From assembly GCF_900185595.1 (NCBI RefSeq), contig NZ_FYBH01000061.1:1-51111 (forward strand): 51,111 bases of DNA, given 5' to 3'. The notes under the pieces were generated by a model. The model was given only the letters and a program-made list of their open reading frames with translations. It did not search any database and was not told where the DNA came from. Shown in pieces: positions 1 through 51,111 of this stretch (position 1 is the stretch's first letter; every line of letters begins with the position of its first letter). The position numbers were made by a program, and so were the translations under genes. The DNA comes from Calothrix rhizosoleniae SC01. GTDB taxonomy: Bacteria; Cyanobacteriota; Cyanobacteriia; Cyanobacteriales; Nostocaceae.

Positions 1-128
1 CTTGTAGGCTATTATTTAGAATGAGAATGTGATATCAAGAATTTATTTGTCTTTCTCTGATATTTACTCGTAAAATCTAATTAATATAAAAGTTCAAGGT
101 TTATAAAGCGTTCGCTAGACCACAAATA

Positions 129-1031
129 ATGGTAGACCGAATTAATGATATCGCTTGGCAAGCACATCAAGGTAGCGTTGCAGCGATTATTCAGTTGTTA
201 AATGAGAATCTGGCTCACTTAGGTGTGAGAACTAGGGCTGTTTTTTCTAACGGTGTCTTACAGCTTTTATGTGAGGCTCAAACAGTAGAGCAATTAGAAC
301 AAAGCAATCTTATTCAGCACATCCAACAAGTTTTGGAGTCAATAGCACCACGCAATATTAATCGAATCAGTATAAATAGCCGTATTGTCCGAGAACAGCA
401 GTTACTTTGGCTAGAGGAAATTAGTCGTGATGCAGAAAATCAACTACTATGGTCAGAAGAAATAGAGTTAGATAAACCTAATATCTTGCGTAAGATTGTT
501 CAAGATTTTCAAGAGCGTCAACAGGAAGATAGTCAAGCTTATCAACATGTGGTTCTTGCTCACAATAATCAAACGAAAAAAATAGGTTGGGGTTGGGTAA
601 AAACTGGTTTAAGCCTATGCTTATTCTTATTATTAGGAGGGTGGACTACTTATTATCTGTTAGGAAATAAATTTAAAAATCCCCTTTCTGGAGAAACATC
701 TAAATATTTCACTACAACCATAAAATCTTTAGAAAAGAATATTAACCAAACACGAATTCAAGATTATTCTCGTCAAAATTCTTTCAACTCAGAAGAAGAT
801 CCTTTTGCTGCGGCAGTCAGAATTGCTAACATAACTTCAGATAAAGGGAAAATAGCTAAAACAGATACTCAGTGGCTAGAATTAGCTGCGAATTGGCAAA
901 GAGCATCTTACTTAATGAGTTTAGTATCACCCAATCATAGTCGTTATCAAGAAGCTCAAATCCGGATTAAATTGTATAAGAAGTATAGTGAAGCAGCCCA
1001 GAAAGAGGCAAATAAAACGTCTGATTCTTAG
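129..1031 (+). CDS. Single-pass membrane protein of unknown function
   Basis: I do not recognise a named family. The 300-residue protein has a soluble N-terminal part of about 110 residues starting MVDRINDIAWQAHQGSVAA, of a type I associate with cyanobacterial proteins of unknown role. An acidic, glutamine-rich linker follows. One strongly hydrophobic segment lies at about residues 153-177 (core LSLCLFLLLGGW). The C-terminal half is polar and ends in an Arg/Lys-rich helix with alanines. No signal peptide is seen, so the N-terminus is probably cytoplasmic. The ATG at 129 is the first in frame. The gene stands alone, with its 3' end facing the minus-strand nadA. An enzymatic function cannot be assigned. 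Confidence 0.75.
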   Translation: MVDRINDIAWQAHQGSVAAIIQLLNENLAHLGVRTRAVFSNGVLQLLCEAQTVEQLEQSNLIQHIQQVLESIAPRNINRISINSRIVREQQLLWLEEISRDAENQLLWSEEIELDKPNILRKIVQDFQERQQEDSQAYQHVVLAHNNQTKKIGWGWVKTGLSLCLFLLLGGWTTYYLLGNKFKNPLSGETSKYFTTTIKSLEKNINQTRIQDYSRQNSFNSEEDPFAAAVRIANITSDKGKIAKTDTQWLELAANWQRASYLMSLVSPNHSRYQEAQIRIKLYKKYSEAAQKEANKTSDS

Positions 1032-1098
1032 TGATGGAAGTAGCCCAATTAGTCATTGTATTATTTGACATAATTTTGACATAATAATAATAAAGCCA

Positions 1099-1127
1099 GT
1101 AGAGACGCGATAATGCCGCATCTCTAC
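1099..1127. repeat. Small dispersed palindrome (GTAGAGA...TCTCTAC)
   Basis: The arms GTAGAGA (1099-1105) and TCTCTAC (1121-1127) form an imperfect hairpin between two convergent genes. A longer relative with the same GTAGAGACG/CGTCTCTAC ends occurs at 13669-13722. I take it to be one of the small dispersed palindromes common in cyanobacterial intergenic DNA. It may act as a bidirectional terminator here, but no U-tract is visible. Confidence 0.6.
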
Positions 1128-1151
1128 AAACTATATATTCGCTAATGCAAA

Positions 1152-2126
1152 TTAAATACTCATCTCTAACATCCGTTGAATTGGGAGCGAAGCTGCTAAC
1201 CGAGTATCCTCTGACATATTAATTTCCGGCGTCCGGTTACTCATCGCTAAATACAGCTTTTCTAAAGTATTTAACCGCATAAATGGGCACTCATTACAAT
1301 TGCAATTATTCGTAGGTGGTGCAGGTATAAAAGTTTTATCTGGTGCAGCTTTTTGCATTTGGTGGATAATTCCTGGTTCTGTGGCAACAATAAATTCTTG
1401 TGCTGAACTTTGTTGACAATGCTTGAGTAAAGCTGCTGTCGAACCAATGTAATTAGCATGAAATAATACTGGTTCTTCGCACTCCGGATGAGCAATTACC
1501 TCAGCCTGTGGATGGGTAATTTTTAACTGGACAATCTTCTTTTCTGAAAATGTTTCATGGACAATACAGCTACCTTGCCACAGCAACATTTCGCGCCCAG
1601 TCTGTTGCATAACATACCGTCCTAAATTTCTGTCTGGAGCGAAAATAATCGGCTGTTCTGCTGGTATTTGCTGGACAATCTTCACTGCATTAGAACTAGT
1701 GCAAATAATGTCGCTCATGGCTTTAATTTCCGCAGAGCAGTTGATGTAAGAAACAACCAAATGATCTGGGTGAGCGGCTTTAAAAGCTGCAAATTCATCT
1801 GGTGGACAACTATCTGCTAGAGAACAACCAGCATCTAAATCTGGTAAGAGCACCAATTTGTCAGGATTGAGAATTTTCGCCGTTTCTGCCATGAAGTGAA
1901 CCCCAGCAAAAACAATTACATCCGCATTTGTATTTGCCGCAGCTTTTGCCAATTGCAGGGAATCTCCAATAAAGTCGGCAATATCTTGAATATCTGGCTC
2001 TTGATAGTAATGAGCTAGGATAACGGCATTGAGTTCTTGTTTCAGAGTCTCAATAGCTACAAATAAATCCAGTGGTAATGCACCCACTTGGGTATTGTCT
2101 CGTTGAGCAAGAGCAGTCGTAAACAC
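1152..2126 (-). CDS. nadA: Quinolinate synthase NadA
   Basis: NadA condenses iminoaspartate with dihydroxyacetone phosphate to quinolinate, in de novo NAD synthesis, using a [4Fe-4S] cluster. Visible family features are [30 protein letters not shown], the [10 protein letters not shown] cysteine segment, the GSCIVHE segment and the C-terminal [10 protein letters not shown]. The reading frame stays open to 2189, but the extra 21 residues ([12 protein letters not shown]...) are not family-like. I chose the GTG at 2126 (product [10 protein letters not shown]..., 324 residues) because cyanobacterial NadA normally starts at this point and because a TATAAT hexamer lies just upstream of the GTG on the minus strand, inside the longer frame. 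No good ribosome binding site is visible at either start. The gene is monocistronic. Confidence 0.95.
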
Positions 2127-2342
2127 AATTAGGAGTTGCTGATTATAGGTTGTGTAATTAATTATAGTAGATATTACCAAAAATAGCATAGCGATCGCTA
2201 ATTATTTAAAAAAAGTGGGTAAAGATAATTTCCCAAGGGATATAAAATAAATAGGATTGCTATGGAGAATACCAATTAGAGGAATTTGTGCCAAATGTCT
2301 TTGATTCTCATATCCTGGAAGTAGACGGCTTTTGAAACAGGC

Positions 2343-3272
2343 ATGACCAGTCAAAAAACTTTATTAAGAACCCTCAAAATAGCTGTAGTTGGCGATATTC
2401 ACGACCAATGGGAAGAGGATGATGGCATAGCATTAAAGCATTTGGGTGTTGACCTGGTGCTGTTTGTGGGAGACTTTGGCAATGAATCGGTGGAATTGGT
2501 AAGAAAGATTGCATCTTTGGATATTCCCAAAGCGGCGGTAATGGGCAATCACGATGCCTGGTACACTGCGACGGAATGGGGGCGGAGGAAGTGCCCCTAT
2601 GACCGCACTAAGGAGGACTGGGTACAGAAACAGCTAGACTTATTGGGTGAAGCTCATGTTGGTTATGGCAAGTTGGATTTACCCAGTTTCAATTTAACTG
2701 TGGTAGGGGGTCGTCCTTTTAGCTGGGGGGGACCTGAATGGAAATTTGCTGATATTTGCCGAGAACGATATGGGGTGAATGATTTGGAGGAATCTGCCGC
2801 ACGCATATCAGCAGAAGCAAAAAAAGCTACTTATGAGACAGTAATTTTTCTGGGGCATAATGGTCCTTCTGGATTAGGTGATCGCGCGGAAGATCCTTGT
2901 GGTAAAGATTGGTATCCCATAGGTGGTGACTATGGCGACCCTGATTTAGCATCGGCAATTTCCCAAAGTCTGACAGCAGGAAAAATAATCCCTTTAGTAA
3001 CATTTGGTCATATGCATCATACCCTACGGCATACTAAAAAAATGCTACGTAAGCGAGTATTTAAGAGTCCAGAGGGGACAATCTATCTGAATGCTGCCAG
3101 TGTGCCTAGAATTAAAGAGAATGGTAGGGATAAACAGCGTACCTTTGCCATTGTTTCCTTAGAAGAGGGAACAGTTTCACAAATTGCCCAAGTCTGGGTT
3201 GGTAATGGTTTCAGCCTTGTATCTGAGGAAATTTTGTATCAACAACCCCGTCCCCTAGTGCAAACTGCGTAG
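2343..3272 (+). CDS. Metallophosphoesterase (calcineurin-like), cyanobacterial type
   Basis: This is a calcineurin-like phosphoesterase of 309 residues. The metal-binding blocks appear in order: VVGDIHDQWE near residue 17, VGDFGN near 43, GNHDAWY near 69, FLGHNGPSG near 173 and FGHMHH near 224. The GD-H, GD, GNHD and GHxH ligands for a di-metal centre are all present. The length and long central insertion fit the TIGR04168-type family of cyanobacteria and plants, whose substrate is not established. There is no signal peptide, so it is probably cytosolic. A terminator-like hairpin lies between it and the following tRNA. The family call is firm; the substrate is unknown. Confidence 0.9.
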   Translation: MTSQKTLLRTLKIAVVGDIHDQWEEDDGIALKHLGVDLVLFVGDFGNESVELVRKIASLDIPKAAVMGNHDAWYTATEWGRRKCPYDRTKEDWVQKQLDLLGEAHVGYGKLDLPSFNLTVVGGRPFSWGGPEWKFADICRERYGVNDLEESAARISAEAKKATYETVIFLGHNGPSGLGDRAEDPCGKDWYPIGGDYGDPDLASAISQSLTAGKIIPLVTFGHMHHTLRHTKKMLRKRVFKSPEGTIYLNAASVPRIKENGRDKQRTFAIVSLEEGTVSQIAQVWVGNGFSLVSEEILYQQPRPLVQTA

Positions 3273-3325
3273 ATTATGGGTTATATTATGTAATTGGTCA
3301 GCCTTTTTGCTGACAGCTGATGGTT

Positions 3326-3344
3326 AAAAGCCAGCAGCTTTTTT
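3326..3344 (+). terminator. Rho-independent terminator candidate
   Basis: AAAAGC (3326-3331), a five-base loop and GCTTTT (3337-3342) are followed by a run that makes six Ts in all, immediately in front of the tRNA-Ser. A second hairpin, GTCAGC/GCTGAC, lies at 3297-3314. Together they would end transcription of the metallophosphoesterase gene and insulate the tRNA. Confidence 0.5.
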
Positions 3345-3429
3345 GGAGAGGTGGCAGAGTGGTCGAATGCGCTCGACTTGAAATCGAGTGATGTGAAAGC
3401 ATCCGTGGGTTCGAATCCCACCCTCTCCG
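3345..3429 (+). tRNA. tRNA-Ser (UGA)
   Basis: An 85-nt class II tRNA. The acceptor GGAGAGG pairs with CCTCTCC and is followed by discriminator G. The anticodon stem CTCGA/TCGAG encloses loop CTTGAAA, with anticodon TGA at 3379-3381. A variable arm is present, and the T-loop GGTTCGAATCC is canonical. No CCA is encoded. Confidence 0.97.
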
Positions 3430-3667
3430 TTGGAGGAAATATATAGTTGTTCCAATTAATTTCCGTAGTGGGAGCCGGAAAGCCCCCTCATCTCTTAATA
3501 CAGGTAATACCAATTCTCCAAAATAAAGCTACACATGGACAGCAGGGAGCAGGGGGAGAAATATCTGTAGCCAGGATTTAGAGAAATGGTATAACATGCC
3601 TACACTACAAAGTTTGTTTGGGATTCTCCCTCTAATACGAAATATCTGTTTTTTTATTTGAAATTAC

Positions 3668-4885
3668 TTAGGCTACATTCTCCTTGCTGGAAAAATTAGA
3701 TGGGTCTTGGTCATATCGATGCTTGATGGGAATTGTTTCTGGCTGTCCATCACCTACAAGAGCGGCGGTTTTCTCTAAAGCTGACCTCAATTCCTTGGCT
3801 GCATAAATGGACATATCGCGGGGTACATTAATGCGATCGCGCAAATATCGTAAAGGGACATCAGAACCGGATGGAGGTACGCATTCTTCACCAGTCATCA
3901 TGTACGTTAAAGCACAACGTAGGGCTTGATCAAACAATTTATCCTCAGCAGGGTTAACTCGAATAATATTGGTGTGGTGGTCGATAACTCGTCGCAAAGC
4001 TTCCATACGGGAATTTTCTGGTTCTGGATAACTCACATCTGGTAGTCCAAACCAAGGACCATTATCCACCCGTACTTTATTGATCAGCATTTGGGGTTCG
4101 CCATTTTCCCAGCAGCCTCCCATTTGGGGAGGTAAATCATGGGCGTGGGTGTGAAAGTCACTCTGGGTACCACGATAGGTAGGTCGGCTTTCCATCCCTG
4201 TAAACCATTCCCTCAAGTGCGGATTTTCTTCCCGCAAGGAATAGCCCTTGTAGTAGTAAAGGCTGGCGTTCATTCGCTCCACATAGGGGGTAAAGATAAC
4301 ATCAACAGTACCGAATGTATCCAGAAAGTACGGTCCTGAGGTACTAGCCAAAGCCTTCTCAACCTTAGCCACTACCCCAATAAACTGTTCTCGGTTGCGT
4401 CGTTCTTGTTGAGAGGAAATTACCGGGTAACACAGCCAATTACACCAGGCTCTAAATAACAGTCGTTCTAGTTGACGCAAAGAAAACACCTTGGGATCTT
4501 TCATACTTTGGTTCAATGGACCAAAAACCTTTTCCAAAGCAATTAAGATATCATCGCTTTCCTTAATGATTCGTCTATCTAGCTCGATCACAGGTAGCAT
4601 TCCCGAGGGAACCTTACGTTTATACCAACTTTCTTTCTCCCCATAACAGAACATTGTCACTTTTTGGATGCGGTAGGGTATCTGTTTTTCTTCCAGCCAT
4701 AACCAAACTTTTTGACAGTAAGGACACCAAGCATGGTTGTCACGATACAGTGTTACCCGCACTTCAGATTCGGGTTTTCCAAATAAACGTAACCTGGCTC
4801 TAGAGTTGGTAGGACCATTAATGGTGTCTATTTGATAGTTCGTCAGGGTTTCTAGTTCTTGCCAACTTAAGGGTAGGGTAGTCAT
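3668..4885 (-). CDS. Glutathione S-transferase-like protein (long form, CPYC motif)
   Basis: This 405-residue protein is about twice the size of a usual GST. It has a thioredoxin-fold GST N-domain with a CPYC motif at residues 54-57, followed by the cis-proline strand [12 protein letters not shown]. An all-helical GST C-domain spans roughly residues 130-240. A C-terminal extension of about 150 residues (ending near [12 protein letters not shown]) is not part of a standard GST. The two-cysteine active site suggests glutaredoxin-like or omega/xi-type thiol chemistry rather than classical conjugation; this is inference. It is transcribed away from the neighbouring tnpB element, whose left end lies just upstream of its start. 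The substrate is unknown. Confidence 0.85.
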
Positions 4886-4920
4886 AGGATGAGTTAGGTA
4901 GTGTGAGAGCTTTTATTGAC

Positions 4921-6230
4921 CGAAACTAATGGGATACAAGCCCCGTCCTTCTAGGACAGCTTTGTTTATGTTATACTAATTGCCGTAGAAGTTTTCCACG
5001 TCAAATGGTCGTTTTCGAGTTTAAGGCAAAAGGGAAAACAACTCAATATGCAGCTATCAACGAAGCGATCAAAACTGCTCAATTTGTCCGCAACAAGTGC
5101 ATTCGTTTTTGGATGGATAACCCAGGTGTAGGGCAGAAACAGCTATATCGCTACAACACTGTGTTAAGAGCCCAATACTCCTTCGTAAAAGACTTAAACT
5201 CTCATGCCTGTCAGGTAGGAGTAGAAAGAGCATATAGCTCTATAGCTAGGTTCTACCACAATTGCAAAAAACAAATCTCTGGTAAAAAGGGATATCCCAA
5301 GTTCAAGAAAAATAACCGTTCGCTGGAATACAAGACCTCTGGGTGGAAACTATCAGAAACGAGAAAACAGATAACCTTCACAGACAAAAAGGGAATTGGC
5401 AAACTTAATCTCAAAGGAACGTGGGATTTAAACTTCTACCCATTAGAACAGATAAAACGGGTTAGGTTAGTCCGTCGTGCTGATGGATACTATGTTCAAT
5501 TTCTTATAAGTGTAGAGAATAAAATAGAAGCACAACCAACGGGCAAAACTATAGGTTTGGACGTTGGGCTGAAACAGTTCTATACAGACAGTAATGGATA
5601 TAGTGAACCTAACCCAAGATTTTATCGCACAGGAGAAAAGCGTCTGAAGTTGCGACAAAGACGTGTTTATCGCAAGAAAAAAGGCTCTATCAACCGGAAA
5701 AAAGCTATTAATAGATTAGGTCGAGTACACCTGAAAATAAGTAGGCAACGTGAAGAACACGCCAAAACAGTGGCGCGTTGCGTAATCCAATCTCACGATT
5801 TGGTAGCCTATGAAGATTTGAGGATTAAAAATTTAGTTAAAAATCATTGTCTTGCTAAGTCTATTAATGATGCTGGTTGGTATCAATTCAGAAAATGGTT
5901 AGAGTATTTTGGGGTGAAGTTTGGTAGGGTAACTGTTGCAGTCAATCCTGCCTACACATCCCAAGAATGCTCTAACTGTGGGGCAGTAGTCAAAAAATCT
6001 CTATCCACAAGAACCCATATTTGTAAATGTGGATTTGTGCTGGATCGAGACTGGAATGCTGCTATTAATATTCTCAAATTAGCCTTGAGTACGGTAGGGC
6101 ATACCGGAACTTGGATCAACGATCCCAACGCTTCAGGAGATTCTACCTCTACTTGTGCTGGAGAAATCCTGCATGAGCAAGTTGGGTCTATGAATGAAGA
6201 ATCTTCGCCCTTGTAGGGTACAGAGTGTCA
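4921..6230 (+). mobile_element. IS200/IS605-family element with tnpB only
   Basis: The left end begins CGAAACTAATGGG directly after TTGAC (4916-4920) and contains the subterminal hairpin CCCCGTCCTTCTAGGACAG. The right end has a decayed hairpin around CGCCCTTGTAGGG and finishes GAGTGTCA at 6230. The same left-end motif and the same GAGTGTCA terminus occur in the deletion derivative at 13351-13654, which supports these boundaries. No tnpA (Y1 transposase) is present, so movement would need one supplied in trans. TTGAC is a plausible transposon-adjacent motif. Confidence 0.8.
5005..6216 (+). CDS. tnpB: TnpB, RNA-guided RuvC-like nuclease of an IS605-type element
   Basis: This is an intact 403-residue TnpB/OrfB, the usual length. 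An N-terminal helix-turn-helix (OrfB_IS605) part is followed by a split RuvC fold. The presumed catalytic residues are D186 (IGLDVGL), E270 (AYEDLRIKNL) and D349 (DRDWNAAINI). A zinc-finger-like block CSNCG...CKCG lies between the last two. In characterised elements TnpB cuts DNA guided by an RNA made from the element's right end. Here that RNA would overlap the end of tnpB and run past 6230. The gene is not degraded, so it may be functional, but without tnpA it depends on another element for transposition. Confidence 0.95.
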   Translation: MVVFEFKAKGKTTQYAAINEAIKTAQFVRNKCIRFWMDNPGVGQKQLYRYNTVLRAQYSFVKDLNSHACQVGVERAYSSIARFYHNCKKQISGKKGYPKFKKNNRSLEYKTSGWKLSETRKQITFTDKKGIGKLNLKGTWDLNFYPLEQIKRVRLVRRADGYYVQFLISVENKIEAQPTGKTIGLDVGLKQFYTDSNGYSEPNPRFYRTGEKRLKLRQRRVYRKKKGSINRKKAINRLGRVHLKISRQREEHAKTVARCVIQSHDLVAYEDLRIKNLVKNHCLAKSINDAGWYQFRKWLEYFGVKFGRVTVAVNPAYTSQECSNCGAVVKKSLSTRTHICKCGFVLDRDWNAAINILKLALSTVGHTGTWINDPNASGDSTSTCAGEILHEQVGSMNEESSPL

Positions 6231-6250
6231 ATTTACAATATTTTTCATCC
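6120..6250 (+). ncRNA. Predicted right-end guide RNA (omegaRNA/reRNA) of the tnpB element
   Basis: This is inferred by analogy. TnpB elements make a guide RNA from the 3' end of tnpB through the right end, and the roughly 16-20 nt beyond the element serve as guide. Here the scaffold would end GAGTGTCA (6223-6230), with the guide starting at 6231. The hairpin at 6204-6223 has mismatches. The 5' limit given is approximate. Confidence 0.4.
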
Positions 6251-6273
6251 CACCCACGCCCCATTAAGCGATC

Positions 6274-6290
6274 GGCGTTGCTGAATTCAG
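6274..6290. repeat. Solo copy of a GGCGTTGCTGAATT inverted-repeat end
   Basis: GGCGTTGCTGAATTCAG matches the outer end of the small inverted-repeat element at 35751-35858. No partner end is visible nearby, so I read it as a remnant left by a deleted element. Confidence 0.45.
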
Positions 6291-6313
6291 CCTGTTTTTT
6301 GGCTTTGCACCTA

Positions 6314-6344
6314 TTGATAATTTATAGTATACTTGTACTATAAA
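6314..6344 (+). promoter_or_regulatory. Promoter with LexA-like box upstream of the KTSC gene
   Basis: The perfect inverted repeat TTTATAGTA-6 nt-TACTATAAA covers 6321-6344. Its centre AGTATACTTGTACT (6326-6339) fits the Anabaena-type LexA consensus RGTACNNNDGTWCB with one mismatch. A -35-like TTGATA (6314-6319) and -10-like TATAAA (6339-6344) are 19 bp apart, and the -10 begins on the last base of the box. The same layout occurs at 9505-9533. Confidence 0.45.
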
Positions 6345-6409
6345 TTAAATATTTAAACTCAAAATCTTCATAGGTATTTAGTCAATTCGGTAACGGGAGA
6401 GCATGACTG

Positions 6410-6817
6410 ATGAAGCTATCTAGGTTGTATTTAAGTAATATTGTGGCGATCGCTCATTCTGGGGAATACTTACAATTGCTGATAGATAGGGGGAATGAAT
6501 TGGAATTGTTGGAAATTCCTGCACCAGTGGAAGCTTACGAAGGATTAGAGGAATTAAATCAGATTGTTACAGATTCCCTGGCATTACCTACAATAGACGA
6601 AGCGATCGCAATGTTGCCAGTGGAATCATCTATGGCAAATGCTGTAGGTTATGACAGTGATGAAGAAGTCTTACAAGTCGAGTTTAATAATGGAGCCATA
6701 TACCAGTATCAAGATGTTGATGATCAGATATGGGATGGCTTGTACAAAACTGACTCCATTGGTAAATTCTTTAACAGTAAAATTAGGGGAAAATACCAAT
6801 ACCAGCGCCTTGATTAG
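6410..6817 (+). CDS. KTSC-domain protein
   Basis: A 135-residue protein. The C-terminal part (about 75-132) is a KTSC domain, recognised by the VGYDSDEEVLQVEF strand, the central YxY motif (IYQYQDV) and the KTDSIGKFFN segment. The domain is named from lysyl-tRNA synthetases and is only suggested to bind nucleic acid. The N-terminal 70 residues (MKLSRLYLSNIVAIAHSGEY...) form a second small domain I do not recognise. The ATG at 6410 is used because an upstream in-frame alternative is absent and the ATG at 6403 runs into a stop. The promoter carries a LexA-like palindrome, so damage-responsive expression is possible. It converges with pheT. Confidence 0.85.
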   Translation: MKLSRLYLSNIVAIAHSGEYLQLLIDRGNELELLEIPAPVEAYEGLEELNQIVTDSLALPTIDEAIAMLPVESSMANAVGYDSDEEVLQVEFNNGAIYQYQDVDDQIWDGLYKTDSIGKFFNSKIRGKYQYQRLD

Positions 6818-6899
6818 GAGTTAGAAGTTAGGAGTTAGGAGTTAGGGATTTTGTATTCCATCCCTCCATCACTCCATCACTCCATCACTCCTCTTCTCC
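6818..6899. repeat. Short tandem repeats between convergent genes
   Basis: GGAGTTAGGAGTTA-type units are followed by several copies of the octamer CACTCCAT. This is the short tandem repeat sequence typical of filamentous cyanobacteria. No gene or clear terminator is seen. Confidence 0.6.
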
Positions 6900-9335
6900 C
6901 TAGCTTCTGAGACTAACACCAAATTTCTCTACCAAAGCTTCCCGGACTTTATCATGTACGGTTTCCACCTCCTTATCCTTAAGGGTGCGATCGCTGGCTC
7001 GATAAATGAGGCGAAATGCTAAACTACGCTGTCCTGAGGGTACATTTTCACCACGGTATTCATCAAACAATTCCACTGAATCCAGCAAACTTTTACCTGC
7101 TTTATTAATGGCTTTTTGAATTTCAGCAACGGTAACATCCACAGGTGCAAAGAAGGCAATATCGCGGTCTGATGCAGGATAGGTTGAGTAAGATTTGAAT
7201 GTGGGAATCAGAATTTCATCTTCATCTAAGGCATCTAATAATACATCTAAATCCAGTTGAAATACATAGACTGAATCCGGCAAGTCTTTATCTTTTCGTA
7301 ATTGGGGATGTAATTGCCCGAATACTCCCAGTTTATTACCTCCCACCCATAAGGAAGCAGTACGTCCTGGATGGAGGCGGTTATCTTGGCGATCTGGTTG
7401 GTATTCAACTTGCAAACCCATTTGGCTAAATACACTTTCTAAAATGCCTTTAGCTGCAAACCAATCCATTGGTTGTTCTCTACCACTGTTATGCCAATGG
7501 CTAGAGGTAATGTCACCTCCGATGATTCCCGCCACTGCATCGGCTTCTTGTAATCCTTCTTCTTGCCAAAAAATCCGGCCAATTTCAAAGCCATTTAAGG
7601 AGCCATTTCCCTGCTCCAAGTTGTATTGAAAAGCATCAATCAATCCAGAAATTAAATCAGTTCTCAGGGCAGAATATTCGGTGAATAGAGGATTGCTGAG
7701 CTGTATTTGGTTATTTTCTCCTGGTTTGACTAAGGAGTAATGCATTAATTCTGTTAACCCTTCTGCTCGGAAACTAGCTCGCAATTTGCGGGTTAATTCT
7801 TGGTCAAGGGGTAAATAACCAGCTTCAGATTTTTCGGGGAGAGTATCACTAAAGCGATCGTAACCGTAAAGGCGAGCAATTTCTTCAATTAAGTCAATTT
7901 CCCGTTCTAAGTCAAGATAGCGGTAGGGGGGAACTGTCACCGTCCAATTTTTATCCTCTGTAGGTGTTAGTTGACACCCCAAGGCAGTGAGAATACCTTC
8001 CACATCTGCGCTTTCTAACTCACCCATCTCATCATTACCAAGTTCCACAGGGCCCAGAACTTGATTCACCCGCTCTAAACGCAATTCGATGGAACGAGTC
8101 CAAGTTGCTGGATCGGGACGACTATCAGCTTTCTCTTGGGTAATAATTTTACCACCAGCTAATTCGGTAATTAAGGAGAGGGCGCGGCGACAAGCGATTT
8201 CCAAGCCAACACTATTTACACCCCGTTCGTATCTCCCAGAAGATTCACTTCTCAAACCAACACTGCGGGAAGAACGGCGAATGGCAACGGAATCAAACAA
8301 AGCTGCTTCTAAGACGATGTTTTCAGTTCCAGAATGGACTTCTGTTTCTGCTCCTCCCATTACACCTGCCAAAGCCACAGGTTTCTCATTAGCAGTAATT
8401 AGTAAGTTTTGAGTAGCTAGGTTACGGGTTTGTCCATCCAGAGTTTTCAAAGTTTCCTCGGCATAGGCAAAGCGAACCCCAATAGTTAGTTTTTCACCAC
8501 CAGTCACAGACTGCAAGCGGTCACCATCAAAGGCGTGGAGTGGTTGTCCCCATTCCAACAATATATAGTTAGTAATATCAACAATATTATTAATGGGACG
8601 CATTCCCGCACTGTGCAATCGCTGTTGCAACCAGTCGGGGGAGGGAGCAATTTTTATACCTGCAACTACTGTACCGAAATAGGCCGGACAAGCTTGGGAT
8701 TCACTAATTTTTAAAGTTAAATTACCTACACCTTGGGGTAAGGAAATAGTATCAACTTCGGGAATACTTAACTTTCCACCAGTCAGGGCGGCGACTTCCC
8801 TTGCTACTCCGACCATACTCAAAGCATCAGCACGATTAGCAGTAGAAGTTAAATCTAGAATAATATCATCCAAACCCAAGAAGGGGCGAACATCACTACC
8901 TAATTGTAAATTTTCTTGGTTGAAAATATGAATACCATTAATATCCGTGGGTAAACCTAGTTCTTTTAAGGAGCAAATCATGCCATTAGAAGGTTCACCA
9001 CGGAGCTTGGTGGGCTTAATTTTTAAATCAATATTGGGGAGGTATGTACCAACGGTTGCCACGGGTACATAAATATCTGCACATACATTTGATGCACCAC
9101 AAACAATGTTTAAAGGTTCTCCCTTACCAATATCAACTTGGCAAACACTTAACTTGTCAGCATTAGGGTGGGGTTGGCGTTCTACTACCTTTCCTATGAC
9201 CACACCATCTGCCCAAGTGCGGCGATCTTCAATTTCTTCGACCTCAAACCCAGCCATGGTGAGGGTTTCGGCTAATTCTTCAGGGCTAAGTTTAATTTCG
9301 ACTAGTTCCCGCAGCCAATTTAGAGAAATACGCAT
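6900..9335 (-). CDS. pheT: Phenylalanine--tRNA ligase beta subunit
   Basis: PheT, 811 residues, the usual size for the beta chain of the alpha2-beta2 enzyme that charges tRNA-Phe in the cytosol. It starts [14 protein letters not shown]. The N-terminal tRNA-binding (EMAP/OB) domain contains [20 protein letters not shown] at about residues 45-64. B3/B4 editing-domain and B5 segments follow, with [20 protein letters not shown] and the GRYERGV block. The core domain runs from about 450 to 690, and the C-terminal FDX-ACB anticodon-binding domain covers roughly the last 95 residues ([11 protein letters not shown]...). No gene for the alpha chain is nearby, which is common in cyanobacteria. Several minor frames opposite it are shadows. 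Confidence 0.98.
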
Positions 9336-9504
9336 GGAATGAGTTTGCTTGTTCTATAAAGATTTTGTTTGCTCTAATTCATATTATCCGTTTATCCGTA
9401 AACCTTATCAGTGAATCGGATTGTTGATAAACAGTACTGGTATTCTACCAAATTCATTGTTTTGCAGAAGTCGGCGAACTTTAGCAAAGCTGACAATAAT
9501 CTTC

Positions 9505-9533
9505 TTTACCTTTTAGTACTAATGTACTATAAT
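9505..9533 (+). promoter_or_regulatory. Promoter with a LexA box
   Basis: AGTACTAATGTACT (9515-9528) is a perfect match to the cyanobacterial LexA-box consensus RGTACNNNDGTWCB. It lies between a -35-like TTTACC (9505-9510) and a consensus TATAAT (9528-9533) with a 17-bp spacer. The -10 starts on the last base of the box, so bound repressor would block polymerase. The promoter points at the small gene at 9613. Confidence 0.65.
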
Positions 9534-9612
9534 AAAGGGGTGATGATGCATTGGTTCTGTAATACTCCCAAAGCTTCAATTATTTAGTTATGTGGATGCA
9601 GAGGTTTATCCT

Positions 9613-9876
9613 ATGATCGAACACTATATTCTTAACCTGAATCCCACAGCCAAACATGAATGGGATAGATGTATATTACGTGATCCTCTTACTGGACAAC
9701 GTCCAGACCTGGCTAAACTGGTAGCAGAAGCGATAGGGGCAAATGCAGGTAATTATTTAGTGAGTGTAAATATTGAGATAAAAGTATTAAAACAAACTAA
9801 TGTGCCTCAAACAGAACAATTATCCTTAAATATGTCAGAGATGAAAGATAAGCCCCAATTGCGGGAGGTGGCTTGA
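9613..9876 (+). CDS. Small unknown protein behind a LexA-like promoter
   Basis: An 87-residue soluble protein, MIEHYILNLNPTAKHEWDRC..., that I cannot assign to a family. The frame extends to a GTG at 9592, but the ATG at 9613 has GAGG at 9601-9604 with 8-nt spacing and is preferred. The last 25 residues are polar and low in structure. Transcription should start about 40 nt after the LexA-boxed TATAAT at 9528, so damage-induced expression is the best available clue to its role. rpoZ follows about 200 nt downstream on the same strand and might share transcripts. No transmembrane segment or catalytic motif is seen. Confidence 0.65.
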   Translation: MIEHYILNLNPTAKHEWDRCILRDPLTGQRPDLAKLVAEAIGANAGNYLVSVNIEIKVLKQTNVPQTEQLSLNMSEMKDKPQLREVA

Positions 9877-9879
9877 AGA

Positions 9880-9916
9880 AGGCAGAGGGCAGAGGCAGGG
9901 AGCAGGGGGAAGGAAA
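9880..9916. repeat. Short GGCAGGGAGCAGGGGG repeat
   Basis: A purine-rich short tandem repeat (GCAGAGGCAGGGAGCAGGGG) just after the small unknown gene. The same unit recurs at about 3541, 10873, 16380, 31335, 33665 and 43680, in either orientation. It has no coding content. Confidence 0.55.
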
Positions 9917-10073
9917 AATTCTACTTCGATAATTGGTAGTGCCCATTTTTTTCATTGGGGCTGCCTTACTCGAAGAGCTAATAAAAATATTGTCGCTGGA
10001 GCAAAAATTCAAGTTCTTGCCATGCATAAATATAGTGCTGCTAAACTGGGAGTTGACCCCCAATATGCTGACT

Positions 10074-10310
10074 ATGTTAAGACGTTCTAAATTCGATACC
10101 ACCCAGTCTCAAATTATGCACCGCGCTGAAGACTTGATTGGTGCTGCATCTAACCGTTACCGAATTACGGTACAGGTAGCCCATCGTGCCAAACGTCGGC
10201 GTTATGAAGACTTTGACAGTGGGGAAGATATGCTGATGAAGCCTGTACTCAGAGCGATTATCGAAATGTCTGACGAACTAACTCAGCCAGAAATTATTGG
10301 AGAATTATAG
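10074..10310 (+). CDS. rpoZ: RNA polymerase omega subunit
   Basis: This is the cyanobacterial omega subunit, 78 residues, which stabilises the beta' chain in RNA polymerase. It starts [20 protein letters not shown], continues with [20 protein letters not shown], and ends [16 protein letters not shown], a very conserved cyanobacterial sequence. The open frame runs back to 9933, but the first 47 residues look like translated intergenic DNA. The family starts at the second of two close methionines, so I use the ATG at 10074; the ATG at 10065 is the alternative. No strong ribosome binding site is visible. Confidence 0.95.
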
Positions 10311-10333
10311 GTATCTAGCTTTTGGTAGGGGGA

Positions 10334-10840
10334 ATGAGAAAAAAATCATTATTCATTCAACCACTGTTCAAAACTTTGCCTGCACTCACTATCTTCACGG
10401 TGGTGGGTGTAATAACTAGTTTTGCAACAACTGAATTAAAATTTACTGGGATAATTGGTATCCAACCAGCGATCGCTCAATTCCCAAACTCTGGCGATAT
10501 TGACCAAATAATTTATCAAAAAATACCCGACTTACCACGGGAGAATCAGTACATCAGCAAAGAGACTAAGAAAGTTGCTACTAACAACACCCTAGTTAGT
10601 CGAATTATTAGCTATCACAATTACGTTAAAAGACGACCGCCAAACTATCGACTAGATTGGAAATTGACTTTAGCCGACTATCTGGGTGCTAATGAAATGA
10701 TGTACGAGAAATTCTATCCTGGTAATGATACCTTAAAGAAAAATCCCTTAAAAGGCGATCGCGCAGCCATTAAAAAACTCAACCGCCGCCAGCGAAATGC
10801 CTTGGTACAAGCCCTAGTTGATTCTTTTAGCAGTAATTAG
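10334..10840 (+). CDS. Exported protein of unknown function
   Basis: A 168-residue protein with an N-terminal signal sequence: MRKKSLFIQPLFK, then a hydrophobic stretch ALTIFTVVGVITSFA, then a likely cleavage near AIAQFPNS. The mature part is basic, with PPNYRLDWKLTLADYLGANEMMY and a final NRRQRNALVQALVDSF helix. I recognise it only as a conserved-hypothetical type. The frame could begin at TTG 10322, but the ATG at 10334 directly follows the purine-rich GTAGGGGGA, which is close for a ribosome binding site. It sits 23 bp after rpoZ and may be cotranscribed. Confidence 0.7.
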   Translation: MRKKSLFIQPLFKTLPALTIFTVVGVITSFATTELKFTGIIGIQPAIAQFPNSGDIDQIIYQKIPDLPRENQYISKETKKVATNNTLVSRIISYHNYVKRRPPNYRLDWKLTLADYLGANEMMYEKFYPGNDTLKKNPLKGDRAAIKKLNRRQRNALVQALVDSFSSN

Positions 10841-10978
10841 CCTCTTTCCTCACTCCTTCTCTCCTGACTTATAAGCAGGGGGCAGGGGGCAGGGAGCAGG
10901 GGGAAGGAAAAATTACACTTAGATAATTGATGGTGCAAATTATTTTTCATCGGGACTCCTTCACTCCTTCACTCCTAA
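10841..10978. repeat. Short tandem repeat spacer
   Basis: The spacer contains CTCACTCC and GGGGGCAGGGAGCAGG units and ends with ACTCCTTCACTCCT immediately before the next ATG. No other feature is seen. Confidence 0.5.
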
Positions 10979-11344
10979 ATGGAACGTGTAATCAAAAGTG
11001 GTAACGGCTGGCGTATTGGCTGGAACCCACAAGCAAATGAATTTAAAGGTTTAGTTGGTACAGATGATTGGGCAATTGAGCTCACGGAAGTAGAATTGAA
11101 TGATTTCTGCCGTCTACTGTTACAACTCAGTGACACAATGAGGCAAATCGCCACAGAAATCATGGATGAAGAAAAAATTACCTGTGAAGCGGAAAGTGAT
11201 TTACTGTGGATGGAAGTAACTGGCTATCCCCATGAATATAGTTTGCGATTTATCCTCAATTCAGGGCGCTGTGTAGAAGGCAGTTGGAATGCCTCCGCCT
11301 TACCAGGTTTACAACAAGCTGCCGGGATGCTGCAAGTTTTTTAA
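10979..11344 (+). CDS. DUF1818 family protein
   Basis: A 121-residue protein starting MERVIKSGNGWRIGWNP and containing GLVGTDDWAIELTEVELNDF and a C-terminal GSWNASALPGLQQA segment. This is the pattern I know as the cyanobacteria-specific DUF1818 family, small soluble proteins with no established role. The start codon follows directly on a short tandem repeat (CTCCTAA-ATG), so a normal ribosome binding site is missing. A tRNA-Pro gene lies about 95 nt downstream. Confidence 0.85.
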   Translation: MERVIKSGNGWRIGWNPQANEFKGLVGTDDWAIELTEVELNDFCRLLLQLSDTMRQIATEIMDEEKITCEAESDLLWMEVTGYPHEYSLRFILNSGRCVEGSWNASALPGLQQAAGMLQVF

Positions 11345-11438
11345 GCCTTGTGGTTGCTTATTATTAAACTCATGTTAATATATTAAAGCCGCAATTAAAT
11401 TTTGAACTTTCCTACAAGAAACTCAAAATTATCTGTGA

Positions 11439-11512
11439 CGGGGCGTAGCGCAGCTTGGTAGCGCGCCACTTTGGGGTAGTGGAGGTCGTGGGTTCAAATC
11501 CCGCCGCTCCGA
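11439..11512 (+). tRNA. tRNA-Pro (GGG)
   Basis: A 74-nt cloverleaf. The acceptor CGGGGCG pairs with CGCTCCG (one G-U pair) and the discriminator is A. The anticodon stem CCACT/AGTGG encloses loop TTGGGGT, which places anticodon GGG at 11473-11475. The T-loop GGTTCAAATCC is present. No CCA is encoded. Confidence 0.95.
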
Positions 11513-12057
11513 TTAATAATTATTGCATAACACTTGTTTGTCTTCACTAACGCATTAGTGTGGTTGTTAACTATTTGAATGTTCAGTATTTACCCATATC
11601 ATCAGCCAGTCAAGTCCCTTAGATTGTGAAACAGAGCAAAGTTACTAACTTCAACAGATGAGGTTGGTACATCTATAAGGACTTCAGGTCAGTCTCGCTT
11701 GCGAGTTATTTCTTCTATTTTCAGCGAGTGACTTATAGCAAAATAATTTTTCTTTTTCACAGGATGTGAAAAGTTATGTCCAAGATATCTTGAGATTAAG
11801 ATGGATTATAACCTAAATAAGAACAATAGCTGTTTGGAATTGAAAGTAGCTCCGAATCCACCCAGCTTCCTGACCAGATACCCAGCTTTTAGCCAATAAT
11901 CCAGATTGCAAGGTAAAACCAGAAACATAGCCCAAGGATATTTGGTTCCAAGGATTAGTAACAGGACTAAATTAACAAATTTTGATAGAAAGCCTTACTA
12001 TTCTGTACAATCACAATTAAAGCAGTGGAACATACTAAATATTCTGTGAGGTAACAA
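11513..12057. other. 545-bp non-coding leader region of sqdB
   Basis: No gene is supported here. Visible structures are an inverted repeat CTCGC-TT-GCGAG (11694-11705), a 7-bp inverted repeat TTTTCAC-AGGAT-GTGAAAA (11754-11772) and the palindrome CAAGATATCTTG near 11783. These could belong to a regulated promoter or a long 5' leader of sqdB. No known riboswitch is recognised. Confidence 0.5.
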
Positions 12058-13251
12058 ATGAAAATTATGATCCTAGGTGGAGACGGTTTTTGTGGCTGGC
12101 CAACAGCATTACATCTCTCCAACAAAGGTCACGATATTGTCATAGTCGATAATTTATCTCGCCGTAATATCGACAATGAACTAGAAACCAATTCCTTGAC
12201 TCCTATTAGTCCGATATCTATACGAATTCAGGCTTGGAAGGAAGTCACTGGAAAATTAATTCAGTTCTATAGATTAAATGTTGCCACAGAATACGATCGC
12301 CTGCTGAATTTATTTTGCACCTATCGTCCTGATGTTGTAGTTCATTTTGCAGAACAACGAGCAGCTCCTTACTCGATGAAATCTGGTGTCCAAAAACGCT
12401 ACACAGTTAATAACAATTTAAATGCAACCCATAATGTTCTCTGCGCTATTGTCGAATCAGGTTTAGATATACATGTGGTACATTTAGGAACCATGGGCGT
12501 TTACGGATATGGGACAGCCGGGATGAAAATTCCTGAAGGCTATATGGATATCCAAGTTGTGAATGATACTGGAGAAGTAATTAAAAAACAAATCCTGCAC
12601 CCTGCTAACCCTGGCAGTGTATATCATATGACAAAAACCCAGGATCAGCTGTTCTTTTCTTACTACAATAAAAACGACCAAATTAGAATCACAGACTTGC
12701 ACCAAGGCATAGTTTGGGGGACAAATACTGCTGAAACAAAATTGGACGAACGCCTAATTAATCGCTTTGATTATGATGGTGACTATGGGACTATACTCAA
12801 TCGGTTCCTCATGCAAGCTGCGATTAATTATCCTTTGACTGTTCACGGAACCGGGGGACAAACTCGCGCTTTTATACATATTCAAGATACAGTTAAGTGT
12901 GTCGAGTTAGCTATCAATAATCCTCCCCAAGCTGGTGAAAGAGTGAAAATCCTCAATCAAATGACTGAAACTCATAAGGTGAGGGATTTAGCTAAATTAA
13001 TTTCGGAATTAACAGGGGTTGATATTCAATATATAGAAAATCCCCGCAATGAAGCTGCTGAAAATGAATTATATGTTGAAAACAAATGCTTTTTAGATAT
13101 GGGTCTGAGACCAACTAAACTTGATGTTGGTCTAATGATGGAAGTAACTGAAATTGCCAAAAAATATGCTGCTAATTGCGATCGCACCAAAATTCCTTGT
13201 ACTTCTACTTGGCGGAAAACTAAAGTAAAGGCTGAGTCAGTACCAGTGTAA
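12058..13251 (+). CDS. sqdB: UDP-sulfoquinovose synthase SqdB
   Basis: SqdB makes UDP-sulfoquinovose from UDP-glucose and sulfite, the head-group donor for the thylakoid sulfolipid SQDG. The 397-residue protein is an extended SDR enzyme. It has the N-terminal NAD-binding motif GGDGFCGWP at about residues 8-16, the NLSRRNID segment, GTMGVYG with the catalytic threonine, and the YxxxK pair in YHMTKTQDQ. HQGIVWG and TRAFIHIQDT follow. The start ATG has GAGG seven bases upstream. The sqdX glycosyltransferase usually found in the pathway is not adjacent. A terminator-like AAAAAGC/GCTTTTT repeat follows. Confidence 0.97.
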   Translation: MKIMILGGDGFCGWPTALHLSNKGHDIVIVDNLSRRNIDNELETNSLTPISPISIRIQAWKEVTGKLIQFYRLNVATEYDRLLNLFCTYRPDVVVHFAEQRAAPYSMKSGVQKRYTVNNNLNATHNVLCAIVESGLDIHVVHLGTMGVYGYGTAGMKIPEGYMDIQVVNDTGEVIKKQILHPANPGSVYHMTKTQDQLFFSYYNKNDQIRITDLHQGIVWGTNTAETKLDERLINRFDYDGDYGTILNRFLMQAAINYPLTVHGTGGQTRAFIHIQDTVKCVELAINNPPQAGERVKILNQMTETHKVRDLAKLISELTGVDIQYIENPRNEAAENELYVENKCFLDMGLRPTKLDVGLMMEVTEIAKKYAANCDRTKIPCTSTWRKTKVKAESVPV

Positions 13252-13315
13252 CATTTGATGTGGGGTTAAATCTAGTACACATTGGTGTAAATTAAACTAA
13301 CAATTTCAAATCATT

Positions 13316-13340
13316 AAAAAGCCTACTCCATCAGCTTTTT
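13316..13340 (+). terminator. Intrinsic terminator candidate after sqdB
   Basis: AAAAAGC (13316-13322), an 11-nt loop and GCTTTTT (13334-13340) form a 7-bp stem that ends in Ts, 65 nt after the sqdB stop. It would work in either direction. Confidence 0.5.
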
Positions 13341-13350
13341 GAATTTTTAC

Positions 13351-13654
13351 CGAAAAATTGGGTTTAAAGCCCCGTGCTTCTAGCACGGCTTAGCGGTAAA
13401 GCGCACATATAAAAGACGCAGTAGGTCAAGCGGACAGTCCCTGATCCGGAAAAAAAGGTAGTATAAATCCTAAATCTTGTACTAAATGTGGGGACAAAAC
13501 GAAAAATCGATAAACCATTCCAAGCACGGTCGGGCAGTCCGTGTTAGCTTGTGGACGTATCCAAACGGGGGATTTAAGTGCTTGCATTTAGGTTCTAGGG
13601 AGGACGAGGACGGATGAAGCAAGAATCCTCGCACCTTTAGGTCGAGGAGTGTCA
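13351..13654 (+). mobile_element. 304-bp deletion derivative of a tnpB element
   Basis: The left end CGAAAAATTGGG follows TTTAC and leads into the hairpin CCCCGTGCTTCTAGCACGG, closely matching the left end at 4921. The right end has a good hairpin, CCTCG(C)ACC-TTT-AGGT(C)GAGG, then GAGTGTCA, the same terminus as at 6230. In between, tnpB remnants are readable: NPKSCTKCGDK (zinc-finger half) around 13463 and GDLSACI (the D-x-N/S-A region) around 13570, in frames interrupted by stops. Both ends are present, so it could still be mobilised in trans, like a PATE/MITE. Confidence 0.75.
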
Positions 13655-13668
13655 ATCCTTAGAAGAAT

Positions 13669-13722
13669 GTAGAGACGGGTTAGCGTAGCTCCTCCCGGAG
13701 GGAGGCTATATCGCGTCTCTAC
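13669..13722. repeat. Nested palindrome GTAGAGACG...CGTCTCTAC
   Basis: Outer arms GTAGAGACG (13669-13677) and CGTCTCTAC (13714-13722) enclose an inner hairpin, CTCCTCCCGGAGGGAG (13689-13704). It is related to the repeat at 1099-1127. From 13723 to 13966 I see no supported gene; a 69-codon open frame there has no family-like features. Confidence 0.6.
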
Positions 13723-13966
13723 AAGGGTTTTGGTTGACGCATATTTAGGGTCTGCTGAATAACTGAAAAATATTGATTTATCAATGCTTTGAGGCTATTT
13801 TATTGGAGACTAAGTGCAAGGAAATTATGATTTTAGGTGTAAAATCCTTGCATCTGTTATTTTTTCTGGCAAAAAGAATAGAAATAAAGAGGCTGGAACT
13901 ACTCTCGACTCCTTACTCCCACCAAAAGCTTTTATGCCTAACGGCACGCTCCGCAGCAAGCCCTAA

Positions 13967-15343
13967 TTATCTAGATTCATGACTAGCATTGACGCAGAAA
14001 TCATCACGCAACTGACTAACAACCCGATATAGACCCACAGAATGAGCTGCTTTAAACAAAATCCGATCGCCTGGTTGAATATACTCTTTCAATCCATTCA
14101 ATAATTCCACGTGGCTGCTAAAGCATTCTATGGGTACACCGACTACATTTCTGGCAATAGTAGCAGCGTCTTCACAATCAACTAATACCAACAACCCATC
14201 TAATTGCAAATCCTGCACTGTTTTACCTACTTGTTGATGTAACTGGTGCGATCGCTCACCTAATTCTTTCATTGCCCCCAATACGGCAATTCTTCTTTTA
14301 CCTGGTGTATTTGCTAATAAATTTAATGATGCTGCCATTGCTTCTGGTGCAGCATTGTAAGTTTCATCTAAGATTACCACATCATTGGGTAATTCAAACC
14401 GTTGCGATCGCCCTCCTGGCATATCCACCATCACACCAGTTTGCAGACTACCCCAATCAATACCTAGAACCTTGGCTACAGCTAAAGCAGCCATATAATT
14501 AGCAGCAATGTGACCACCGGGCATAGGTAAATGAAACCTCATCCCTTCTATTTCCAAGGTTTGCATATCGATTAATTGACCTTGAATATCTCCACCACTA
14601 AAACCAAAGGAAATTACTTTACCTTGCCATATTTGCCCTGCTGTTTCCATTAATAAGGGATTATCATAATTGAGAATTGCCACAGCATCCCCTGGCATTT
14701 GGGCTAATAACTCACATTTGGCAGCAGCAATTGCTGTTTCTGAACCAAGTAACTCAATATGCGCTGTACCAACATTAGTAATCACCCCAATAGTTGGATG
14801 GACTATATTTGTTAACTCCGCAATTTGTCCTACTCCCCGCATTGCCATCTCAACAACGGCATAATCATGGTCTGCATCCAATTCCAGTAGGGTTTTTGGT
14901 ACTCCAATCTCATTATTAAAATTGCCATAGGTTTTATGAACAGTACCTTGAGTAGCCAAAACCGCCGCAATTAACTCTTTTGTGGTAGTTTTCCCCACCG
15001 AACCCGTTACCCCAATTACTGGTATCGAAAAACAATCACGCCACCACCTAGCAATTCGCTGATATGCTTCTAAAGTATTTGCAACTTGTAAAACTGGAAT
15101 GTCCCCATATTGATATTCAAAATCAATTATGGCAGCTATTGCCCCTTTAGCGATCGCCATAGGGACAAACTCATGTCCATCAAATTTTTCCCCCCGTAAA
15201 GCCAAAAATACCTCACCTGGCTTGAGGATACGGGTATCTGTTTGTATCCCATTACAAAGTTGTGTTAAAGCTGCTGCCGATAAATTGGCAGACTTGGCAT
15301 CAAGAACATCTATGAATTGGTTGAGATTCGCAGAGCAAGGCAT
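13967..15343 (-). CDS. murF: UDP-N-acetylmuramoyl-tripeptide--D-Ala-D-Ala ligase MurF
   Basis: MurF adds D-Ala-D-Ala to UDP-MurNAc-tripeptide in the cytosol, the last soluble step of peptidoglycan precursor synthesis. The 458-residue length is normal. The N-terminal substrate domain contains GEVFLALRGEKFDGHEFV. The ATP-binding loop GVTGSVGKTTTKE is at about residues 108-120. The YGNFNNEIGVP, AHIELLGS and ETYNAAPEAM blocks of the Mur ligase family follow, and the C-terminal domain contains GAMKELGERSHQLH and DRILFKAAHSVGL. No other mur gene is adjacent. The ATG at 15343 fits the family start. Confidence 0.97.
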   Translation of the reverse strand: MPCSANLNQFIDVLDAKSANLSAAALTQLCNGIQTDTRILKPGEVFLALRGEKFDGHEFVPMAIAKGAIAAIIDFEYQYGDIPVLQVANTLEAYQRIARWWRDCFSIPVIGVTGSVGKTTTKELIAAVLATQGTVHKTYGNFNNEIGVPKTLLELDADHDYAVVEMAMRGVGQIAELTNIVHPTIGVITNVGTAHIELLGSETAIAAAKCELLAQMPGDAVAILNYDNPLLMETAGQIWQGKVISFGFSGGDIQGQLIDMQTLEIEGMRFHLPMPGGHIAANYMAALAVAKVLGIDWGSLQTGVMVDMPGGRSQRFELPNDVVILDETYNAAPEAMAASLNLLANTPGKRRIAVLGAMKELGERSHQLHQQVGKTVQDLQLDGLLVLVDCEDAATIARNVVGVPIECFSSHVELLNGLKEYIQPGDRILFKAAHSVGLYRVVSQLRDDFCVNASHESR

Positions 15344-15760
15344 GATATTTACAGTATTTTTGCGGATTTTAAATATCTTAAACCCTATGGTATATTTACA
15401 TTTCGCAATAAATCAATGAATGAGAGAAATTCGGGTATATACCTTATCCTTCAAGGGTATAGAGAGCAAAATCTTATCAATTTTATGATTTTTTTGTAGA
15501 CAAAATAAAGTTCCAAAGTTAATATTGTTACACAGACTTGTTAAATCAGAATCTTCATCACCCATACAAACAGTGCCAAAGAAGTTAAAACTCCTTCGGC
15601 ACGGTTAATTTATAGGGGAATCAAAGAGGATTTATCAAATCTCAATCTACATTATTAAATCTTCACAGGGGAACAAAGCAGGGAAGGAGTAGCTTTCCGT
15701 CTTCTTCCTTCTTTTTGCCCTGTTCTCTCAGAAAAAGGATTCTTTGATTGTCCACAGAGA
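15344..15760. other. 417-bp spacer with one hairpin
   Basis: No gene is supported. Read on the minus strand, an imperfect hairpin at 15573-15602 (GTGCCGAAGGAGT / ACTTCTTTGGCAC, with G-U pairs) lies downstream of the TerB gene and 230 nt upstream of murF. It may be a terminator or leader structure, but it lacks a U-tract. Confidence 0.45.
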
Positions 15761-16210
15761 TTATCCCCGGTTTTTGATTAGCATTACTTGCACGATTTGG
15801 TTGGCGACATCATTGGCAATACCCAAAGAATGATAGAGATCATTTAAGAACCCTTGCTCTTCTTTAGTAACAACTCCATCTGCAAGTACCATATCCGTAG
15901 CTAATGCAAAGGCGGATTCTCTTAAATTTTCAGGCAAAGATGCTTGTGCTGCATTAAATAAAGCGTCTATACCTTCTTGCTGCAAGAAATTGAGGAGTTT
16001 CTCAATCATCCCCATGATCTTGTCCTTGGTATATGACTGGAAAAGTTTCATTCTAGGCAAGATAACACAAATAGAATTTACTTCTTCTTCAGACATATAA
16101 CCATCTGAGGCGATTGCAGCCAAGGTAATAGCAGCAACGGCTTCCGGTGGACTTAAGGAATCCTTTACTTGATTCCCAGAATTTAAGACATTTTTATCGA
16201 ATAAACCCAT
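15761..16210 (-). CDS. TerB-like (tellurite-resistance/DUF) helical protein
   Basis: A 149-residue all-helical protein with the pattern of the TerB superfamily. There are two acidic helical repeats, each with a possible metal-binding turn: AAIASDGYMSEEEVNSI at about residues 32-48 and DMVLADGVVTKEEQGFL at about 107-123. The N-terminus MGLFDKN is typical of the cyanobacterial versions. The biochemical role is not established and the link to tellurite is historical. The gene is monocistronic on the minus strand. The family call is confident, the function unknown. Confidence 0.85.
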   Translation of the reverse strand: MGLFDKNVLNSGNQVKDSLSPPEAVAAITLAAIASDGYMSEEEVNSICVILPRMKLFQSYTKDKIMGMIEKLLNFLQQEGIDALFNAAQASLPENLRESAFALATDMVLADGVVTKEEQGFLNDLYHSLGIANDVANQIVQVMLIKNRG

Positions 16211-16379
16211 TCTTAATATTTACTCCATTGATTATTCCCTCTATGACCGTAAAATTACTTACAAAAAATTACTTTTGTGTTAAATAAACAACTCATTGAG
16301 GGCACATAACCTAGTGTTCCCAGGATTATGCGCTAGTGAACACAAGAGCTAAAGGGTTTTCGATTGTAGGTCAGGAAGA

Positions 16380-16425
16380 GGCAGGGGAGAGGGGAGCAGG
16401 GAGCAGGGAGTAGGGAATAGGGGAG
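16380..16425. repeat. GGGAGCAGGGAGCAGGGAGTAGGG tandem repeat
   Basis: A purine-rich tandem repeat in the spacer between the TerB gene and the small membrane protein. It is the same unit as the other short tandem repeats in the window. Confidence 0.6.
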
Positions 16426-16488
16426 CTTCCACAAATAAATTTGGGGGCTTGTATCTTTTTCGTTTCCGGTTAATTTTTTTGCTGGAGG

Positions 16489-16650
16489 CTAACGAAACTG
16501 CTTTGGTGAAGTGGAGCGAATATTGGTTTTTTCCACAGATTCTACAACTGCTAAACCAATACCAGAGAGCGTAATTAGCAAAAATATTGAGCCTAGAAAG
16601 GCATTAACAAACATCTGTAGGGCTTCGTCGAAAAAGATATAGGTGGTCAT
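16489..16650 (-). CDS. Small single-pass membrane protein, 53 residues
   Basis: A short frame, MTTYIFFDEALQMFVNAF..., ending NIRSTSPKQFR. It has one hydrophobic segment at about residues 16-36 (FLGSIFLLITLSGIGLAVV), a short acidic N-terminus and a basic C-terminus. The upstream GAGAAG could be a weak ribosome binding site, 6 nt before the ATG. Size and topology resemble the small photosystem or cytochrome b6f subunits of cyanobacteria, but it does not match any psb, psa or pet small subunit I know, and it lacks the HLIP ExxNGR motif. I leave the function open. Confidence 0.6.
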   Translation of the reverse strand: MTTYIFFDEALQMFVNAFLGSIFLLITLSGIGLAVVESVEKTNIRSTSPKQFR

Positions 16651-16952
16651 AGCTTGCTTCTCAACTCTATTCTTCTGGCAATATTTACTTTCTCCAGCTA
16701 TTAAGAAATGATGCTTGAGAAATTACCAACAATTGCATCTTAACAAAACTTTAGAATTTTGGCGAGAAGAATAAATTGGTTTTTTTAAAAATTAGATAAT
16801 GTTTTTGCAAAATTTTTGCAAATAAAATTTAGTGGTACACAATGTATTTCCCACAAGTATCTACCATATTTTTACGACTATTTTTATCAACTTTTAGTGA
16901 TAAATATTACTTGATACTTGGAGGATATTAGATTCCATGCAGTTAAAATAGC
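16651..16952. other. 302-bp spacer, A+T-rich
   Basis: This is the upstream region of the small membrane protein and lies beyond the 3' end of the HDAC-family gene. It contains only A+T-rich sequence with long A/T runs. No repeat or gene is seen. Confidence 0.4.
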
Positions 16953-17876
16953 TTAACCCGATTGCAAACAACTACCTATAGTTACTAGAACTGATTCTGC
17001 GAGTGCATTTAGTTCGTAGCCACCTTCCAAACCAAATAGAATTTTATCAGTTATTTTCAGGCAATAATTTGTAAATAAACCATAGTCCTGTGGTTGAAGA
17101 TTAATACTTGCCAAAGGGTCTGTGGCATTAGCATCATAACCTGTACTTATAATCAGTAAATCAGGCTGAAAATTAGATAAAAAAGGCACTACTTGTTGTG
17201 CAAATAATGACTGATATATACTTCCATCACTACCAGGAGTTACTGGTAAATTTAATACATTATTATATAGACCTGTCTCTGTAGCTTTACCAGTACCGGG
17301 ATAACATGGGAATTGATGCAGGGAACAGTAGGCGATTTGGGGATTGGTTTCCACGATTGCTTGGGTGCCATTGCCATGATGCACATCCCAATCTAAAATA
17401 GCAACTCGGTTGATTCCTGATTGTTGGAGAGCATAAAATGCTGCGATCGCGGCATTAGAAAATAGACAAAAACCCATACCTGTATTGCTTTCAGCGTGAT
17501 GTCCCGGTGGACGAGCCAATACAAAGATGGGTTTACCAGTTTCTCGGACAATATCCACCCCATCTAACCAAGCACTAACAGCTAACAAAGCAACGTCGTA
17601 ACTATGAGGAGAAACGGGTGTATCTGCATCTAGATAGCCTCCACCAGTTTCAGCAACCTGTTTTACCTTATGAATATAACCTTGGTCATGTACTGCTTCT
17701 ACAAAAGATTGGACGGGTCGCTGTATAATAGGTGTGGGCGATCGCCATTGAATTTGGCTAGCAAATGGGGCTGATTGCAGGGCATTGACAATAGCAGTTA
17801 ACCGTTCTGGTTTTTCTGGATGGGAATATCCTGTTTTATGCTCTAAGAACTCATCACTATAAATTACTGGTAACAT
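16953..17876 (-). CDS. Histone-deacetylase-family hydrolase
   Basis: A class II-like HDAC/acetoin-utilisation/acetylpolyamine amidohydrolase superfamily protein of 307 residues. It shows the HPEKPERL start, RPPGHHAE at about 122-129 (general-base histidines H126/H127), LDWDVHHGNGTQ at about 161-172 with Zn ligands D164 and H166, the third ligand region in STGYDAN, and EGGYEL with the catalytic tyrosine. It hydrolyses acetyl-amide bonds on an unknown substrate in the cytosol. A HIP1 site lies directly before the ATG. The upstream epimerase gene ends 39 nt away, so the two are probably cotranscribed. Confidence 0.93.
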   Translation of the reverse strand: MLPVIYSDEFLEHKTGYSHPEKPERLTAIVNALQSAPFASQIQWRSPTPIIQRPVQSFVEAVHDQGYIHKVKQVAETGGGYLDADTPVSPHSYDVALLAVSAWLDGVDIVRETGKPIFVLARPPGHHAESNTGMGFCLFSNAAIAAFYALQQSGINRVAILDWDVHHGNGTQAIVETNPQIAYCSLHQFPCYPGTGKATETGLYNNVLNLPVTPGSDGSIYQSLFAQQVVPFLSNFQPDLLIISTGYDANATDPLASINLQPQDYGLFTNYCLKITDKILFGLEGGYELNALAESVLVTIGSCLQSG

Positions 17877-17915
17877 GGCGATCGCTCATCCGGAAAAATC
17901 AGAAAAGTTTGAGTA

Positions 17916-18740
17916 TTAAAAGATCATGTTTGGATGCAACAACTTATAGCCAGCATCTTTAATTTTTTGATTAGAGATATTGGCATTATATTGTCGCTGA
18001 CTACTTTGGCTGGAATCCCAAATTACCTTTGGTAAATTATGTTGCTCGCAAACCCTGTCAATTACTTCCCTATTGGTTAAATTGGCATCATCAACCAAGT
18101 TGTATATACCTTGTAAATGTTGATGACGAGCCAATTCAATTCCACCAACAATATCATCTAAATGAATCCAATTGGCTGGCTGTTGTCCATTTCCAGGACG
18201 GGTTTTACCTGCGACTCTACTATATATTTTCACCAATTCTCTTCCTGGACCATAAATACCACCTAAACGTAATATACAAACGCGAAGTCGCTCATTAGAT
18301 GCTGTCATTAGTACTTCCTCTGTTTCCCTAAGGACTTTACCTGTAGAACTAGTAGGGTTAGGAGGAGTTTGCTCATCTACAACAACACCATCTTGATTTC
18401 CATATATAGAAGAACTACTGGTGTATATTAATTGCTTGAGTGTGGAATTATCTTGCAACACCGGAACTAGATTTTTAGCAGTTTGTAGATATGTTTCTTC
18501 GTAGGGAGTAAATTTTTTGGAACCAATGCTTAAAATGGCAACATCCTGGTCTTTTAAGATAGATTTTAGTCCTGCTGAGTCATCACCTTTCACCACTACA
18601 ACCTTGTGTGATACTGCTTGTAATTCAGGTATCCTTTCAATTGTTGTTGTAGTCGCAGTTATCATCAAAGACATTCTATCCTGCCAATATTTAGCCAGTG
18701 CATAACCGACATAACCACAACCAATAATTGTAATGTTCAT
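17916..18740 (-). CDS. NAD(P)-dependent epimerase/SDR family protein
   Basis: A 274-residue extended short-chain dehydrogenase-like protein. The Rossmann start is MNITIIGCGYVGYALAKYW with GxGxxG. YTSSSSIYGNQDG gives the serine/tyrosine region, although the classical YxxxK is not evident. RLGGIYGPGRELVKI and NWIHLDDIV follow. It resembles the YeeZ/NAD-dependent epimerase group, with no firm substrate. The frame reaches a TTG at 18752, but the ATG at 18740 starts the Rossmann strand correctly. It lies upstream of the HDAC-family gene in a likely two-gene unit. Confidence 0.88.
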   Translation of the reverse strand: MNITIIGCGYVGYALAKYWQDRMSLMITATTTTIERIPELQAVSHKVVVVKGDDSAGLKSILKDQDVAILSIGSKKFTPYEETYLQTAKNLVPVLQDNSTLKQLIYTSSSSIYGNQDGVVVDEQTPPNPTSSTGKVLRETEEVLMTASNERLRVCILRLGGIYGPGRELVKIYSRVAGKTRPGNGQQPANWIHLDDIVGGIELARHQHLQGIYNLVDDANLTNREVIDRVCEQHNLPKVIWDSSQSSQRQYNANISNQKIKDAGYKLLHPNMIF

Positions 18741-19063
18741 GTGATTAATCAACTAGAAATAATAAATAATAAGTAATAAACCTCGTCCATGTTGAAACCT
18801 GGAGTTTCTGATTATTTGGATGTGTCATTGCGACGCTCAGAAGCAATCCCAAATTCATGTAAAAAAGCTAAGGTTATCAAGGTAGAAGAGTTTAAGTAAT
18901 AAATTTAATTTTCTCTTTGTTGCCTGAACCAGACTAGAGTTAATCATAATTAATTTAATTACTACTTACTTCACTAAAATTACTATGCAAACTCTATTTT
19001 GCATAATAAATATTATTTAAATACACAATGGATGCGAATCATTAACGATAAATAACTTTTCGT
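18741..19063. other. Spacer with a GTCATTGCGA-type inverted repeat
   Basis: About 320 bp without a gene. ATTGC (18827-18831) and GCAAT (18843-18847) frame a GTCATTGCGACGCTCAGAAG repeat, of the widespread ATTGCGA...GCAAT class. The rest is A+T-rich. Confidence 0.45.
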
Positions 19064-20041
19064 TTATTGCTGTTTAGTTTTTACTGGTTGATTTGCTGAT
19101 TTTGCTTTAGTTTTTGCAGCTTTTTTCTTGCGTGCTTCTGCTAATTTGAGTGCCTTGTCCTCAACTTCTAAAAGCTCGGGGATAGTTACAAATTTATAAC
19201 CTTGCTGCTTTAATTTTTGAATGATGGGCACTAAAGATGCCACTGTATTGGAACGATTACCGCCACCATCATGTAATAAGATAATACCACCCGGTGTTGC
19301 TTGTTTCACTACCTTATTAACTAAAGTTGGCACAGGAGGACGCCTATAATCATTAGAATCAGCAGACCACATGACTACAGTATAGTTTTTCTTTTTGGCA
19401 TAAGCAGCTAAACCGTTGTGTAATATTCCTCCTGGAGGACGGAATAAAGTAGTTTTTGCTCCTGTTATTTTATAAATTAAATCTGAACTGCGATTAATCT
19501 CATTAGCAGCAGTTTGGGGGTTATGGCGATGATACCAGTGATGCCAAGTATGGTTGGCAATTGTATGACCATCATCCACAATTCGTCTTCCTAAGTCAGC
19601 ATTCCTTTGGAGTACCTGAGCAAGCACAAAAAATGTTGCTTTAACCTCATGTTTCTCTAAAATATCTAGTATCTGCTCAGTATAAATATTCCAAGGACCA
19701 TCATCAAAAGTCAAAGCAATCACCTTTTTCCCTTTCGGAACTTTTGCTTGATTAATGGTTACTCCTCGAAACCGTGGTGGTATTTTGTAGGATAGACCCT
19801 TCTCTATTGCCTGCTTTTGCCAAGTATTAAGCATGGCTGACCGAAATTTCTCAATCCGCTTTTGACTTTTGGCTTTAGGGATGGAATTTTCGTTACTAAT
19901 ATTTTTTGCGTTTTTGTTACCAGTTCTGTTACCAAAAACGGTTGAGCTGACAGGTATCATTAAGCCCAAACCTAAGATAATACCCAATGTTACTAGGGCA
20001 ATTAATGTAGCTTTTGACCAAATAAATTTATCACGTTCCAC
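19064..20041 (-). CDS. Polysaccharide deacetylase (NodB domain), membrane-anchored
   Basis: A 325-residue type II-anchored CE4 enzyme. The N-terminal hydrophobic segment at about residues 12-33 (LIALVTLGIILGLGLMIPV) is followed by a linker and a NodB domain. Motif 1 is ALTFDDGPW (about 118-126), motif 2 is ANHTWHHW (zinc histidines), motif 3 is FRPPGG, and motif 5 is IILLHDGGG. It should remove N-acetyl groups from a wall or exopolysaccharide in the periplasm. The C-terminus is Lys/Ala-rich. The start is GTG at 20041, with AAGGAG at 20049-20054, seven bases away. It is transcribed divergently from the glycan cluster that begins at 20435, so it may modify that glycan; this is inference. Confidence 0.93.
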   Translation of the reverse strand: MERDKFIWSKATLIALVTLGIILGLGLMIPVSSTVFGNRTGNKNAKNISNENSIPKAKSQKRIEKFRSAMLNTWQKQAIEKGLSYKIPPRFRGVTINQAKVPKGKKVIALTFDDGPWNIYTEQILDILEKHEVKATFFVLAQVLQRNADLGRRIVDDGHTIANHTWHHWYHRHNPQTAANEINRSSDLIYKITGAKTTLFRPPGGILHNGLAAYAKKKNYTVVMWSADSNDYRRPPVPTLVNKVVKQATPGGIILLHDGGGNRSNTVASLVPIIQKLKQQGYKFVTIPELLEVEDKALKLAEARKKKAAKTKAKSANQPVKTKQQ

Positions 20042-20434
20042 AACATCACTCCTTCAAGGGTGGAAACATCAGAAAAGGTATTTCAAGGTATTTTATAGCA
20101 CAGTATTTATATTTACTTAGATACGCAGGTATTTTCTGCTCATCCTGAAAAAACAAATACAGATTAGCCAAGAACTAAGGTCTGAGGTAAAAATAAATCT
20201 AACAATGAAGTCTTGATTGACTTATATAGATAGATTCCCACCCAATTTAATTTTACATCCTCTCCACGAATATGCCCCAACGGCAGGTCGTAAGATTGGG
20301 CTTAATACAAGATTTTACTTGCATTTGTGCAACCATTCTGATATTTTCTGCTCTAACTATTGCTTGCGGTGTTTCCGTACCTATAGACTAACAAAAAAGT
20401 AATTGAGGTAAAAAACGATAAAACCAGGAGTGTG
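20042..20434. promoter_or_regulatory. Divergent intergenic region before the glycan cluster
   Basis: The region carries the promoters of the deacetylase (minus) and the cluster (plus). A 39-codon frame at 20272-20391 encodes a hydrophobic stretch with a lipobox-like LTIAC; it may be a relic or a tiny lipoprotein and is not called as a gene. The AGGAG at 20426-20430 sets the start of the next gene. Confidence 0.4.
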
Positions 20435-21406
20435 ATGACAAAATTAATTATCCAAATTCCTTGTTACAACGAGGAAAATTCACTCTCAATCGCACTATCT
20501 GCTTTACCTCGCCAATTGCCTGGTATTGACACTTTGGAATGGTTAATTATTAATGATGGTAGTCATGATAGGACTGTTGAGGTAGCGAAAGCTTGTGGTG
20601 TAGACCATATTGTTCATTTACCTAGAAATCAGGGGCTTGCTAAAGCTTTTATGGCTGGTTTAGAGGCTTCTTTGGCAGCTGGAGCAGATATTATAGTTAA
20701 TACTGATGCTGATAATCAGTATTGTGCGGATGATATTCCCAAGTTGATAGAGCCAATTCTTCGAGAACAAGCAGATATAGTGATTGGTGCTAGACCAATT
20801 TGGAAAACCAAGCATTTTTCCCTGATAAAAAAACTGTTGCAAAAACTTGGTAGTTTGGTTGTCCGGATTGCCAGTAACACAGATATTCCTGATGCACCCA
20901 GTGGTTTTCGGGCTTTCAGCCGGGAAGCTGCTTTACAAATGAATGTATTTAATAATTATACCTATACCCTGGAAACTATAATTCAAGCTGGGCAAAAGGG
21001 CATGACAGTTATCTCTGTACCCATTCGGACTAATGGTGTTTTACGCCCTTCACGCTTAGTAAAAAGTAACACTGCCTATGTAGTGCGATCGCTATTTACA
21101 ATTCTCCGCATTTTCATGCTGTATAAGCCACTACGCTTCTTTTTAGCTTTGGGTAGTGTGCCGTTTACTATGGGGGTGATATTGGGGATACGCTGGTTAA
21201 TTTTCTTCTTTCTGGGTACGGAACGGACTCGTATACCTAGCTTAATTTTGACTGCCATTTTAATTTTAATTGGTTTTCAATTGTGGATGTTCGGTTTGGT
21301 GGCAGATTTAATGGCAGCTAATCGCCGACTTTTAGAAGATACACAACTGCGAATGCGCCGTCTGTCAGCTGATGCAGCTAGTAAGAGTGGGGGAGTGAGG
21401 GAGTGA
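20435..21406 (+). CDS. GT2 glycosyltransferase, polyprenyl-phosphate-sugar synthase-like
   Basis: A 323-residue DPM1/GtrB-like family 2 glycosyltransferase. The GT-A start is LIIQIPCYNEENSL, then INDGSHDRT (about 39-47) and the DxD site at D91/D93 (NTDADNQY). APSGFRAFSREA and a basic amphipathic stretch lead into two C-terminal membrane segments at about 230-260 and 270-292. Such enzymes transfer a sugar from a nucleotide donor to polyprenyl phosphate on the cytoplasmic face. The ATG at 20435 is used rather than GTG 20432 because AGGAG ends at 20430. The last residues (SGGVRE) are encoded by a GGAGTGAG tandem repeat. It is the first gene of the glycan cluster. Confidence 0.92.
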   Translation: MTKLIIQIPCYNEENSLSIALSALPRQLPGIDTLEWLIINDGSHDRTVEVAKACGVDHIVHLPRNQGLAKAFMAGLEASLAAGADIIVNTDADNQYCADDIPKLIEPILREQADIVIGARPIWKTKHFSLIKKLLQKLGSLVVRIASNTDIPDAPSGFRAFSREAALQMNVFNNYTYTLETIIQAGQKGMTVISVPIRTNGVLRPSRLVKSNTAYVVRSLFTILRIFMLYKPLRFFLALGSVPFTMGVILGIRWLIFFFLGTERTRIPSLILTAILILIGFQLWMFGLVADLMAANRRLLEDTQLRMRRLSADAASKSGGVRE

Positions 21407-21465
21407 GGGAGTGGAGGAGTGTGGGAAGTGTGGGAGGTGTGGGGAGTGTGGGAAGTTAGAATTTT
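21398..21465. repeat. GGAGTGAGGGAGTG / TGTGGGAAG tandem repeats
   Basis: Short G-rich tandem repeats start inside the last codons of the GT2 gene and continue into the spacer. The repeat supplies the end of the reading frame. Confidence 0.6.
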
Positions 21466-21568
21466 TTAATTTTTTCCTTCCATCGCCCTATTAAACTCAT
21501 CATCCCATTATCATAATCCAGACTTTATACTTCCTATTTTCAATACAAAAGAATTGTAACTCCCGATA

Positions 21569-23164
21569 ATGACAAGTAAAAACCTGTTCGCCCGTGAAGC
21601 ATTAGCCCAGATTCCCAAAATTCTTACTTTGCTGGATCGAAATCCCCATAGCCCTACCTATGGCTGCTTTGATCGCAATTTCTGGCACTACAAAATCATT
21701 GATTTTCCCAGTGGCATGGCACAGGAATTTGTTTGGCCCCTAGCTTTGGTTTATGATACCGATGTGCCAGATAATCCCTTCTACCACCAAGCAGTCATGA
21801 GGGATTGGGTAGAAGCTGGAATTCTCTATTCTCTCCGTAGTGCTCACCGTGATGGTTCCTGTGATGATTATTTCCCCTATGAAAGGGCATCAGGGGCAGC
21901 AGCTTTTTCCCTCTTAGCTTGTCTCGAAAGTTACATATTACTGCAACTGCAAAATCAAGAGATGGTGGATTTTTTTATCCGGCGAGCTGACTGGTTGGCA
22001 AATCACCATGAAAGCGGACAGTTAACTAACCATCAAGCCCTAATTGTTCTGTGTTTGTCACGTTTATCTCAACTAGTACAAACTAGCAAATGGGATAAAG
22101 CAAAGGTACAACGTTTGGAACGGGTTTTGTCTTGGCAAAGTTCAGAGGGCTGGTTTCAAGAATATGAGGGTTGCGATCCTGGTTATCATACATTGAGTAT
22201 TTCCTGTTTAGCCCGGATTTACCAACTCAACCCTGATATACGGTTAAAGGAAGCGTTGATTAAAGCGGTAGAATTAGCCGCAGAATTCGTCCATGCCGAT
22301 GGTTCCTATGGTGGAGAATATACTAGTCGTAACACCTATAATTTTTTTCCCCACGGGTTTGAATTGGTGGGACGTTGGATGCCAGAATCCCTACAAATTA
22401 ATGATAGATTTTTACAAGGTTTGGCAAATGGATTGGGTTCATGCTATGGCGATGACCATATAATTGGACACCATACTTGGAATTATTTATTGGCTTGGCG
22501 GGATTTTGTCCCTAATCGTTCCCCAATAGCTCCCCGCTCTCATGGTCGTATTTGGCTAAAAAAAGCCAAAATATTGATAGACCGCCGGGAAAATACAGAA
22601 TTATATTTGGCACTCAATAAAGGTGGGGTTTTCAAGTTATTTCGCCATAATCAATTAATTGCTGCGGATACGCAAATTTCCCTCCAGGTACAACAAAAGG
22701 GTACAGTAAAAAATGCGATCGCTCACTTAATTGGCTCTTATCAAGTCAATGTCAGCGACGATATAATTACTATCTCTGGAGAATTAGGCTGGGCAAAACA
22801 AAAACAAATGACCCCATTGAATTTACTGATTTTGCGAATTGTCATGCTCAGTGGAGGACGTTTCTTTCCCAACTTGATTCGTAAGCTTTTGCAAAGTATC
22901 CTAATTACGGGTAAAAAAAATGCTCCATTTCAGTTTGAGCGCCAGTTGTCCTGGGAAAATGGTCAATGGCACATTACTGATAAAATATATGCCCAGTCTT
23001 GGCATAATGTTATTGCTGCGGGAATTGGCTGTGATCAAACTTCAATTTATGTTGTCATGAGTCGCACATTCCAAATCGGTCAATTACAACCTTGGCTAAA
23101 CTTGACTGATGAAATCAAAAAACTTGCTCCCCATCAGCCATTAGAAATCAAGCGCATAGTATAG
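21569..23164 (+). CDS. Predicted toroid plus beta-sandwich protein, heparinase-like architecture, unknown substrate
   Basis: A 531-residue soluble protein that I do not recognise by sequence. Residues 1-320 look like an alpha/alpha toroid: repeated helical pairs with aromatic and acidic residues, including FGMAQEFVWP-like GMAQEFVWPLALVYD, DDYFPYERASGAAAFS, WFQEYEGCDPGYHTLS and GSYGGEYTSRNTYNFFPHGF. Residues about 325-531 look beta-rich. This two-part layout is that of heparinase II/III-like lyases and uronyl epimerases, so a glycan-acting enzyme or glycan-binding protein is my inference. No signal peptide is seen, which is odd for a lyase. It lies within the cluster, and the stop is followed one base later by the next ATG, so it is translationally linked to the flippase gene. 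Confidence 0.7.
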   Translation: MTSKNLFAREALAQIPKILTLLDRNPHSPTYGCFDRNFWHYKIIDFPSGMAQEFVWPLALVYDTDVPDNPFYHQAVMRDWVEAGILYSLRSAHRDGSCDDYFPYERASGAAAFSLLACLESYILLQLQNQEMVDFFIRRADWLANHHESGQLTNHQALIVLCLSRLSQLVQTSKWDKAKVQRLERVLSWQSSEGWFQEYEGCDPGYHTLSISCLARIYQLNPDIRLKEALIKAVELAAEFVHADGSYGGEYTSRNTYNFFPHGFELVGRWMPESLQINDRFLQGLANGLGSCYGDDHIIGHHTWNYLLAWRDFVPNRSPIAPRSHGRIWLKKAKILIDRRENTELYLALNKGGVFKLFRHNQLIAADTQISLQVQQKGTVKNAIAHLIGSYQVNVSDDIITISGELGWAKQKQMTPLNLLILRIVMLSGGRFFPNLIRKLLQSILITGKKNAPFQFERQLSWENGQWHITDKIYAQSWHNVIAAGIGCDQTSIYVVMSRTFQIGQLQPWLNLTDEIKKLAPHQPLEIKRIV

Positions 23165-23165
23165 A

Positions 23166-24137
23166 ATGAAAAAATTCATTTCTATTGTTGTTAGTCTTGT
23201 CATTCTAACAATAATTTACTGGAAAATTGACTTTCCCAAACTAGTAGAGGTATTCCAAAATTGCGATCGCTTGTGGATGGTAATCAGTCTACTAATGGTA
23301 TTCCCTCTGACAATGCTTGCAGCTTGGCGTTTGCAACAGCTGATGCCTAGTGGTAATCGCTTGGGATTTGGTGAAGCGAATCGGTTAATTTTGGCGGCTA
23401 GTGTCCTGAATATGGTACTACCATCAAAAATGGGCGATATTGCTAAAGCTTATTTTATGAAAGAAAAGGGACATTTACATGGCTTACTTTCACTATCTTT
23501 GGTAGTGTTTGAAAAAGCCTGTGATATGCTTTCTCTTCTGCTATGGTGTGCCTTTGGATTAATTCTTTACCCCCAAAAAGATTGGTTGTTTTGGGTAATG
23601 ACAACTGTGGTAGTTTTTGGACTAATAATTGGCATACTGCTGCTTACTTCCCTTAAATTTACCCATTTATTTTTTAAGTTATCTCAGAAAATTTTATCCG
23701 CAAAATTCCGCCCTAAAATTAACAAATTACGTCTTTCATGGGAGGAAATGCATAAATATTTTTGGCAAGATAATTATAGTCTTTTCAAGATAGCTGGTAT
23801 TTCCATTTTTATCTGGTTTGGGCACCTATTACAAATTTGGTTTTTTATCTTGGCACTCAAAGCTTGGGCACCTTTTTTAGCTCATTTGGCACTATCGCCC
23901 CTGGCAATTTTAGCTGGTTTACTACCTCTGACTTTTGCCGGAGTTGGGACTCGTGATGCAGCCTTAATCGCATTTTATCAGCCGTACTTTCATGCTCCTA
24001 CTGCTGCTGCTTTGGGACTACTTTGCACTTGTAGATATCTCTTACCAGCCATTGGTGGACTACCTTTTCTGGGACAATATCTGACTGCTATTAAGAATAT
24101 ACGTGGAAAGCAGAAAGAGCTTAACAATAATAGTTAG
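23166..24137 (+). CDS. Flippase-like membrane protein, UPF0104/AglD2 type (copy A)
   Basis: A 323-residue multi-pass protein with about 7-8 hydrophobic segments, of the lysylphosphatidylglycerol-synthase-TM/UPF0104 type. Recognisable blocks are WRLQQLMP, GFGEANRLILAASVLNMVLPSKMGDIAKAY (in two parts) with the conserved LPSKMGD, FEKACDMLSLL, and PLTFAGVGTRDAALI near residue 255. Members are proposed to flip or position lipid-linked sugars. It starts one base after the previous stop. Copy B at 27560 is clearly paralogous, with many identical blocks, so the module was duplicated. Confidence 0.88.
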   Translation: MKKFISIVVSLVILTIIYWKIDFPKLVEVFQNCDRLWMVISLLMVFPLTMLAAWRLQQLMPSGNRLGFGEANRLILAASVLNMVLPSKMGDIAKAYFMKEKGHLHGLLSLSLVVFEKACDMLSLLLWCAFGLILYPQKDWLFWVMTTVVVFGLIIGILLLTSLKFTHLFFKLSQKILSAKFRPKINKLRLSWEEMHKYFWQDNYSLFKIAGISIFIWFGHLLQIWFFILALKAWAPFLAHLALSPLAILAGLLPLTFAGVGTRDAALIAFYQPYFHAPTAAALGLLCTCRYLLPAIGGLPFLGQYLTAIKNIRGKQKELNNNS

Positions 24138-24147
24138 CGAATAAAAT

Positions 24148-25716
24148 ATGTTGCACCATCCTCATCTCAATCAATATCGCCCCCCAAAAAAATATTGGTT
24201 GATGTCTGATTTACTGGCATTTATGATTCTTTCTTTTGGAATCTGTGTCAGACTTATTCAATATATCTCTAATCGTTCTTTATGGGCTGATGAGGCAACA
24301 TTGGCATTAAATATAGTCAATCGTTCTTATTCACAATTATTACAACCTTTAGATTACGGACAAGGTGCTCCCATTGGATTTTTGATGGGAGAAAAATTAG
24401 CAGTTCAAGTATTTGGCAACAATGAATATGCCTTAAGATTATTTCCTCTTGTATCTGGAATATTGGCTTTATTTCTATTTTACCAATTAGCAAAAATATA
24501 TTTGCAAAAATGGGCAATTCCTATAGCTTTAATTCTTTTTGTAAGTTTACCTAAATTAATTTACTATTCCACTGAGTTAAAACAGTATTCATCTGATGTA
24601 ACTACGGCGTTAATCTTGTGTTTGTTATTAATACAAATAGGGGAAAATAAAATTGGCAATCTGCAAATATTTACTTTGTCTATAGTAGGTAGCATGGCCA
24701 TATGGTTTTCCCATCCATCTATTCTGATTTTAGCAGGTTTGGGAATAAGTTACTTCATAATTGGTATTAAAAATGGGCTTAAAAAAAATATATTTAAAGT
24801 TGGGTTTATATACTTAAGTTGGTTTATTAGTTTTGCTATATTTTATTATGTTTCTCTGAATAATTTAAGTAGCAATACTGAACTATTAAAATCTTGGCAA
24901 AATGCTTTTCCTTCATCGATTTTTAATATTATTTGGCTGTTTGATGCATTCGGTAAATTTTTCTATGATCCCTTAGGATTTTTGGGAAAAACTGATGGGC
25001 TAGCAATTCTTATCTTCGTAATAGGCTGTATTTCATTATTTATTCGTAGAAAAGAAATTTTATTTATTTTGATTTCACCAGTTTTAGCTACTTTTTTGGC
25101 AACATACTTACATAAATATCCCTTTCGCGGTCGATTGGTATTATTCTTGACTCCTTTAATAATTTTAATAATTGCTGAAGGTACATATTATATTCTGAAA
25201 AAATCTCGTTCAAAACTCAGGTTAATCCTAAGTACCACCCTGTTACTATTCTTGATTATACCTCCATTATATAATGCTAGTAATCTGATAGTAATGCCAC
25301 AATTAAAAGAAGAAATTAAGCCAGTTATTAGTTATATTAAAGAACGGCAACAACCTGGAGATATATTATATATTTACCAAAGAGGAAAATATCAATTTAA
25401 ATACTATGCAAAAAAATATGGTTATCAAGAAGGAGATTATATTATTGGAGTTGACGATTTAGATAAATATGATGGTTCTAATCTGTCAAATGAGGAGCGG
25501 GAAAGATATGAGAAAGACTTAGATCAGTTGATGGGGAATAAAAGGGTCTGGCTACTTTTCTCTCATGCAAATATTAACAGTGAGAATGAAATGATGAAAT
25601 CTTCTCTAGAACGTAGAGGTAAAAAAATAGATTTTTTTGCGAGAAAAGGTGCATTTGTTTACTTATATGATTTGACTGGATATAAAGCTACGAATGTTAA
25701 TAATACAATCTTTTAA
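24148..25716 (+). CDS. GT-C membrane glycosyltransferase, ArnT/PMT_2-like (GT39)
   Basis: A 522-residue protein with about 11 hydrophobic segments and a soluble C-terminal tail. The acidic pair D48/E49 in SLWADEATLA lies in the first outer loop, as in ArnT and other dolichol/undecaprenyl-phosphate-sugar-dependent GT-C enzymes. GQGAPIGFLMGEKL and NEYALRLFPLVSGILALFL are the usual following blocks. It should use a polyprenyl-phosphate sugar on the periplasmic side. It lies 10 nt after flippase copy A and 14 nt before the next gene, so it belongs to the same operon. The acceptor is unknown. Confidence 0.88.
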   Translation: MLHHPHLNQYRPPKKYWLMSDLLAFMILSFGICVRLIQYISNRSLWADEATLALNIVNRSYSQLLQPLDYGQGAPIGFLMGEKLAVQVFGNNEYALRLFPLVSGILALFLFYQLAKIYLQKWAIPIALILFVSLPKLIYYSTELKQYSSDVTTALILCLLLIQIGENKIGNLQIFTLSIVGSMAIWFSHPSILILAGLGISYFIIGIKNGLKKNIFKVGFIYLSWFISFAIFYYVSLNNLSSNTELLKSWQNAFPSSIFNIIWLFDAFGKFFYDPLGFLGKTDGLAILIFVIGCISLFIRRKEILFILISPVLATFLATYLHKYPFRGRLVLFLTPLIILIIAEGTYYILKKSRSKLRLILSTTLLLFLIIPPLYNASNLIVMPQLKEEIKPVISYIKERQQPGDILYIYQRGKYQFKYYAKKYGYQEGDYIIGVDDLDKYDGSNLSNEERERYEKDLDQLMGNKRVWLLFSHANINSENEMMKSSLERRGKKIDFFARKGAFVYLYDLTGYKATNVNNTIF

Positions 25717-25730
25717 TTGAATATAATCGT

Positions 25731-27500
25731 ATGATAGATATCCATCGTAAATCTGTATCTACTACCTCATCTAATTCGCCTAAATCTCACATAATTTTTT
25801 GGCTTAGTCTGAGCTTGTTATTCGCAGCTATTTATAGTTATTTAGCACTACAACAAGCATTTAGTAGCGAATATGTTGTCCAGGATGATGCGCGACAACA
25901 TGTATTTTGGATGCTGCGATTTTTAGATCCAAACTTGTTTCCCAATGATTTGATTGCCAATTATTTTCAATCAGTAGCTCCTGCGGGATACTCTAGTCTT
26001 TACCATTTGCTAGCATCCATAGGAATTAATCCATTGTTATTCAATAAAATTTTGCCATCCATCATGGCATTAATTACCACTGGATACTGTTTTGGTATTT
26101 GCCTACAAATTTTACCAATTCCATTTACTGGATTTATAGCAATAGTAATGCTAAATCAAAATTTGTGGGTTAAAGATGACTTAGTTTCTGCTACACCTAG
26201 AGCTTTTGTATACCCTTTATTCTTCGCATTTTTGTACTATTTGTTGCGTCGTTCTTTGTTTTTTTGTTTAATTGCGATCGCACTTTTAGGAGTATTTTAT
26301 CCTCAGATGGTGTTTATCTGTGCTGGTATCTTAGTTCTGCGATTGTGGACATGGGAGAGAGGAAAGTTGCAGTTTTCTCGCAAACGTCATGATTATTTGT
26401 TCTGTGCTACTGGGGTGGGAGTAGGAATATTAGTATTGTTACCCTATGCTCTAAAATCATCGGCATTTGGACCAGTAATTACTTTAGCTCAAGCCAGACA
26501 ATTACCTGAATTTTTCGCTGGTGGGCGTTCTCAATTTTTTAATGGGAATCCCTGGTACTATTTTTTAGGTGGACGTAGTGGTATATTTCCGATATTTTTT
26601 TGGACACCAATTACCCTTTTTAGTTCTTTTTTGTTACCGATACTATTACTGATCCGTCCTCGTTTTCCTGTATTGAGGAAAATAACTAGAGAAATTGGGC
26701 TATTGTTGCAGATTTTATTGGCATCTTTTTTCATGTTTTTTGCAGCCCATATCTTACTATTTAAGCTGCATCTTCCTAACCGCTACACTGGACATAGCTT
26801 GAGAATTATTGTGGCTATATCTGCCGCAATTGTATTAACTACAATTATCGATGCTGTGTTATCAACTAGCTTTGTAAAAAACAGAATTTATGGCTATATA
26901 CAAAAAATATTTGTCTTAGTTTTTACATTTTCTCTCACTATTTTATTACTATTTTATTACCCATTATTGTTAAACAAATTTCCCAAAACAGCTTATAAAA
27001 TTGGTCGTTTTCCATTATTATATGAATTTGTGCAAAAACAACCAAAAGATACCCTAATTGCTTCTATTGCAGAAGAAAGTAATAATTTACCAACCTTCTC
27101 CCAGCGTTCCATTTTAGTAGGTAGAGAATATGCAATTCCTTACCACCTTGGTTATTACAATAAATTTCGTCAGCGAATTATAGATTTACTTCAGGCTCAT
27201 TACAGTCCTAATTTAGAAGATGTCACTAAATTAATTAATAAATATGATATAGATTTATGGATGTTGGAATCTGGAGTATTTACGGCAGACTATATCAAAA
27301 ATAATAGATGGCTAAAGCAATATCTTTCTAGTAAATTGACTGGGGATGAATTAGTTAAATTAACCAATGATATTGTTCAAAGCTTGGAGCAAGGAAATAT
27401 CCCAGCTTTATCAAAGGTGGTGCCCAGTTGTACTGTGGCTGAAATCCAAAATTACTTGATGCTAGATGCAAAATGTATATCTAAAACAAGTGAGAATTGA
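25731..27500 (+). CDS. Multi-pass membrane protein with QDDARQH motif (copy A), GT-C-like
   Basis: A 589-residue protein with about 11-12 hydrophobic segments. D52/D53 in VVQDDARQHVFWM sit just after the first membrane segment, where GT-C glycosyltransferases carry their catalytic acidic pair. The layout, length and C-terminal soluble region (about 430-589, with TFSQRSILVGREYAIPYH) also fit a GT-C enzyme. I do not recognise a named family. It lies between the GT39-like gene and flippase copy B. Copy B of this protein is at 28627, and the two share long identical blocks. Confidence 0.8.
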   Translation: MIDIHRKSVSTTSSNSPKSHIIFWLSLSLLFAAIYSYLALQQAFSSEYVVQDDARQHVFWMLRFLDPNLFPNDLIANYFQSVAPAGYSSLYHLLASIGINPLLFNKILPSIMALITTGYCFGICLQILPIPFTGFIAIVMLNQNLWVKDDLVSATPRAFVYPLFFAFLYYLLRRSLFFCLIAIALLGVFYPQMVFICAGILVLRLWTWERGKLQFSRKRHDYLFCATGVGVGILVLLPYALKSSAFGPVITLAQARQLPEFFAGGRSQFFNGNPWYYFLGGRSGIFPIFFWTPITLFSSFLLPILLLIRPRFPVLRKITREIGLLLQILLASFFMFFAAHILLFKLHLPNRYTGHSLRIIVAISAAIVLTTIIDAVLSTSFVKNRIYGYIQKIFVLVFTFSLTILLLFYYPLLLNKFPKTAYKIGRFPLLYEFVQKQPKDTLIASIAEESNNLPTFSQRSILVGREYAIPYHLGYYNKFRQRIIDLLQAHYSPNLEDVTKLINKYDIDLWMLESGVFTADYIKNNRWLKQYLSSKLTGDELVKLTNDIVQSLEQGNIPALSKVVPSCTVAEIQNYLMLDAKCISKTSEN

Positions 27501-27559
27501 TAATTTTTTCTATCCCAAATATCTGATTCCAAATAACTGCACTAGTTTTATGTATTCAT

Positions 27560-28525
27560 ATGAAAAAAGTCATTTCTATTATCATTAGTCCGATATTATT
27601 GGCAGTCATCTACTCAAAAATTGATTTTTTTCAGCTAGTGCAAGTGCTTGAAGATAGCCATAAATGGTGGATAATAATTAGTTTAAGCATGGTTATACCC
27701 TTAGCGATGCTAACAGCTTGGCGGTTACAACAGCTAATGCCAACAGCGAGCTTGGGATTTGGTGAAGCTAATCGCTTAATTTTATCAGCTAGCGTGCTGA
27801 ATATGATTTTACCTTCAAAAATGGGGGATATAGCTAAGGCTTATTTTATTCAAGATAAGCAGTATTTAAATGGTTCCCTTTCTCTATCTTTGGTCATTTT
27901 TGAAAAAATTTGCGACTTACTATCAATACTACTGTGGTGTGCCTTCGGATTAATTCTCTACCCCCAAAAAGGGTGTTTTTTTTTAACAATTCTCACTAGT
28001 GTGATATTTGGCATATTAATTGGATTTTTTGTGCTTTGCTCTGATAAATTTGCCAAGTTATTTTTTCATATTATCAGTTTTTTCGCTTTTTATAAATTTA
28101 AAAAAACACTAAAAAGAATGCACTCTTCTTGGCAAGAGATGCATAATTATTTTTGGCATAATAAAATTATTTTTTTGAGAACTATAGCCATTTCCATATT
28201 TATTTCCTTTGGGCATTTTTTGCAAATTTGGCTTTTTATTCTTGCTCTCAATGCTTGGACTCCTTTTTTAAATCATATCGCCCTATGTCCATTAGCCATT
28301 TTGGCGGGACTAATACCACTTACTTTTGCGGGGATAGGTACTCGTGATGCTGCTTTTATAGCCTTGTATCAACCATATTTACATGCTCCTACTGCTGCTG
28401 CATTAGGTTTACTCTGTACTTCTCGCTATTTACTCCTAGCAATTGGAGGTATACCTTTTTTAGGACAATATTTATCAGCGATGGGGAAAAAACGCGGATT
28501 TCTCTCAAAAAACAGACATTGGTAG
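27560..28525 (+). CDS. Flippase-like membrane protein, UPF0104/AglD2 type (copy B)
   Basis: A 321-residue paralogue of the protein at 23166, identical over WRLQQLMP, LGFGEANRLIL, LPSKMGDIAKAYF, LLWCAFGLILYPQK and FLQIWLFILALNAW-like blocks, with the same number of membrane segments. The central loop (about 150-190) is the most different, with poly-T/F-rich codons. It follows the QDDARQH copy A by 59 nt and precedes copy B by 101 nt. Proposed role as for copy A; both are retained intact, suggesting separate use. Confidence 0.88.
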   Translation: MKKVISIIISPILLAVIYSKIDFFQLVQVLEDSHKWWIIISLSMVIPLAMLTAWRLQQLMPTASLGFGEANRLILSASVLNMILPSKMGDIAKAYFIQDKQYLNGSLSLSLVIFEKICDLLSILLWCAFGLILYPQKGCFFLTILTSVIFGILIGFFVLCSDKFAKLFFHIISFFAFYKFKKTLKRMHSSWQEMHNYFWHNKIIFLRTIAISIFISFGHFLQIWLFILALNAWTPFLNHIALCPLAILAGLIPLTFAGIGTRDAAFIALYQPYLHAPTAAALGLLCTSRYLLLAIGGIPFLGQYLSAMGKKRGFLSKNRHW

Positions 28526-28626
28526 CTCAAACTATTGTACAATAAAACACTCCATTTAGGCATAATTTATTGCTCTTTATACCCCCATCTCTGCTGTGAT
28601 ATTTACCAAAAAATCAACATATATAT

Positions 28627-30405
28627 ATGTTTACTAATCAAATCCACAGATTATTAATTGCTCCAAATGGCAAATCATCTCGTTGGCAGATGATTTTTTG
28701 GTTTAGCTTAAGCATGGCTGTCTCTATTATTTATGGATTTTTAGCATTACAAAAAGCTTTCAGTGCTGAATATGTTATGCAAGATGATGCACGGCAACAT
28801 GTATTTTGGATGCTAAGATTTGTGGATGAAAACTTATTCCCGAATGACTTGATTGCGGATTATTTTCAATCAGTAGCTCCCCTAGGTTACTCAAGTCTTT
28901 ATCATTCTCTAGCAAATTTGGGAGTCCATCCATTACTATTTAATAAAATCTTACCATCCATATTAGGATTGCTAACAACTGGTTATTGTTTTGGTGTTTG
29001 TCTACAAATTTTACCCATTCCTATTGCCGGGTTTATGGCAACTGTGATGCTAAATCAAAATTTGTGGATGAAGGATGATTTAGCTTCTGGAACCGCAAGA
29101 GGATTTGTATATTTTTTATTTTTAGCATTTTTGTACTATTTATTGCGTAAATCTTTGTTGCCTTGCTTAGTAACAATTGTATTATTAGGAATATTTTATC
29201 CCCAGTGTGTATTTATCAGTGTTGGTATTTTAATACTCCGAATATGTGACTGGCAAACAGGAAATTTTCGTTTGTCACGCCAACGACATAATTATATTTT
29301 CTGCGTAGTGGGGACGGGGGTAGCATTTTCAGTCATGTTAATTTATGCTCTCAAATCTTCTGACTTTGCGCCAGTAATCACCGTGGCTCAAGCAAAGCAA
29401 TTGCCAGAATTATTGTCAGGGGGACGCTCCGCTTTCTTTTTTGATAATCCCTTTATCCATTATCTTGGTGATACTCGTGGCGGTATCTTTTCACCGTGGC
29501 TGTTCTCACCTATAACCCTTTGTTTCGCTTTTTTTCTACCTCGGCTATGGCAATTTCGCGCTAAATATCCCTTACTTGGGCAGTTAACTGAGGAAATTGT
29601 CATTTTACCGCAGATATTAATAATATCAATGGGAATGTTTATTATTGCCCATGTCCTGTTATTTAGACTTTATCTTCCTAGTCGATATATTGGTTACAGT
29701 TTCCGAATTGTTTTAGCTTTATCATCTGCAATTGTATTAACTACAATTTTGGATACTGTGTTATCAAATAATTTTTTCAGAGGTAGAGTAAACCCTCTCC
29801 CACGCAAGTTTTTTGCCTTAAGTTTCACAGCACTGCTTGCCATTTCATTGTTATTTTATTATCCTGTTTTTATTAAAAAATTTCCTAAGCCTACTTATGT
29901 TACAGGTGGTTTTCCCCAGTTATATCAGTTTTTTCAAAAACAACCAAAAGATACCCTAATTGCTTCTCTAGATCGGGAAGTTGACAATTTACCTACATTT
30001 TCTCAACGTTCAATTTTAGCGGGACGAGAATACGCTATTCCTTGGCATTTTGGTTACTATAGTAAGTTTCGCCAGAGAACTAGGGACTTGATTCAAGCTG
30101 AGTATAGTCCCAACTTAGCTGATGTGAAAAATATGATGCAAAAGTATGGTGTGAATTTCTGGTTGTTGAGGAATGACACATTTACCCCAGATTACATCAA
30201 AAAGAATAAATGGCTGAAGCAATACCTGGTAAGTAAGTTAAAGGAGGATGAACTTGTCAAATTAACTAATAATATTTTTCAAGATTTGCAAAAAGGAAGT
30301 GTACCAGCTTTATCAAAGATGATACCTAATTGTACTGCGATAGGAGTTCAAAATTACGTGGTGCTAGATGCAAAATGTATTGCTAATATCGATGAAAATT
30401 CATAA
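28627..30405 (+). CDS. Multi-pass membrane protein with QDDARQH motif (copy B), GT-C-like
   Basis: A 592-residue paralogue of the protein at 25731. D53/D54 lie in VMQDDARQHVFWM; the NLFPNDLIADYFQSVAP, LPSILGLLTTGYCFG and AGREYAIPWHFGYYSKFRQR blocks are shared. It is the last gene of the cluster. The spacing of 101 nt before it may allow a separate promoter. Proposed as a lipid-linked-sugar-dependent transferase by topology only. Confidence 0.8.
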   Translation: MFTNQIHRLLIAPNGKSSRWQMIFWFSLSMAVSIIYGFLALQKAFSAEYVMQDDARQHVFWMLRFVDENLFPNDLIADYFQSVAPLGYSSLYHSLANLGVHPLLFNKILPSILGLLTTGYCFGVCLQILPIPIAGFMATVMLNQNLWMKDDLASGTARGFVYFLFLAFLYYLLRKSLLPCLVTIVLLGIFYPQCVFISVGILILRICDWQTGNFRLSRQRHNYIFCVVGTGVAFSVMLIYALKSSDFAPVITVAQAKQLPELLSGGRSAFFFDNPFIHYLGDTRGGIFSPWLFSPITLCFAFFLPRLWQFRAKYPLLGQLTEEIVILPQILIISMGMFIIAHVLLFRLYLPSRYIGYSFRIVLALSSAIVLTTILDTVLSNNFFRGRVNPLPRKFFALSFTALLAISLLFYYPVFIKKFPKPTYVTGGFPQLYQFFQKQPKDTLIASLDREVDNLPTFSQRSILAGREYAIPWHFGYYSKFRQRTRDLIQAEYSPNLADVKNMMQKYGVNFWLLRNDTFTPDYIKKNKWLKQYLVSKLKEDELVKLTNNIFQDLQKGSVPALSKMIPNCTAIGVQNYVVLDAKCIANIDENS

Positions 30406-30464
30406 ATCCACTTATAATGTATTGCTTTTTACTTGAGATTATACAACTACTTTCCTATGCCAAA

Positions 30465-30497
30465 AACCCAGTCACAATTGACTGAGCTTAGTGGGTT
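30465..30497. terminator. Hairpin after the glycan cluster
   Basis: AACCCA (30465-30470) pairs with TGGGTT (30492-30497) and encloses GTCA-CAAT-TGAC. It lies 60 nt past the last cluster gene. No U-tract follows, so termination is only possible. From here to 30659 no gene is seen. Confidence 0.35.
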
Positions 30498-30659
30498 ATA
30501 TCCCCTGGCTATTTATAAAGTTATTTATAAGCGTAAAAACGTAATCTGATAATGAATACAACACCTATGGGGTACATTTCGGAAAAATGAAATAAAGTGC
30601 GGAAAATTGGTATGGGAGAACAAACAGCAAAAATATGTGTAACTCCCTAATTCCACAAC

Positions 30660-31136
30660 TTAAGCTTTGTTTAACTTGGCGTAACCAAAAGTAACATTAA
30701 ATCGCTGACACCAAATCGCAACGGATTTATAATTATTCAAGTTTACATTGTCAGGAATTGCATAACGCTGGGCACCATTGAAGCTTTTTAAAGCAGACAA
30801 GGTAATGTAATCTCTAGCTCGCAATTTCACGGGTACAGTATTTCTACGATGCAGAACAACCTTAACCTTGGGACCACTAGCAGTAGTAAAACCTCGGTTA
30901 AACTCCAGATAGCGTTTACCATTGATGTTAACAATCTTAGCTATACCTTTCGTGGGATGGTCTTGTTCTGTAGTCACAAAGCTACCAGAGGCTAGTAGTG
31001 AACTGGGTTTAGCTGCAACAGTAGTTTGTGTTGATTTAATTGCTTGGGCTGGTTGTGCATTAATTGCGAATTGTCCAACGCCACCGAATAAAAGAACTGA
31101 TGCGATTGTGGAAGCCGCTAATTTGTTAAGTTTCAT
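30660..31136 (-). CDS. Exported DM13-domain protein
   Basis: A 158-residue protein with a signal peptide (MKLNKLAASTIASVLLFGGVGQF, cleavage near the AQA at residues 30-32) and a C-terminal DM13 domain from about residue 48. The domain shows GSFVTTEQDHPTKGIAKI, LEFNRGFTTASGPKVKVVL, AQRYAIPDNVNLNNYKSVAIWC and RFNVTFGYAKL. The conserved cysteine of the WCQRFNVTFG motif is present; DM13 has been proposed to act in redox or electron transfer, without proof in cyanobacteria. It should be periplasmic. It is monocistronic on the minus strand. Confidence 0.9.
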   Translation of the reverse strand: MKLNKLAASTIASVLLFGGVGQFAINAQPAQAIKSTQTTVAAKPSSLLASGSFVTTEQDHPTKGIAKIVNINGKRYLEFNRGFTTASGPKVKVVLHRRNTVPVKLRARDYITLSALKSFNGAQRYAIPDNVNLNNYKSVAIWCQRFNVTFGYAKLNKA

Positions 31137-31329
31137 TGTGTATTACCTCAAGAAAGTTGTGTTCCTTTGCTTGATTACTAATATCGAACACAACTCTGAG
31201 GGACTAGTGATTGGTAACTGAGGCTTTGATAAGAGTTTTATGAGAAAACTGAGCACAGCTTTTAACAGTTAACAGTTATCAGTTACTGCTTTGCGGTATT
31301 TAGGCTTAAGTTCGCCACCATACCCATTG

Positions 31330-31367
31330 ATAGCTGCTCCCTGCCCCCTGCTCCCTGCTCCCCTGCT
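31330..31367. repeat. CTCCCTGCCCCCTGCTCCC tandem repeat
   Basis: A short tandem repeat immediately past the rlmN stop, the reverse-strand form of the GGGAGCAGGG unit. Confidence 0.6.
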
Positions 31368-31370
31368 TCT

Positions 31371-32450
31371 TTACTTACTGGCTCGCAACTGTCCGCAAGC
31401 TGCATCTGCTTCCAATCCACGGGAATAACGTATACTGACTGCGGTATTATGTTGTTTAAGGACTTGCTCAAATGCTTGGATGCGATCGCTGCTAGGACGT
31501 TGATAATCGACTTCAGAAATGGGATTATAGGGAATTAAATTCACATGGCTTTGGAATCCTCGCAAGCATTTTGCCAATTCCTCAGCATGTTCGGGTAAAT
31601 CATTAAAACCAGCTAGGAGTATATATTCAAAAGATACTCTTCTACCAGTAATTTCCACATATTCCCGACATTCAGCTAGCAAATCGTCAATTTGATAATG
31701 ATGGGCGCTGGGAATCAATTTTTCCCGTAGAGCTTGATTGGGTGCGTGGAGACTCACAGCTAGGGTAATTTGTAGATGGTGCTGGGCTAATTGGCGAATA
31801 CGTCCAGGAATACCTACAGTAGAAACAGTAATATTACGCTGCCCAATACCCACATCTTGATTCAGACATCTAATTGCACCTAAAACATTATCCGTATTCA
31901 GCAATGGTTCCCCTAAACCCATAAACACAATATTACTTACCCGTTGCTGAAAATCTTCTTGGACAGTTAAAACTTGATCGACAATTTCATGGCGTTGTAA
32001 ATTGCGCTGATATCCTCCCTTACCTGTGGCGCAGAAATCACAAGCCATTGGACAACCAACTTGGGTGGATACACAAACAGTAAGTCTATCCAGGGAGTTA
32101 GGATTTTCTCTTCTCTGTTTCCATTTGTAAGTGGGGATACCTACAGTTTCAATCACTTGTCCGTCTGTCAATCGTAATAAATACTTAACCGTGCCATCAG
32201 GAGCTACAGAACGGTGATCTATAGTAGAGCGTCCAATGGGAATTTCTGCTAATTGCGATCGCCATTTTTTCGGAAATACAGAAATATCAGCGAGCGATCG
32301 CACTCCCTGATTATATATCCAATCATGTAGTTGTTTACCTCGGTAAGCAGGTTGTCCTTGTTCCTGTACCCAAGCCTTTAATTCCTCCAAACTTGCACCG
32401 AGTAGGGGAGGAAGGGAAATTGTGGACAGTTGAGGAATGGTGATGGACAT
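31371..32450 (-). CDS. rlmN: 23S rRNA (A2503-C2)/tRNA methyltransferase RlmN
   Basis: A radical-SAM dual-specificity enzyme, 359 residues, that methylates C2 of A2503 in 23S rRNA and A37 in some tRNAs. The [4Fe-4S] motif CPMACDFC (C-x3-C-x2-C) is at about residues 132-139. GLGEPLLN is the SAM-binding GGEP-like loop. The C-terminal DAACGQL carries the second catalytic cysteine, and [14 protein letters not shown] is the N-terminal helical domain. It is on the minus strand, with short tandem repeats at both sides. Confidence 0.97.
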
Positions 32451-32520
32451 AGGAGGGATGGAGGGGAGGAGTGATGGAGGGAAAGAGGGAAGAAAGGAAG
32501 GGTTAAAAGCTCTTAAATCC
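32451..32520. repeat. GGAGGGATGGAGGGGAGG short tandem repeat
   Basis: A purine-rich low-complexity repeat directly upstream of rlmN, in the spacer to the MIF-like gene. Confidence 0.5.
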
Positions 32521-32531
32521 TAACTCTTATA

Positions 32532-32885
32532 CTAGCCAAAAGTTCTACCATTCCAACCCCACATAGCACCTCTCGCATCGGCAAATTCAATGTAAATCCG
32601 ATCTTTAGGTACACCAAGGGTTTGATTAATTTCTTGACAAAAATCCTGACTCATGGATTTAGTTTGTTCTGACTTCATTGTTCCCACACTTTTGATTTCC
32701 AAGTAGCAAACTGGATCAGTATTACCAGCAAAAGTCATGGGTACTTCAGATTCAAATGCCGTCATCACATAGGATTCTGGTTTACCAGTATGTTTAGATA
32801 ACTTAGCTGATAAACTTTTGAGCATTGCCTCAACTTCAGGTTGTGATGGAGTGGATACAGATGTTTGAACTTTAATCAAAGGCAT
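32532..32885 (-). CDS. MIF-like tautomerase
   Basis: A 117-residue member of the macrophage-migration-inhibitory-factor/phenylpyruvate tautomerase family. After the initiator Met, Pro2 (MPLIKVQTSV) is the catalytic base. LSKHTGKPESYVMTAFE and VPKDRIYIEF follow, and MWGWNGRTFG ends the protein as in the family. It probably forms a trimer and tautomerises an enol/keto substrate; the natural one is unknown. It is 81 nt upstream of rlmN on the same strand. Confidence 0.93.
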   Translation of the reverse strand: MPLIKVQTSVSTPSQPEVEAMLKSLSAKLSKHTGKPESYVMTAFESEVPMTFAGNTDPVCYLEIKSVGTMKSEQTKSMSQDFCQEINQTLGVPKDRIYIEFADARGAMWGWNGRTFG

Positions 32886-33034
32886 GGTAGGTATTTGGGA
32901 TTTTAGATTTTAGATTTTGGATTTTAGATTGTAAGCATTGAAACCAAGTTTTCGGTACGCTCCACAGCAGGGGAAAACGGCATTCCCCCTACTCTTGCAA
33001 CTTTTCCACCCCTGCTTCTTCTGGTCAACTGAAA

Positions 33035-33514
33035 TTATCCACCATAGTTCCAACCGGTGGTTGACAATAGTAACTGTTCTCCTTCACGGTGAACTCCAGC
33101 AGCGATGACTTCACCGACATAAACAGTATGATCGCCTTTTTCTACAGCATCAACAACTGTACATTCTACATAGCCTAAAGAGTCAGAAATGATGGGACAA
33201 CCAGTTTCACCGAGATAGAATTCCACATCCTCAAATTTATCACCCACCCGGCGCATGGGCTTAAAGAACTTTTGTGCTAAATCCTTTTGTCCATCTTCTA
33301 GAAAGCTGATAGCAAACACCCCACTATTTTTAATCATTTGATGGGATTTAGAATCTTGCTTCACACAATTGACTATTAAGGGAGGCTGAAAAGAAGCTTG
33401 CATTAACCAGCTAGCTGTAAAGCCATTGACTTCTTCTCCATCCTTCACACCACAGATATACAAACCGTGGGGGATTTTCCGCAACATGGTTTTTTTAGCT
33501 TGCTCGTCCAGCAT
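33035..33514 (-). CDS. Flavin reductase-like FMN-binding protein
   Basis: A 159-residue split-barrel protein of the flavin reductase domain family. It has RKIPHGLYICGV, NGFTASWLMQASFQPPLIV (typical FMN-contacting block at about 29-48), AISFLEDGQKDLA and GDHTVYVGEVIAAG. It is a stand-alone domain, unlike the C-terminal domains of flavodiiron proteins, which it resembles. The likely activity is NAD(P)H:flavin reduction. The start ATG has GGGGA upstream at a suitable distance. Confidence 0.88.
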   Translation of the reverse strand: MLDEQAKKTMLRKIPHGLYICGVKDGEEVNGFTASWLMQASFQPPLIVNCVKQDSKSHQMIKNSGVFAISFLEDGQKDLAQKFFKPMRRVGDKFEDVEFYLGETGCPIISDSLGYVECTVVDAVEKGDHTVYVGEVIAAGVHREGEQLLLSTTGWNYGG

Positions 33515-33579
33515 CAGTTAATTCCCCTAATTAATTTCACATGTTTAAGTGTATCGGATTTCAGTTATTCAGGTAACAG

Positions 33580-33785
33580 TTGTTAGTTGTTAGTTGTTAG
33601 TTGTTGGTTGTTAGTTGTTAGTTGTTGGTTGGTGGTTGATGGTTAACTATCAAAATTTCTTCTCCTTGTCCCCCTGCTCCCTGCTCCCTGCTCCCCTGCT
33701 CCCTGCTCCCTGCTCCCTGCTCCCCTGCTCCCCACACTCCCCACACTCCTTCACTCCCTCACTCCCTCACTCCTCCCCTCCTCCC
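33580..33785. repeat. Two adjacent short tandem repeat arrays
   Basis: A TTGTTAG/TTGTTGG heptamer array (33580-33640) is followed by a CTCCCTGCTCCC/CACTCCCTCACTCC array (33665-33785). The second runs into the 3' end of cobM and encodes its last residues. A plus-strand open frame across it is repeat-driven and not a gene. Confidence 0.75.
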
Positions 33786-34546
33786 CTAGGGCGAAATAAA
33801 TGGCTATGCTCTGGATGATATAAACGGGAGCGTGCTTTAACTTCCCTTAATGCAGGGCTAATCACATATAGGGTAGTGCGAATCAATTTTTCTTGATGGG
33901 TACAATCTGCCATTTGATTGAGGGGGACAATGAAAGTTTTTTCATCATGCCAGCCTAGACGATAACAAATTGCAACGGGGGTATCTGGGGGATAATGTTC
34001 TAAAAGCTGTGTTTGGGCATTTTCTACATGACGCGCCGCCAAATACAGACATAGACTAGCTTGATGGGCAGCAAGGCTAGTTAATTCTTCCCTCGCTGGG
34101 ACTTGTGTGCGCCCACTAATGCGGGTAAGGATAATAGTCTGCACCAACCCAGGAACAGTTAATTCTACTTTTAAATTCGCAGCAGCAGCTTGAAAAGCAC
34201 TGATCCCAGGTACAACCTCAAAGGGGATATCTGCCTCTGCTAAGAGCTGCATTTGTTCGTGAATCGCACTATAAAGACTGGGATCCCCAGAATGAAGACG
34301 AACCACTGATTTATGCGATCGCACTTCCTTAATCATAATCGGCAGAATATCTTCTAAGGTCTTATTGGCAGTCCGAATAATTTCTGCATCAGATTTACAC
34401 AAGTCTAAAATCTCTGCGGGTACTAAAGAATCTGCAAACAAAATAACATCTGCGCTTTCCAAAATTTTTTGGGCTCTAACTGTTAACAGGTCTGGGTTAC
34501 CAGGGCCAGCACCCACGATATACACAGATGATTTTAGACTTTTCAT
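33767..34546 (-). CDS. cobM: Precorrin-4 C11-methyltransferase
   Basis: A 259-residue SAM-dependent methyltransferase of the tetrapyrrole methylase family in cobalamin synthesis. YIVGAGPGNPDLLTVRAQ is at the N-terminus, RLHSGDPSLYSAIHEQM at about 83-99, and VPGISAFQAAAA at about 117-128. SGRTQVPAREEL and the CYRLGWHDE block point to the CobM/CbiF subgroup. The tail LFRPRGGGEE is supplied by the adjacent tandem repeat. No other cob gene and no cobalamin riboswitch were seen nearby. lgt lies upstream on the same strand. Confidence 0.93.
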   Translation of the reverse strand: MKSLKSSVYIVGAGPGNPDLLTVRAQKILESADVILFADSLVPAEILDLCKSDAEIIRTANKTLEDILPIMIKEVRSHKSVVRLHSGDPSLYSAIHEQMQLLAEADIPFEVVPGISAFQAAAANLKVELTVPGLVQTIILTRISGRTQVPAREELTSLAAHQASLCLYLAARHVENAQTQLLEHYPPDTPVAICYRLGWHDEKTFIVPLNQMADCTHQEKLIRTTLYVISPALREVKARSRLYHPEHSHLFRPRGGGEE

Positions 34547-34696
34547 GTATTATTTACAGCAATAGATTTAAGTATTATTTTTTATCTGAAATGGGCAAGA
34601 AATACCGGAAAAAAATTTTTTCGAGATTTTCTCAGTACCTTTCCGGATTGGAACCCTTTTCCTAGTAGATAGAAGTGGTAGATGCACCCTGGTTAA

Positions 34697-34726
34697 GCCC
34701 TAGAGAATACTCTGGGGCATTTTTTG
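34697..34726 (+). terminator. Plus-strand intrinsic terminator with no gene upstream
   Basis: GCCCTAGAG (34697-34705), loop AATA, CTCTGGGGC (34710-34718), then ATTTTTTG. The stem is 9 bp with one G-U pair. The flanking genes cobM and lgt are both on the minus strand, where this hairpin lacks a U-tract, so it looks made for a plus-strand transcript. The 34547-34696 segment before it has no reading frame. Confidence 0.55.
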
Positions 34727-34729
34727 TAC

Positions 34730-35590
34730 TTAATCACTTTTGTTGGGAGAAACAACGTCAGGTAATTGACGTTTAACCACATATAACCAAGCCAAACCAG
34801 CCAAACCCAAACCAATACCCACTAAACTGATAACTTGCGCCATTTTTAGAGGACCTAGCATGAGGCTATCAGTACGCAAACCTTCAATCCATAGTCTTCC
34901 TAGGCTGTAAGTTGGTAAATAAAGTAGAGCTAATGTTCCAACCTTCAGCTTTGATTTATTCCGCAAACCCCGCAGAAATATAAACATTAACAATAGGAAT
35001 ACCATTACATTCCACAGAGACTCATAGAGAAATGTGGGATGAAAATATTCAAAATTAGCTAATTCTGGGGGACGACGAACCAAGGGAATATATAACTTCC
35101 AGGGTAAATCAGTGGGACTGCCAAAAGCTTCAGAATTAAAGAAATTACCCCAACGACCAATAGCTTGTCCTAAAATTAGGGAAGGAGCAACTAAATCAGC
35201 AAGTTGCCAGAAAGAAACCCGATTTAGTTTAGCAAAAATTAGAGCCGCGATCGCACCACCAATAATCGCCCCATGAATGGCAATCCCTCCTTGCCAAATG
35301 GCAATGATTTGCTCTGGATGAGAAACATATTTTTGCCATTCAAAGATTACATAGTATAGCCTTGCCCCAGGAATTGCCCCAATTACCAACCAAATAGCTA
35401 AATCACTGAGCAAATCCGGATTTACATGGCGGCGTTTCGCCAAATATTGGGACAGGTTAACACCAATTAATACGGCTGTAGCAATTAATAAACCATACCA
35501 ACGAATAGTAATTGCCCCCAATTTTACCAGAATTGGACCGGGAGAAGTAAACTGAAAAGCCAAGGGCAATGTGGAAAGATCCAGCACCAT
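34730..35590 (-). CDS. lgt: Prolipoprotein diacylglyceryl transferase
   Basis: Lgt transfers diacylglyceryl from phosphatidylglycerol to the lipobox cysteine of prolipoproteins in the inner membrane. The 286-residue protein has about seven membrane segments. Visible family blocks are [15 protein letters not shown] near residue 27, [12 protein letters not shown] at about 100-111, and the Lgt signature [13 protein letters not shown] at about 145-157, with the [11 protein letters not shown] segment and GLRTDSL later. The 12 nt after the stop lead into a hairpin. Confidence 0.97.
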
Positions 35591-35750
35591 GCAAAAATAC
35601 CTAGAAGAAAGTAGTATACAAAATTATCAGTTGCTTAGAGACGTAATGTATCGCCTGGGGGATAATAAAAGTTATAGAATAGATTTTAAGTTGTCTGTGA
35701 GGAAAAATAGGCAATGAAATTATCTTCCCAGATAAAAACAACCAAAATTC

Positions 35751-35858
35751 GGCGTTGCTGAATTGCAGTGTGAATTTATTTTTATTGTTCGATTAATAAC
35801 CCCTCAATCCACCGGAATAGGGGATTAGGGCAAAATCATAGCTGTGATCAGCAACGCC
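35751..35858. mobile_element. 108-bp MITE-like element with 11-bp inverted ends
   Basis: GGCGTTGCTGA (35751-35761) and TCAGCAACGCC (35848-35858) are perfect inverted repeats enclosing 86 bp without coding capacity. A solo copy of the end lies at 6274. The palindrome CCTGAATTCAGG follows at 35865. No clear target-site duplication was seen. Confidence 0.65.
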
Positions 35859-35935
35859 CAAAAACCTGAATTCAGGACAAGCTAATCGGCGTTAGCTATA
35901 ATCTCTTCCAAAACAAGCGAGGTATCAAAAAGATT

Positions 35936-36514
35936 GTGATTGCAGTTTATCCAGGTAGTTTTGACCCTGTGACCTTAGGACACCTCGATATTATTCAGCG
36001 TAGCGCAAGGCTGTTTGACCATGTGATAGTAGCTGTATTACGTAATCCCAACAAAACACCATTATTTACAGTACAACAAAGATTAGAGCAAATTCGTCTA
36101 TCCACCAAAAATTTATCTAATGTTGAGGCAGATAGTTTTGATGGCTTAACCGTGAATTATGCCAAAATACGCCATGCAGGAGTCTTGCTGAGAGGTCTGA
36201 GGGCAATTTCTGACTTTGAAGTTGAACTACAAATGGCTCACACCAATAAAACCCTATCTACTCAAATAGAAACTGTTTTTTTGGCTACGTCAAATGAATA
36301 TAGTTTTTTAAGTAGTAGTGTGGTAAAAGAGATTGCAAGATTTGGCGGTTCCGTCGATCATCTTGTCCCCCCCCATGTTGCTCTAGAGATTTACCAATGC
36401 TACGCCCAAAAGAATACAACATCGAACCCAACTATACAAACGGAAAAACCCCTCCCTCACCAGAGTTCCCTAACGGAGTCTCCCCCGGAGAAGAAGGGGG
36501 AACAGAAAGCATAG
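35936..36514 (+). CDS. coaD: Phosphopantetheine adenylyltransferase
   Basis: CoaD makes dephospho-CoA from phosphopantetheine and ATP. The nucleotidyltransferase start is [18 protein letters not shown] with TLGH at 13-16. [15 protein letters not shown] and the [14 protein letters not shown] block follow. The start is GTG at 35936 with GAGG 13 nt upstream. The protein is 192 residues against about 160 in most bacteria. The last 30 residues ([17 protein letters not shown]...) are unrelated to the family and come from a stretch that overlaps the next gene by 118 nt in another frame. Confidence 0.95.
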
Positions 36515-37110
36515 ATATTCAGCAAGAACTCAACCGCTTGGAAGAAATGATCCTGACAAGCACTCGCATTCCTTTGTTTGCTAAAACTCTGATAGATGAA
36601 GAAAAGTTACTAGATCATCTAGACTTTATTCGAGTTGCTTTACCGTCAGCTTTTGCAGAAGCAGCGATGATTATCCAGCAAAAAGAAGAAATTTTTTTAG
36701 AAGCTGAAGAATATGGTCAGCGAATTGTTGATGCTGCACAAGGTAAAAGGGCACAAATTTTAGATGAAAGCGATATCATTCACCAAGCCCAGCAAGAAGC
36801 AGCTCAGTTGCGTCATCAAGTACAGCAAGAGTGTGAAGAAATGATGCAAGAAACTCTGGCAGAAATCGATCGGCAACGACGGGCTTGTCAACAAGAATTA
36901 GAGGAAATGCAACGTCAAGCTTTTGCAGAAGCAACAGCTATTGAACAGGGTGCCGATAAATATGCTGATGGGGTTCTAGTAAATATTGAACAGCAGCTTC
37001 AAGATATGATGCGGATTATACGTAATGGAAGGCAACAATTGCATCAAGGCGAACAGCAACAAGGAAAATCCCAGCCTGAGAATAATAATTCCAAAACTCG
37101 TAATTCATAA
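36397..37110 (+). CDS. Coiled-coil protein, DivIVA/ATP-synthase-b-like, cyanobacterial
   Basis: A 237-residue protein. A disordered start of 40 residues rich in Pro/Gly/Asn is followed by [32 protein letters not shown] and a long coiled coil at about 85-200, rich in Glu/Gln/Ala ([36 protein letters not shown]). The C-terminus is polar and Gln/Asn-rich. I recognise the cyanobacterial family that follows coaD and resembles DivIVA and the F-type ATPase b chain; a link to the division protein Cdv3 is only possible. The ATG at 36397 lies inside coaD, and the 118-nt overlap makes cotranslation likely. Confidence 0.75.
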
Positions 37111-37688
37111 TGGCTCTTATCCCTGGTAGGATAGGTGACTAGGATCAATTATACAAAAATCCTATTTGATTTGTAATTTGCCAAAAACAAGTTAAAAATT
37201 TTACCAAAGGATAAAAATATACAAGTTCCTAAATTTACTTTATGGACAAATAATCAATAATTGTGCAGCCATGCATAGGCACAAGGCGGTAATAATTTCA
37301 GTAGTCCGCAAAAATATTGGTAAGATTCGCGACTTTATACCATTTTGAAAAAATAATGGGACAGATGGGTAGGGGCACAACACCAGTAAGATAATTTATA
37401 CATACCAAAAGATTTTGGATGCTGTACCCTTACGAAAAATGTATGTGTCGCAAACATTATTTGAATTGGTATTAGACATGAAGTCAATCCAAAATCCAAA
37501 ATCCAAAATCCAAAATAGTTTGATATTCAGTCCGCCAATATGCGGTTTTTTCATTTTCCTAATCTGAAATCAACAAACCCCAGTGGAGAACCGGAGTATA
37601 CTAGAACAGTTATGGATTGAGAGTATAAGTTAGAAATTTTTACTCCTAACTCCTAACTCTTCACTCTTAACTTTCATCAAAGCAGCTT
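37111..37688. other. 578-bp spacer before the Rrf2 gene
   Basis: No gene is seen. It contains AATCCAAA tandem repeats (about 37489-37516) and CTCCTAACTC repeats (about 37643-37672). The sequence before the GTG start has no clear ribosome binding site. Confidence 0.5.
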
Positions 37689-38129
37689 GTGGAACTATCC
37701 TGTAAATCTGAATACGCAATACTGGCTCTGCTAGAACTAGCAACCAACTATCAAAGCGGAGAACCTATGCAAATTCGACAGATTGCCGCACAACAAAATA
37801 TACCAGATCGCTATCTGGAGCAACTACTGGCAACTTTGAGGCGAGGTGGCATAGTTAAGAGCCAACGAGGTTCTAAAGGTGGCTATCTGCTGACTAGAGA
37901 TCCTTGGAAAATCAACCTTTTCGAGATTTTGGCTTGCTTAGAAGGGTTGGATAAGGTGAACAAAAATGAAGGGGAAACTCAATTTAAAACAGCTGATGGC
38001 AGCGTCATTGGGGAAATATGGCAAGAAGCCTGTCAGGCTGCTAATTCTGTTTTAGCAACCTATACCTTAGCTGACTTGTGTGAAAAAAGAGATGCACGTC
38101 GCCATCTAAATATCATGTATTACATCTAA
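37689..38129 (+). CDS. Rrf2-family transcriptional regulator
   Basis: A 146-residue winged-helix regulator beginning MELSCKSEYAILALLELA, with IRQIAAQQNIPDRYLEQLLATLRRGGIVKSQRGSKGGY (read in two parts) as recognition helix and wing. The three-cysteine cluster of IscR is absent, since the region after the wing (ACLEGLDKVNKNEG) has only one Cys. It therefore resembles the cysteine-metabolism regulators of CymR type. The start is GTG. It lies 150 nt upstream of cysK on the same strand, a setting that suggests control of cysteine synthesis. Confidence 0.88.
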   Translation: MELSCKSEYAILALLELATNYQSGEPMQIRQIAAQQNIPDRYLEQLLATLRRGGIVKSQRGSKGGYLLTRDPWKINLFEILACLEGLDKVNKNEGETQFKTADGSVIGEIWQEACQAANSVLATYTLADLCEKRDARRHLNIMYYI

Positions 38130-38234
38130 TTTTAAGTGAGTCATTCAATTTTAGATTTTAGATTTACAGAAGAGTAAAAGAATACAAGCCCCTGACTTTT
38201 CGTTGGTTTTGCGCCAAATTCTGTAAGTATTTAA

Positions 38235-38240
38235 TATAAT
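38235..38240 (+). promoter_or_regulatory. -10 element of cysK
   Basis: A consensus TATAAT lies 40 nt before the cysK ATG. No convincing -35 hexamer at the normal distance is seen, which suits an activator-dependent or regulated promoter. Confidence 0.4.
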
Positions 38241-38279
38241 CAGCAAACTTTTGATAGTAATTTGAATTGAGAATTAATT

Positions 38280-39242
38280 ATGCAAATTGCCCATAACATC
38301 ACAGAACTTGTTGGTCGTACACCCTTGGTACAATTAAACCGGATTCCCCAAGCTGAAGGTTGTGTAGCCCAGATAGTGGTCAAGTTAGAAAGTATGAATC
38401 CAGCCGCTTCAGTCAAAGACAGAATTGGGGTAAATATGATTCAAGCTGCGGAGAAAGAAGGGTTAATTACTCCGGGGAAAACCATATTAGTAGAACCAAC
38501 TTCTGGGAATACGGGTATCGCCCTAGCAATGGCTGCTGCTGCTAAGGGATATCGATTAGTTTTAACTATGCCAGAAACCATGAGCAGTGAACGAAGGGCA
38601 ATGTTACGGGCTTATGGGGCAGAATTAGAACTGACTCCTGGGAGTGAAGGGATGAGTGGAGCAATTCGCCGTGCCCAAGAAATAGTAGATAAGACGGCAC
38701 ATACCTATATGTTGCAACAGTTTCGCAACCCTGCCAATGCTGAAATTCATCGGCAAACCACCGCCGAGGAAATTTGGGAGGATACTGACGGAAAAGTAGA
38801 TATGATTGTGGCAGGGGTCGGTACTGGAGGTACAATTACTGGGGTAGCAGAAGTATTAAAAGCTCGCAAACCAGGGTTTAAAGCGATCGCAGTGGAACCA
38901 GCCAACAGCCCAGTATTATCCGGAGGCAAACCAGGACCCCATAAAATTCAAGGTATTGGTGCTGGATTTATTCCGCAAGTGATGAAAGTAGAATTAATCG
39001 ATGATGTAATTAGTGTTACCGACGAAGAAGCGATCGCTTATGGTCGTCGTTTAGCCAAGGAAGAAGGCTTACTATCAGGTATTTCTACTGGTGCAGCCCT
39101 ATGTGCAGCTATTCGCATTGCCCAACGTCCAGAAAATCAAGGACGCTTAATTGTGATGATTCAACCAAGCTTTGGAGAAAGATATTTAAGCACACCCTTG
39201 TTTCAAGATTTAGAACCCAAGGTTACAGCTGGGGTCAACTAA
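38280..39242 (+). CDS. cysK: Cysteine synthase A (O-acetylserine sulfhydrylase)
   Basis: A PLP enzyme, 320 residues, that makes cysteine from O-acetylserine and sulfide. The PLP lysine is K46 in ASVKDRIG. The substrate loop TSGNTG is at 74-79, and the glycine-rich phosphate loop [10 protein letters not shown] is near residue 180. GIGAGFIP and [13 protein letters not shown] complete the family pattern. It follows an Rrf2-family regulator and is followed after 15 nt by a J-domain gene, probably in one transcript. Confidence 0.96.
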
Positions 39243-39257
39243 AGGTAAATTAGAATC

Positions 39258-39965
39258 ATGGCAGATTCTAATCATTACCAAACTTTAAACGTCAGTCCCA
39301 ATGCCAGCCAAGCGGAGATTAAACAAGCCTATCGCCGCTTGGTAAAACAGTATCATCCTGACAGTAACCAGGAAACTGTGGATCGGGAGGATATTATCCG
39401 TATTAATGCGGCCTATGAAGTGTTAGGGGATGCTAGCACTCGCAAATCTTATGATCGACAAATTCATTATCAGTACCACAAATCCTATGCTTCTAGCTAT
39501 TCTTCTAGGCAAGAGCGTACAGTAGAAGTTCAAAAAAAACACCAAACTAAAAGACGTACTGGTAAAACTACTGATGAAAAAATTGAAGAATGGTTACGTC
39601 TTGTTTATCACCCTTTAAATAGCCTCCTCAGCCCCATTCTCAATTCCCTGAAACAACAAATTAACGAATTGTCTGCTGATCCATTTGATGATCAACTATT
39701 AGAAGAATTTCAGGATTATCTGCAAAATTGCCGAGAAAAAATTAAACAGGCTCAATTCACATTTCGTTCCCTACCCAATCCCCCCAGCCTAGCCAGAACC
39801 GCAGCCCATTTTTACTATTGTCTCAATCAAATTAATGACGGTTTAAATGAGTTGGAGTATTTTCCCCTCAGTTACGATGAAAGTTACCTACACGCAGGAC
39901 TAGAAATGTTTCGCATTGCCCACCATTTATACAGAGAAGCACAACAATCTGTCCAACAATTTTAG
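39258..39965 (+). CDS. J-domain protein
   Basis: A 235-residue protein with an N-terminal J domain (residues 5-68): HYQTLNVSPNASQAEIKQAY, HPD motif in KQYHPDSNQ, and NAAYEVLGDASTRKSYDR. The linker carries SSYSSRQ and basic residues, and the remaining about 130 residues are helical with no zinc finger. It is a specialised Hsp40 that should recruit DnaK to an unknown client, not a full-length DnaJ. It lies 15 nt after cysK. Confidence 0.9.
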   Translation: MADSNHYQTLNVSPNASQAEIKQAYRRLVKQYHPDSNQETVDREDIIRINAAYEVLGDASTRKSYDRQIHYQYHKSYASSYSSRQERTVEVQKKHQTKRRTGKTTDEKIEEWLRLVYHPLNSLLSPILNSLKQQINELSADPFDDQLLEEFQDYLQNCREKIKQAQFTFRSLPNPPSLARTAAHFYYCLNQINDGLNELEYFPLSYDESYLHAGLEMFRIAHHLYREAQQSVQQF

Positions 39966-40165
39966 AGGGAAAGAGAGAAAGAGAGAAAGAGGGGAAGAGG
40001 GAAAGAGGGAAAGAGGGAAGGAGTGAAAGAAGTGTGGGAAGTGTGGGGAGATGAAATAACTAAATATCAAGCATCAACTAGCAACTAGCAACTAGCAACC
40101 ATCAACCATCACTCCATCACTCCATCACTCTCTCACTCCATCACTCCCCACACCTCCCACAGGAT
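39966..40165. repeat. Tandem repeats (GAGAAAGAG, AGCAACTAGCA, CACTCCAT)
   Basis: Three different short tandem repeats follow one another between the J-domain gene and glyQ: GGGAAAGA, ACTAGCA and ATCACTCC. None has coding content. Confidence 0.7.
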
Positions 40166-40234
40166 TGATGATTGCTCTAGAGGACTACCGAAACCCGTAG
40201 TCATATAATTGATAGTTGTTAAGGAAAGTTGATT

Positions 40235-41107
40235 GTGAATTTTCAGTCAGTCATAGCTGTATTAAATCAATTCTGGAGTCAGCGCGGTTGTTTAATTGCC
40301 CAATCCTATGATATGGAAAAGGGAGCTGGCACTAAAAACCCACATACCTTTTTAAGAGCATTAGGACCCGAACCATGGTCTGTTGCCTATGTAGAACCTT
40401 GCCGTCGTCCCACCGATGGGCGCTATGGTGAAAATCCTAGTCGCTTTCAACATTATTATCAGTATCAAGTTTTGATTAAACCCTCACCAGATAATGTTCA
40501 AGAAATTTATTTAGATTCCTTGCTGGCTTTAGGTATTCGTCCAGAAGACCACGATGTGCGATTTGTGGAAGATAATTGGGAAGATGCCACAGTTGGCGCT
40601 TGGGGTACTGGTTGGGAAGTATGGCTAGATGGAATGGAAGTGACCCAATTTACCTATTTCCAGCAGTGTGGTGGGATTGATTGTCGTCCAGTATCCATTG
40701 AGATTACCTATGGATTAGAACGGTTGGCAATGTATCTCCAGGGTGTGGAGGCGATGACAAAAATTCAATGGACGGACAATTTGAATTATGGAGATGTACA
40801 TCTCCAAGGTGAAATTGAACAGTGTACTTACAACTTTGAGGCTTCTAATCCAGAAATGTTGTTAACACTATTTAATCTGTATGAGGAAGAAGCTAAACAA
40901 TTAACAGAGAAAGGTCTGGTATTACCCAGCTTGGATTATGTAATTAAATGCTCCCACGCTTTTAACTTATTAGATGCAAGGGGTGTGATTTCTGTCACAG
41001 AGAGGACGCGGTATATTGGTAGAATTCGTCATTTAGCCAGAAAGGTAGCCCATATGTATGTAGAACAAAGAGAACAGTTAGGGTTTCCTTTGTTAAACAA
41101 GGCATGA
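40235..41107 (+). CDS. glyQ: Glycine--tRNA ligase alpha subunit
   Basis: GlyQ, 290 residues, the catalytic alpha chain of the bacterial alpha2-beta2 glycyl-tRNA synthetase. [54 protein letters not shown] and [11 protein letters not shown] are the family signature blocks. The frame begins with TTG at 40229, but the GTG at 40235 gives the family start (MNFQSV) and has AAGGAAAG at 40221-40228 at a suitable distance. The beta chain is not adjacent. A terminator follows. Confidence 0.97.
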
Positions 41108-41116
41108 TTTGAATTG

Positions 41117-41150
41117 ATAAAAAGCCCCTAATCTGGTATGGAGGTTAGGG
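41117..41150 (-). terminator. Minus-strand intrinsic terminator of the PGB-HEAT gene
   Basis: On the minus strand, CCCTAA (41150-41145) pairs with TTAGGG (41131-41126) and is followed by GCTTTTTATC. It lies 19 nt past the stop at 41169. Confidence 0.6.
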
Positions 41151-41168
41151 AGTCTCAAATCATACTCT

Positions 41169-42305
41169 TCAATTTATTTCTGATTCCAGCGACTTGGGTG
41201 ATGAAGCAGAGAAATTATTCGGCAAACAGCGCATCCGATTCATTTTTTCTAAAGCATATTTAGCTGTGGCTTGTACTTCCCCATCAGCATCTTCCGTAGC
41301 GTGGTAAAGCATCTGACTTACTTGAGCCATTATGTCATACACCTGGGTCAAGTCCCGGATAGCGTTTTGTCGCACTTGGGGACTTTCATCTTGTAAGGAT
41401 ATAGCTAAAGCCCGATTTATGGGTTTGAGATTACGGGTACTAATTTCTGCCAAAGCAGCCAAGATTAAACTACGTTGTTGGGAATCAACATTTACCATTA
41501 AGTCAACTAAGGGTTGAATTGCTCGCGAATCTCCATGCTGTCCTAAATTCCAGATTGCTTTGCGTCGTTGACTCCCATCTTGACTACCTAAGTCTGTGAC
41601 TAACTCGTCCACAATATTTACTTTTGCTAACTGGGAGGTTGGTTGTGATGGTAATAACTGGGTTTGGGGAGACGAGAGTTGTAATTCTTTTGGTGTAGTT
41701 ACTGACAATGCTTGATTTTCTACCGCAGAATCCAATGTTGTAACTGATGGTTTTAGCAACTGTTGATTATGGATACTATCAGTTTGGTCAATATCTGTAT
41801 GGTGTAACTTTCTTTTCTGAGAAAACCATTGGACACAATACAAGAATGCACCAATACTACCTAAAAAACCTACCCCCATTAATGACCACCACACAAAATT
41901 ATTACCCGATGATTGGGGTGGATTTTTGGTTAATTTTGGGTTTGCGGTGGTAAGTAAGCTACTAGCTTTTTTTACCTGTACTTGCAATTGCTTTCTGGTG
42001 GCATTACCTACACTACCATCTGCTGATAAATTTTGTTTTTGTTGAAATTTAGATACAGCATTTCTCGTAGCTACACCATATTTACCATCGATCGCACCAC
42101 TGTAGTACCCCAAATTTTGCAACTGTATTTGTAATTGTTCTACATCTTTGCCTTGACTACCAAGGTAAAGAATATTCGCAGAAATACTTTGAGCAAATAA
42201 ATTACTATGGGTAACACCATAAAAAAATGCACTGGCTGGAATTGGGTAAAATATCCAGCTAGTTAAATAGATAAAGATGGGAATAGGATGGGTGCAAAGC
42301 TTCAT
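41169..42305 (-). CDS. Peptidoglycan-binding plus HEAT-repeat membrane protein
   Basis: A 378-residue protein in three parts. An N-terminal hydrophobic signal or anchor (IPIFIYLTSWIFYPIPASAFF) leads into a PG_binding_1 domain at about residues 47-108 (GSQGKDVEQLQIQLQNLGYY, DGKYGVATRNAVSKFQ). A transmembrane segment follows at about 139-165 (FVWWSLMGVGFLGSIGAFLY). Residues 235-365 form HEAT-like repeats (RRKAIWNLGQHGDSRAIQPL, VRQNAIRDL, EVQATAKYALEKM). The arrangement links the wall to a cytoplasmic scaffold. No known name; the function is open. Confidence 0.85.
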   Translation of the reverse strand: MKLCTHPIPIFIYLTSWIFYPIPASAFFYGVTHSNLFAQSISANILYLGSQGKDVEQLQIQLQNLGYYSGAIDGKYGVATRNAVSKFQQKQNLSADGSVGNATRKQLQVQVKKASSLLTTANPKLTKNPPQSSGNNFVWWSLMGVGFLGSIGAFLYCVQWFSQKRKLHHTDIDQTDSIHNQQLLKPSVTTLDSAVENQALSVTTPKELQLSSPQTQLLPSQPTSQLAKVNIVDELVTDLGSQDGSQRRKAIWNLGQHGDSRAIQPLVDLMVNVDSQQRSLILAALAEISTRNLKPINRALAISLQDESPQVRQNAIRDLTQVYDIMAQVSQMLYHATEDADGEVQATAKYALEKMNRMRCLPNNFSASSPKSLESEIN

Positions 42306-42453
42306 ACAAAAGGTTTTCCCCAGTAAAGAAATCAGTGAACAAGGTACACAAATAAATTTTAATTAGAAAAAATAGCTATCAATACACCCTAATGTAGCTT
42401 TGTTGCAGACTGTTAACTTATTTTACATGTATCTTAGTTGACTTCCGTAGAAT

Positions 42454-43539
42454 TTAGGGCAAAACTTCTGGTTCCGATTCTCTGACTGTTAAATTTACAG
42501 TTTGTAAACCCCGTTCGGAAGTTGCCAATATTGCTGGCTGTGGAGTTGTATTTGTATCCACCTCAACCACTTGCTGACTAGCACCAGCTAATTTTTCTCG
42601 CTGATTAATTAAATAAATACTGATGAGGGTGATAGCTACCCCTATCCACTGCAAGGGGCTAAGAACTTCATTGAGCAACAAATGACCAAATATTAAAGCA
42701 AATACAGGGGTGAGAAAGGTGAGAGAACTAAGACTAGTCAGATTCCCCGCAGAAGCAAAATAGAAAAATAAGCCGTAGGCGATCGCACTGCCAAATACGG
42801 TAGCATAACCTAGGGCAATCCAATCAGCAGGGATCAGATTAACAACAGGATCACTTTCTGTGAAGAATGAAAGTCCCCACAATGGTAAACCCCCAATAAT
42901 CATATGCCATCCCGTGGCAGTGACCGGATCGGCATAGCGACAGACAAACTTAATTAAGATGGTTCCTAGCGCCATACTTAATGCCGCTAGTAGCATCAAC
43001 CATTCACCCGTTGCGAAAAAGGAGACGGGTATATCATTCGTAGATGAGTGAGAGAGGAAGGGAATAAAACCGGAAATACTATTGAAAATCCATTCATCAG
43101 GTAAGCCAATCAGACTAATACCAGTTACCCCCAGCAACAAACCTAGCCATCCCCATAAACCAATCTTCTCCTGAAATAACCACCAAGACATTAAAGCAAC
43201 TGCTAAGGGTTGAGAATCAATCATCACCGAACCCAAACCAGCACCTGTTTTGACTAATCCTTCTCCGAGAAAGCCTTGAAATAAGGTTCCATCGACCAAA
43301 GCAAATAGGGTAATCCACAGCCAAGCTTTCCATCCTTGGGGCTGTGGTCTACCCATAAATGCTGCTACGATCAAAATCAACACTCCTGCTGGCAACAAGC
43401 GTACTCCCGCCATAAAAAGTGGTGTTGTGTGGGGTATCACTCCTTTCATTGCCACCATTGCTGTACCCCAGAAGAAAAAGGGTGCAATTAACAGTAAAGG
43501 TGCTGATGGGAATTGGGATGCACGAAGCGGAAGTTGCAT
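42454..43539 (-). CDS. DMT-superfamily EamA transporter
   Basis: A 361-residue, 10-segment drug/metabolite transporter with two EamA halves. The first starts at APLLLIAPFFFWGTAMVAMKG and the second at GEWLMLLAALSMALGTILIKF, ending SPLQWIGVAITLISIYLIN. The frame begins with TTG at 43572, but the ATG at 43539 is the likely start. The C-terminal 45 residues are polar. The substrate cannot be read from sequence. Confidence 0.88.
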   Translation of the reverse strand: MQLPLRASQFPSAPLLLIAPFFFWGTAMVAMKGVIPHTTPLFMAGVRLLPAGVLILIVAAFMGRPQPQGWKAWLWITLFALVDGTLFQGFLGEGLVKTGAGLGSVMIDSQPLAVALMSWWLFQEKIGLWGWLGLLLGVTGISLIGLPDEWIFNSISGFIPFLSHSSTNDIPVSFFATGEWLMLLAALSMALGTILIKFVCRYADPVTATGWHMIIGGLPLWGLSFFTESDPVVNLIPADWIALGYATVFGSAIAYGLFFYFASAGNLTSLSSLTFLTPVFALIFGHLLLNEVLSPLQWIGVAITLISIYLINQREKLAGASQQVVEVDTNTTPQPAILATSERGLQTVNLTVRESEPEVLP

Positions 43540-43633
43540 AAGTTGCTGGGAACCCTTCGGATTAAAATACAAAAGTATGATTACCTAATCTTACTTCATT
43601 ATGTATTTTTGTGAAGGAATTATACCCAAGCAT

Positions 43634-43705
43634 AAAGGACTTCCAAATAAAAAAATAATCAATCACTTGGAATGCAGGAGAGCAGGGGGCGGGGAGCAGG
43701 GGGAG
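43634..43705. repeat. Dispersed repeat (copy 1) plus GGGAGCAGGG unit
   Basis: The 48-bp segment AAAGGACTTCCAAATAAAAA...GAATGCAGGAG matches 44853-44900 almost base for base. It ends in a GGGAGCAGG tandem repeat. It lies about 100 nt past the 3' end of the DUF1830 gene. Confidence 0.6.
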
Positions 43706-43780
43706 AAAGAGTTTGGGTTATTTTTGCATGGATGGCAATATCATAAGTAATCAGGCGGACATGACATTACCCTGTAATGA

Positions 43781-44035
43781 TCAAGTAACTTGCAATTGAG
43801 CACAGGGAAGTTTTTCTGCTAAAATAACTTCATTCTTCTGACCTATATGAATTTCCAAATCAGCTTCTGGTAAAGCTTCAAATAGTAGCTGTTCTCCAGG
43901 GAATACCACTCGCTCAAAGTACCAACCAGGAATGTTAGAAATTCGAGCAATGAGGATTTGATTGCTAAGGTTGGAGTAAACGCATAAGATTCGTTGACCA
44001 TACTCCAATGGCAGTGAATCAAGAGTTTGAGTCAT
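43781..44035 (-). CDS. DUF1830 family protein
   Basis: An 84-residue soluble protein with LCVYSNLSNQILIARISNI, PGWYFERVVFPGEQLLFEA and ADLEIHIG, the pattern of cyanobacterial DUF1830. Its function is unknown. It is transcribed alone on the minus strand, and the ATG at 44035 begins the conserved part. Confidence 0.85.
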   Translation of the reverse strand: MTQTLDSLPLEYGQRILCVYSNLSNQILIARISNIPGWYFERVVFPGEQLLFEALPEADLEIHIGQKNEVILAEKLPCAQLQVT

Positions 44036-44972
44036 CGTTAATTAATTCAGGTGTTGCTAGTATTGAATAAATTTGAGTCATCAGAAAAGAATTAAACTCA
44101 TATCATAGAAATATTGCAAAAAATTAAATATTTTACTGATGGTTAATTTCTTGACATCACGATGGTAGCCCTCACTAAACTGCTGGTTACCAACTACAGT
44201 TTTGCAGAGGGGTATTCACCAAAAATTAATTAGTTGACAATTGTATATAAAAACAAAATTAAGATACAATCTGATCACAAAATGAATTGTGAATCAAATA
44301 GAATCTAGCAATTGTTGCCAATGTCAATCTTCAAATATTTTCATTTGCAGTAAAAATGTAGATCACAAATGCTAGCTAATTTACAGATATTCTGTGATAT
44401 AGCCAGCACTGGATTTCAGAGATTCACACTGTAGTTATTGTCAATATATAAGACCTGCTCATGGATTTACAGTAATTTATGTCACTGTTTCAATTCTCAA
44501 ATTTGTAGCTATGCTGCAATCCCAACTCAGGTGGAATGTTAAATATCAATTTATCGCAAAAATCATTAATTCAGGCGTTGTTAATATGTTTTAGTGGCAT
44601 TGTTAAAAATACGAAGAAATATTTTTAGTCATACAGGATTATAGGGATACACGCAAGTAATAAGTAATAAATCATAAATAATAAGTTTACTGAGCATGGG
44701 TTTGGAACTGCAACAATGTCTCAAAATATATGCGTAGTGCTATATGACGAAGTTTGCCCATTGTGAGCAAAAAATAATCGTGATTTTACTGCATTTTTAC
44801 CATGTATTTAGTCCTTCTTTCAGTTATAAAAATAAAACTCCAGAAGGACTGTAAGGGACTTCCAAATAAAAAATAATCAATCTATTCGGGATGCAGAGGA
44901 GATGAGGAGATAGGGAGATAAAGAGAAATCCACAATCTAAAATCTAAAATCTAAAATCCAAAATTAGATAAC
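44036..44972. other. 937-bp region with no gene
   Basis: A+T-rich sequence without a supported reading frame, tRNA or clear hairpin. It contains the second copy of a dispersed repeat (44853-44900), TAATAAGTAATAAATCATAAATAATAAG repeats (about 44660) and AATCTAAA repeats (about 44935). It holds the promoter of the DUF1830 gene. Confidence 0.55.
44853..44900. repeat. Dispersed repeat (copy 2)
   Basis: AAGGGACTTCCAAATAAAAA...GATGCAGAGGA is the partner of 43634-43681, in the same orientation. It lies 70 nt past the 3' end of the M15-like gene. Confidence 0.6.
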
Positions 44973-46052
44973 CTAATAGCCATTAAATGACCAATGGGGT
45001 GGATCTGTAGCTAACTTCAGGACTCCATAGGATCTACCTACATTCCACAATTGCCGATTAAATGCTCCCACTTGAGGACTACTAACACGAATCATTCTAC
45101 CCCTAGCATCTTTGACTTGAATTGTCCCTTCCCAGGTAATAATCCAATCCACAGCCTTACCTACAATATGGTTAGAACGCAAGGATACAGGATTACCACC
45201 AAGCCCATAAGCATCCACCATATCCTGAGCAGCTCGTAAGGAACCCGCATTAGTGTAATGCACCCAGTCAATATCTAATCCCCTCAGACGGGGTACGCGC
45301 CAAGGGGAAATTTGTCTGCGGTCTATTTTAGCTGCATAATGCATTAAGTGAGCCCGTTGTCGGGGGCGGACAGTCGTAGTCACTATAATTTTACAACCCG
45401 CATCCCGTAGTGCTTTTTCAAAAGCTTGTACCCGCCAACGGAATGAAGGAGTTAAGGAAGAAATAGAGATGCTTGTGGGGAACTGTTTATGCCAATGTTC
45501 TCCACTCAGGCGAAATCTCTGTTTTTTTGCATAGTCATTAAAGATATCCAACGCGGGAGTCAAATCAGACCCTAATTTTTTCTTAGTATTATCACTCAGG
45601 GCATCTTCTAATTCCCCACGTAGACGCACATCCCGCTTTTTATACGCCTCTGCCAATCCTTTACTACTTCTAGGACCAAAATCTCCATCTACAGTCAAGG
45701 GAGGGGGTAATTGTGCTATCTGGTTTAAACTGCGTTGGATATCTTTAACCTCTGTTTCACCAAATCTCAGATAACTGAGTAAACTGTTACTACTGATGTT
45801 GGGAAGTAAAGATAAAAGTCCTTGTTGGAGAGCTACATTATAAGTATTGTTACCAACAACACCATCAGCACCCAAATTATTGTTTTGTTGGTAGGTGCGA
45901 GTGGCGCGATATGTATTCCAGCCAAAGTCCCCATCAGGAGTACCCACTGGTAATTTTTGATCCCGTAAAAATCTTTGCCAAGCTAATACAAAAGGATTAT
46001 TAGAACCTCTTCTAATTAGTGGCAATCGTAAAGCACTCACATTAAAAGCCAT
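44973..46052 (-). CDS. Peptidoglycan-binding protein with M15-like peptidase domain
   Basis: A 359-residue protein. Two PG_binding_1-like repeats cover about residues 10-70 (PDGDFGWNTYRATRTYQQNN, DGVVGNNTYNVALQ) and 95-150 (TVDGDFGPRSSKGLAEAY). The C-terminal domain has the M15 (VanY/D-Ala-D-Ala carboxypeptidase) metal-site pattern: SNHIVGKAVDW near residues 293-303 and DPPHW at the C-terminal end. There is no signal peptide. It lies 53 nt downstream of an amidase gene with similar repeats. A wall-lytic pair is likely. Confidence 0.82.
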   Translation of the reverse strand: MAFNVSALRLPLIRRGSNNPFVLAWQRFLRDQKLPVGTPDGDFGWNTYRATRTYQQNNNLGADGVVGNNTYNVALQQGLLSLLPNISSNSLLSYLRFGETEVKDIQRSLNQIAQLPPPLTVDGDFGPRSSKGLAEAYKKRDVRLRGELEDALSDNTKKKLGSDLTPALDIFNDYAKKQRFRLSGEHWHKQFPTSISISSLTPSFRWRVQAFEKALRDAGCKIIVTTTVRPRQRAHLMHYAAKIDRRQISPWRVPRLRGLDIDWVHYTNAGSLRAAQDMVDAYGLGGNPVSLRSNHIVGKAVDWIITWEGTIQVKDARGRMIRVSSPQVGAFNRQLWNVGRSYGVLKLATDPPHWSFNGY

Positions 46053-46105
46053 GATGCATTCCCCGCACTTGCAAAAATAACGATAAATTCACGCTCACTT
46101 CTCAA

Positions 46106-47062
46106 TTAACCAATGAATTTAGTCCAAGTCATATTACCAATAATGCCATCAGCAACTAAGCCATTTTGTTGTTGAAATCGTTTGACTAAGCCTTCTGTTT
46201 GTGGACCATAAATACTATCATTCTCAGCACCGAGACGATATTGTATATATCTAACTGCTATTCCTCCAGCATGATTTCTTCTGAGGACTCTTTTTGATAA
46301 AATTTGGTTAATTCCTTTCCAAGTTGTATCTCCAGCAATTCCTGTTTGTTGAATTGCTGTAATTCTTTGTAAATTTTGTACAGCTGTTTTTGTTTGTGCA
46401 CCAATAATCCCATCTTCTACTAAGGATCGTCCATTTTTACCGGGAATTTTCAATCGATTTAAAGCCTTTTGTAATCGCAATACGGCTGTGCTAGGATTAT
46501 CTTCTTCATCAGGTATATGAATAATAGGCTCATTCTCATCAGGTAATTTACCAGCTAATCCTTTGACAATTGCATTTGCCATTGTTTCTGGATCAAAAAG
46601 CTTCATATCCTTACGAGCATCACAAAAGCAACATTCTACAAGAATGGCGGGCATATTGGTATTTTTGAGGACATACAAATGGGAGCCATTTTTTAAACCA
46701 CGTCTAAAAAATCCTAACTTGGTGATTTCATCAAGGACTGGCTGACCTTTTTTCCTGGCATTATCACTGATTGCATATACTTCTGTACCGTTTGCCAAAC
46801 CATTAAAAGCATTAAAATGAATAGAGACAAATACATCAACTCTATTGGCATTAGCGATATTACATCTAGTAGAAAGAGAATCGGTAATTGACCTGGATCT
46901 TTGTGGTTTACAGTTTATCACCTGATGGTTTAAAGCTTTGAGTTTGGTCATAACTCGATTCCCTACATCTAAAGTTAAATTGTCTTCAAACTTTATGCCT
47001 TGGGCTCCAATATCTGGGGAAGAATTATGTCCGATGTCAATGCCAAATTTCATTAATTCCAT
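46106..47062 (-). CDS. N-acetylmuramoyl-L-alanine amidase (Amidase_3) with PG-binding repeats
   Basis: A 318-residue zinc amidase that cleaves the bond between N-acetylmuramic acid and the stem peptide. Zinc ligands lie in IDIGHN (H12), the acidic segment GIKFEDN and SIHFNAF; the catalytic Glu is in ILVECCF. Residues about 185-318 hold two PG_binding_1 repeats (DGIIGAQTKTAVQNLQ and GIIGNMTW-like). No signal peptide is visible, which is unusual for a resident amidase and similar to lysins. The ATG at 47062 has GAGG eight bases upstream. It is first in a two-gene unit with the M15-like gene. Confidence 0.9.
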   Translation of the reverse strand: MELMKFGIDIGHNSSPDIGAQGIKFEDNLTLDVGNRVMTKLKALNHQVINCKPQRSRSITDSLSTRCNIANANRVDVFVSIHFNAFNGLANGTEVYAISDNARKKGQPVLDEITKLGFFRRGLKNGSHLYVLKNTNMPAILVECCFCDARKDMKLFDPETMANAIVKGLAGKLPDENEPIIHIPDEEDNPSTAVLRLQKALNRLKIPGKNGRSLVEDGIIGAQTKTAVQNLQRITAIQQTGIAGDTTWKGINQILSKRVLRRNHAGGIAVRYIQYRLGAENDSIYGPQTEGLVKRFQQQNGLVADGIIGNMTWTKFIG

Positions 47063-47244
47063 TATTTATACCTCAGTTATTTTTGACGAATGTTTCTGAT
47101 TTAACAGACTAGGGGATATTGTTTGCTGAATACATGAATAAATTCAGTATATGAATGTACTAGATTGTATAAATAACAGTAATCATCATTCATTTGTGAC
47201 ATTCCTTTAAAATGGAAGTAAAGAAATATTTTTAAAATAAGGGC

Positions 47245-49656
47245 ATGAAACGCATTGTCTTGATTGCTGGGTTTGAATCCTTCAACGCTGATTTATACAG
47301 GAAAGCCGCCTCCTTGGCAACCACCCGGTGTCAAAATTTAGACGTGCGGGTGTTTAGCGATCGCGCCATTACCAGCCACCAGAGTGAGGTGGAAGCCGCC
47401 CTAGATGGTGCAGATGTGTTTTTTGGTAGTTTGCTGTTTGATTATGACCAAGTGGTTTGGTTACGCGATCGCATTTCTCAAATTCCTATCCGTCTGGTGT
47501 TTGAGTCGGCTTTGGAGTTGATGAGTTTGACTAAGTTGGGTGCTTTTGCCATCGGGGATAAACCCAAGGGAATGCCCAAACCAGTTAAATTTATACTTGA
47601 TAAGTTCAGTAATGGCAGGGAGGAAGATAAACTTGCTGGTTATTTGAGTTTTTTAAAGGTAGGGCCAAAGTTATTAAAATTTATCCCCATTGGCAAGGTT
47701 CAAGATTTACGTAATTGGTTAATTATTTATGGTTATTGGAATGCTGGTGGTTTTGATAATGTCGCTGCCCTATTTTGGATAATAGGGGAAAAGTACTTGG
47801 GGTTGCAGGTTGGAGACATTCCCCCACCCGTAGAAACCCCGAATATGGGATTACTGCATCCCGATTATCAAGGGTATTTTACATCGCCAAAAGAATATTT
47901 AGAGTGGTATCAACCAAGAATCACAAATTCTTCCCATCTCCCTGTAGTCGGTATTATTCTCTACCGCAAGCACGTAATTACCAAACAGCCATATATCAAT
48001 CAACTAATTCACTATTTTGAAAAAGCTGACTTAATTCCCCTACCGATTTTTATCAATGGAGTGGAAGGACATGTGGCTGTGCGGGATTGGATGACTACTG
48101 AATATGAAACCCAGCAACGTCAAGATGGTAATGTGGAAATTGCTTCTTTGTCTCCAGCAGCAGTAAAAGTGGATGGGATTGTCTCTACCATCGGTTTTCC
48201 TTTAGTAGGTGGCCCAGCAGGCTCTATGGAAGCCGGGAGACAGGTAGAAGTAGCAAAACGCATTCTGACAGCGAAAAATGTCCCTTATATCGTCGCTGCA
48301 CCTCTATTAATTCAAGATATTTACTCCTGGACGCGCCAAGGAATTGGCGGTTTGCAGAGTGTAGTTTTATACGCTTTACCAGAGTTGGATGGGGCAATTG
48401 ATACGGTTCCTCTCGGTGGTTTGGTGGGAGAGGATATTTATTTGGTTCCAGAAAGGGTACAACGGTTAATTGGCAGGGTACAAAGTTGGATTAAGTTGCG
48501 GCGGAAACCATCATCCCAGAGGAAGATTGCTGTGATTTTGTATGGGTTTCCCCCTGGATATGGTGCGGTGGGGACGGCGGCGTTGTTAAATGTACCTCGT
48601 AGTTTGATGAATTTCCTGGAGGCTTTAAAGGCTGAGGGTTATGACGTTGGGGAGTTACCGGAAGATGGGGAAGAGTTAATTCGCTGGGTAAAAGAGGCGG
48701 ATGAGGATATCTCACCCCAAAACTTAGAAGGGCAAAGTTCTTCTTCCTATGTCTGGGAACCTCTGGATGAGGAAAATTCTCTAACTACTGTGAATGTGCG
48801 TCAACTAGAGAAGTGGTTGGGGTATCTGCAAGTATCCCGGATTGAGAAGCAGTGGAAGTCCTTGACAGGGAGTGGGATTAAGACTTACGGGAATGAATTT
48901 CATGTTGGTGGTGTGGAGTTGGGAAATATTTGGATTGGGGTACAGCCACCTTTAGGTATACAAGGTGATCCCATGCGGTTAATGTTTGAACGGGACATGA
49001 CTCCCCATCCCCAATATGCTGCTTTCTATAAGTGGTTACAGAATGAATTTGAGGCGGATGCTGTGGTGCATTTTGGGATGCATGGGACGGTGGAATGGTT
49101 GCCCGGTTCGCCTCTGGGAAATACTGGTTATTCTTGGTCAGATATTTTACTGGGTGATTTACCAAACCTGTATATATATGCAGCAAATAATCCGTCTGAG
49201 TCGATTTTGGCGAAGCGTCGTGGTTATGGGTTGTTGATTTCTCACAATGTACCTCCCTATGGACGGGCGGGGTTGTATAAGGAGTTGGTGGCGCTACGGG
49301 ATTTGATTGCTGAATATCGGGAGGATACCCAGAAGAATTATCTGTTGAAGGAGGGGATTTGCAAGAAAATTGTGGATACAGGTTTGGATGCTGATTGTCC
49401 ATTTGCGGAAGGGAGGAAGCTAGGGATTGCTTTTAGTCCGGAGAATGTGCGGATGTTTAGTAATCATGCTTTTGATGATTATTTGGTGGAGGTATATGAG
49501 TATTTGCAGGTGTTGGAGAATCGATTGTTTTCTTCCGGGTTACATGTTTTAGGTTCAGCCCCAGATGATGAGGAGATGAGTTCATATTTGCAGGCTTATT
49601 TTGGGGAAGAAGAGGAAAAAGCAGAGGAAGAGGAGAGAAGAGGAGGGAGTCATTAG
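47245..49656 (+). CDS. chlH: Magnesium-chelatase subunit H paralogue, N-terminal part (frameshifted)
   Basis: ChlH/CobN-family large subunit. MKRIVLIAGFESFNADLYRK starts the protein; GKVQDLRNWLIIYGYWNAGG, GLLHPDYQGYF, PVVGIILYRKH, GFPPGYGAVGTAALLNVPRS and HFGMHGTVEWLPG are diagnostic blocks. The reading frame ends at 49656 with EEERRGGSH, where a tract of GAA/GAG codons leaves the family sequence. The rest of the protein is in the next frame. With the frame joined, the product would be about 1235 residues. It is the variant beginning MKRIVLIAGFE, distinct from the usual 1330-residue ChlH, so it may be a second copy. Confidence 0.92.
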   Translation: MKRIVLIAGFESFNADLYRKAASLATTRCQNLDVRVFSDRAITSHQSEVEAALDGADVFFGSLLFDYDQVVWLRDRISQIPIRLVFESALELMSLTKLGAFAIGDKPKGMPKPVKFILDKFSNGREEDKLAGYLSFLKVGPKLLKFIPIGKVQDLRNWLIIYGYWNAGGFDNVAALFWIIGEKYLGLQVGDIPPPVETPNMGLLHPDYQGYFTSPKEYLEWYQPRITNSSHLPVVGIILYRKHVITKQPYINQLIHYFEKADLIPLPIFINGVEGHVAVRDWMTTEYETQQRQDGNVEIASLSPAAVKVDGIVSTIGFPLVGGPAGSMEAGRQVEVAKRILTAKNVPYIVAAPLLIQDIYSWTRQGIGGLQSVVLYALPELDGAIDTVPLGGLVGEDIYLVPERVQRLIGRVQSWIKLRRKPSSQRKIAVILYGFPPGYGAVGTAALLNVPRSLMNFLEALKAEGYDVGELPEDGEELIRWVKEADEDISPQNLEGQSSSSYVWEPLDEENSLTTVNVRQLEKWLGYLQVSRIEKQWKSLTGSGIKTYGNEFHVGGVELGNIWIGVQPPLGIQGDPMRLMFERDMTPHPQYAAFYKWLQNEFEADAVVHFGMHGTVEWLPGSPLGNTGYSWSDILLGDLPNLYIYAANNPSESILAKRRGYGLLISHNVPPYGRAGLYKELVALRDLIAEYREDTQKNYLLKEGICKKIVDTGLDADCPFAEGRKLGIAFSPENVRMFSNHAFDDYLVEVYEYLQVLENRLFSSGLHVLGSAPDDEEMSSYLQAYFGEEEEKAEEEERRGGSH

Positions 49657-50953
49657 AGATTTATTGATGCAGAGTACGGATGAATTGACAAATCTGTTAC
49701 GGGGTTTGAATGGGGAGTATATTCCCCCGGCTCCTGGTGGTGATTTATTACGAGATGGAGCCGGAGTTTTACCTACGGGCAGAAATATTCATGCTTTAGA
49801 TCCCTATAGAATGCCTTCTGCAGGGGCTTATGAGCGGGGAAGGGAGATTGGTAAGCAGATTATTCAGCAGCATTTACAGGAGCATGGCACATATCCGGAA
49901 ACGGTGGCGGTGTTGTTATGGGGTTTGGATGCGATTAAGACTAAGGGTGAGTCCCTAGGAATTCTGTTGGAGTTGGTGGGGGCTGAACCTGTAAAGGAAG
50001 GGACGGGAAGAATTGTCCGTTATGAGTTGAAGCCCGTCAGTGAGGTGGAACATCCCCGGATTGATGTGTTGGGGAACTTATCGGGAATTTTCCGCGATAC
50101 GTTTGTGAATATTATTGAGTTGTTGGATGATTTGTTTCAACGAGCGGCGGATGCGGAGGAGCCGGAAGAGGAGAATTTTATTCGCAAACACGCTTTGGCG
50201 TTAAAGTCCCAAGGTGTGGAGAATGTGGCGGCGAGGTTGTTTTCTAATCCTGCGGGTGATTTTGGTTCTTTGGTAAATGACCAAGTTGTGGATGGAAATT
50301 GGGAATCTCGGGATGAGTTGGCGAATACTTGGGAAAGTCGCAATGTTTTCAGTTATGGGAAGCAAGATAAGGGTCAGGCACGCCCGCAAGTATTGAAACA
50401 ATTATTGCAAACTAGCGATCGCATTGTCCAGGAAATTGATTCCGTGGAATATGGTTTGACGGATATCCAAGAATATTATGCCAATACGGGGGGATTGAAG
50501 CAGGCGGCGGAAAAACAAGGAGGGAAGAAGGTAACTGCTAGTTTTGTGGAAAGTTTCTCCAAGGACACCACACCCCGGAATTTGGATGATTTGCTACGGA
50601 TGGAATACCGCACGAAGTTATTAAATCCCAAATGGGCGGATGCGATGGCGAATCAAGGTTCGGGGGGTGCTTATGAAATTTCCCAAAGGATGACAGCGTT
50701 GATTGGTTGGGGCGGTACTGTGGATTTTACTGATGATTGGGTATACGACCAAGCAGCAGATACTTACGCTTTGGATGTAGAGATGGCGAAAAAATTGTGT
50801 CAAGCTAATCCAGAAGCCTTTCGCAATATTGTGGGCAGGATGTTAGAGGCTCATGGTAGGGGCTTTTGGCAAGCTAGTGAGGAGAAATTGCAGCAGTTAA
50901 GGGATTTGTATGATTTGACGGATGAAGAGTTGGAAGGGGTGACGGTTGAATGA
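49580..50953 (+). CDS. chlH: Magnesium-chelatase subunit H paralogue, C-terminal part (frameshifted)
   Basis: This frame continues the ChlH-family protein with IRDLLMQSTDELTNLLRGLN, LPTGRNIHALDPYRMPSA, YPETVAVLLWGLDAIKTKG, DVLGNLSGIFRD and GSGGAYEISQRMTALIGWGG to the end (DEELEGVTVE). There is no start codon with family context. The frame is open from 49580, and the first open codon usable is TTG at 49601. One base too many between 49580 and 49653 explains the break; a +1 slip in translation or a sequencing error would also do so. A 20-codon frame that overlaps the stop is not supported. Confidence 0.9.
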   Translation, partial: VHICRLILGKKRKKQRKRREEEGVIRDLLMQSTDELTNLLRGLNGEYIPPAPGGDLLRDGAGVLPTGRNIHALDPYRMPSAGAYERGREIGKQIIQQHLQEHGTYPETVAVLLWGLDAIKTKGESLGILLELVGAEPVKEGTGRIVRYELKPVSEVEHPRIDVLGNLSGIFRDTFVNIIELLDDLFQRAADAEEPEEENFIRKHALALKSQGVENVAARLFSNPAGDFGSLVNDQVVDGNWESRDELANTWESRNVFSYGKQDKGQARPQVLKQLLQTSDRIVQEIDSVEYGLTDIQEYYANTGGLKQAAEKQGGKKVTASFVESFSKDTTPRNLDDLLRMEYRTKLLNPKWADAMANQGSGGAYEISQRMTALIGWGGTVDFTDDWVYDQAADTYALDVEMAKKLCQANPEAFRNIVGRMLEAHGRGFWQASEEKLQQLRDLYDLTDEELEGVTVE

Positions 50954-51111
50954 GTGGAGTAAAATCAAAAACAGCGAAAAAGCAAAAATTAGCTAAAAGA
51001 ATTATCCGTTAGCTAACATGTGACACGATTTTTGCTCTTTTGCCCTTAGCTCGACTTTATCCATTTAAGCTGCATAAACAGCAATGTCCCTCAATAGATG
51101 GTTTAGCTATA
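50954..51111. other. Downstream end of the window
   Basis: No gene is supported in the last 158 bp. A short frame MSGVKSKTAKKQKLAKRII (50950-51012) is basic and lacks support. A plus-strand frame (LARLYPFKLHKQQ) at the very end runs out of the window and may be part of another gene. Confidence 0.3.

Follow-up and report, generated by a model that had tools for sequence, protein, structure and literature searches.

What is encoded by the row of seven plus-strand genes that follows a divergent CE4 gene in Calothrix rhizosoleniae SC01? The row lies within the window, the whole 51,111-nucleotide stretch of DNA that was analysed. It contains a charging GT, flippase-like proteins and GT-C proteins encoded together, as judged by family and fold. 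The reading we prefer, with a probability of about 0.6, is an extracytoplasmic glycosylation system of the three-component type, in which the GT-C step is carried out by the QD proteins and GTC.

Table 1. Features of the gene row and the divergent CE4 gene
Feature	Coordinates	Strand	Description
CE4	19064..20041	-	PF01522, E 1.2e-35; polysaccharide deacetylase; N-terminal hydrophobic stretch 13–31
GT2	20435..21406	+	PF00535; predicted polyprenyl-phosphate sugar synthase; two C-terminal TM helices
TOR	21569..23164	+	Predicted (alpha/alpha) toroid plus beta-sandwich, polysaccharide-lyase/epimerase architecture
FLA	23166..24137	+	PF03706, 2e-34; TIGR00374, 68.1 bits; UPF0104 flippase-like copy A
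GTC	24148..25716	+	PF13231, 26.2 bits; PMT_2-type GT-C, W46-x-D48-E49
QDA	25731..27500	+	Undescribed GT-C-fold protein (model), C-terminal extracytoplasmic dome
FLB	27560..28525	+	PF03706, 4.4e-33; UPF0104 flippase-like copy B
QDB	28627..30405	+	Second QD protein; 62% identity to QDA

The seven plus-strand frames and the divergent CE4 frame are all open at the coordinates listed in Table 1. The plus-strand order is GT2, TOR, FLA, GTC, QDA, FLB, and QDB, with successive intergenic gaps of 162, 1, 10, 14, 59, and 101 nt. These coordinates and strands, the gaps after the first, and residues D91/D93 in GT2 and D48/E49 in the GT-C protein, had been given in an initial annotation and agree with the sequence. 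Two start codons are possible for GT2, GTG at 20432 and ATG at 20435. The row is flanked by CE4 and DM13 genes. Neither promoter-like sites (46 versus 44.6 in shuffles) nor terminator-like sites (6 versus 8.2) are in excess.

GT2 is by homology a synthase of the DPM1/GtrB/ArnC type, as initially proposed, and its activity is predicted accordingly. Its near full-length matches in the PDB are polyprenyl-phosphate sugar synthases, including DPMS (5mlz, 3.2e-17), ArnC, and GtrB sll0501. It combines the three features expected of a polyprenyl-phosphate GT2, namely full-length similarity, a DxD motif (D91/D93), and C-terminal TM helices, with hydrophobic stretches at 234–252 and 271–289. An NCBIfam scan of GT2 gave no family over cut-off. 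The assignment of GTC to PF13231 is marginal, since its score of 26.2 bits barely exceeds the cut-off of 26.1. Residues D48 and E49 in external loop 1 (EL1) of GTC are present in all eight sequences compared. A PDB sequence search with GTC found nothing meaningful, the single row (E 0.12) being a reaction-centre chain. FLA and FLB score 119.9 and 115.5 bits against PF03706 (gathering score 33.4) and both exceed the TIGR00374 cut-off; a PDB sequence search with FLA found no relative.

The QD proteins are predicted to form an undescribed family with a GT-C fold. QDA and QDB share 62% protein identity and agree at each of 14 conserved positions. Neither matches a Pfam family up to E 0.1 or an NCBIfam entry, and searches of the PDB by phmmer or by profile gave no meaningful relative of QD. 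Profile–profile comparison did not link QD to neighbouring GT-C groups either, with probabilities of 3.4% for PMT_2 group f2, 0.6% for DUF6798, and 0.3% for GTC, against 0.3% for the TOR control; DUF6798 and GTC compared with each other gave 1.2%. By eye, the N terminus of QD resembled that of the DUF6798 group, but hhalign lent this no support and it was dropped. The confident model of QDA (pLDDT 93.3, pTM 0.91) nevertheless adopts a full-length GT-C fold over residues 11–588, in line with the GT-C relationship that had been suspected, and the highest-Z entries among the matches listed are GT-C enzymes. The nearest are the oligosaccharyltransferases STT3, AglB, and PglB (Z 18.7–22.6), led by STT3 8age_A with a Z score of 22.6 over 474 aligned residues at 5.0 Å. 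Z scores are 20.6 for PglB, 19.4 for Pmt4, 18.4 for AftA, and 16.4 for ArnT. The dome of QDA can be superimposed on the C-terminal domain of AglB (Z 9.5, 125 residues, 2.9 Å). A fold shared with GT-C enzymes does not by itself show activity, a point that weighs against reading the QD proteins as GT-C transferases.

Eleven TM segments, an odd number, can be traced in the QDA model. Loops assigned to the inside contain 12 K/R and 1 D/E, and those assigned to the outside 29 K/R and 27 D/E. The outer side holds 28 of the 31 invariant QD residues in an alignment of 88 rows. EL1, which follows TM1, contains D52 (86/88) and D53 (88/88), an Asp pair also kept in the Planktothrix and Phyllobacterium proteins. 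EL2 carries N142 (85/88), Q143 (83/88), D150 (79/88), and R157 (73/88), which are conserved rather than invariant. EL3 contains Q192 (72/88), following the invariant Y190 (88/88), and the last external loop contains R351 (88/88). In EL1, EL2, EL3, and the last loop, QD shows the GT-C loop patterns set out in PMC6801728.

TOR is a soluble protein of 531 residues with no evident signal peptide. Pfam and NCBIfam scans gave no match and a PDB sequence search no relative. Its model is of moderate quality (pLDDT 67, from an alignment of 8 rows). The best Foldseek match of the model is xanthan lyase (4.7e-6), followed by PL33 and heparinase III, and for its toroid the VIA Z score is 17.1. A toroid plus beta-sandwich architecture like that of polysaccharide lyases and uronate epimerases (PL8, PL33, heparinase III) is tentatively predicted. 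TOR differs from these enzymes in lacking a family match and an evident signal peptide. The initial annotation gave TOR no role in its scheme. TOR is a commoner neighbour of GT2 and FL than CE4.

The neighbourhood recurs among cyanobacteria, in keeping with the initial annotation, and also turns up in a second phylum. Of 292 cyanobacterial genomes, counted without regard to kinship, 23 contain TOR, 36 contain QD, and 19 contain both; TOR occurs without QD in four of the 23. By our own count, with gene pieces merged, a genome carries up to four QD copies. The source assembly (472 contigs) has two, both at the present locus. Among 118 stretches, GT2–TOR adjacency is found in 12, TOR–FL in 14, and GT2–TOR–FL in 8. 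A Phyllobacterium megaplasmid carries all four genes in the order GT2–TOR–FL–QD. In its QD protein, DDAR, YPQ, RY, the Arg of EL2, and one of the EL2 Asp residues are retained, whereas H57 is not. This QD gene is split over two frames, so the copy may be dead. No QD or TOR relative was found among viral contigs.

CE4 is a clear member of its family (122.7 bits against a PF01522 gathering score of 23.1), but its membership in the operon is uncertain. Of the lipid-linked sugar route initially proposed, the type of GT2, the fold of QD, the neighbourhood, and the duplications gained support, whereas the completeness of the route, separate acceptors for the two FL–QD pairs, and the partnership with CE4 did not. 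A CE4 of the same family is present in 9 of the 118 stretches, two of which (L147 and L148) repeat L040 and L041; most are from close relatives.

In the preferred reading, GT2 would load one sugar onto polyprenyl phosphate at the cytoplasmic side, as its family suggests. A UPF0104/MprF-type protein would then carry this lipid-bound sugar across to the outer leaflet, again by analogy with its family, for which the papers surveyed give translocation evidence for MprF with phospholipids but no proof of flipping by stand-alone UPF0104 proteins. GTC and QD may transfer the sugar to an acceptor outside, with D52/D53 of QD as the likely catalytic acids. More speculatively, TOR could act on sugars in the cytoplasm as a partner of GT2 and the flippase, perhaps by altering the sugar.

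The structural matches also suit a different function, in which QD would be a new oligosaccharyltransferase-like family that transfers lipid-linked glycan to proteins and replaces PglB/STT3 in cyanobacteria. The top matches of QDA are oligosaccharyltransferase catalytic subunits, dome included, and PF02516 exceeds its cut-off in 3 of the 292 cyanobacterial genomes, with no match in the present one. Among 14 control genomes, PF02516 was matched in four archaea only, and we know of no PglB-bearing bacterium among these controls. The overall fold and the C-terminal extracytoplasmic dome of STT3/AglB/PglB (GT66, PF02516) are common to the QD model, but QD has 11 rather than 13 TM helices and does not match PF02516. 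The WWDYG motif is a hallmark of the STT3/PglB C-terminal domain, whereas neither WWD nor WW occurs in the domes of any of the 88 QD rows. The large external loop EL5 of QD has no invariant acid, its best acidic column being position 260 (74/88). Moreover, GT2 in the operon suggests a monosaccharide donor, and the dome core is reported to be common to several GT-Cs (PMC10154233). We regard this function as unlikely.

We also find it improbable that the row decorates a glycolipid or a polyketide-derived lipid instead of a polysaccharide or protein. The idea draws on two Planktothrix plasmids, where a polyketide synthase (PKS) region encloses QD together with another gene, which one of the records names GT39, and on the gpgSDF system, for which an excerpt of PMC12713373 describes a UPF0104 protein as the predicted glycolipid flippase. 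The flanks of the present row, however, are CE4 and DM13. A scan of 116 direct neighbours of QD genes yielded 221 families, and the 25 most frequent of these include none for PKS. These neighbours derive from 126 unassigned ones, of which one was cut by a contig end and nine of the remaining 125 were omitted for length or as near copies; five of the nine were scanned separately. No common family accompanies the QDs, the commonest in the 116 being Uma2 (8). Of the 74 QDs with full 6-kb flanks, 30 have no counted partner. Such solitary QDs, like the genomes with TOR but no QD and the split Phyllobacterium gene, count against the preferred reading. The solitary QDs and the lack of a characterised sequence homologue would accord with FL and QD being unrelated transport or structural membrane proteins whose arrangement is a lineage accident. 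The GT-C enzymes at the top of the listed structural matches and the four-gene order shared with an alphaproteobacterial plasmid argue against such an accident, which we consider very unlikely.

The proposed three-component system resembles the Gtr and GT136 pentofuranose systems, which also encode a polyprenyl-phosphate-charging GT, a membrane mover, and an outside GT-C together (PMC11127046). The mover there is a GtrA/SMR or MATE flippase, whereas here it is UPF0104, accompanied by an undescribed, often multicopy GT-C family and an extra toroid protein. Archaeal UPF0104 (arCOG00899) belongs, in an excerpt of PMC5898192, to a predicted glycosylation neighbourhood with arCOG00563 and an AglD-like GT; the likeness to the present row is one of gene context, UPF0104 lying next to a GT and a distant relative of PMT/STT3. 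A polysaccharide deacetylase, comparable to CE4, is present in a second archaeal context, and the same excerpt mentions no toroid protein (PMC5898192). The ArnC/ArnT aminoarabinose pathway likewise pairs an ArnC-kind GT2 with GT-C enzymes of ArnT-like fold, but the present row implies no lipid A acceptor and its flippase is of another family.

If correct, our reading would add a GT-C family defined by its predicted fold and connect bacterial UPF0104 proteins with the transfer of polyprenyl-linked sugars, as predicted for archaea. For cyanobacterial cell-surface glycans it would also supply a cassette of four genes that can be tested. No account of the cluster was found in the open-licence PMC literature, as judged by titles and abstract openings. 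A wider proposal, which we hold to be doubtful, is that QD is a new, largely cyanobacterial GT-C family of oligosaccharyltransferase-like or glycolipid enzymes, that QD copies have dedicated UPF0104 flippases, that TOR remodels the lipid-linked sugar before flipping, and that the GT2–TOR–FL–QD cassette moves between phyla.

The two FL and the two QD copies are paralogues, as first noted, with DNA identity of about 71% within each pair. In the trees, FLB groups with the FL of congeners (support 100/98), and QDB groups with the QD of congeners (90/93) and with those plus L042 and L045 (100/98). An arrangement of the A and B copies as sisters, corresponding to duplication in the window's own lineage, is rejected for FL (AU p 0.0029) and QD (0.0052). 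The duplication of FL and QD predates the genus split. It may have yielded a second flippase–transferase pair with a separate function. Two congeners keep one FL–QD pair, without TOR or GTC.

The row is a real, conserved cassette of predicted glycosylation function that contains an undescribed GT-C family, the QDDARQH proteins (QD). Its gene content, gene order, protein families, predicted fold and conserved residues are established here. The short plus-strand gaps reported in the initial annotation measure 162, 1, 10, 14, 59, and 101 nt, and the residues it named, D91/D93 in GT2 and D48/E49 in GTC, are correct. GT2, the predicted polyprenyl-phosphate sugar synthase, matches PF00535 and passes no NCBIfam cut-off. 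Dolichol-phosphate mannose synthase (5mlz, 3.2e-17), ArnC, and cyanobacterial GtrB sll0501 all align with it almost from end to end. The UPF0104 flippase-like proteins FLA and FLB match PF03706, and the PMT_2-type GT-C enzyme, GTC, matches PF13231 barely above the cut-off. The toroid-like protein TOR, QDA, and QDB have no Pfam or NCBIfam match up to E 0.1. The paralogues QDA and QDB share 62% identity and are the only two QD genes found in the assembly (5.97 Mb, 472 contigs). The DM13 gene shows no link to the operon.

Coordinates of the gene row, its flanking genes, and related genes in other stretches
Feature	Stretch	Position	Strand	Remark
GT2, TOR (531 aa), FLA, GTC, QDA, FLB, QDB, in this order	window	20435-30405	plus	
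CE4, polysaccharide deacetylase	window	19064-20041	divergent from row	PF01522
DM13-domain protein	window	30660-31136	minus	after row
QD, Phyllobacterium	L173	8289-10038		
QD, then GT-C gene, Planktothrix	L174, L175	5935-9287 in each		
Divergent TOR copy after an extra gene	L045	5299-8596		
Divergent TOR copy after an extra gene	L144	6944-10103		

A QD model built from an alignment of 88 QD proteins has a pLDDT of 93.3 and a pTM of 0.91. Its top Foldseek matches are GT-C enzymes (CeDPY19, 1.9e-7; OST-A; PglB; AglB). VIA-align gives Z scores of 18.7 to 22.6 for STT3/AglB/PglB chains, 19.4 for Pmt4, 18.4 for AftA, 17.1 for ALG12, 16.6 for CeDPY19, and 16.4 for ArnT. The C-terminal extracytoplasmic domain (dome) alone superimposes on that of AglB with a Z score of 9.5 over 125 residues at 2.9 Å. 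Eleven transmembrane segments were read by eye from the model helices. Loops assigned inside carry 12 K/R and 1 D/E, and those assigned outside 29 K/R and 27 D/E. Twenty-eight of 31 invariant positions lie on the outer side, by ranges that were set after the model was seen and span 60% of the protein.

The excerpted text of PMC6801728 gives four loop patterns of GT-C enzymes. In QD, external loop 1 (EL1) contains D53 (88/88 rows) and D52 (86/88). EL2 contains N142 (85/88), Q143 (83/88), D150 (79/88), D149 (75/88), and R157 (73/88), and EL3 contains Y190 (88/88), P191 (87/88), and Q192 (72/88). R351 of the last loop is present in 88 of 88. D52, D53, R157, (F/Y)PQ, and RY are retained in the Planktothrix (39%) and Phyllobacterium (32%) members. 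The former has both EL2 aspartates; the latter has one of the two and lacks H57 and H340. QD differs from STT3 in that the WWD hallmark occurs in 0 of 88 domes and the STT3 family PF02516 gives no match. PF02516 matches 9 of 292 cyanobacterial genomes, three of them above the cut-off, and is not found in the SC01 genome; a control search was positive in 4 of 14 genomes, all four archaea.

A genome-contig scan returned 238 stretches encoding QD relatives, and the best 80 of these, representing 77 loci, are cyanobacterial records throughout. QD occurs in 36 of 292 sampled cyanobacterial genomes and 26 of 116 genera, in two of the 36 genomes only by short weak matches. Matches reach seven per genome, several being pieces of one gene; by place, there are at most four genes. 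TOR occurs in 23 of the 292 genomes (18 genera) and together with QD in 19 (Fisher p 1.9e-16, uncorrected for kinship). Gene order was compared in 118 stretches, comprising the window, the 77 loci, and 40 fetched regions, at least four of which (L147, L148, L150, L164) repeat scanned loci. Counted on one strand, skipping genes on the opposite strand, FL-QD is consecutive in 20 stretches (18 after dropping L147 and L148), TOR-FL in 14, GT2-TOR in 12, GT2-TOR-FL in 8, and TOR-FL-GTC in 4. Of the 28 distinct TOR rows, 14 have FL and 12 have GT2 at no more than 300 nt, and 10 have QD at no more than 3 kb. A partner (FL, TOR, GT2, another GT-C, or QD) lies within 6 kb in 78 of 128 distinct QD rows; among the 74 with full flanks, 44 have one and 30 have none.

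The order extends to a plasmid of Phyllobacterium sp. A18/5-2 (NZ_CP104967.1), which encodes GT2 (56%), TOR (47%), FL (39%), and QD (32%) on the same strand in that order, with one 29-nt gap and two short overlaps. No other single observation argues as strongly for joint action of these four genes. Its G+C content is 55.5%, versus 56.2% in the fetched stretch. The QD gene is split over two reading frames, with the dome in the other frame, either genuinely or by sequence error. Both points that could have overturned the initial annotation, the QD fold and the neighbourhood, came out in its favor. The two acceptor branches and the CE4 partnership that it proposes are hypothetical. In the plasmid collection, QD was matched in three records and TOR in a single one; the viral contigs searched contained no relative. 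Two Planktothrix agardhii plasmids (AP017993.1, L174; NZ_LR882937.1, L175) carry QD with a GT-C gene after it, which the L175 record names glycosyltransferase family 39. A glycosyltransferase gene and genes for polyketide synthases border the pair, a hint that the product may be a glycosylated lipid or polyketide.

Trees constrained to make the A and B copies sisters are rejected (AU p 0.0029 for FL, 0.0052 for QD). FLB clusters with FL of two Calothrix congeners (support 100/98) on a long branch (0.76). QDB clusters with their QD at 90/93, below the tool's star, and at 100/98 once L042 and L045 are added. FLA and QDA fall outside these groups. The FL and QD histories are not perfectly matched, as L045 has a QD in the QDB group and an FL outside the FLB group. 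The congeners contain CE4-GT2-FL-QD, with no match to TOR or GTC. Loss of the A set in the congeners and its gain in the window's lineage are both possible.

In the predicted cassette, GT2 would load polyprenyl phosphate, FL would carry the lipid-linked sugar outward, and GTC and QD would transfer it. The flippase role of UPF0104 is suggested by MprF and by an archaeal analysis (PMC5898192), excerpts of which place UPF0104 near an AglD-like glycosyltransferase and an enzyme that is a distant relative of PMT/STT3 and, in a second context, near a polysaccharide deacetylase and a glycosyltransferase. An excerpt of PMC12713373 describes a putative UPF0104 flippase gene adjoining a glycolipid synthase and a deacetylase. 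The scheme resembles the three-component systems in the excerpted part of PMC11127046, but the exporters there are of MATE or SMR type.

The TOR model, from an alignment of eight rows, is of moderate confidence (pLDDT 67). Its first ten Foldseek matches include xanthan lyase (4.7e-6), PL33, chondroitin AC lyase, and heparinase III. In VIA, an uncharacterized exported protein reaches a Z score of 17.1, and cellobiose 2-epimerases as well as unsaturated glucuronyl hydrolases score about 15 to 16, with the alignments mostly over the toroid. TOR is probably cytoplasmic, since no signal peptide is evident by eye and its only two hydrophobic stretches are weak. In three genomes of one genus (L140, L141, L145), TOR occurs in stretches without GT2, FL, or QD and adjoins a likely GT-C family, f36, whose single scanned member has no Pfam match. 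The divergent TOR copies in L045 and L144 are at 27-29% identity, and the extra gene preceding the L045 copy encodes an FrhB/FdhB-type protein.
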